This document shows positions 1 to 24,917 of a DNA stretch of 24,917 nucleotides, piece after piece; within the stretch, counting starts at the first letter, position 1, and every line of letters begins with the position of its first letter. Below the pieces are notes generated by a model. It made no database searches and was not told the origin of the DNA. It saw only the letters and a program-made list of their open reading frames with translations. This DNA is from a virus. The DNA lies in IMG/VR virus record IMGVR_UViG_3300005932_000017, positions 1-24,917 of that record, one strand, 5' to 3'. Made by a program: the position numbers and the translations under genes.

Positions 1-1
1 T

Positions 2-325
2 GCTTCATCAGTTTACTTTACTAATGTATCAAATCATTATGGTGACACGACAATTGAAGTGAAGCTGGCAGTAGGCGAACCAACACTTCGTTACAGCTGG
101 TACATGGACACAAATCCAAGCTGGGATAACCAAAATCAGTGGGCGTATGGAATACCAACAGGTCAAGGCGGTCAATATGGCGGACCTGATCCCACTGCCG
201 GATATACAGAAGACAATGTTCTTGGATATAATCTATATGGAGATTATCCGAATAATCTCTCAGAAACAAATCTCACCTCTACCGCGATAAATTGCTCTGA
301 TCTTTACGGGATCACTGTGGGTTGA
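2..325 (+). pseudogene. 3'-truncated host gene for a secreted repeat/adhesion-type protein
   Basis: An open frame enters from the left edge and stops at TGA 323-325 after about 107 residues. It contains WYMDTNPSWDNQNQWAYGIP, then GQGGQYGGPDPTAGYT and NVLGYNLYGDYPNN. This W-x-G-x-PTGQGG..PDPT-GYT..NV-GYNL-GDY pattern with a following TAI-(D/N)-CS segment is familiar from large exported proteases and surface proteins of Cloacimonadota-like and other FCB-group bacteria. In those proteins the segment normally continues into a beta-sandwich domain. Here the frame ends abruptly just after the CSDLYGITV segment, where the phage-like terminal motif begins, so the gene appears interrupted by prophage insertion. 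The rest of the host gene would lie beyond the right end of the prophage, outside the window. The family assignment is from memory of the motif and is moderate. Confidence 0.6.
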
Positions 326-497
326 CAAATGGTTTGGCAATTGAGGGATTTGACGCTGACTTTTTGTAACTTACCTATTGTAAACCACTTACATTAATAT
401 TGCCGACACATAATGGACAAACCTCGTGTCATAAAAAAGTGGTGATTTTGGGAAAATTGTGACAGCGGTTTGTCCAATTGTGACAGCGGTTTGTCCA
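323..497. repeat. Cluster of four transposase-site-like repeats at the prophage left end
   Basis: There are four copies of TGACA-N2/3-GGTTTG(T/G)C(C/A)A. They lie at 323-342 (plus, TGACAAATGGTTTGGCAATT), 414-431 (minus), and 460-476 and 481-497 (plus, TGACAGCGGTTTGTCCA). The last two sit in perfect tandem 21-bp units (456-476, 477-497). Multiple 20-22 bp sites in mixed orientation at one end are what MuA-family transposases bind. Three further copies lie inside phage genes at 1585-1601, 12038-12054 and 12464-12480. The function is inferred. Confidence 0.65.
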
Positions 498-545
498 TTA
501 TGGTTGGGATTGCTGCGAAGTGAGTATTTGCAGCGTGTTGCGGTA

Positions 546-686
546 TTACGTTTGTTTTTTATGCAGCTCTTCGACTTGCTCATGACAGGCAATGAGTTTG
601 CGTTGCAGCTCGAATATTTCCTGCTTGAGTTCCCGTACATGCTCCTGGTCCCGGCGCTGGGATGCCTGCTCGTTGAGGTCCTTGTT
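546..686 (-). pseudogene. 3' remnant of a leftward coiled-coil gene, possibly the phage repressor
   Basis: Reading the minus strand from 686 down to TAA at 548-546 gives about 46 residues rich in heptad leucines and charge: RELKQEIFELQRKLI, then ACHEQVEELHKKQT. There is no ATG in this frame. The frame is closed upstream by TGA inside the CRISPR-like repeat (687-689), so only the 3' end of a gene survives. Its position, divergent from the first early gene, is where Mu-like phages carry the repressor. Many phage repressors of the XRE type end in such a coil, so a broken repressor is a reasonable inference. A transposase or structural coiled coil is also possible. The plus-strand open frame over the same bases (459-758) looks like its antisense shadow. 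Confidence 0.45.
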
Positions 687-795
687 TCAATCCTTGATTT
701 AATGGAATCAGCTAAACAAACTACTCGCCCTCATTCTCCTTTATGTTATTATATATAGTTTCAATCCTTGATTTAATGGAATCAGCTAAACAAAC
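684..795 (-). CRISPR. Minimal CRISPR-like array: two identical 38-bp repeats, one 36-bp spacer
   Basis: Bases 684-721 and 758-795 are identical over 38 bp, starting GTTTCAATCCTTGATTTAAT and ending CAGCTAAACAAAC. They are separated by a unique 36-bp spacer at 722-757. Read on the minus strand the repeat ends in GGATTGAAAC, the ATTGAAAC 3' end that gives the 8-nt crRNA handle of many type I-B and III systems. This makes leftward transcription likely, with the leader side at 796-896. Repeat and spacer lengths fit CRISPR exactly. No cas genes are visible in the window, so any crRNA would depend on host Cas proteins. Only two repeats means the call rests on geometry and sequence style. Confidence 0.75.
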
Positions 796-896
796 AAATA
801 TATTTTGCTAAATAGCAAGAAAAACTTGACACCTTAAATTCGACTGAATTAATTCAGCACCATAGATTAAGAAAAAATAAAATAGAGGTGTAAACA
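796..896. promoter_or_regulatory. Divergent control region between the CRISPR unit and the first early gene
   Basis: This AT-rich stretch holds a perfect dyad TTGCTA-AA-TAGCAA (805-818) and a TTGACA box (826-831). The TTGACA box has a weak -10 candidate about 17 bp on (849-854, TTAATT). A perfect 14-bp palindrome CTGAATTAATTCAG (844-857) overlaps that -10. A Shine-Dalgarno-like GAGGTG lies at 885-890, ahead of ATG 897. The dyad over the promoter is what a small repressor such as the product of the next gene could bind. The same stretch would be the leader of the leftward CRISPR unit. Confidence 0.5.
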
Positions 897-948
897 ATGT
901 CAAGAAAAAAAGAAAAAGTGAAGTTCGATTCAGTCGAATTTAAGGTGT
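829..948. repeat. Perfect 21-bp inverted repeat bracketing the first early start codon
   Basis: Bases 829-849 (ACACCTTAAATTCGACTGAA, then T) are the exact reverse complement of 928-948. The right arm lies inside the first early gene at codons 11-18. The 78-nt loop contains the ribosome binding site and ATG 897. In RNA initiated upstream of 829, a 21-bp stem would close around the translation start. If transcription starts after the left arm, the arms can act only as paired DNA sites. Confidence 0.8.
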
Positions 949-1100
949 TTTGCATTAGGAATTATGGTACAATTAAGGCGTTCGCTGACAAGCACGGGCT
1001 TTCATATCAGACCTGTAAACATATCTCATCAGGGAAATTGGAATCAACAAAAGTAGTAATGAAAATTAAACAAATCGTGTGGGACGAGAGGGGGGACTGA
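897..1100 (+). CDS. Small HTH-like DNA-binding protein, Ner/Cro-like position
   Basis: This 67-residue, lysine-rich protein has a central segment GTIKAFADKHGLSYQTCKHI that reads as a helix-turn-helix (ADKHGLS turn followed by a recognition helix). It is the first rightward gene of the prophage and sits directly ahead of the transposase. That is where Mu-like phages carry Ner or Cro-type regulators. The ATG at 897 has GAGGTG 6 bases upstream. The stop overlaps the next start (TGATG, 1098-1102). Codons 11-18 form one arm of the 21-bp inverted repeat, so autoregulation at RNA or DNA level is plausible. No specific family is recognised; the role is inferred from size, motif and place. Confidence 0.65.
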   Translation: MSRKKEKVKFDSVEFKVFCIRNYGTIKAFADKHGLSYQTCKHISSGKLESTKVVMKIKQIVWDERGD

Positions 1101-1264
1101 TGGAAACAACCGCAGTACTCGCACTCATCTTCTTATACACTATATGTAATAATACATATATAAATAAGAAGATTCATTATTATATGGCAGCCAGCCGGTC
1201 CAGACGCTGGCAGCAGCAGGCAATAAAATCATTACAAGCACAGTGCAAAAATCCAATAAAGTAA
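1100..1264 (+). CDS. Small single-pass membrane protein, unknown function
   Basis: ATG 1100 overlaps the preceding stop, with a GAGAGGGGGGA purine run just upstream. This encodes 54 residues. The N-terminus (TTAVLALIFLYTICNNTYI) is a likely transmembrane helix. The rest is basic and polar (SRSRRWQQQAIKSLQAQCK). It is cotranscribed with the regulator before it. Small membrane peptides are common in this position of transposable phages, but I recognise no family. The 1140-1185 stretch is unusually AT-rich, and the coding call rests mainly on start coupling. Confidence 0.5.
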   Translation: METTAVLALIFLYTICNNTYINKKIHYYMAASRSRRWQQQAIKSLQAQCKNPIK

Positions 1265-1316
1265 AGTCCGCCTTCGCCCTGACAAGCAGGGACTCCGGCG
1301 TGACAGGTAGGTAGGT

Positions 1317-3548
1317 ATGTGGTACACAACAAAAGAACTCGCTGATCTCCTGGGTGTATCTGAGCGGACCATCCAGAGGAGAGCAAAAAAGGGCGAGTGG
1401 GAAACCAGGATGGAACCTGGACATGGCGGGAATGGAGAGGTGTATAAGATTTTTTACGATCCAAAACTCAGCGACACGATCAACGACATATCAACGACAC
1501 ATCAACGACATGTCAACGACATGAACTCAGCGACACAAACTCAGCGACACTCAACGACACCTCCGGACACCATTGCGGACACTTTGGACAAACCTCTGTC
1601 ACACGTTCCCAAGCAGGGGCTTAGGAACGAGAACGTGGAGTTGGGGCTTAGGGAAAAGGGTGAAAGCGTAAAAGCGGCAGAACGGAAGATCGAGCTTTTT
1701 AGAACATCTCTCGACTGCACTCCGTACGCTGAGATGCCGGATGAATATCTCAGGGAAGCTTTTTTGAAGGGCAAAATGTGCGAAGAGTATCTCTCAAATA
1801 ACAACATCGAATCAAAAAAAGAACGCATGAAAATCCTACTCAAGCTGTTCAATCATAGAATGTACCTGTCAGAGCTCGAAGATATCACCGGCAGCATATC
1901 CGAGCGCACATTCAGGCGATGGCTCAAGAAATATATTGAAGCAGGGAGAGATTACCGGGTGCTGGTCCGTAAGTATATTCATCATTATCGCGGGCGCAGC
2001 ATACCGGAGGATATTCAAAATAGACTATTACGAGAATTAAGACACCCTAATAGAATTGCAATTGGAACTGCAATCCTGAACGTACAGGATCATTATAGGA
2101 TCGCAGGAAAAGAGATCGATGTGTCCGAGCGAACAATGCGCAGGTGGATCGATGATTGGAAGGTGCAGAATCCTCATCTTTGGACAATATCACGTGAAGG
2201 GCTCAAGGCGTATGACGAGAAAATCAACAAAACCATCTTGCGTGATCTGAACCTGCTTGAGGTAGGCGATGTGTGGGTTGCGGACGGGCACGATCTTTCA
2301 TTCGACATAATTGATCCCTATGATCAGAAACCCAGGCGTATGACGCTGATAGTGTGGTTCGATATGAGGTCCAGGATGCCGGTTGGCTGTGCGATCAATA
2401 GCACAGAGGATTCGCAGTGCATTGCGCTTGCCCTTCGTAATGCGATATTGTTCACCGGATACCGTCCGAAATTTGTGTATCTCGATAATGGCAAGGCATT
2501 CAAATCGAAGATATTCGTCTCAAAACCTGCTGATCACGATCTTGAAAATGAACTCGGCGGGTACTTCTACCGGCTGGGTATCTCACCTCACTTCGCTATT
2601 CCTTACAATGCAAAGGCAAAGATCGTTGAGAGATTTTTCCGCACAGTGCAGGACCAGTATGAGCGATTGGTGCCGAGTTTCCGCGGTCGAAATATAGAGG
2701 ACAAGCCGGCGACGTTATACAGGAATGAGAAGTGGATGCAGAAATTGTATGAGCGCAAGCCGCTCACAATGGATGAGTTCAAACTGACCTTTTCCTTCTG
2801 GGTGATGGAATTGTATGCGCAGCACGAACATGAAGGGCTTGGTGGACAGAAGCCGATCAATGTGTTACGCAGCGCTGAGATCGAGGACTATCTGAAAGTG
2901 GAACCGTCCGAACTGAACCATCTCATGTTGTGCACCAAGCGACGAAAAATATTAAATAATGGAGTGAAGCACAATAAATTATGGTACTGGGCTGAGGAAA
3001 TGGTCACGCACGTTGGACAGATCTGTATGATCAGGTATGACAATTTCAATATCAACTCAATCCTGGTGTATGACGAGAAGGACAATTACATCTGCCAGGC
3101 GCGTGTGAGGAAATTACAGCATCCGCTTGTACACCTCACCGGCGACATCGAAACAAAGCGTGACCTGGAGCGTGAGATCAAGCAGATCAGAAGGATTAAG
3201 AAGCAGCATAAAAAGGCAACAAAGGAGTTCATGCAGCAGGTCGAGGGAGATCAGCTCATACCCGACAAATCGGTAGGGGCGTTGTTCAATGATATACCAC
3301 TTATCAGCGAAGAGGGAGAAAGCGAGAAAGCGATAAAGCGGGAAAAGAAAGAAGCTAAATTAAGAGAATTTTTCAACAATCCGGCTTCGACAGACTACGC
3401 CGAGGCAAGCGAAAAAGACGAAAAAAATGCCGAGGAATTGAGGCGATTATTTACCACAGAGAACACAGAGAAAAAAGATGAAAAAGAAAATAAAACAAAC
3501 ATAGACCTGCATAAGCTCTATGAACATGTGGGACTGAAGGAAAAATGA
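1317..3548 (+). CDS. MuA-like DDE transposase (phage integrase/replication)
   Basis: This 743-residue protein joins phage ends to target DNA and drives replicative transposition. An N-terminal winged-helix MuA-type domain (WYTTKELADLLGVSERTIQR, residues 2-21, then GEWETR..G..G..Y) is followed by a variable linker (about 50-125). More HTH segments follow at about 175-210 and 260-290. The catalytic core has D323 (VADGHD), D390 (YLDNGKAF) and E438 (KAKIVERFFRT). The D-D spacing of 67 equals that of MuA (D269/D336). The C-terminal part (about 510-743) is basic and coiled, as expected for the MuB-contacting region. ATG 1317 follows a GTAGGTAGG purine run. The linker is encoded by short direct repeats and a palindromic element. 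The tail FTTENTEKKDEKENK is encoded by a CCACAGAGAACACAGAG-type dispersed repeat. MuB-like ATPase is next, as in Mu. Confidence 0.95.
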   Translation: MWYTTKELADLLGVSERTIQRRAKKGEWETRMEPGHGGNGEVYKIFYDPKLSDTINDISTTHQRHVNDMNSATQTQRHSTTPPDTIADTLDKPLSHVPKQGLRNENVELGLREKGESVKAAERKIELFRTSLDCTPYAEMPDEYLREAFLKGKMCEEYLSNNNIESKKERMKILLKLFNHRMYLSELEDITGSISERTFRRWLKKYIEAGRDYRVLVRKYIHHYRGRSIPEDIQNRLLRELRHPNRIAIGTAILNVQDHYRIAGKEIDVSERTMRRWIDDWKVQNPHLWTISREGLKAYDEKINKTILRDLNLLEVGDVWVADGHDLSFDIIDPYDQKPRRMTLIVWFDMRSRMPVGCAINSTEDSQCIALALRNAILFTGYRPKFVYLDNGKAFKSKIFVSKPADHDLENELGGYFYRLGISPHFAIPYNAKAKIVERFFRTVQDQYERLVPSFRGRNIEDKPATLYRNEKWMQKLYERKPLTMDEFKLTFSFWVMELYAQHEHEGLGGQKPINVLRSAEIEDYLKVEPSELNHLMLCTKRRKILNNGVKHNKLWYWAEEMVTHVGQICMIRYDNFNINSILVYDEKDNYICQARVRKLQHPLVHLTGDIETKRDLEREIKQIRRIKKQHKKATKEFMQQVEGDQLIPDKSVGALFNDIPLISEEGESEKAIKREKKEAKLREFFNNPASTDYAEASEKDEKNAEELRRLFTTENTEKKDEKENKTNIDLHKLYEHVGLKEK
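1465..1560 (+). repeat. Tandem 11-bp direct repeats inside the transposase linker
   Basis: There are four head-to-tail 11-bp units, (A/G)TCAACGACA(T/C), at 1479-1489, 1490-1500, 1501-1511 and 1512-1522. A partial fifth lies at 1551-1560. Three copies of AACTCAGCGACAC surround them at 1465-1477, 1524-1536 and 1538-1550. The 11-bp period is one helical turn and is not a multiple of three, so the encoded residues shift frame through the array. This looks like an iteron-type protein-binding array or a microsatellite expansion in a permissive linker. Confidence 0.75.
1585..1631. repeat. Internal transposase-site-like repeat plus REP-like palindrome within the transposase gene
   Basis: Bases 1585-1601 (TGGACAAACCTCTGTCA) are the reverse complement of the left-end motif with one base changed. 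Bases 1604-1631 form the palindrome CGTTCCCAAG-CAGGGG-CTTAGGAACGAG. Related palindromes occur at 10331-10356 and 10752-10778. Both are translated in frame as a linker segment (LDKPLSHVPKQGLRNENVE). Confidence 0.7.
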
Positions 3549-3579
3549 TCAAATTTCAAATTTCAAATATAGGAGACGT

Positions 3580-4317
3580 ATGAAAGAAAATGTAATGACT
3601 GAAATCAAGAATACGAGAGAAGCCCTGAATTGTATCCGCTACTTGCAGAATCGACCAAAATCTGAAATGGTAGGGCTGGGACTATTTTACGGCGATCCGG
3701 GTGTATCGAAAACCCGCTTCGCTTTCAAATTCGCAACGACATTCGACTTCATGTATATTCGCCTGGTAGCTGCCATGACAACAAAAGGATTTCTGCTGGA
3801 GATACATAGAGTGCTCAGGCATAAGTATTCACTCGGAGATGACGAACCGCGCGGGAACACATACAAAATATACTGCATTGTCAGGGATATTCTCGCAATT
3901 CATCCGGACGCAGTGATCTTCATAGATGAGATAGATTACGCTTTTGGCGACAAGAAGATGCTCGGCAGCATACGTGATCTCGCAGATCAGACAAGTGCGA
4001 TCGTGATAATGGTGGGCATGCAGAACGCCAAGCATGAGCTACTGAAATCGAACCCTCACTTCTTCGACAGGACCAATTATTTTGTGCGCTTCGATGTGCT
4101 ATCACTATCTGAGGTGCAGCGTGTGTGCAAGGACATATCCGACGTAGAGATCGACGCCGAAATCGTGCGTCAGATACAAAAGATGACCGGTGGAAACATC
4201 AGAAAAATCGTGAAGGCAATGTATGCGATAGAGACCATTGCACAGCATAATGAAGTGAGCCGGCTCGAATATAAGGATGTACCGGACGGATTACTACAAA
4301 TAGGAGTGCAGAAATGA
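3580..4317 (+). CDS. MuB-like AAA+ ATPase, transposition target selector
   Basis: This 245-residue ATPase has Walker A GDPGVSKT (38-45) and Walker B AVIFIDEID (D116, E117). A sensor-1-like stretch IVIMVGMQNAKHELL follows, then a C-terminal helical lid GGNIRKIVKAMYAIE. In the Mu/Tn7/IS21 families such proteins polymerise on target DNA and activate the transposase. It lies 31 bp after the transposase, with AGGAG ahead of ATG 3580. It is shorter than MuB (312 residues) because it lacks the N-terminal HTH domain and starts nearly at the ATPase. The second-to-last Walker A residue before Lys is Ser where Gly is usual. The gap before it contains CAAATTTCAAATTTCAAAT, a simple repeat. An IstB-type protein is the nearest alternative, but the partner gene and the phage context argue for MuB. 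Confidence 0.9.
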   Translation: MKENVMTEIKNTREALNCIRYLQNRPKSEMVGLGLFYGDPGVSKTRFAFKFATTFDFMYIRLVAAMTTKGFLLEIHRVLRHKYSLGDDEPRGNTYKIYCIVRDILAIHPDAVIFIDEIDYAFGDKKMLGSIRDLADQTSAIVIMVGMQNAKHELLKSNPHFFDRTNYFVRFDVLSLSEVQRVCKDISDVEIDAEIVRQIQKMTGGNIRKIVKAMYAIETIAQHNEVSRLEYKDVPDGLLQIGVQK

Positions 4318-4502
4318 GTAAAATAGCTGAAGTAAAATTCAAGGTAGCGATCAATGAAGATGCTACGGATGATGAGATCAGGGACTGGCTTGAGTTCGAA
4401 CTGAATTATTGTCCTGATATGCCATGTGGTAATCCACTTGAAAACGAACCTGTTGTACTGATGAATAGCAGTCTCGAACTGAAGATCGAGGAGGTGGACT
4501 AA
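4314..4502 (+). CDS. Small acidic hypothetical protein
   Basis: This 62-residue acidic protein (EDATDDEIRDWLEFELNYCP) starts inside the ATPase stop codon (ATGA at 4314) and ends overlapping the next start (TAATG). The residue pattern suggests an alpha/beta fold with a strand (EVKFKVAIN), a helix (TDDEIRDWLEFEL) and a C-terminal strand (SSLELKIEEV). I recognise no family. Start overlaps on both sides indicate translational coupling within the early operon, which is the main support for it being real. Confidence 0.7.
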   Translation: MSKIAEVKFKVAINEDATDDEIRDWLEFELNYCPDMPCGNPLENEPVVLMNSSLELKIEEVD

Positions 4503-4687
4503 TGAAGGTATGTATAATCAAAAGCGGTTCTGGGTATTTCGTGAGGTTCGTCTTGAACTCACCTGAGATGACATCTGACATAAAACATGCAAGCAGGTTC
4601 TCTATGACTACAGCAAAAAGGACAAGAAGGGCGTTGAAGAAACAAGGAATTAAAGGTGAAATAATTCCAGTCGAGAAGGTGAAATGA
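4502..4687 (+). CDS. Small basic hypothetical protein
   Basis: This 61-residue basic protein (MKVCIIKSGSGYFVRFVLNS, then a Lys/Arg-rich helix TTAKRTRRALKKQGIKGEII) is coupled to its neighbours by overlaps at both ends (TAATG at 4500-4504, ATGA at 4684-4687). It has a beta-hairpin-like start and a basic helix and could bind nucleic acid. No family is recognised and no catalytic motif is visible. Confidence 0.65.
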   Translation: MKVCIIKSGSGYFVRFVLNSPEMTSDIKHASRFSMTTAKRTRRALKKQGIKGEIIPVEKVK

Positions 4688-4980
4688 ACGAAATAGAACT
4701 GACAACGAGACGGATAATCGACAATTACATCTGCTATACCCGCAGACCTTTCACGATCAGGGATATTGTAGAACTGACCGGAGAAAATGAAAATACTGTG
4801 GGCGGTTACATCCGAGTGCTCAAGCATGAGGGTAAGATCAAAATTGTGGGCAAGGACGGACCATACAAGCTCTACGTAGAGGTACCGGCAGCCGAACGAA
4901 AAAAACAACCGAAGTGGTATCCTACAGATGAAGAGTATGAGCGGACGCTGAAGCTTGCTCACGAATCCGGAATATTATGA
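4684..4980 (+). CDS. Winged-helix DNA-binding protein
   Basis: This 98-residue protein has a clear winged-helix core. TIRDIVELTGENENTVGGYI (residues 24-43) gives helix-turn-recognition helix, and LKHEGKIKIVGKDGPYKLYV gives the wing. It ends in a basic stretch and an acidic helix (TDEEYERTLKLAHES). It overlaps both neighbours by 4 bp. Mu-like phages often carry such small regulators between the B gene and GemA. It could control the early operon or act in replication; the target is not visible. Confidence 0.75.
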   Translation: MNEIELTTRRIIDNYICYTRRPFTIRDIVELTGENENTVGGYIRVLKHEGKIKIVGKDGPYKLYVEVPAAERKKQPKWYPTDEEYERTLKLAHESGIL

Positions 4981-5411
4981 ATCAGGAACAATACGCACGT
5001 AAGATCCGTCAAAAGATCATGGCAACGGCTGTGGTCAAGCACGGATGGGATCGTGACCAGGTGCATGACTATATGATCTTGTGGGGTTTTGGAAGCAGCT
5101 TACGCGACCTGAAGTTACCAAAATTGCTTGAACTCTTCCGTCTGATCAATGGACGGGAAAAACCGAATATCCCGGAGAAGTTCCAACTCGATGAGCAAGG
5201 CAACTATATGTACCACGTAATGAAACTTGCCGGATGGGATATGGGCAGAGTCCGGGCGCTCATGATCTCGAAATTCGAAAAGTCTGACTGGTCACTCCTG
5301 GATCAGAAAGAGCGCAGGGCAATCGTGCAGATCCTCAAGAACTATGCGGATAAGTATCAGGAGCAAAGCCACAAAGGCACAAAGAAAAGGAAAACAAAAG
5401 ATGAAAAGTAA
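4977..5411 (+). CDS. GemA (Mu gp16)-like regulatory protein
   Basis: This 144-residue helical protein has the layout of the Mu Gp16/GemA family. An N-terminal helix (QYARKIRQKIMATAVVKHGW) is followed by a short S-x-x-x-L-x-x-L-L-x-L segment (SSLRDLKLPKLLELFRLING). A C-terminal repeat of helices includes KLAGWDMGRVRALMISKF and LDQKERRAIVQILK. GemA in Mu affects host gene expression and DNA supercoiling. The last residues (SHKGTKKRKTKDEK) are encoded by a CCACAAAGGCACAAAG-type dispersed repeat, which also supplies the purine-rich site before the next ATG at 5401. It overlaps that gene by 11 bp. The family call is from pattern and gene order. Confidence 0.6.
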   Translation: MNQEQYARKIRQKIMATAVVKHGWDRDQVHDYMILWGFGSSLRDLKLPKLLELFRLINGREKPNIPEKFQLDEQGNYMYHVMKLAGWDMGRVRALMISKFEKSDWSLLDQKERRAIVQILKNYADKYQEQSHKGTKKRKTKDEK

Positions 5412-5784
5412 AAAGAAAAAAGGCGATTGGATCATCTACACATTCTGGCTGGCATTCCTTGCATTCATCATATGGACAGCAGCACGCGGACTGTGGGTAG
5501 TATTTGGTGTTGCATTATTTATGTTGTTCGTCTATATCGGACTTGGACTATGCGCTGCCGCAAAGCAGGCAGATCAGCGGATGGAAGAAATTTTTAACCA
5601 CGAAAAAAAACAAAAAAGAAAAGGAGAACTCATGAAAGGACTAAAGATCTTAGGAAACAAAAACAAACAACAAAGGAGATTGTCTCCGTATTATCCAAAA
5701 GCAAGGATTAGTGAACGGGAAGAATGTAAGGAACAACATAGAGAGAGCGAGAAACGCAGATCGCGGGAGGCAACAAATGGCTAA
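5401..5784 (+). CDS. Two-helix membrane protein with basic tail, unknown function
   Basis: ATG 5401 is preferred over upstream starts because it follows the purine-rich AAAGAAAAGGAAAAC. It encodes 127 residues: a basic start (KSKKKKGDW), two adjacent transmembrane helices (IIYTFWLAFLAFIIWTAARG, VVFGVALFMLFVYIGLGLC) and a long charged C-terminus. Codons around 5597-5620 (NHEKKQKRK) come from another CCACGAAA-type repeat. The last codons overlap the next start by 8 bp. No family is recognised. Confidence 0.6.
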   Translation: MKSKKKKGDWIIYTFWLAFLAFIIWTAARGLWVVFGVALFMLFVYIGLGLCAAAKQADQRMEEIFNHEKKQKRKGELMKGLKILGNKNKQQRRLSPYYPKARISEREECKEQHRESEKRRSREATNG

Positions 5785-6388
5785 GGTCATAATGGAAAAA
5801 GAGGTCAAGTTCTGGCTGGACTCAGAAGCTCACAGGATTCCCATCAAGTTCATCGGAACGACCGACAAAAAACGAGATGCGCTTGTAGAGCGTATCCTCA
5901 AAAAAGTGGAAACAACTCAGCTTCGCATGAAGCAGTTGAAAGAAAAGATCGATATGGACATGGACAGATTCCTCGAAAGCGTCGCTGCGGAATACGGCGA
6001 GAACTGGAAGGGCAACGCACTACTTAGAAATTTCGATCAATCAAAAGAAGTACAGGTAAAATACGGACAGACAATCGGATTCGACGAGCGTCTGCAAATT
6101 GCCAAGCAGCTCATCGATAAGTGTATCGAGAAGTGGTCTGAAGGATCTGACATGAAGATCCGTATGCTCGTGAACCAGGCATTCAAAGTCGATAAAAAAG
6201 GACAGCTGGACTCGAAGATGATACTCTCACTCCGTCAGGTGAAGATAAACGATAAGGATTGGAAGCAGGCAATGGAACTCATCGCAGACTCTGTGAAGAT
6301 CGAGAACCGCAGGAAGTACTTCATCTTCAAACGTAAAGATGTCAATGGAGACTGGCAGACCATCTCGCTCAATTTTAGCTATCTGTAG
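5777..6388 (+). CDS. DUF3164 family Mu-like phage protein
   Basis: This 203-residue protein matches the DUF3164 pattern found almost only in Mu-like phages. Helical N-terminus, YGENWKGNALLRNFDQSKEV, then FDERLQIAKQLIDKCIEKW, LVNQAFKVDKKGQLDSKMIL, and a final INDKDWKQAMELIADSVKI with YFIFKRKDVNGDWQTISL. ATG 5777 is chosen because GGGAGG lies 7 bases upstream; a further in-frame start at 5711 lies inside the previous gene. The molecular function is not established. Its place in the early operon suggests a role in replication or regulation rather than in the virion. Confidence 0.85.
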   Translation: MAKVIMEKEVKFWLDSEAHRIPIKFIGTTDKKRDALVERILKKVETTQLRMKQLKEKIDMDMDRFLESVAAEYGENWKGNALLRNFDQSKEVQVKYGQTIGFDERLQIAKQLIDKCIEKWSEGSDMKIRMLVNQAFKVDKKGQLDSKMILSLRQVKINDKDWKQAMELIADSVKIENRRKYFIFKRKDVNGDWQTISLNFSYL

Positions 6389-6400
6389 AAAGGCACGAAA

Positions 6401-6703
6401 ATGAAAAAGATAATTGTCATAACCAGACCGGACTGCATTGCCTGCCGGATGTTGAGGTATGAACTCAAGAAAAGGGATATTCCCTATGACGCATTAGATA
6501 CCGGCGCAGCTACAGATATGTTCAACATGCCATTTCACGGAGCGCCTATCACACTGATCATCGACTATTCGAAACGTCCGTACGATGTACAGCGGTTCAA
6601 TGGATATGGAAAGATCACCTTCGACAGGATTTTAAAAGAGGTTGAATATAAAGATCCCTACATACCTACCAGGGACGTTGCGCAGGAGGTGCCTCATGCC
6701 TAA
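6401..6703 (+). CDS. Glutaredoxin/thioredoxin-like protein
   Basis: This 100-residue thioredoxin-fold protein has strand IIVITRPDC and the redox motif C12-I-A-C15. Helix MLRYELKKRDIPYDALDT follows, then the cis-proline loop region (GAPITLII) and a C-terminal helix. The layout is that of NrdH/glutaredoxin-like proteins. These donate electrons to ribonucleotide reductase or reduce protein disulfides; phages often carry them to raise dNTP supply. No reductase gene is seen in the window. The ATG follows AAAGGCACGAAA, again a piece of the CCACGAAAGGCACGAAAG repeat acting as ribosome binding site. It overlaps the next gene by 8 bp. Confidence 0.75.
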   Translation: MKKIIVITRPDCIACRMLRYELKKRDIPYDALDTGAATDMFNMPFHGAPITLIIDYSKRPYDVQRFNGYGKITFDRILKEVEYKDPYIPTRDVAQEVPHA

Positions 6704-6989
6704 ACCATATCCCGCTCAATTATATGGCGATAGGTGTAAGGTTCCCCTGTGCAACCATCGCGAGGCGTGCAGTTACCGGTTCAGCCGGCGCTGCATGCTC
6801 CGCCGTATTTTCCTGCAAAATTACGTGGAGACAAAGCGTCTCTACGGGATCATCAAGGATCTGCTCGATAGAGTGCACCGGCTTGCATATTTCCGCAGGG
6901 TATACTTCTGGAAGATCGACCGCAAGAAGGGCATGCACATGCCGTATAAAACCTACGGGAACTATGAACACCACGGAGTGTGCGCATGA
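6696..6989 (+). CDS. Cys-cluster basic protein, unknown function
   Basis: This 97-residue, very basic protein has four cysteines near the N-terminus: C17, C22, C28 and C36, in CKVPLCNHREACSYRFSRRC. A helix LQNYVETKRLYGIIKDLLDR follows, then a basic C-terminus. The cysteines suggest a bound zinc or iron-sulfur cluster. AGGAGG lies 6 bases before ATG 6696. The stop overlaps the next start (ATGA, 6986-6989). No family is recognised; nucleic-acid binding is plausible from charge. Confidence 0.65.
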   Translation: MPKPYPAQLYGDRCKVPLCNHREACSYRFSRRCMLRRIFLQNYVETKRLYGIIKDLLDRVHRLAYFRRVYFWKIDRKKGMHMPYKTYGNYEHHGVCA

Positions 6990-7162
6990 AGCGACAAAAA
7001 AATGACGAACGAAACCAGAAGGTATGCGACGATATCCGTAAATATAAGGAGCTTGGCTTCAAGATCCAGGAAGCATTTAAGCTCGTTGCGGAAAAATGGT
7101 ATCTCGCACCGAGCACTGTCCGGCAAATATGGTACGCAACCGGGTATTATCGTGAGCGCTAA
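6986..7162 (+). CDS. Small HTH protein, first of a tandem paralogous pair
   Basis: This 58-residue protein is built as one HTH: DDIRKYKELGFKIQEAFKLV, then AEKWYLAPSTVRQIWYATG. It aligns by eye with the next gene product (KKYKEQGFHLCEARELVAQK, then VGLTSGTVQNYYEQ). Shared features are the KYKE-GF opening, EA--LVA, and a S/T-T-V-(R/Q) recognition helix. The ATG overlaps the previous stop. It may be a transcription factor of the middle promoter class (the Mor/C slot in Mu), although it is far smaller than Mor. That role is an inference. Confidence 0.65.
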   Translation: MKRQKNDERNQKVCDDIRKYKELGFKIQEAFKLVAEKWYLAPSTVRQIWYATGYYRER

Positions 7163-7346
7163 GAAATATCATTACGGCAGAAAAGGATCACATGCACAGG
7201 CGAACGTGCGGAAAAAGGAGATCGTCAAGCTCGTGAAAAAGTATAAAGAGCAGGGCTTTCACCTCTGTGAAGCACGGGAGCTCGTCGCACAAAAAGTCGG
7301 ACTCACATCCGGCACAGTTCAAAATTATTATGAACAAGCGAGGTAA
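7152..7346 (+). CDS. Small HTH protein, second of a tandem paralogous pair
   Basis: I place the start at GTG 7152, overlapping the previous stop (7160-7162). Longer readings of this frame would lie wholly inside the preceding gene. The product has 64 residues: a basic head (SAKKYHYGRKGSHAQANVRK) and an HTH (IVKLVKKYKEQGFHLCEARE, LVAQKVGLTSGTVQNYYEQA) related to the gene just before it. The pair probably arose by duplication. The GTG has no strong ribosome binding site, which fits translational coupling. Confidence 0.6.
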   Translation: MSAKKYHYGRKGSHAQANVRKKEIVKLVKKYKEQGFHLCEARELVAQKVGLTSGTVQNYYEQAR

Positions 7347-7349
7347 GAT

Positions 7350-7568
7350 ATGGATAAAAAAGTTTTAGAGGATATGGGATTTAAACATATTGGTAAAGGA
7401 TGGCTTGAGTACCAAACAAAGCACGCAGAGCTTACTATTGCAGCGGAATATAGAGGGAAAGAAGTATCAAAGATTGTTATGTCAATTGATGATGTTTCTT
7501 ATGAATATCCCCTCACCATCAACACCAAATTCGATCTCGAACAACTACTCAAAATACTGGGAGAGTAG
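7350..7568 (+). CDS. Small hypothetical protein
   Basis: This 72-residue alpha/beta protein has an N-terminal helix and strand (EDMGFKHIGKGWLEYQTKHA), a central strand (KEVSKIVMSIDDVSYEYPLT) and a C-terminal helix (FDLEQLLKILGE). GAGGT lies 7 bases before ATG 7350, which is 3 bp after the previous stop. No family is recognised. Its base composition is a little more AT-rich than its neighbours. Confidence 0.65.
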   Translation: MDKKVLEDMGFKHIGKGWLEYQTKHAELTIAAEYRGKEVSKIVMSIDDVSYEYPLTINTKFDLEQLLKILGE

Positions 7569-7571
7569 CTC

Positions 7572-7868
7572 ATGACAACACTACAATTAGTTACATGCTT
7601 TGTCCTGCTGTGGACGGCGTTTTTCGATGGTATGCGGGACGGGACGCTCAAAAAATCCTGGTGGACACGCAAGAAATATAAGTGGGCACAGCTCTATCCG
7701 ATTGCGATATACCTGATGATCATTACGAAGATGAGCTGGTGGATATGGCTTGTGATCCCTATCTGCGGTTGGCTGCTCTGGCAGCTTGCAGCGAATAAGA
7801 TATGCGGTAAAAACTGGGACTCGTTTATAATAAATTCGATAAAAAAAATATTTAGAATAGGAGAGTGA
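7572..7868 (+). CDS. Membrane protein with three predicted helices
   Basis: This 98-residue hydrophobic protein has an N-terminal helix (LQLVTCFVLLWTAFFDGM), a basic Trp-rich loop (KKSWWTRKKYKW) and two further helices (LYPIAIYLMIITKMSWWIWL, VIPICGWLLWQLA). The C-terminus is basic. Three helices and small size fit a holin or antiholin, and it lies just before a cysteine peptidase that could be the lysin. A second, better holin candidate exists at 20372. The stop overlaps the spacer of the next gene. Confidence 0.6.
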   Translation: MTTLQLVTCFVLLWTAFFDGMRDGTLKKSWWTRKKYKWAQLYPIAIYLMIITKMSWWIWLVIPICGWLLWQLAANKICGKNWDSFIINSIKKIFRIGE

Positions 7869-7870
7869 GC

Positions 7871-8410
7871 ATGAAAAAAGAAAAATTCATCCTCGGTATT
7901 GAACCCACATGGCAGCGGGATCTACGCTGGAGAGATTACAAACTCGGCACAGAGCACAGACCGGAGGACAGTACTATCGGTAAATACGGATGCCTGCTCT
8001 CTTGCTATACTGACCTGGCAAAGTACGCAACCGGCATTAATTGGGAACCTCCACAAGTCGATTATGATCTCTGCCGTAAGGACGGCTGGGGATATGACAA
8101 AGGCAACCGGATCGTGCACAGTACACTTGCCTACATCTTCGAGGAGATGGTATTCCACGGGCTGCTTATGTGCTATCATACACCTGCGCCGATCCATAAA
8201 ATTGATACCATGCTCCCCTGTATCGTGAAGATCGATTTCGAGGCAGGGCACTGGGTACTGCTGAAAGAGAAAGCCGGAGACGACTATATTATCAACGATC
8301 CGCTTTCTGGGCAGGAAGAACTACTTCTCGGGAAGTACGGTAAACCCGGCTGGGACCTGGCACGGATAATCTTGACAGTCGTGAGAATGGATGTTCGGAA
8401 GAAGGATTAA
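7871..8410 (+). CDS. C39-like papain-fold cysteine peptidase, putative lysin
   Basis: This 179-residue protein has the C39-like triad: C41 in TIGKYGCLLSC, H127 in AGHWVLL, and N142/D143 in YIINDP. These peptidases cleave after Gly-rich sequences or act on peptidoglycan cross-links. In phages such stand-alone domains usually serve as endolysins or host-directed peptidases. There is no signal peptide, so release would need a holin; the membrane protein just upstream is a candidate. ATG 7871 is chosen over GTG 7865 because of its distance from TAGGAGAG. The CCACGAAAGGCACGAAAG repeat follows immediately after the stop. Confidence 0.75.
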   Translation: MKKEKFILGIEPTWQRDLRWRDYKLGTEHRPEDSTIGKYGCLLSCYTDLAKYATGINWEPPQVDYDLCRKDGWGYDKGNRIVHSTLAYIFEEMVFHGLLMCYHTPAPIHKIDTMLPCIVKIDFEAGHWVLLKEKAGDDYIINDPLSGQEELLLGKYGKPGWDLARIILTVVRMDVRKKD

Positions 8411-8437
8411 CCACGAAAGGCACGAAAGGAAACGAAA
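8411..8437 (+). repeat. CCACGAAAGGCACGAAAG dispersed repeat used as ribosome binding site
   Basis: CCACGAAAGGCACGAAAG at 8411-8428 fills the gap between two genes and supplies the AAAGGAAAC purine run before ATG 8438. Shortened or degenerate versions occur at 5369-5395, 5597-5620 and 6388-6400. The related CCACAGAGAACACAGAG lies at 3462-3478. Such elements are common between genes in many environmental bacterial genomes. Confidence 0.65.
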
Positions 8438-8764
8438 ATGGATGATAAAGAAGTTAAATACCCTGACATTTCAGCCCTGATGGGGGATACCAAAAGCATA
8501 CTGTATACGATTCCTGAAATGATTGCAGATAAAATTGAAGAGGAGTTTCTTTTCGCTCTGCGCAACAATGCTTATCCTCCCATCGTTGGCGAGATTACTT
8601 TACATGAGATACGCTCAAGGGGTATTGTCATGATAACCCGGAACAATAAGATTTGGCTACAGCAAGGCAAACGCACTATCTCAAACGTTATAAGAACAGT
8701 TATTGGAGAAGATTGCGTTATTGTAGAGACCGTAATACCCACAGAAAGCGCCGAGAGGAGATAG
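8438..8764 (+). CDS. Hypothetical protein
   Basis: This 108-residue protein has a helical start (IPEMIADKIEEEFLFALRNN) and a beta-rich C-terminal half (PIVGEITLHEIRSRGIVMIT, then VIRTVIGEDCVIVETVIPT). No signal peptide or transmembrane helix is seen. It is preceded by the dispersed repeat that provides its ribosome binding site and followed after 4 bp by a small membrane peptide. No family is recognised. Confidence 0.6.
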   Translation: MDDKEVKYPDISALMGDTKSILYTIPEMIADKIEEEFLFALRNNAYPPIVGEITLHEIRSRGIVMITRNNKIWLQQGKRTISNVIRTVIGEDCVIVETVIPTESAERR

Positions 8765-8768
8765 AAAA

Positions 8769-8867
8769 ATGATAGGAATAATAATAGGTGTCGTGATCGG
8801 GATAGTGCTCGTGGTGGGCGGTATTCTCGTACACACGATTATAATTGCACGAAAGGAGAAAGTATAA
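8769..8867 (+). CDS. 32-residue single-helix membrane peptide
   Basis: This short frame (MIGIIIGVVIGIVLVVGGIL, then VHTIIIARKEKV) is almost wholly one transmembrane helix with a basic C-terminal end. It starts 4 bp after the previous stop and its stop overlaps the next start (TAATG, 8865-8869). This coupling supports translation. The AAAGGAG before the next ATG lies inside its last codons. The function is unknown. Confidence 0.5.
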   Translation: MIGIIIGVVIGIVLVVGGILVHTIIIARKEKV

Positions 8868-9043
8868 TGTTAGTAGTCATTATTATTGGGTTGATCATCT
8901 GCGGTTTTATTACGCAGGGAATCAACAAAAGTAAGGGATACGAGGGTGGGTTCGCATGGGGCTTATTCCTTGGAATAATTGGTATTATTGTTGTAGCAGT
9001 GAGACCATATCATCCGGACTGGAAAAAGCCGGAAGACAAATGA
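8867..9043 (+). CDS. 58-residue membrane protein with two predicted helices
   Basis: ATG 8867 has AAAGGAG 8 bases upstream. The product has helix 1 (LVVIIIGLIICGFITQG), a polar turn INKSKGYEGGFAWG and helix 2 (LFLGIIGIIVVAVRP). The tail is PDWKKPEDK. The SKGYEGGFAWGLFLGIIGII pattern recurs in small hydrophobic proteins of many bacteria and phages. The stop overlaps the next start (ATGA, 9040-9043). The role is unknown; a lysis accessory or superinfection-exclusion protein is possible. Confidence 0.65.
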   Translation: MLVVIIIGLIICGFITQGINKSKGYEGGFAWGLFLGIIGIIVVAVRPYHPDWKKPEDK

Positions 9044-9315
9044 CATCCACCCTGATGATTATCTGGTTTGTTATCGAGTGTATATTCGCATTGATAGTGA
9101 TCATCTCAATTATTATGATTGCAGTCGCAATAAGAAGGATATTGAGACTGGTAAGAGATTTTATGATCTCACATAATAAAGATAACGATCATCTAAAATG
9201 CAGGAATTGCTCTACCATAAATAAGGCAACCGCAAATATTTGTGAGTTCTGCGGAGAGCACCTTCGCAAAAAAGAATATGAAGAAGATCAGATACCGAAA
9301 TATTTAAAAACTTGA
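9040..9315 (+). CDS. Membrane-anchored zinc-ribbon protein
   Basis: This 91-residue protein has one long N-terminal transmembrane segment (IIWFVIECIFALIVIISIIM) and a basic amphipathic linker. A C-terminal zinc ribbon follows: C-R-N-C (about residues 55-58) and C-E-F-C (about 70-73) in TANICEFCGEHL. It starts in the preceding stop codon. Its own stop (9313-9315) lies inside the TTGACA box of the next promoter. Membrane-anchored zinc ribbons are widespread and functionally diverse, so no role is assigned. Confidence 0.65.
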   Translation: MTSTLMIIWFVIECIFALIVIISIIMIAVAIRRILRLVRDFMISHNKDNDHLKCRNCSTINKATANICEFCGEHLRKKEYEEDQIPKYLKT

Positions 9316-9340
9316 CACGCTCTATGTTCATAAGTAGAAA
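9312..9340 (+). promoter_or_regulatory. Sigma70-type promoter for the ORF6N regulator transcript
   Basis: TTGACA at 9312-9317 and TAGAAA at 9335-9340 are separated by exactly 17 bp. It follows the early operon directly and precedes a 170-nt leader with no open frame of its own. The -35 box overlaps the stop of the upstream gene. Confidence 0.65.
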
Positions 9341-9513
9341 TGCCATCAGACCGAATGAACCCATTGTGATGGCGCTTCTGCTTGGTCGAGCATAAGCGCT
9401 ATTGTTGTTATTGCCGAGATTCCCGTACTCGTGAGAGCGGGGCGCCTTCCCTTGGGTTTGCGCGGTCAATCTCGGCTTTTTCAGTTGAGACCAAAAAACT
9501 CAAGGAGGCACAG
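9341..9513 (+). promoter_or_regulatory. Structured untranslated leader with terminator-like hairpin
   Basis: Two inverted repeats stand out. GCGCTT (9372-9377) pairs with AAGCGC (9394-9399). GCCGAGATT (9413-9421) pairs with AATCTCGGC (9468-9476), followed directly by TTTTT (9477-9481). A third small pair TTGAG/CTCAA lies around 9484-9502, next to the AGGAGG site at 9503-9508. The 9-bp stem plus T run looks like an attenuator or the 3' end of a small RNA, placed between the promoter and the regulator gene. The 46-nt loop of the large hairpin is itself GC-rich and could fold. No coding is seen. Confidence 0.5.
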
Positions 9514-10155
9514 ATGAATAACATCGTGCAAATCGCAGGCAAGCCCATGCCTGTGCGAGAGTATCAAGGGCAGAGAGTTGTAACTATCAATGATGTGGCG
9601 GAAGTTCACAGGGTTCCTTCAGATTCAATAAGAAGGAATTTTAACAGGAATCGAAATCGATTTGAAAAAGAGATCGATTATTACAGTCTACGAGGAAAGT
9701 TCCGCGGGACAAATTGTCCCATGCCACCCCATACCTCATGCATCAATGTATTCACAGAGACCGGGTATCTTATGCTGGTCAAGTCCATGACGGACGATCT
9801 TGCATGGAAGGTGCAGAGGCAGCTGGTGAATTTGTATTTCAGAGTGACCCGTCTACGTTCCGACCCCGACGTGTCGGGGGAACTACGCCGCGGCAAGCGA
9901 GAGAGTGTGAGTGTCGGTCTTATTGCAGGCATAGCTCCGCTAATGAAGGATGAGTATCGCAAGATACTATATTATCGTGTGGTCAAGGGGCTTACGCAGA
10001 ACGAGACAGGACTTTTGCTCGGGCACTCCGCACGGTATGTTCAATACAAAGAACAGGACATCACGCGTGCGGGCGTTCATATTCCTTCTCAGAGTGGTAA
10101 GCGGCAAAGCTTGATGATAGGTCCGCAAGATCCCCAGCTCGGGATATCAAATTAA
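9514..10155 (+). CDS. ORF6N-domain phage regulator / antirepressor-like protein
   Basis: This 213-residue protein has an N-terminal ORF6N (KilA-N related) domain. ITINDVAEVHRVPSDSIRRN is followed by F-x-K-E-x-D-Y-Y, then FTETGYLMLVKSMTDDLAWK and VQRQLVNLYFR (to about residue 115). Its C-terminal part (KGLTQNETGLLLGHSARYVQ) reads as a second HTH. In phages this domain is typical of antirepressors and late regulators. AAGGAGG lies ahead of ATG 9514. It has its own promoter and structured leader. Codons 117-125 are built on a perfect CCCCGAC-GT-GTCGGGG palindrome (9868-9883), the interdomain linker. The domain call is firm; the biological role is inferred. Confidence 0.8.
   Translation: MNNIVQIAGKPMPVREYQGQRVVTINDVAEVHRVPSDSIRRNFNRNRNRFEKEIDYYSLRGKFRGTNCPMPPHTSCINVFTETGYLMLVKSMTDDLAWKVQRQLVNLYFRVTRLRSDPDVSGELRRGKRESVSVGLIAGIAPLMKDEYRKILYYRVVKGLTQNETGLLLGHSARYVQYKEQDITRAGVHIPSQSGKRQSLMIGPQDPQLGISN
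9863..9887. repeat. REP-like palindrome inside the ORF6N gene
   Basis: The stretch around 9861-9887 contains CCCCGACGTGTCGGGG flanked by GTTCC and GAAC, forming a near-perfect hairpin. It encodes the linker between the two domains of the regulator (SDPDVSGEL). Similar CCCCGAC..GTCGGGG elements are common intergenic repeats, so an insertion in a permissive linker is likely. Confidence 0.65.
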
Positions 10156-10168
10156 TCGGAGATATGTC

Positions 10169-10360
10169 ATGAATGAACTCATCGAGATCATAGACAGACT
10201 CGAAGAATTGAACGAGGCGGAAGAGGAGCTGATCGTACTGACAGCCGGGGCGAAGAAGACGTGCTCATTATTATTGATCCTGCACACACAGAGGGAGGAG
10301 CAGATCGAGAAGTTGAGCTCACTTAAGGCATTACCAAGCAGGGGCTTGGTAACGAGATAG
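10169..10360 (+). CDS. Small helical protein with repeat-derived C-terminus
   Basis: This 63-residue acidic, helical protein (ELIEIIDRLEELNEAEEELI, then REEQIEKLSSLKAL) starts at ATG 10169 behind a GGAGAT site. It is 13 bp after the ORF6N gene. Its last ten residues (ALPSRGLVTR) are encoded by the palindrome TTACCAAGCA-GGGG-CTTGGTAACGAG (10331-10356), which also brings the stop codon region. The original C-terminus may therefore have been replaced. No family is recognised. Confidence 0.55.
   Translation: MNELIEIIDRLEELNEAEEELIVLTAGAKKTCSLLLILHTQREEQIEKLSSLKALPSRGLVTR
10331..10356. repeat. REP-like palindrome TTACCAAG..CTTGGTAA
   Basis: A near-perfect palindrome with GTTCCCAAG-type arms forms the 3' end of the preceding gene. 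It is related to copies at 1604-1631 and 10752-10778. Confidence 0.7.
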
Positions 10361-10392
10361 CTGGTTAACGATTGGGGTCTCTAAATATAAAA

Positions 10393-10423
10393 GGGCACTT
10401 CGGATGAGGTGCCCTAAGTTTTT
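10393..10423 (+). terminator. Rho-independent terminator
   Basis: GGGCAC (10393-10398) pairs with GTGCCC (10409-10414) around a 10-nt loop. It is followed by TAAG and a T run (10419-10423). It closes the ORF6N transcript. Confidence 0.75.
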
Positions 10424-10549
10424 CTTGACAGAAATTTATACCAAGAATTGGTTTGTAACCGAGGTATAAGCTGCAATCCATTATGCTGTGGAACGAACTT
10501 GCAAAACTTGAAACAGATTTAGTTTATTCCCTCTGTTTATTCAACCCTT
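10424..10549 (+). other. Short interval between two terminators; possible small-RNA unit
   Basis: It starts with TTGACA (10425-10430) and holds a dyad CCAA-GAA-TTGG (10441-10451) and a TATAAG box (10464-10469). The boxes are not spaced as one standard promoter. A plus-strand frame from ATG 10483 runs through the next terminator and the tRNA and is not believed. Flanking terminators make a short independent transcript possible, but nothing more can be shown. Confidence 0.3.
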
Positions 10550-10581
10550 GGGGTGTGCTAATCACGCACCCCGTTTTTTTT
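10550..10581 (+). terminator. Rho-independent terminator just upstream of the tRNA
   Basis: GGGGTGTG (10550-10557) pairs with CGCACCCC (10565-10572), with one G-T-like mismatch, and is followed by G and eight T (10574-10581). The tRNA starts only 11 bp later. Confidence 0.8.
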
Positions 10582-10591
10582 ATATCTCGGA

Positions 10592-10685
10592 GGAGAGGTA
10601 GGCATAATGGTGTTGCAGGAAGCTTATACCTTCTTGGGGAAGCTGATTACTTCCCTTGCGGGTTCGAATCCCGTCCTCTCCTCCA
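10592..10685 (+). tRNA. Class II tRNA with apparent UAU anticodon and encoded CCA
   Basis: The acceptor GGAGAGG (10592-10598) pairs perfectly with CCTCTCC (10675-10681), with discriminator T 10682 and CCA 10683-10685. The D-arm is a 3-bp stem GCA/TGC (10602-10604, 10614-10616) around TAATGGTGT with the conserved GG. The anticodon stem GGAAG/CTTCT (10618-10622, 10630-10634) encloses loop CTTATAC. This puts U33 at 10624 and the anticodon at 10625-10627 (UAU). A 23-nt variable region (10635-10657) folds as GGGAAG/CTTCCC. The T-arm is GCGGG-TTCGAAT-CCCGT. The long variable arm is the class II form of Ser, Leu and Tyr tRNAs, yet UAU reads the isoleucine codon AUA. U73 and three bases between the acceptor and D stems are also unusual. 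Confidence 0.8.
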
Positions 10686-10689
10686 TAAT

Positions 10690-10718
10690 AAAAAAGCGCT
10701 CCGTTTGGAACGCCCTTT
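10690..10718. terminator. Bidirectional terminator between tRNA and the leftward late operon
   Basis: AGCGCTCC (10695-10702) pairs with GGAACGCC (10707-10714) around GTTT. A T-rich stretch follows on the plus strand, and the A run at 10688-10695 gives a clean T run on the minus strand. It can end the tRNA transcript and the leftward head-gene transcript. Confidence 0.7.
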
Positions 10719-10751
10719 CATTTATTTGCCAAGAGACTGCAAGCCCTTCAC

Positions 10752-10778
10752 TCGTTCCCAAGTCCAACTTGGGAACAA
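10752..10778. repeat. REP-like palindrome TCGTTCCCAAG..CTTGGGAACAAG
   Basis: A near-perfect palindrome (arms TTCCCAAG and CTTGGGAA) lies in the gap between the tRNA terminator and the portal gene stop. It is of the same family as 1604-1631 and 10331-10356. Confidence 0.75.
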
Positions 10779-10796
10779 GTATAACATTTTAACTTT

Positions 10797-13316
10797 CTAA
10801 CTTTTAAACGCCATTGTCCCTGTCCTATACATATCCGCACCTGCGCTGTCAATATACTTGATCGAGTTGAGAGCGCCTTTGCCGGTCTGTGCGACGAAGG
10901 TATTTCCACCCGCATATTTCTTCATATACGTGAACTGCTTATCAGCCGGAGAGAGCCATATCTCATTGGGAGATTTCAGTGTCTCTTCGATGCAGCTGAG
11001 GTGTTGGAAAAGATCCTGCATTTCATTCTGTGACATTGCAAAGCTATCCTTCTTTGCGAGTTTAAGCGGAAGCCCGGACGCATCAGAGATCACCCGATCC
11101 TGCACATAATTATTATACAGATCCGTGAGTTCCAGTTTGGTCATATCAACAGTTGCGAGTTTCTCAGGGAGTGTTGCTTTCCCGGCTTTGCTCCACTCAT
11201 TCAAACCAAGTGCAGCGTATGTTTTGGAGAGCACATTCTTATCAGCCAGCCATGAGCTCCAGATGTTATTGTCTGCGCCTGTATTCTTTGCCCATTCAGT
11301 TGGGAGATCGATCTGAGCAGGTTCTCTGCCATACATAGGATCGGACAGTGCTTCTTCTTCTGTAAGCTGTTCTACATCACACGCACAATTCCAATCATTT
11401 GGCGGATAGTAAGTGAGCCAGAATGGATCATCGATAGGAAGGACCGTTCCGTGCAGTTCTTTATGAGATATGCGCGAGTTCTCAAGGAACATGCAGATAT
11501 ATCTCAGGTAGGGAAAGATGTCTTTTTGATCCTGTGCCTGGTTCCACTTTGAAGCGAGATATGCGTTGTTGGTTGCGGTCGAGAAGTTGGTCCGTACATA
11601 GTATGGATTGTCCGGTTCAAAGCCCTTGACCTGCACATCTTTCTTCCAGTCTGCAAAGGTTTTACCTTGCAGCAGAGCGTTCGCAGCTTCGTCCTTGAGC
11701 ATAGAGAGTGTGTCCTCTGCATGAACGCCGGCGACAAGGAACGCCTCAGCCCTGAACGCATGGACAGCTTCGAGATTTGGCGATGTCCAGTCTATTTCAA
11801 AAACCTCGTTCCGGGGATGGATGTGCCGGTTTAAATTAGTTGTAGAATTTCTTCCCAGCATATAGGAGGTATGTATGAGGGCAGCGAGTCCTTCCCCGAA
11901 AGCGAGATGTATATTCAGAGGGTATGAAAGTTCGTTGTAGTCATCGAAGGATTTGAGCTTTTTAAGATAGTCTTTATAGCCCTGTGTTGCGCTCGATACG
12001 AGCCCGAGTTGTTTCTCTATTTCTACGGCAGCGACATTGGACAAACCTCTGTCAATTCCGAAAAATCTGTCACCCTGAGATACTCGAAGTGTGCCATACT
12101 TCGACTGGCTCAGCATGACAGAACGATTAAAATTTGCGGGATCTATGCCTCCTCTTGAGGGCGGTTGAACTATCTCTCCTTCTGGGCGAGGTCTGTTATA
12201 TTTATCATAAAAATAATCGAGATCGAGCGGGAGTCCTATCTGCTGTACGAGCTTGATGTCCATGTCCAATTCTGATTTATGATCCATAAAATTGGTCTCG
12301 ATCTGCACCTTTATTTTATCGTCATTAAAATTGATATGATTGAGACGGGTAAAGAAGTTCGATATAAATACTTCGAGGTCACGGGCGTCACCTGCAAGAA
12401 TGTCGCCGCGTACCAGGTTGGCAATTTTCGCCTTTGCTTCTGATCCGTATTTTTCCTGCTCAGTGACAGCGGTTTGTCCAAGAATCCTTTTAGTCGATTT
12501 GGTCTCGCAGAAATCACATAAAGACTTATACAGGTTGCCGGAAGCGGTCTTATTGACGAAGTCCACGAACTCGACCGTGACGTTCTCGGACACCATCATT
12601 GCAAGGGAAGTGCCTGCATTTTTCAGCATGTTCCAGAGCTGATCTTTCTCTGCTTTGGTAGCGCCGGACTTGTAGGTTCCCTTACGCATCGGCTTGCCGA
12701 ATATCTCTGTGAAATCCGCCCAGTTGGTGAGCGCAAATGCCTTGAATGTGTAGAACTTGAGGAGTGATCTGAGGATTGCTTTCTTGCGTAGGATCTTAAT
12801 GACCTTCAGTTCATCAAAGCCCATCTTCTTGTCATCGGCAAAAACCTGTAGATGTCTGTCCACGATACGGAGATCTAACTGCTTATAATCGAGGAGCTGC
12901 TTCGGGAACCATAGGGAATCGATCAGCTCATACTCTACTTGCCTGAACACGAACATCTTGAGTTTTGCTTCGATCAATGCTTCAACCAGATCTGGATAGA
13001 GAGAGTCTTTTACATCTTCAAAATATTCCGACTGTGCATCAGAAAGTTCCGTAGTGATCACCGGTGCGAGCGCTTTGAGCGCCTCTGTTCGGGTATCTAT
13101 ATCGGCATCGAGATTTGTATCCTCTGTCATGAGCCGGTTGTATAATGAGTTGATAGATTGGAGTTTTCCGTAGGAGTCCAGCTCTGTTATTGCACCGCGA
13201 ATTGTACTCGGCGTGATGCTCATTTCCCGGAAGAAGGTATCCTTCTCAGGTATCTTAACCACCGTGTCATTGACCGGTTGTTTCTTTTCTTTTTTCTTAA
13301 GATTAAATATGTTCAT
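10797..13316 (-). CDS. Portal (Mu gp29-like) fused to MuF head protein and a C-terminal nuclease-like toxin domain
   Basis: This 839-residue fusion begins with a DUF935 portal domain (about 20-400): ITPSTIRGAITELDSYGKLQ, TNWADFTEIFGKPMRKGTYK and LVRGDILAG. A linker follows (about 405-435), then a MuF/gp30 minor head domain (about 440-665) with YYVRTNFSTATNNAYLASKW, SRISHKELHGTVLPIDDPFW and YYPPNDWNCACDVEQL. The last 60 residues (NEIWLSPADKQFTYMKKYAG, then a GKGALNSIKYIDSAG segment) resemble the PBECR nuclease domains that often end MuF proteins. In Mu, gp29 and gp30 are separate. AAGGAG precedes ATG 13316. The linker is encoded by dispersed repeats (12038-12121), and another repeat lies at residue 280. 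The portal and MuF calls are firm; the nuclease call is moderate. Confidence 0.85.
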   Translation of the reverse strand: MNIFNLKKKEKKQPVNDTVVKIPEKDTFFREMSITPSTIRGAITELDSYGKLQSINSLYNRLMTEDTNLDADIDTRTEALKALAPVITTELSDAQSEYFEDVKDSLYPDLVEALIEAKLKMFVFRQVEYELIDSLWFPKQLLDYKQLDLRIVDRHLQVFADDKKMGFDELKVIKILRKKAILRSLLKFYTFKAFALTNWADFTEIFGKPMRKGTYKSGATKAEKDQLWNMLKNAGTSLAMMVSENVTVEFVDFVNKTASGNLYKSLCDFCETKSTKRILGQTAVTEQEKYGSEAKAKIANLVRGDILAGDARDLEVFISNFFTRLNHINFNDDKIKVQIETNFMDHKSELDMDIKLVQQIGLPLDLDYFYDKYNRPRPEGEIVQPPSRGGIDPANFNRSVMLSQSKYGTLRVSQGDRFFGIDRGLSNVAAVEIEKQLGLVSSATQGYKDYLKKLKSFDDYNELSYPLNIHLAFGEGLAALIHTSYMLGRNSTTNLNRHIHPRNEVFEIDWTSPNLEAVHAFRAEAFLVAGVHAEDTLSMLKDEAANALLQGKTFADWKKDVQVKGFEPDNPYYVRTNFSTATNNAYLASKWNQAQDQKDIFPYLRYICMFLENSRISHKELHGTVLPIDDPFWLTYYPPNDWNCACDVEQLTEEEALSDPMYGREPAQIDLPTEWAKNTGADNNIWSSWLADKNVLSKTYAALGLNEWSKAGKATLPEKLATVDMTKLELTDLYNNYVQDRVISDASGLPLKLAKKDSFAMSQNEMQDLFQHLSCIEETLKSPNEIWLSPADKQFTYMKKYAGGNTFVAQTGKGALNSIKYIDSAGADMYRTGTMAFKS
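12038..12121. repeat. Dispersed repeats encoding the portal-MuF linker
   Basis: TGGACAAACCTCTGTCA (12038-12054) is a copy of the left-end motif in minus orientation. Bases 12067-12121 form a palindromic element with paired TGTCA/TGACA, CTGAG/CTCAG and TCGAAGT/ACTTCGA arms, a well-known style of intergenic repeat in environmental bacteria. Both lie between portal and MuF domains and keep the frame open. Confidence 0.7.
12464..12480 (+). repeat. Copy of the left-end TGACAGCGGTTTGTCCA motif in the portal gene
   Basis: It is a 17-bp exact match to the tandem copies at 460-476 and 481-497. On the coding strand it gives GQTAVTE near portal residue 280. Confidence 0.85.
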
Positions 13317-13324
13317 GTATCTCC

Positions 13325-14824
13325 TTAAAATAAGATTTTAAAATCATTGGATTTCTTCGGGACGAACCGGGCTTCCATTGGTCCGGAAAATCGTTTCATC
13401 ACAGAGATCGCACCTGCAAGCGCATCGGGTCCATCATCATGCGGATGGTCAGGGTAGTTGGTAAGCTGCTCTTCGAGATAGATCAGGTCCTCATCTTTCG
13501 GATCATAGTGCAGTATCCAGCCCCATTCATACAATGGAGTGATCGCTTCGATACGTTCAGACTTTTTGATTGTGTTTTCCACTCCACTCACAGGCAGCAG
13601 GTAGCCATACTCTTCGGACATATCCTGCACGTAATCCCAGAGGAGTCTTTGCCAGAAATTCGATTCCATATATATGCGGGTTTCATATTGATTGTCGAGT
13701 TCATAGAGTTTATGCAGCATGGATGAGAGCGAGGACTTACGGAGGTAGCAGTCGAGCAGGTAATATCTTTTATCCTTGAAAGCGAGCGTGATAATTGCCC
13801 GGTAGTCTGAGGAGTGTGAAGTCCCGATAGCGGGATCGCAGTACGTTACAATTCTATCGAATTTCTTTTGACTCGAAGGGTAATAATATTTGAACCAGCC
13901 GGACTTGAATATGATACCTTCGACAATTGGGTTCATCATCATATGACGTTCAAAGCCCACACGTCCCATCGCACGTTTCATTTGATATAGATCATTCAGA
14001 GTGAACCCTTCTGACCACAGCGGCGTTCCATCGTCCAGTATCGCCTTGTATTCGAGATAAACAAGTTCTGCGACATGCTCTTCTTCTACCAGCGCAGCAA
14101 AATATGATAATGCGCTATCTTTATGAGTTCGGTTGCCGATCCATACCACAATACCTTCCTTGTCGCCGAGCGCTCCGTAAGCTTCCTGTCTCACATATTC
14201 GAGCTTCTGCCTGGCGATCCGTGGATTCTGTGCCATATGAGATTCAAAGTCATCTATCACGATCCAGTCCGGTCTATATGCTCCATGCAGTTTTGATCTG
14301 ATCGGCATTTTATAGCCAAGCGCAAGGAAGCGAGCACCGATCTTTGTGACGAAATCGAAATCCTTTCCCTGCCCGAAACGAACCTGCTCACCGAAATCCT
14401 TGATCAGCCGTTTGTTGTACAAAAACTCCAGCTTGATCGCAAGGGTTCTTTCCTCTGACTGATCGCGGGATTCCGATACAAAAATAGGAAAATGAACATC
14501 TTCTCGGAGCACCTTCCAGATCGGTTTGATGATCGCAAGCAGCACAGACTTACCGTGCTTTCTGGGACCTGCAATCGCAACGATGATCTGCTGCTTATTC
14601 GTTGCAGCATCCATCTCTTTATGAAACTCACCGAACGGCTTTGTGATGTAATGTGGGAAGTAGGTTTTCGCAAAACAGAACAGGTCAACAAGAGCTTCTT
14701 GCATCCGGAATTTTTTAGATTCTTTTGTATCATTTGGGAACGGGGCGGTATTGTCCCGGATCATCTGGATCAGTTCGAGTATCTTCTGATCGTATTGTTT
14801 GGGCGTGAGCTTATTCACCGGCAT
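13325..14824 (-). CDS. Terminase large subunit (Mu gp28-like)
   Basis: This 499-residue packaging motor has Walker A GPRKHGKS (86-93), Walker B WIVIDDFE (about 186-193) and a coupling-like WIGNR motif. The nuclease domain has acidic residues in TYCDPAIG (about 326), YMESNFW (about 390) and HDDGPDALAGA (about 460-470). The length is normal for the Mu gp28 family. ATG 14824 follows GAGGA and overlaps the end of the small terminase gene. In Mu this subunit cuts and packages DNA including flanking host sequence; the same is expected here since the phage replicates by transposition. Confidence 0.93.
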   Translation of the reverse strand: MPVNKLTPKQYDQKILELIQMIRDNTAPFPNDTKESKKFRMQEALVDLFCFAKTYFPHYITKPFGEFHKEMDAATNKQQIIVAIAGPRKHGKSVLLAIIKPIWKVLREDVHFPIFVSESRDQSEERTLAIKLEFLYNKRLIKDFGEQVRFGQGKDFDFVTKIGARFLALGYKMPIRSKLHGAYRPDWIVIDDFESHMAQNPRIARQKLEYVRQEAYGALGDKEGIVVWIGNRTHKDSALSYFAALVEEEHVAELVYLEYKAILDDGTPLWSEGFTLNDLYQMKRAMGRVGFERHMMMNPIVEGIIFKSGWFKYYYPSSQKKFDRIVTYCDPAIGTSHSSDYRAIITLAFKDKRYYLLDCYLRKSSLSSMLHKLYELDNQYETRIYMESNFWQRLLWDYVQDMSEEYGYLLPVSGVENTIKKSERIEAITPLYEWGWILHYDPKDEDLIYLEEQLTNYPDHPHDDGPDALAGAISVMKRFSGPMEARFVPKKSNDFKILF

Positions 14825-15386
14825 ATTTATTCCTCAAATAATCACTCATTTCGATGAGGTATTTCTGAAAAAGTTTTGAGAATTGTTTGTCGCCAAGCGT
14901 ACTGACGAAGTCTGTGAGGTCCTTAAGGAACTCAAAAATATTTGATAGTTGAACTCGCTGCGGGCTAACCTTCTTAATGATCATGAGTAGTTTTGTGAGC
15001 TTGTCTGCGACTCCTGGTGTCGTGAAAGTATTATCTTTGAGAGCTTCCTCAACCGTTTCATTAAACTGTTTAACCATCTCACGTGAGAGCCCGATACCTC
15101 CAACAATAAACTTGTCAATATCCCATTTACCGGATTTTCTCCATGCATCAACGACCTTTTGCTGCCTGTGCATTATGCGCATAATGTCCTTGGTTGACAT
15201 CCGTTGTTCGATGTACATTGTCTTGGCTTTTTCTGCGAGGATGCGGTCCCAGCTCTCTGCGTCACGCCAGCGATATATGGTTTTGGGCTGCATCTTTTTA
15301 AGTTTTGCGATCTTTGAGATCGTGGGGTATGGAGATGAAACATAAACCTCTTTGATAGCGTTGATTATTTCTTGTGAATATTGCAT
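14811..15386 (-). CDS. Terminase small subunit-like DNA-binding protein
   Basis: This 191-residue protein has two HTH units at the N-terminus: YPTISKIAKLKKMQPKTIYR WRDAE and MSTKDIMRIMHRQQKVVDAW. A long helical C-terminal half (ALKDNTFTTPGVADKLTKLL, FEFLKDLTDFVSTLGD) probably mediates oligomerisation. This layout and the position directly before the large subunit fit a DNA-recognition terminase subunit. The start at 15386 is preferred over 15413 because TAGGA lies 5 bases upstream and the longer form would overlap the previous gene. It overlaps the large subunit start by 14 bp. Confidence 0.8.
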   Translation of the reverse strand: MQYSQEIINAIKEVYVSSPYPTISKIAKLKKMQPKTIYRWRDAESWDRILAEKAKTMYIEQRMSTKDIMRIMHRQQKVVDAWRKSGKWDIDKFIVGGIGLSREMVKQFNETVEEALKDNTFTTPGVADKLTKLLMIIKKVSPQRVQLSNIFEFLKDLTDFVSTLGDKQFSKLFQKYLIEMSDYLRNKYAGE

Positions 15387-15391
15387 ATTTC

Positions 15392-15886
15392 CTACTTTTG
15401 TTTTCTCCACCACTCGGCGATCCTGTCCTTGATTATGTCCTGATCTGTGCGGTCGATAAAAAGGAATGGTCGGGGTGGGATCGTGACAGATTTTTGAAGT
15501 TTGTATAGTGCCAGCGGGGTATCGCCTTCCCTTACCATGAAGATGATCCCGTTGCGGATAAAGGTATTTTCAAAGTCCCTTGCAGAGTGTACACGCGCAG
15601 CATCCGTAAGGGGTATTGTGAGGAACTTTGCCTTACGAGGTACGATGGTCCCGCCTTCATGTTGGATATGGGCATAGGCAAGATTCGATCCGATACTGAT
15701 CCTGTCCTGGTTCAACTGAAAGTTAATTGAATTGATCAATTGTTTGGTTTTTCCAACCAGGGTACGCTTACTGGCATTCTTACTTGCCGGCTTGATCTTA
15801 CCATCCCGTATGCGCTTCTTGATCCTGTCGCGTATCGTGACGCCTACGAGATTGAGCAGATCGCGATTAGGTGTCGGGATCGACAT
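15392..15886 (-). CDS. Virion morphogenesis / tail completion protein (Mu gpG-like)
   Basis: This 164-residue protein of the Mu gpG/P2 gpS family has an N-terminal helix (NLVGVTIRDRIKKRI) and basic segment. The characteristic core is LAYAHIQHEGGTIVPRKAKF with LTIPLTDAA, and the conserved C-terminal phrase TIPPRPFLFIDRTDQDIIKD. The IPPRPFL motif is diagnostic. It acts at head-tail joining. It overlaps the previous gene by 20 bp. In Mu, G follows the portal genes; here it precedes the terminase. Confidence 0.9.
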   Translation of the reverse strand: MSIPTPNRDLLNLVGVTIRDRIKKRIRDGKIKPASKNASKRTLVGKTKQLINSINFQLNQDRISIGSNLAYAHIQHEGGTIVPRKAKFLTIPLTDAARVHSARDFENTFIRNGIIFMVREGDTPLALYKLQKSVTIPPRPFLFIDRTDQDIIKDRIAEWWRKQK

Positions 15887-16316
15887 TGACCGGCTCGAAA
15901 TATCGTGGTTGTGAAATCCATCTCATCTTTTCCGTGATCCCACCTTCGGCAAGATCTTCCTCATCGTCCGTATAGTCTGTGATCGTACCGAGAGAAATCT
16001 CCCCTTTCTGGATGGATTTAATAAGCTTCATTGCGTTGTCATATTCCTTCTGTACATAGTCGGGAATATCCCTTGCTGCTTTATGAGTCCAGAGTTTGTG
16101 CTTCGTAAAGATGATGCAGATCTCAGCAATAACATCAGGGACCGAACCCTCTTTAAAAGGCACGGTCTCAATGCGCTGGATCAGGTCATCGATAAACTTT
16201 GATTCTCTGAGTATGATCGCTTCGACATCAGCTTGCAGGAGTCCGGTAAGTATCAGTGTAGAGTTTTGACCAAGGTCTTTTGCTACAGTCGCGTACGTTG
16301 TATACATTATGCTCAT
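15867..16316 (-). CDS. Head-tail connector protein, DUF1320 (Mu gp36-like)
   Basis: This 149-residue protein has the DUF1320 pattern: YTTYATVAKDLG start, helix ILRESKFIDDLIQR, FKEGSVPDVIAEICIIFTKH with YVQKEYDNAMKLIKSIQKGE, and an acidic tail. Proteins of this family form part of the head-tail connector. GTGAGG lies before ATG 16316. It is 14 bp after the DUF1834 gene. Confidence 0.85.
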   Translation of the reverse strand: MSIMYTTYATVAKDLGQNSTLILTGLLQADVEAIILRESKFIDDLIQRIETVPFKEGSVPDVIAEICIIFTKHKLWTHKAARDIPDYVQKEYDNAMKLIKSIQKGEISLGTITDYTDDEEDLAEGGITEKMRWISQPRYFEPVNVDPDT

Positions 16317-16330
16317 TTTACCTCACTTTT

Positions 16331-16729
16331 TTATTCCAGGTGTTCAAATCGGAATGTTGCCCTGTATGCACAGAAACCGGGTATGATCGCAAGCCGTTCA
16401 AAGCCGTCGAAGAAAAGCCGTTCTGCGCCTACATCGACGTTGTGGAACTCTGCTATAATCTTGATCAGGAGTGCATACATGGAGGATGCTGCCGTTCCTT
16501 TCATATGGGATGTGACAAGATAGAAATGTAGGCGGGAGTCGATATTGAGATAGTTCTCGTTTTTATTACTGCCCAGCTCTACTTCTGTGAAGAGTGCGGG
16601 AGGGACGATCACAAAATTATCGAGATCCTCAAGCTGCCCTTCGTATGGTTCGATCTGGTTGAGAGTGATCTCACTCTCCCCGAGTATTGTCTCCACTCCA
16701 GTCAATAACGTTGTTATAAAATCTGCCAT
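16331..16729 (-). CDS. Phage protein DUF1834 (Mu gp37-like)
   Basis: This 132-residue protein is first in the leftward late operon. It has MADFITTLLTGVETILGESE, then IEPYEGQLEDLDNFVIVPPA, a long beta-rich middle, SSMYALLIKIIAEFHN and a final IIPGFCAYRATFRFEHLE. This pattern matches DUF1834, next to gp36 in Mu as here. It may be a tail-terminator-type protein by analogy. ATG 16729 has AAGGTG upstream; a longer start at 16774 would run into the divergent control region. Confidence 0.75.
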   Translation of the reverse strand: MADFITTLLTGVETILGESEITLNQIEPYEGQLEDLDNFVIVPPALFTEVELGSNKNENYLNIDSRLHFYLVTSHMKGTAASSMYALLIKIIAEFHNVDVGAERLFFDGFERLAIIPGFCAYRATFRFEHLE

Positions 16730-16846
16730 ATAACACCTTAAAATTTTTAGGACTATATGACAAAATACTGTCAAAATTGCAATTAAAAGGGTGAAAATTT
16801 CACCATTTTATTTGTTTCGTACGCAGGTACAATTATAAGCGGTCAT
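16730..16846. promoter_or_regulatory. Divergent late control region with two dyads
   Basis: This 117-bp AT-rich gap separates the two structural operons. It holds TGACA-AAATAC-TGTCA (16758-16773) and a perfect 15-bp palindrome GGTGAAAATTTCACC (16790-16804). Toward the right, TACAAT (16828-16833) and TATAAG (16834-16839) are -10 candidates only 8-14 bp before ATG 16847; TTGTTT (16812-16817) is a weak -35 for the second. Toward the left, TATAGT on the minus strand (16752-16757) is adjacent to the first dyad. Two operators and overlapping promoters fit coordinated control by a phage activator or repressor. Confidence 0.55.
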
Positions 16847-17926
16847 ATGAAAAAGCAACCTTGGTACGAGATTCGAAACAAGACAGGCGATGTCGCTGAG
16901 ATATATATCTACGGAATAATCGGAAGGTATGATGACGTCACCGCAATCGATTTTATAAAAGACTTAAAAGAAATTACTGCTGAAGTAATTGCGATCTATA
17001 TCAACTCTGAGGGTGGAGGCGTTTTTGAGGGCATGGCGATCTATAATGCGATCTTGAGGGAACGCACAAAAGGAAAAGTCATCAATACATACATTGAAGG
17101 GCTTGCGGCTTCTACGGCTTCATTCGTTGCGCTCGCAGGTGAAGTTGTCTATATGGCACGCAACGCAACATACATGATCCATAACACTTCAGGTATAACG
17201 ATGGGAGATTCTAAGGACCACGAAAAAACAGTTAAAATCCTTGAGTTTGAAGACTCGCAAATTGCTGATATATACGCACAGAAAACAGGAAAAAAGATTG
17301 AGGAAATTCATGCCCTGATGGATGGAGAAAAGTGGATGGGTGCTGACGAAGCGAAGGACTACGGATTCATCGATGAGATCACGAATGAGTTGAAAGCTGC
17401 CGCATGTGTAGACCCTGAATCGGCACTATGGAAGGGCTTCAAAAACATACCGAAAAATTTTACATTCGAAAATAAAACATTTCCGCATTTTCAAACGAAA
17501 GCGGAGGAAGGAAAAGACATGGAAAAACTTCTGAAGCTGCTTAATAATGCAGCAGACGAACCTGCCGCTATCACTGAGGTGACGGAACTTCAGAATAAAG
17601 CGGCAACGCTGGAGACCGAGAATCAAAAACTCAAGGACGAACAGCGTAAAATTAAGGTGGAGAACGCTATCAAGGACGGCAAGATGTATCCTGCCCAAAA
17701 GGATTTTGCTCTCGATCTTACAGACGAGCAGCTCGACAAATTCATTGCAACCGGAAAAGCCGTCGATCTCAGTAAGAAAGATGAGATCAATGACGGAGAG
17801 GAAGGTGCAGGAGTTACCTACCAGCAGTTGCTCGATGATCCCAAGCTGTATGCAAAGTACAGGGCAGAAAATCCGGAGCTTGTGGAAAAGCTCCACAATC
17901 AGTACATTGAGAATGGAGGCAACTGA
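16847..17926 (+). CDS. ClpP-type (S14) prohead protease fused to scaffold-like domain
   Basis: This 359-residue protein begins with a ClpP-fold protease domain (1-185). It has YINSEGGGVFEGMAIYNAI, then GLAASTASFVALAGE with nucleophile S89, H112 in YMIHN, and the GADEAKDYGFIDEI end. The acidic triad member is near D159/E161. Residues 190-360 are charged and coiled (AATLETENQKLKDEQRKIKV), ending with a Mu gpI-like region (KMYPAQKDFALDLTDEQLDK). This is the arrangement of self-cleaving protease-scaffold proteins that shape the prohead. The predicted promoter leaves only a few bases of leader and no Shine-Dalgarno is seen. TGATG couples it to the capsid gene. Confidence 0.88.
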   Translation: MKKQPWYEIRNKTGDVAEIYIYGIIGRYDDVTAIDFIKDLKEITAEVIAIYINSEGGGVFEGMAIYNAILRERTKGKVINTYIEGLAASTASFVALAGEVVYMARNATYMIHNTSGITMGDSKDHEKTVKILEFEDSQIADIYAQKTGKKIEEIHALMDGEKWMGADEAKDYGFIDEITNELKAAACVDPESALWKGFKNIPKNFTFENKTFPHFQTKAEEGKDMEKLLKLLNNAADEPAAITEVTELQNKAATLETENQKLKDEQRKIKVENAIKDGKMYPAQKDFALDLTDEQLDKFIATGKAVDLSKKDEINDGEEGAGVTYQQLLDDPKLYAKYRAENPELVEKLHNQYIENGGN

Positions 17927-18783
17927 TGGCATTCTATCCAGAACTATGGGGTGCAAAAACCCTTGAACAGATGAAAAAAGAGCTGTCTGTAACACAGCGA
18001 ATTGTCAATACTATCACGGATTACACACCGCTCACAAACGGCGCAAAAGCCGATAAGTATCACGGACCAAAACTTGCAAGCGTATCTGCTGTAGAAATGC
18101 CTATCACAGACGAAAGCTTTACAAATCCTGCAAAAACCGTATTCGACATCAACTTCGATCAGGAATATGGTGTACCGCAGATATTGTCAGATATTGAAAA
18201 CTCTCAATCCAACCTGGAACTCCTCTCTCTGTATACAAGCAACGCAAAGGATGGGCTGCTCGATGCATATGATCTGCGTATCATCAATGTGATGATATTA
18301 GGTCTTCTTGCAGCGAACCGCCTCAAGCTTGCGGATACTGTCGACAATAAGCTTTCGAAAACAGACTTCCTCGATGCCCGCAAAAAACTCAACGCGGTAA
18401 AAGCGCCGCTGAAAGGACGAACTGCTGCGATCAATTCTGATCACGAATCCGACCTCTACTCGATTGACGGATTTATATCCCGAGATAAAATCCCGGACAC
18501 TGCTGCCCTTAAAGATGGCGTCATTGGACGATTGCTCGGCTTCGACATACTACTCTTCGCAGACATGCCTCTCGTGGACTCGAACGGTATCCTGACAGGA
18601 ACAAAGAATAAGAAAGTCAACCTGTTCTATTCTAAGCTTTCAACCGGCTTCGGGCGACAGAAGGAATTCGGAGTCAAAACCGAACCTCACGCCGGAGCTG
18701 CATCCGATTATATTAATATCTATAGTGTGTATGGTTCGTCTATCCAGGACAATACCTACGCTGTATCCAAGCGCGATAACTAA
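17926..18783 (+). CDS. Major capsid protein
   Basis: This 285-residue protein lies directly after the protease-scaffold gene, as capsid genes do. Features are an N-terminal arm (LEQMKKELSVTQRIVNTITD), the central YHGPKLASVSAVEMPITDES and a helical stretch LGLLAANRLKLADTV. A C-terminal part TAAINSDHESDLYSID, KDGVIGRLLGFDILLFADMP follows, ending in STGFGRQKEFGVKTEPHAGA. The RLLGFDIL..MP phrase is the usual HK97-type capsid P-domain signature. The start overlaps the previous stop. It is shorter than many capsid proteins because scaffold is encoded upstream. Confidence 0.85.
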   Translation: MAFYPELWGAKTLEQMKKELSVTQRIVNTITDYTPLTNGAKADKYHGPKLASVSAVEMPITDESFTNPAKTVFDINFDQEYGVPQILSDIENSQSNLELLSLYTSNAKDGLLDAYDLRIINVMILGLLAANRLKLADTVDNKLSKTDFLDARKKLNAVKAPLKGRTAAINSDHESDLYSIDGFISRDKIPDTAALKDGVIGRLLGFDILLFADMPLVDSNGILTGTKNKKVNLFYSKLSTGFGRQKEFGVKTEPHAGAASDYINIYSVYGSSIQDNTYAVSKRDN

Positions 18784-18792
18784 GGGGGCGAC

Positions 18793-19305
18793 ATGAAAAA
18801 ATTACTTATCTTCTCAATCATATTGCTTTTCTGCGTATCTCTTTTCGCGCAGGAGGCAACCGTACCGACGATCCGAAATACGGATTACAACGATGAACTG
18901 CTTGGCGGTGAGATGTTCAAACATATCACAACTGTTATGGAGCTTGACTCTCTTGACAATGTAAGTACAACGCTCTATGCGATCTACGACCTGAGCAATC
19001 CTGCCATCATGCACGCAGTCATCGAAGCACATATCCAATGCCCTGACGATACCGGTGACACAACCAAACTTGGTCGTGTATATGCAGCCACATCGGCGAT
19101 AGAGGACAGTACGCTAACAATTACACAGCTTGCATCCAACTTACAGACAATTAGCCAGGCGCTCGTTGATGATGTCCTTACAGTACAGCAAGTACAGATC
19201 GGCACAGCAACGTATCCGCTGAATCAATACCTATATATCTTCTATGATGTCTCTGATGTGACGACCGATTATTTCGACATTACTGTCTATCTGACACTGT
19301 ATTGA
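18793..19305 (+). CDS. Exported protein with Sec signal peptide in the capsid operon
   Basis: This 170-residue protein has a textbook signal peptide: basic KK, hydrophobic LLIFSIILLFCVSLF, and a likely cleavage after AQ or FA near residues 19-21. The mature part is acidic and threonine-rich. It has predicted strands (FKHITTVMELDSLDNVSTTL, YAIYDLSNPAIMHAVIEAHI) and a C-terminal YIFYDVSDVTTDYFDITVYL. GGGGGCG precedes the ATG, 9 bp after the capsid stop. A virion decoration protein would normally not be exported, so a host-envelope or exclusion role is possible. No family is recognised. Confidence 0.75.
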   Translation: MKKLLIFSIILLFCVSLFAQEATVPTIRNTDYNDELLGGEMFKHITTVMELDSLDNVSTTLYAIYDLSNPAIMHAVIEAHIQCPDDTGDTTKLGRVYAATSAIEDSTLTITQLASNLQTISQALVDDVLTVQQVQIGTATYPLNQYLYIFYDVSDVTTDYFDITVYLTLY

Positions 19306-19307
19306 TC

Positions 19308-19550
19308 ATGGTACGAATAAGACTGATAGACGTTAATTTTCGAGGGCATCCTCGTGGATCTATAGTAAGCGTAACTCAGCCGGAAAAGCATTATCTTATA
19401 GATATGTGCGGACTTGCTGAAGTTGCTGCAATCAAACATAAACCCCATACCGACGACATTGACATACCCTCTCAGGAGAAAGCGGCTTCTCGCAAGGGGA
19501 GCCGCCCTTCTTCCAAAAAGAAGTCGCCGGATAAAACAGATAATAATTAG
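19308..19550 (+). CDS. Small connector-like protein with basic tail
   Basis: I place the start at ATG 19308, 2 bp after the previous stop; TTG 19302 is an alternative overlapping it. The product has 80 residues: a beta-type N-terminal half (VRIRLIDVNFRGHPRGSIVS, then LIDMCGLAEVAAIKHKP) and a basic low-complexity tail (SRKGSRPSSKKKSPDKTDNN). The G-x-x-V..LI..GLAE pattern resembles small phage proteins found next to capsid genes. No good Shine-Dalgarno is seen, suggesting coupling. A GGAG site for the next gene follows the stop. Confidence 0.6.
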   Translation: MVRIRLIDVNFRGHPRGSIVSVTQPEKHYLIDMCGLAEVAAIKHKPHTDDIDIPSQEKAASRKGSRPSSKKKSPDKTDNN

Positions 19551-19558
19551 GAGATACT

Positions 19559-20077
19559 ATGCCTGAATATCCTGTAGCTGGAACTGCCGGGCACGTCGTC
19601 AAAAGATTTGGCGTTTATCTACGTGTAGCGGTTGCGTATGTTGCACCTGTCGCAGAAGCAGATTATGACACATTGAAGGCAACTTTCGATGGAGAGACTG
19701 ATCCCGTTGCCATTGGAGAGAACGAAGATAATTCCTCACTCATAAAACTCACACCGAAAGAATCAGCCAGAGTACACGGTGGACGAATGAAGACCACCCT
19801 GTATGACGGACTGTTCGAAATCAAACTCTTGGATGTCACCATGGCAAACCAGGACTATATTGAGTCACTGATCGGAGTCAAGATCGATGCGCTTTGTGAA
19901 GATGAAAAAACAGTCAAGAGCACTGTTGTTTTGGATTTCTATCCTGAAATTGAAGAACTCGATACAGACGGAAAAACTTCCACGATCTTAATTCGTGGGA
20001 AAGCAGAAGTTGCCGCAAACGACCTCGCTGCATTCAGAGATCACATCTGGCACGATGTACTGACACCCCCAGCTTAA
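19559..20077 (+). CDS. Probable tail tube protein
   Basis: This 172-residue protein starts at ATG 19559 behind TAGGAG. It is mixed alpha/beta with strands HVVKRFGVYLRVAVAY and GRMKTTLYDGLFEIKLLDVT, and ends in TVVLDFYPEIEEL with TSTILIRGKAEVA. The position between capsid/connector genes and the tail chaperone-tape measure pair, together with the strand-rich composition, points to the major tail protein of a non-contractile tail. No sheath gene is adjacent. The family is not recognised directly; the call rests on context. Confidence 0.6.
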   Translation: MPEYPVAGTAGHVVKRFGVYLRVAVAYVAPVAEADYDTLKATFDGETDPVAIGENEDNSSLIKLTPKESARVHGGRMKTTLYDGLFEIKLLDVTMANQDYIESLIGVKIDALCEDEKTVKSTVVLDFYPEIEELDTDGKTSTILIRGKAEVAANDLAAFRDHIWHDVLTPPA

Positions 20078-20096
20078 ACCCATAACAATGATATGC

Positions 20097-20128
20097 AAGC
20101 CCTTTCGGTGTGTTGCTGAGAGGGCTTT
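20097..20128 (+). terminator. Probable terminator after the tail tube gene
   Basis: AAGCCCT (20097-20103) pairs with AGGGCTT (20121-20127) around a 17-nt loop and is followed by a short T-rich TTTTAT. The T run is weak, so it may attenuate rather than stop transcription into the holin genes. Confidence 0.5.
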
Positions 20129-20150
20129 TATCCAATTAGGAGCGCCCTTA

Positions 20151-20372
20151 ATGTCTGACGAAAACGGCAACAAAACCTTTGTAAGAATCACAAACAAAAT
20201 GATCTACGATAAGATCGATCATATGGAAGATAAGCTCGATGTAGTCGTCAATGATACCGAGACCAATAAGGAAAACATAAAAACAAACAAGAAATCTATC
20301 TGGTGGTTGTGGACGGGTATCGGGGGCATGGCGCTCGGTATTATTTTCGCAGCGCTGAGAGGAGCAATATAA
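20151..20372 (+). CDS. Small tail-anchored membrane protein, holin-associated
   Basis: This 73-residue protein has a charged, coiled N-terminal part (IYDKIDHMEDKLDVVVNDTE, TNKENIKTNKKS) and one C-terminal transmembrane helix (IWWLWTGIGGMALGIIFAAL). This is the layout of XhlA-like proteins that act with holins. TTAGGAGCG lies before ATG 20151. The stop overlaps the next start (TAATG, 20370-20374), tying it to the holin gene. Confidence 0.7.
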   Translation: MSDENGNKTFVRITNKMIYDKIDHMEDKLDVVVNDTETNKENIKTNKKSIWWLWTGIGGMALGIIFAALRGAI

Positions 20373-20782
20373 TGGGATTACCAATTATACAAGATGTACT
20401 CGAACTCGTCGGGAAGGGAGTCGACCTGATCTTTCCTGATAAAAACGAAGCGAATAAGATCAAGAATGATCTACAAATGAGCGTATTAAAACTCGCATTG
20501 GAGGAGAAAAAACTAGTTTTTCAAGACCTCGAATCCGCACGCCAAATGTATATCGAAGAAACGAAGGTTTCGAAATCGCCGCTTGCAGGATTCCTGCGAG
20601 ATATATTCAGACCGGTGACCGGGTTTTTGCTCATTTTTATTGTGCTGTATTGCCGTGTGATCGGACCGCTTTTCAAGCTGCCGGTCGTTGAACTGACGGC
20701 ATGGGATTACGCTCTTATAGGCACGGTCGTTGCTTTCTATTTCGGGCTTCGACACAAAGAAAAAGAAACAGGGAAGGACTAA
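20372..20782 (+). CDS. Holin of the 3TM family
   Basis: This 136-residue protein has a helical, charged N-terminal half (FPDKNEANKIKNDLQMSVLK, LALEEKKLVFQDLESARQMY). The hydrophobic C-terminal half is KSPLAGFLRDIFRPVTGFLL, IFIVLYCRVIGPLFKLPV and LTAWDYALIGTVVAFYFGLR. The S-P-L-x-G-x-x-R-D-x-x-R-P phrase followed by membrane helices is typical of the 3TM phage and gene-transfer-agent holin family. It would permeabilise the inner membrane for lysis. The C39-like peptidase at 7871 is the only lysin candidate in view. Confidence 0.85.
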   Translation: MGLPIIQDVLELVGKGVDLIFPDKNEANKIKNDLQMSVLKLALEEKKLVFQDLESARQMYIEETKVSKSPLAGFLRDIFRPVTGFLLIFIVLYCRVIGPLFKLPVVELTAWDYALIGTVVAFYFGLRHKEKETGKD

Positions 20783-20786
20783 TACA

Positions 20787-21164
20787 TTGAAAAATTATTC
20801 AATCAAAATAGACCTCGATACACTCGCTGAGGTCTGGATATTATTCGAAGAGTGCGGCGCTGAAGGTCTCCTGGTTGGCAGGAAGATCACTGCCGATATG
20901 TCAGATATTATCGGCTACTTCATAGGCAAAAAGAAACTCGTTGATCTCTGCAAGATCATCACGGGCATGGACGATGATTTCGGGAAGGTAGACTTCGGCA
21001 TAGTCGCACAGATACTTTCTGATTTTTTCGGAAAAATGGGCGAAGAATCAGCAGGGCTATTCGCTATGTTGGTGATTCGTCCGAGACAGAAAACCCAGAC
21101 GACCCCAGAGAAGCAGACGAGCGAGAAACCAAAACCATCCAAACCAATCCCTTCTGGGGACTGA
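20787..21164 (+). CDS. Tail assembly chaperone, short (gpG-type) product
   Basis: I place the start at TTG 20787, behind GGAAGGAC; no ATG of this frame lies outside the holin gene. The product has 125 residues: a beta start (NYSIKIDLDTLAEVWILFEE), helices (IIGYFIGKKKLVDLCKIITG, FGIVAQILSDFFGKMGEES) and a Pro/Lys-rich tail (TPEKQTSEKPKPSKPIPSGD). It lies immediately before the tape measure, the usual site of tail assembly chaperones made as a short form and a frameshifted long form. A T-TTT-TTC slippery sequence is present at 21023-21029. Confidence 0.75.
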   Translation: MKNYSIKIDLDTLAEVWILFEECGAEGLLVGRKITADMSDIIGYFIGKKKLVDLCKIITGMDDDFGKVDFGIVAQILSDFFGKMGEESAGLFAMLVIRPRQKTQTTPEKQTSEKPKPSKPIPSGD

Positions 21165-21253
21165 AGCATACGCTCACACGCATGGGATTCCGTGATGCAG
21201 GTACAATGAACATCGATGAAGCACTGTACCATATAGGACGACTCAATGGCTAA
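21023..21253 (+). CDS. Frameshifted extension of the tail assembly chaperone (GT-type product)
   Basis: A -1 shift on T-TTT-TTC (21023-21029) lets translation continue without a stop to TAA 21251-21253. The second part has no start codon of its own before a late ATG (21181). The extension includes VGDSSETENPDDPREADERE and then NPFWGLKHTLTRMGFRDAGT, NIDEALYHIGRLNG, which looks like real protein. Its stop overlaps the tape measure ATG at 21246. Programmed -1 shifts in this pair of genes are known in Mu, lambda and many other tailed phages. The slip site is an inference; the open -1 frame is seen directly. Confidence 0.65.
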   Translation, partial: FFRKNGRRISRAIRYVGDSSETENPDDPREADERETKTIQTNPFWGLKHTLTRMGFRDAGTMNIDEALYHIGRLNG

Positions 21254-23672
21254 TTTGCAGATAGAACTTCAACTCGACCTGACACCCTTCAAGGAAGGGC
21301 TCAAGGGTGCGCTGCGACTCGGAGAGAATTTCTCTTCCCAGTTCCAGGACTTACTGTCCGGCGTAACCGTTGAAGCTGATCTGTCTCAACTCGACCAAAT
21401 CGCTGACGAAGTTGAAGCTGAGATCACCGGCATAGAAGGTGAAGCGACTATTACGGGCGACGGCTCCGAGGCAATAGATGAAGCTGAAGATGTAGAAGCT
21501 GCTGTCGATGCAATCCCTGATGAAAAAACTCTCACTATAAATGCTGAGGGCGATGCACTCGATACACTCGGAAATCTGTCTCTTATTTACACCGGACTTA
21601 TGCAGGCAGGTCAGCAGGTCATGGGAATGTTCGGAGGGCTTACAGAAAAAGCCAACGTCCAGGAGGATGCTGAATATTCTCTCAAAGCTGCGCTGAGAAA
21701 TACCGGACTGGAAGTAGACAATAATCTTTCCAAGCTGAAAAATTATGCGTCCGGACTTCAGGAGATCACACGATACGGAGACGAAGCTATACTCATGGGA
21801 ACTGCATTGGCGCAGAACATTGGCAAGTTTGCAGCCGAGGATCTTCCGCGTGTTCAGAAAGCAGCCATCGGGCTTGCTTCCACCTACAAGATAGATCTGC
21901 AAACTGCCTTCCAGATGATAGGACGCGCAGCAGCTGGTCAAACTCAAATGCTCACACGTTACGGTATTGTTATTGATATGACAAAATCCAAAGAGGAGCA
22001 GTTCCAGCAGGTGCTTGAAAAAGGCATCGATGGTTTTGCTATAGCTGAGGAGATGGCTGAGAATACCTCCGGTGAAATGGAGCAGCTCGGCAATGTATTT
22101 GGAGATCTCCAGGAGAAGATCGGCGACCTGATGAAGCTGGGGCTCACACCCTTGCTGCCGATTTTCGAAGGAGCAATATCGCTTGCAGGCGGATTCTTTG
22201 ATGCACTCACCAAGACACCTCTTGAGAGGACCATCGATGAACTTGAGAGACTTGGAGCGAATGTTGAGACGATCAATAAGCTCAAAAAACTACAACTTGA
22301 ACTCGACCTTATGGAGCTTCAACACCATCAAAAGAAAAAAGGATATTTGGTAGACGAACAGACACTAACTGGAAAGATAGAAGAATCTCAACAGAATCTA
22401 ATTAGTTTTAATACTGAACTTGCAGAAATTTACGCAAAATATGGTAAAGAAAATCTGAAAAATCTTGAAGATATGAGCTACGGAAAGATAGTAATGAAAG
22501 GTCTTGGCGGTGCAGCATCAGACGTTGTTGCTATTAACGAGGCACTAAATGAGGCACATCAAAAAGAGCTTATTCTATTAAGTAAAATAAATACAGAGAG
22601 AAAGAACATTTCTGGTTTAGGTGATCAGCTTGGCTTGATGAGTGAGATAGAACTAAAGAAGCAACAACTTATTGCCCTTACTGAAAAACAGGGTGCTGCA
22701 GAGGAAGAAATTGCAAATCTTCCGTCTGTGCCGGATGTCCCGATCGGGATGGAGTTCGAACCATTTTCAGAGGAAGAGCTTGAGCTTGTCGCCCAGGAAG
22801 TCAACCAGGCAATAGAAGAACTCGATCTTGATAAAATAGATGTTATAGATCCGGAAAAAATAAAAAGCGATCTCGACCTTGCCCTCGACGATGTGAGGAA
22901 GTGGGGATCTGCTGTGTCAGGAACTGTGAACAATATCTCAGGAGCATGGAGCGCATATTATGATCTGCAATCCACAAATATTGAGAATGAATACAACGAC
23001 AGAAAAAAAGCGATCGAGGACTCCGCAAAATCTGAGGAAGATAAGAAAAAGAAACTCGAAAAGCTTGATGAGGAATATGCAGAGAAGAAAAAGGAGCTTG
23101 CTGAAGCACAGAAGCCGGTTCAGATAGGACAGGCAATCAGTAATACTGCCCTCGGTGTAATAAGAGCTTTTGCAGATCCAGGAGGTATTCCCGGTTTAAT
23201 TCTGTCTATGCTTGTTGCAGCACAGGGTGCGTTTCAAATCGCCACGATCAAAGCCCAGAAATACAATGAGGGAGAGGTTGACATTTTTAGTGAACCTATC
23301 GGAGATATATTGGGAGTGCTACAGCGTTACGGTAGTGATGGTATTATTGAGATCAAGGGTCCCGGCACAGATATGTCCGATAGCATACTCGCCTTACTCA
23401 GTCGCGGTGAGACAATTACAGATGCAGAAGGCACCAGGAAAAATAAAGGGCCGCTTTCTTACATCAAGAAAGGTGGAGTTATACAAGGATATGCAGACGG
23501 AGAAATTGGAATAGAAGAGCGTGGAGCGATGAGCGTGGAGCGAGGTGGATATAGCACAAAGCTTCTTATAGAGCAAAACAGGTTATTGAGGGATAATTTA
23601 AAATTTCTCTCACACCTGAAAAACATCGATGATAATACGAACTCAATGCGCAAGGCACGGAGGAGATTCTGA
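21246..23672 (+). CDS. Tail tape measure protein
   Basis: This 808-residue protein sets tail length and helps DNA entry. It has an acidic N-terminal region (SQLDQIADEVEAEITGIEGE, EDVEAAVDAIPDEKTLTINA). The conserved tape measure core follows at about 110-330: GLMQAGQQVMGMFGGL, NYASGLQEITRYGDEAILMG, GLASTYKIDLQTAFQMIGRA. Helical coils run through the middle. A segment of about 40 Lys/Glu-rich residues (ENEYNDRKKAIEDSAKSEED) precedes a hydrophobic stretch (GLILSMLVAAQGAFQIATIK). The C-terminus includes EERGAMSVERGGYST, encoded by a GAGCGTGGAGCGATGAGCGT-type dispersed repeat (about 23517-23551). The stop overlaps the next small ATG. Confidence 0.9.
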   Translation: MANLQIELQLDLTPFKEGLKGALRLGENFSSQFQDLLSGVTVEADLSQLDQIADEVEAEITGIEGEATITGDGSEAIDEAEDVEAAVDAIPDEKTLTINAEGDALDTLGNLSLIYTGLMQAGQQVMGMFGGLTEKANVQEDAEYSLKAALRNTGLEVDNNLSKLKNYASGLQEITRYGDEAILMGTALAQNIGKFAAEDLPRVQKAAIGLASTYKIDLQTAFQMIGRAAAGQTQMLTRYGIVIDMTKSKEEQFQQVLEKGIDGFAIAEEMAENTSGEMEQLGNVFGDLQEKIGDLMKLGLTPLLPIFEGAISLAGGFFDALTKTPLERTIDELERLGANVETINKLKKLQLELDLMELQHHQKKKGYLVDEQTLTGKIEESQQNLISFNTELAEIYAKYGKENLKNLEDMSYGKIVMKGLGGAASDVVAINEALNEAHQKELILLSKINTERKNISGLGDQLGLMSEIELKKQQLIALTEKQGAAEEEIANLPSVPDVPIGMEFEPFSEEELELVAQEVNQAIEELDLDKIDVIDPEKIKSDLDLALDDVRKWGSAVSGTVNNISGAWSAYYDLQSTNIENEYNDRKKAIEDSAKSEEDKKKKLEKLDEEYAEKKKELAEAQKPVQIGQAISNTALGVIRAFADPGGIPGLILSMLVAAQGAFQIATIKAQKYNEGEVDIFSEPIGDILGVLQRYGSDGIIEIKGPGTDMSDSILALLSRGETITDAEGTRKNKGPLSYIKKGGVIQGYADGEIGIEERGAMSVERGGYSTKLLIEQNRLLRDNLKFLSHLKNIDDNTNSMRKARRRF

Positions 23673-23794
23673 TGAGGATTTCACGCAGAGTGCGCAATAA
23701 TGCGCTACGCAAAGATAAAAAGAACACAGAGTGCGCAAGAATGCGCTTCGCAGAGAAAGAGTGGTATTACGTGGAGAGATCATGTTTGAAGTAA
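23672..23794 (+). CDS. 40-residue repeat-derived open frame, doubtful
   Basis: ATG 23672 overlaps the tape measure stop (TGATG). The 40 codons are built on two copies of an ACAGAGTGCGCAA..TGCGCT..CGCAGAG dispersed repeat (23683-23716 and 23725-23757). The product is basic (RRVRNNALRKDKKNTECARM). It may be translated by coupling but is more likely repeat filler between the tape measure and the next tail gene, whose ATG at 23782 it overlaps. Confidence 0.25.
   Translation: MRISRRVRNNALRKDKKNTECARMRFAEKEWYYVERSCLK
23683..23757 (+). repeat. Two copies of a CAGAGTGCGCAANAATGCGCT dispersed repeat
   Basis: GCAGAGTGCGCAATAATGCG and ACAGAGTGCGCAAGAATGCG are nearly identical units about 41 bp apart, each followed by CT(A/T)CGCA. 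They belong to the ACGCAGAGTGCGCAGAG style of intergenic repeat and separate the tape measure from the next tail gene. Confidence 0.65.
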
Positions 23795-24917
23795 AATTCA
23801 TACAGGGCTGGAACCTAAGTTTTGGGTTCGATGAAGAGACCGATATCACACCGACCGGTCTTGAACACACAGAGCTGGATCACGATCCCGAGCGCTTCAT
23901 GTCAGAGGATTTCTTTTTGAGAGAGCCGCGAGAGGCGCGGATCAAATTTTTTAGAACACAATTTTTGCTCGATCACTTTGTCTATCCTCCCGCCGATGAG
24001 ATCATAAATGTGGTATTATATAAGGATGAGGACGGCAACATAATAGAGGAGAGTCAATATGATCCTGAGACCTGCACAAAGGACGTGGTGGTCAACAGGT
24101 ATTCGAAGATCATAGTAAAAATACTTGAGGACGACCGGTTGATCTTCCTGGGGCTTGTACAGCTTAATGAGGTGCCGGATGACACAGAAGAAATCTCCAT
24201 CACATGCACGGACTTTCTCGATCTGTTCCAGTCATATTCTGAGGCGCTTATATATAATGTACCCGGGGAGAACTCATACGGATACTATTTCTCCAAATCA
24301 ATAGTACAGTCCTTGATCGATATTATTGTGGACACGACCGGGCTCAATCTCCAGTACTCACTTAATGATGACATCTTCATGGAGTGGGTGAGCGACTACA
24401 CAGTATATTCAGATCCGAATCTTGATCCCGATCTTGTCACCTTCACTGTTCCTCAATACAGCAACTGGGTTGATTACTGGCAGTTCACTAATGTTTTACG
24501 AACAGCGTCGGTGCCCGAAGAGTCAGTTGTATTTTACCAGGTATTTGGATTTTGGGTAACATCCGCAGCAGGGGAGACATACTATTGCAGCATCAAATGG
24601 AAGAAATATTCACCGATAACCGGCTGGAGCGATGAGCTTGAGACGACATATACACTCGTTGAGGACTTAGGGGTTGGCGGTTATGATAGATTTTTACAGC
24701 AGATTGATGACTGGCGTATCGAATGGCTTGCATCGATAGGATCGGGGCAGCTGTTCTTATTGCCTCCTGATTATTTTTATTACGTTGAGGACAATCGCTT
24801 GGTACGATTTCGTCAGGAATGGTGGAGCGCTGCGATACCGTACCGGTCCGGCAATCAGAAATATATAGACCTACTTAAGGTGATCACTCTTGTGAATAAT
24901 CTAACCATCTACCAGGA
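23782..24917 (+). CDS. Tail protein, partial (runs off the right edge)
   Basis: The frame is open from ATG 23782 to the end of the window, 378 codons and more. GTGGAGAG precedes the ATG. The product starts MFEVKFIQGWNLSFGFDEET and is acidic and rich in Trp and Tyr. It has FFLREPREARIKFFRTQFLL, SKIIVKILEDDRLIFLGLVQ and SITCTDFLDLFQSYSEALIY. Immediately after a tape measure gene a distal tail or baseplate-hub protein is expected. The strand-rich content with aromatic residues agrees, but I do not recognise the family. No stop codon, signal peptide or membrane helix is seen. Confidence 0.7.
   Translation, partial: MFEVKFIQGWNLSFGFDEETDITPTGLEHTELDHDPERFMSEDFFLREPREARIKFFRTQFLLDHFVYPPADEIINVVLYKDEDGNIIEESQYDPETCTKDVVVNRYSKIIVKILEDDRLIFLGLVQLNEVPDDTEEISITCTDFLDLFQSYSEALIYNVPGENSYGYYFSKSIVQSLIDIIVDTTGLNLQYSLNDDIFMEWVSDYTVYSDPNLDPDLVTFTVPQYSNWVDYWQFTNVLRTASVPEESVVFYQVFGFWVTSAAGETYYCSIKWKKYSPITGWSDELETTYTLVEDLGVGGYDRFLQQIDDWRIEWLASIGSGQLFLLPPDYFYYVEDNRLVRFRQEWWSAAIPYRSGNQKYIDLLKVITLVNNLTIYQ

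What the first reader, a model, noticed from the sequence alone, without database searches (positions are those of the whole stretch)
684..795. CRISPR-like repeat-spacer-repeat unit carried in a transposable prophage
Two identical 38-bp repeats with the ATTGAAAC-type 3' end flank a single 36-bp spacer, inside the left end of a Mu-like phage and without cas genes. A phage-borne single-spacer unit could use host Cas proteins against rival phages or against the host's own elements. On the minus strand the spacer reads AAAGGAGAATGA, like a ribosome binding site and start region, which hints at a gene-start target.
Basis: partly seen in the sequence, partly recalled or inferred. Interest (0 to 1): 0.8.

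Follow-up and report, generated by a model that had tools for sequence, protein, structure and literature searches.

The report
One-spacer CRISPR array inside phage repressor
A Mu-like virus of uncultured Cloacimonadota bacteria carries a complete host-type CRISPR unit (two identical repeats around one spacer) where the front half of its immunity-repressor gene should be, and the spacer looks as if it was taken from the matching gene of a sister virus, so the virus may borrow its host's CRISPR machinery to keep relatives out.

Summary
In detail: two identical 38-bp repeats (684-721, 758-795) flank a 36-bp spacer (722-757). The repeat is letter-for-letter the repeat of CRISPR arrays in two Cloacimonadota MAGs (38-nt repeats, 36-38-nt spacers). 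The unit lies inside the phage, not in host DNA: host gene homology stops at ~297, the phage terminus is at ~324, and a relative in genome G113 shares homology on both sides of the unit. New point: in G113, and in 21 of 30 more distant relatives, a gene similar to an XRE-type repressor lies divergent to the transposase. In the window only its C-terminal tail (546-683, minus) remains, and the CRISPR unit sits where the HTH part was, in crRNA sense on the repressor strand. No cas gene and no second repressor were found. No exact protospacer was found, but the spacer matches the phage's own small gene (1116-1151, 23/36) and the orthologous G113 position (24/36) jointly better than shuffles (2 of 20,000), which suggests a third, related phage as source. 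Most likely this is a virus-borne mini-CRISPR array for excluding sister phages with host Cas proteins, a known kind; its place in the repressor gene is the unusual part. An inert scar cannot be excluded.

The parts
1..323 (+). Host gene fragment (secreted-type protein of Cloacimonadota) interrupted by the prophage
   Evidence: 75-76% DNA identity to G001:C22 and G002:C142 up to base 297; by eye, similar coding sequence continues to about 318
324..343 (+). Phage left terminus TGACAAATGGTTTGGCAATT, probable end-type transposase site
   Evidence: Same 20 nt at the end of the relative in G113:C26; similar by eye to the internal sites TGACAGCGGTTTGTCCAATT
409..502 (.). Cluster of probable transposase-binding sites (inverted copy 409-430, direct copies 455-475 and 476-497)
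   Evidence: Repeat families D4, I1, I3, I4
546..683 (-). Remaining C-terminal tail of the repressor gene (KDLNEQASQRRDQEHVRELKQEIFELQRKLIACHEQVEELHKKQT*); a stop codon (TGA) in the adjoining repeat closes the frame
   Evidence: Aligns with the C-terminus of the G113 HTH repressor, score 79, 0 of 2000 shuffles reach it; G113 protein is HTH_19/HTH_3
684..721 (-). CRISPR repeat copy (downstream repeat in crRNA sense)
   Evidence: identical to host arrays
722..757 (-). Spacer; crRNA sense 5'-TATATATAATAACATAAAGGAGAATGAGGGCGAGTA-3'
   Evidence: 36 nt as in host arrays
758..795 (-). CRISPR repeat copy (upstream repeat in crRNA sense)
796..896 (.). Divergent control region; leftward promoter-like hexamers TTGACA (903-898) and TATTTT (879-874) would transcribe the CRISPR unit in crRNA sense
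   Evidence: consensus scan only, no more hits than shuffles
829..948 (.). Perfect 21-bp inverted repeat (829-849 / 928-948) flanking the divergent region, possible operator pair
   Evidence: I2
897..1100 (+). Small HTH protein (ner/Cro-like position)
   Evidence: weak PHROG 925 HTH match, E 0.003
1100..1264 (+). Small early gene (54 aa); bases 1116-1151 resemble the spacer (23/36); orthologous G113 position 24/36
1317..3548 (+). Mu-type transposase A
   Evidence: Mu-transpos_C, rve; PHROG 310 transposase E 2e-90
3580..4317 (+). Transposition ATPase (MuB-like)
   Evidence: AAA; PHROG 296 DNA transposition protein

Best explanation
It is a virus-borne mini-CRISPR array with one spacer. It is read leftward from the control region that normally drives the phage repressor. 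The host's Cas6 cuts the transcript, and a host effector (most likely type I-B) carries the crRNA. The target is probably the small early gene next to the transposase of a related transposable phage, so a cell holding this prophage would be protected from sister phages (heterotypic superinfection exclusion). Shown by sequence: a complete repeat-spacer-repeat with host repeat, its place inside the phage, loss of the repressor's HTH part at that place, and crRNA sense matching the repressor strand. Statistical: origin of the spacer from a related phage. Inferred: transcription, processing, targeting, and that the array stands in for repressor-based immunity.
For: Repeat identical to arrays of Cloacimonadota MAGs, with spacer length as in those arrays. 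Host flank and shared ends place the unit inside the phage. The G113 relative has an HTH repressor at this place, and ORFs similar to it lie divergent to the transposase in 21 of 30 more distant phage loci. Spacer similarity to the two related phages in the same alignment register: 23/36 and 24/36, joint score reached by 2 of 20,000 dinucleotide shuffles and by 1 of 297 real host spacers. In G113's 18.5-kb contig the best match to the spacer is exactly this orthologous site. Host relative G002 has a type I-B interference module (Cas7 58% identical, Cas6-position protein 50%) related to the one beside 38-nt arrays with the same repeat 3' half in G003. Mini-arrays of one spacer and two complete repeats in viruses and proviruses are a documented kind (PMC8616872; PMC6858448).
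Against: No exact or near-exact protospacer in 125 Cloacimonadota genomes (up to 3 mismatches) or in IMG/VR (23-mer exact; degenerate in-frame pattern). The spacer similarity is not significant against the whole window alone (155 of 1000 shuffles) nor by translated comparison. No host-like leader was recognised. The effector that uses this exact repeat was not found linked to it. One genome, no reads, no RNA data.
Confidence: 0.55

Rival explanations
1. Inert scar: a piece of the host's CRISPR array recombined into the repressor gene by chance. It destroyed the repressor and produced a clear-type or defective phage; the unit has no selected role.
For: The repressor HTH part is gone and no second repressor was recognised. 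A single genome is known with this arrangement. A repressor-less transposable phage could still be sampled while replicating.
Against: The unit is an exact repeat-spacer-repeat with no partial repeats, sits in crRNA sense on the repressor strand, and its spacer resembles sister phages of the same family rather than a random host spacer (1 of 297 real spacers score as high).
Confidence: 0.25
2. RNA anti-CRISPR (Racr-like): the repeats mimic host repeats and tie up Cas6/Cas7, protecting the phage from host CRISPR immunity.
For: IMG/VR holds 17 phage loci with repeats of this family, most as solitary repeats, and such units act as Racrs in type I-F (PMC10651486).
Against: Racrs are solitary repeat units; here two identical complete repeats flank a spacer of normal length, which should give a functional crRNA.
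Confidence: 0.09
3. Assembly chimera between a host array and the phage.
For: Metagenome contig; no reads available.
Against: Needs two independent false joins 112 bp apart, each between phage-unique sequence and a repeat end; the phage sequences on both sides are homologous to one contiguous relative.
Confidence: 0.08
4. The crRNA regulates the phage's own early genes and thereby replaces the lost repressor.
For: Position in the repressor gene; partial match to the phage's own early gene (23/36).
Against: No contiguous seed match with the own site; the only 10-nt seed match lies at 24249, in a late gene far from the early region.
Confidence: 0.03

Closest known systems
Virus-borne mini-CRISPR arrays of Sulfolobales viruses SPV1/SPV2 (Medvedeva et al. 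2019, PMC6858448)
   Same: One or two spacers, host-type repeats, no cas genes, spacers aimed at closely related viruses
   Different: SPV arrays have a host-like leader and protospacers found in sister viruses, and lie between genes; here no leader was recognised, no exact protospacer found, and the unit takes the place of part of the repressor gene
Prophage-located CRISPR arrays of Clostridioides difficile (type I-B; PMC6079278)
   Same: Array in a prophage using host type I-B machinery, proposed to exclude competing phages
   Different: The C. difficile arrays are highly expressed arrays of a studied host; here one spacer in a Mu-like phage of Cloacimonadota, expression untested
Solitary repeat units / Racr RNA anti-CRISPRs (PMC10651486)
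   Same: Phage-borne copy of a host repeat; the same repeat family occurs as solitary repeats in IMG/VR phages
   Different: Two complete repeats and a spacer instead of a solitary repeat

Membership tests
Virus-borne mini-CRISPR array | One or few spacers between complete repeats, in a viral genome | tested here: met
   684-795; inside phage
Virus-borne mini-CRISPR array | Repeat identical or near identical to host array repeats | tested here: met
   Exact repeat in two Cloacimonadota MAGs
Virus-borne mini-CRISPR array | No cas genes in the virus | tested here: met
   No cas family at meaningful score; the record is incomplete on the right
Virus-borne mini-CRISPR array | Spacer matches a related virus | tested here: inconclusive
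   No exact protospacer; joint similarity to two related phages, 2 of 20,000 shuffles
Virus-borne mini-CRISPR array | Leader or promoter upstream, transcribed | tested here: inconclusive
   Promoter-like site 903-874 on the minus strand, not above chance count; no leader similarity seen by eye against G003, the one complete leader-side flank inspected
Racr / solitary repeat unit | A single repeat not associated with other repeats | tested here: not met
   Two identical repeats 74 nt apart
Mu-like transposable phage | DDE transposase with Mu C-terminal domain, ATPase B, Mu-type head genes | tested here: met
Type I-B host system | Repeat physically linked to type I-B cas genes | tested here: inconclusive
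   A 38-nt repeat with the same 3' 23 nt lies beside I-B genes in G003; no linkage for the exact repeat in G001/G002

The most novel reading that the evidence does not exclude
A temperate phage has exchanged protein-based homoimmunity (repressor) for RNA-guided immunity: the lysogeny promoter now makes a crRNA that, with host Cas proteins, blocks sister phages while sparing the phage itself.
Probability: 0.2. Interest if true: 0.8.

Novelty: new variant of a known kind. Interest (0 to 1): 0.58.

Why it matters
Mini-CRISPR arrays in viruses are known, but the best studied cases are archaeal. A copy placed in the immunity gene of a Mu-like bacteriophage links two ways of excluding superinfection, repressor and crRNA, at one locus, and suggests a concrete test of whether phages trade one for the other. 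It also extends the phenomenon to Cloacimonadota; repeats of the same family occur in other phage contigs.

Tried and rejected
RBS/start-codon reading of the spacer: the GGAG-to-ATG gap is about one base and no such site was found. Phage inserted into a host array: rejected, since host homology ends before the phage terminus and phage homology continues on both sides. Spacer targeting the phage's own genome: no match within 3 mismatches over 25 nt. Host spacer L070_1 hitting the same gene of G113: not significant once base composition is kept (356 of 3000 shuffles). Searches for close relatives in IMG/VR by transposase, terminal sequence and small-gene motif found none. The phages and plasmids collections gave no match or only chance-level matches. 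Translated comparison of the spacer was not significant.

Full report
OBSERVATION. Two 38-nt repeats, 684-721 and 758-795, are identical and flank 36 nt. A degenerate scan of GTDB genomes found only two genomes, both Cloacimonadota MAGs, with this repeat. Both hold true arrays with 38-nt repeats and 36-38-nt spacers, and the exact window repeat occurs in both. In G001 the exact variant sits on one side of the array and a one-base variant on the other.

THE UNIT IS IN THE PHAGE. Bases 1-297 match a Cloacimonadota gene at 75-76% in G001 and G002, and similar coding sequence can be followed by eye to about 318. At 324 begins TGACAAATGGTTTGGCAATT. The same sequence ends a related prophage in G113:C26, whose upstream flank is unrelated host DNA. 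That relative matches the window again at 592-656 (repressor tail), 864-907 and 1091-1437 (small gene and transposase start), so phage sequence lies on both sides of the CRISPR unit. Internal sites at 409-430, 455-475 and 476-497 resemble the terminus and are probably transposase sites.

IT TAKES THE PLACE OF THE REPRESSOR'S HTH PART. In G113 a leftward gene encodes an HTH (XRE) protein of about 123 aa. The leftward frame left of the window's unit encodes 45 residues that align with the C-terminus of that protein (score 79, best of 2000 shuffles 55). The frame is closed by a stop in the repeat. ORFs similar to the G113 protein lie divergent to the transposase in 21 of the 30 other Cloacimonadota loci. 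A motif scan of those 30 loci for the repeat's GATTGAAAC end gave one isolated hit and no repeat pair. No other repressor was recognised in the window.

ORIENTATION. The crRNA sense (repeat ending ATTGAAAC) is the minus strand, the strand of the repressor. A TTGACA-18-TATTTT site lies at 903-874 on that strand, but such sites are not above chance in number. A perfect 21-bp inverted repeat flanks this region.

SPACER. No protospacer was found in 125 Cloacimonadota genomes or IMG/VR, nor elsewhere in the window. The spacer's plus strand does resemble window 1116-1151, inside the small gene before the transposase (23/36), and the position aligned to it in G113 (24/36). The two phages share 22/36 there, so the spacer behaves like a third homologue. 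The joint score, 47, was reached by 2 of 20,000 dinucleotide shuffles and by 1 of 297 real host spacers. That test covers the 324 bp alignable between the two phages, chosen after the first hit was seen. Against the whole window alone the match is not significant, nor is a translated comparison. I treat it as good but not conclusive evidence that the spacer came from a related phage. The crRNA would be antisense to the early transcript.

HOST MACHINERY. G003 has an array whose repeat shares the last 23 nt with ours, near cas4-cas1-cas3-cas5-cas7 of type I-B. G002 has a related I-B module (Cas7 58%, Cas6-position protein 50%, Cas3 39%), but its cas1 contig carries a different, 30-nt repeat. G001 carries type III-B Cmr genes with a Cas6-RT-Cas1 fusion and its own array. 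The effector for this exact repeat is therefore inferred, not shown.

PRECEDENT. A review describes viral mini-arrays of one spacer with two complete repeats identical to host repeats, many aimed at other viruses (PMC8616872). SPV1/SPV2 arrays target each other (PMC6858448). C. difficile arrays lie in prophages (PMC6079278). Solitary repeats can act as RNA anti-CRISPRs (PMC10651486). A scan of IMG/VR for the core of this repeat family gave 17 loci, mostly solitary repeats, with a few mini-arrays; none sits in a recognisable repressor gene by inspection of neighbours, though one (L090) lies near a small HTH gene. Paper searches with Mu-like, repressor, prophage and superinfection terms showed no report of such an array in a repressor gene among the titles and abstracts returned; this covers open-licence papers only.

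VERDICT. Observation confirmed; interpretation partly supported. It is a virus-borne mini-CRISPR array of known kind, with an unusual placement seen so far only here. Function is inferred.

Noticed in passing
L003 291-341, L002 about 5978-6019, L109 1694-1737: In three arrays of two genomes, with two different repeats, the last repeat keeps ATTG but AAAC is replaced by the palindrome TCCCGACAGGTCGGGAT; a REP-like element seems to sit at array ends.
   Followed up: no
window 1584-1610 versus 451-477: A near copy (inverted, 85% over 27 nt) of the phage-end transposase site lies inside the transposase gene, next to tandem ATCAACGACA repeats (1479-1560).
   Followed up: no
window 829-849 and 928-948: Perfect 21-bp inverted repeat with 78 nt between, one arm inside the coding region of the small HTH gene.
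   Followed up: no
window 10592-10682: A tRNA gene (Rfam 46 bits) between the early genes and the head genes of the phage.
   Followed up: no
L096 and L099 (IMGVR_UViG_3300009528_000013): One 117.8-kb virus record holds two separate mini-arrays of the CCATTAAAACAAGGATTGAAAC repeat family; L092 from another record carries one of them too.
   Followed up: partly
L069 355-13483: Type III-B Cmr genes plus a Cas6-reverse transcriptase-Cas1 fusion with its own array in a Cloacimonadota MAG, about 5 kb from the array with the window's repeat.
   Followed up: partly
L044 2234-2812 (G113): In the G113 prophage the transposase N-terminus is followed in one frame by sequence of the C-terminal part of the ORF6N anti-repressor, so an internal deletion seems to have left a remnant.
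   Followed up: no
window 10797-13316: Mu-type portal, gpF-like domain and a C-terminal PBECR2 nuclease-like domain are read as one 839-aa protein.
   Followed up: no

Follow-up and report, generated by a model that had tools for sequence, protein, structure and literature searches.

In most bacteria, the AUA codon is decoded as isoleucine by tRNA-Ile2(CAU), in which C34 is converted to lysidine by TilS; a tRNA with unmodified C34 is not charged with isoleucine (PMC11938285). The UAU anticodon is described as missing in bacteria and phages (PMC8007984), because U34 fails to separate AUA from AUG (PMC11938285) and is poorly accepted by the standard IleRS. UAU is rare among bacteria. A tRNA-Ile(UAU) is described in Mycoplasma mobile, lactobacilli, bifidobacteria and others (PMC4014445, PMC8450103, PMC9976931), and in M. 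mobile the U34-containing tRNA-Ile depended on an IleRS altered by mutations (PMC4014445). Two further systems involve the variable arm. The allo-tRNAs (Mukai 2017), in the form in which they are reviewed, possess a long variable arm, with UAU among the commonest anticodons, and the UAU examples possibly form five-stem junctions, one of them being encoded beside a transposon gene (PMC7609411). In an engineered system (Mukai 2020), a pseudo-anticodon in the variable arm raised charging by HisRS variants, with a modest effect (PMC7590224).

Here we describe a phage tRNA that combines several of these features. The window analyzed, that is, the entire stretch of DNA, is a 24.9-kb viral record (24,917 nt) with Mu-type genes (Table 1). 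ARAGORN predicts exactly one tRNA in the window, with the anticodon TAT, and Rfam RF00005 matches positions 10592-10682 with 46.4 bits (gathering score 29, E 3.8e-7). The predicted cloverleaf consists of a 7-bp acceptor stem, a 3-nt acceptor-D (8-9) junction, TAG, a 3-bp D stem, a 6-bp anticodon stem with the loop CUUAUAC, a 7-bp variable stem with the 7-nt loop CUGAUUA and a 5-bp T stem, followed by U73 and an encoded CCA. Free folding yields the same arms (-35.7 kcal/mol, z = -2.1), and neither analysis produced a fold in which a Ser or Leu triplet would take the anticodon position. The initial annotation of this locus as a class II tRNA with a UAU anticodon, the expected reader of AUA, with U73 and a 3-nt acceptor-D junction, is thus borne out by ARAGORN and Rfam, and its remark that bacteria usually read AUA with a lysidine-modified CAU tRNA agrees with the literature (PMC11938285). 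The gene is real, though divergent. What the initial annotation overlooked is the GAU triplet in the 7-nt loop of the long arm, which occupies the position where an anticodon would sit, in a loop resembling that of an isoleucine anticodon arm.

Table 1 Features of the window and long-arm tRNAs of other phages
Feature	Position	Strand	Evidence or remarks
Class II tRNA, anticodon UAU, CCA encoded	10592..10685	+	ARAGORN; Rfam RF00005, 46.4 bits; free folding
3-nt junction (TAG) and D arm, 3-bp stem GCA/UGC	10599..10616	+	ARAGORN cloverleaf
Anticodon arm GGAAG-CUUAUAC-CUUCU	10618..10634	+	UAU at 10625-10627; ARAGORN cloverleaf
Variable arm GGGGAAG-CUGAUUA-CUUCCCU	10636..10656	+	Putative pseudo-anticodon GAU at 10645-10647; ARAGORN cloverleaf
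Discriminator U73 and encoded CCA	10682..10685	+	ARAGORN cloverleaf
Terminator-like hairpin directly 5' of the tRNA	10549..10573	+	Consensus scan alone
Mu transposase C-terminal domain (ORF)	1317-3548		Pfam-type domain search
AAA ATPase	3580-4317
Mu portal and Mu F-like fusion ORF	10797-13316	-
Long-variable-arm phage tRNAs, Gly/Gln/Thr anticodons	L101:1203-1289; L069:10084-10167; L007:2344-2428	- for L069
Long-variable-arm tRNA-Glu	in L050

In the portal ORF near the tRNA, the Mu portal and Mu F-like head domains are joined to a nuclease-like tail of the PBECR2 type, which scores 27.0 bits, marginally under the Pfam cut-off of 27.1. A near relative, L003, identified through the portal protein, lacks a tRNA at the corresponding place, so that the window tRNA is an accessory gene; another relative by portal protein, L002, breaks off within the portal gene and was uninformative as a comparison. 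A protein scan of genome contigs revealed no relatives of the window portal, and blastn of the tRNA against phage records yielded no more than short matches, which spanned roughly a quarter of the tRNA.

The relatives that the initial annotation suggested seeking among class II tRNAs were recovered by pattern scans. The main scan required an ATGGT D loop together with a UAU anticodon and a T arm, constrained the variable arm in length alone, and matched 79 viral loci and 16 contigs of bacterial or archaeal genomes. Two added scans, for U73 and for CUGAUWA, both selected for GAU in the variable arm; many matches of the U73 scan were discarded as unrelated tRNAs or chance. Together, the scans yielded 99 unique class II tRNA(UAU) genes, nearly all from phages, a count that, being obtained by pattern sampling, does not represent population frequency. 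In 93 of these (137 loci), the variable arm ends in a 7-nt loop centred on GAU or, rarely, GAC; L009, L022, L055 and L090 are exceptions. The family is widespread in phages and apparently has gone unnoticed so far. Acinetobacter phage vB_AbaS_qsb1, Vibrio phage henriette 12B8 and the Vibrio Thalassavirus phages encode such tRNAs, annotated plainly as tRNA-Ile in all three cases, and many others are located within ordinary phage tRNA arrays. Among the bacterial contigs with a GAU arm are those of Marinobacter, Microbulbifer, Pseudoxanthomonas, Xanthomonas, Acidobacteria and an Oscillospiraceae MAG. The commonest anticodon loop in the family is CUUAUAC (32/70), the D arms are mostly of the class I type, with a 4-bp stem, and the discriminator is A73 in 82 members and U73 in 11 of the 93.

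Several members display further peculiarities. An unusual G1-U72 pair at the acceptor end is present in 34 of 70 (for example, L006, L018 and L102), and L183, L186, L199, L220 and L224 have very short or unusual D arms next to an intact GAU arm. For L093:5600-5695, ARAGORN gives an 8-base anticodon loop (ATAA) along with a GAU-type variable arm; we treated this tRNA in the alternative register, with a 7-nt loop containing UAU.

Several lines of evidence indicate that the variable arm resembles the anticodon arm of tRNA-Ile(GAU). In the scan that imposed no condition on the arm sequence, a 7-nt variable loop with GA(U/C) is present in 57 of the 61 class II UAU tRNAs compared with none of the 101 class II controls from the same loci (Ser, Leu, Tyr and other tRNAs), a contrast for which p = 2e-39 is only nominal because the sequences are related. 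In a 16-row alignment, the variable stem is 100% paired and all four of its pairs change on both sides; the stem therefore varies and the GAU triplet stays. Covariation extends to all five arms in this alignment, and the whole structure outperforms every shuffled and slid control. Among 48 less redundant members, the variable loop, numbered as an anticodon loop, has G34 and A35 in all 48 and U36 in 46, along with a pyrimidine at 32, mostly A at 33 and 38, and a free position 37; these loops are nearer to the anticodon loops of tRNA-Ile(GAU), of which CUGAUAA is the commonest in the records fetched, than to those of any other isotype compared. Furthermore, 78 of the 93 family members have C-G as the third pair of the variable stem, the equivalent of 29-41, vs 85 of 681 other tRNAs, and the true anticodon stem of the family shows no such bias (15/93). 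The determinants recognized by IleRS include C29-G41, the anticodon and the discriminator (PMC9976931).

Within the scans made, the arm is also linked to the UAU anticodon. An AGAU loop combined with the same D arm was found together with UAU at 53 loci, compared with none in which position 36 was not U and none with VAU anticodons, in scans that fixed the D arm and covered these three anticodon sets. As a counter-test, we searched phages for UAU tRNAs of class I, which lack such an arm, and found 23 loci; thus, the GAU arm is not strictly required. The link to UAU and the C-G bias at 29-41 bear on a different role for the GAU arm, in which it would act as a decoy or sink to occupy a host anticodon nuclease or toxin that attacks tRNA-Ile(GAU), or would shield the tRNA against a tRNA-targeting defence: neither observation is predicted by such a role, and no nuclease of this specificity was identified in the present analysis. 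Although phage tRNAs do counter tRNA-cutting defences (PMC11555353, PMC13096335) and the arm resembles the loop that such nucleases attack, we find this explanation highly doubtful.

Other phage tRNAs, whose anticodons are those of Gly, Gln, Thr and Glu, also have long variable arms, of different sequence (Table 1), and conversion to class II may be a more general trait of phage tRNAs.

SerRS and LeuRS largely disregard the anticodon, and a long arm could confer Ser or Leu identity on the tRNA, in which case these synthetases would charge it and Ser or Leu would be inserted at AUA, through recoding or mistranslation. This possibility has to be weighed against the discriminator: G73, which is typical of serine tRNAs, is present in none of the 93 family members. 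The class I type of most D arms points in the same direction, as do the Ser and Leu tRNAs of the same phages, in which the variable loops are mostly 3-5 nt long and never of the GAU type. The fixed GAU would be left unexplained, and recoding would be costly, given that AUA accounts for 28% of the Ile codons in the likely ORFs of the window. The class II shape itself is compatible with Ser or Leu identity, as are the GGAGAGG acceptor strand and the one-base spacer before the T stem of the window tRNA, which look serine-like, and the reviewed account relays a proposal that allo-tRNAs bearing UAU or another non-Ser anticodon are Ser isoacceptors (PMC7609411). On balance, we consider Ser or Leu insertion improbable. 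Isoleucine appears to be the likeliest amino acid, and reassignment of AUA would therefore be unnecessary. The unusual tRNA that the initial annotation envisaged, whether it recodes AUA or acts as a decoy or regulator, is not favoured as a one-off case either. The gene is consistent with a broad family of phage tRNAs in which all five arms covary.

The window tRNA itself is an outlier of this family. It has the UAU anticodon and a variable-arm hairpin with a 7-nt loop NNGA(U/C)NN that define the family, and 18 other unique members share its CUGAUUA loop, most of them from the scan that selected for that loop. U73, which is neither the A73 of tRNA-Ile nor the G73 of tRNA-Ser, is common to 10 other members of the 93, the 29-41 equivalent is A-U in place of the usual, not universal, C-G, and the G4-C69 pair and the 3-nt junction set this tRNA further apart from the usual pattern. 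A covariance model of the family was tried as a separator and rejected: it failed to set divergent members apart from ordinary tRNAs, and gave the window tRNA 53.2 bits, inside the range of the latter, so that the window tRNA is assigned to the family by its UAU anticodon and its CUUAUAC and CUGAUUA loops. These deviations, together with the 3-bp D stem, are what would be expected if the window copy were a decayed or non-translational tRNA-like gene within a possibly functional family. The terminator-like hairpin directly upstream, the lack of a convincing promoter in a consensus scan, the empty site in L003 and the allo-tRNA(UAU) pseudogenes described, in the reviewed account, near a transposon gene (PMC7609411) are compatible with decay. 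Against it stand the intact stems, the encoded CCA and the Rfam score, as well as the other family members that combine U73 with intact stems, and we place decay on the unlikely side.

The best explanation, in our assessment evenly poised between right and wrong, is that the product of the window gene is a phage tRNA-Ile(UAU), which decodes AUA as isoleucine and uses the variable arm as a pseudo-anticodon for the host IleRS. Most bacterial IleRS would accept G34 or lysidine-34, and U34 only poorly, and the phage presumably has no power to change the host enzyme; such a tRNA would therefore divide two jobs between two arms. The true anticodon arm would pair with AUA on the ribosome, and the variable arm, as a copy of the tRNA-Ile(GAU) anticodon arm, would recruit or satisfy the anticodon-binding domain of IleRS. 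With the charging signal carried on the variable arm, lysidine would not be needed, and decoding of AUA would be independent of TilS. The Mu-like phage of the window would carry a divergent copy that has retained both arms. The 20 phage records with a GAU-arm tRNA that were searched contain no IleRS and no TilS above the cut-off; TilS is found above the cut-off in 6 of the 8 bacterial genomes that hold such a tRNA. More tentatively, and judging from sequence, this could be a natural two-anticodon tRNA, in which the synthetase reads the GAU hairpin and the ribosome reads UAU, such that charging and decoding identities are separated and AUA is freed from lysidine without a change in IleRS; a five-way junction might even let the two arms swap places. 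Several observations argue against a pseudo-anticodon: in the variable loop, position 37 lacks a conserved A and position 33 is an A in most members; U73, G4-C69 and A-U at 29-41 of the window tRNA are all unfavourable for IleRS; and the effect of the engineered precedent was modest and depended on an anticodon-binding domain added to the synthetase.

The putative phage system differs from each of the known ones. Like the phage tRNA, tRNA-Ile2(CAU) decodes AUA as Ile; it is a class I tRNA, with C34 modified by TilS, whereas the phage family has an encoded U34 and a second anticodon-like arm. The tRNA-Ile(UAU) of M. mobile, lactobacilli and bifidobacteria are class I as well. They are similar, as far as their descriptions go, in the use of UAU for AUA without lysidine, but in M. 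mobile it is the IleRS that has changed, whereas in the phage family the arm is in the tRNA itself and the hosts checked mostly possess TilS. In the engineered tRNAs, too, the variable arm imitates an anticodon arm to help a synthetase, but these are designed, histidine-specific and used with a synthetase that has an added domain; the phage family is natural and of the isoleucine type. The allo-tRNAs have 8/4 or 9/3 acceptor and T stems, in contrast to the 7/5 arrangement of the window tRNA and its family, a distinction drawn from the reviewed description only. In the open-licence literature, we found no report of a natural pseudo-anticodon in a variable arm; novelty is claimed in this sense, with absence unproven, and overlap with the UAU examples of Mukai 2017 is possible.

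If the proposed mechanism is correct, phages would have a widespread solution to AUA decoding that moves the synthetase signal to a second arm, a natural counterpart of a device hitherto known only from engineering. Charging identity would be separated from decoding identity within one tRNA, a design that could be suggested for orthogonal tRNAs, and phages would read AUA independently of the lysidine of their hosts.
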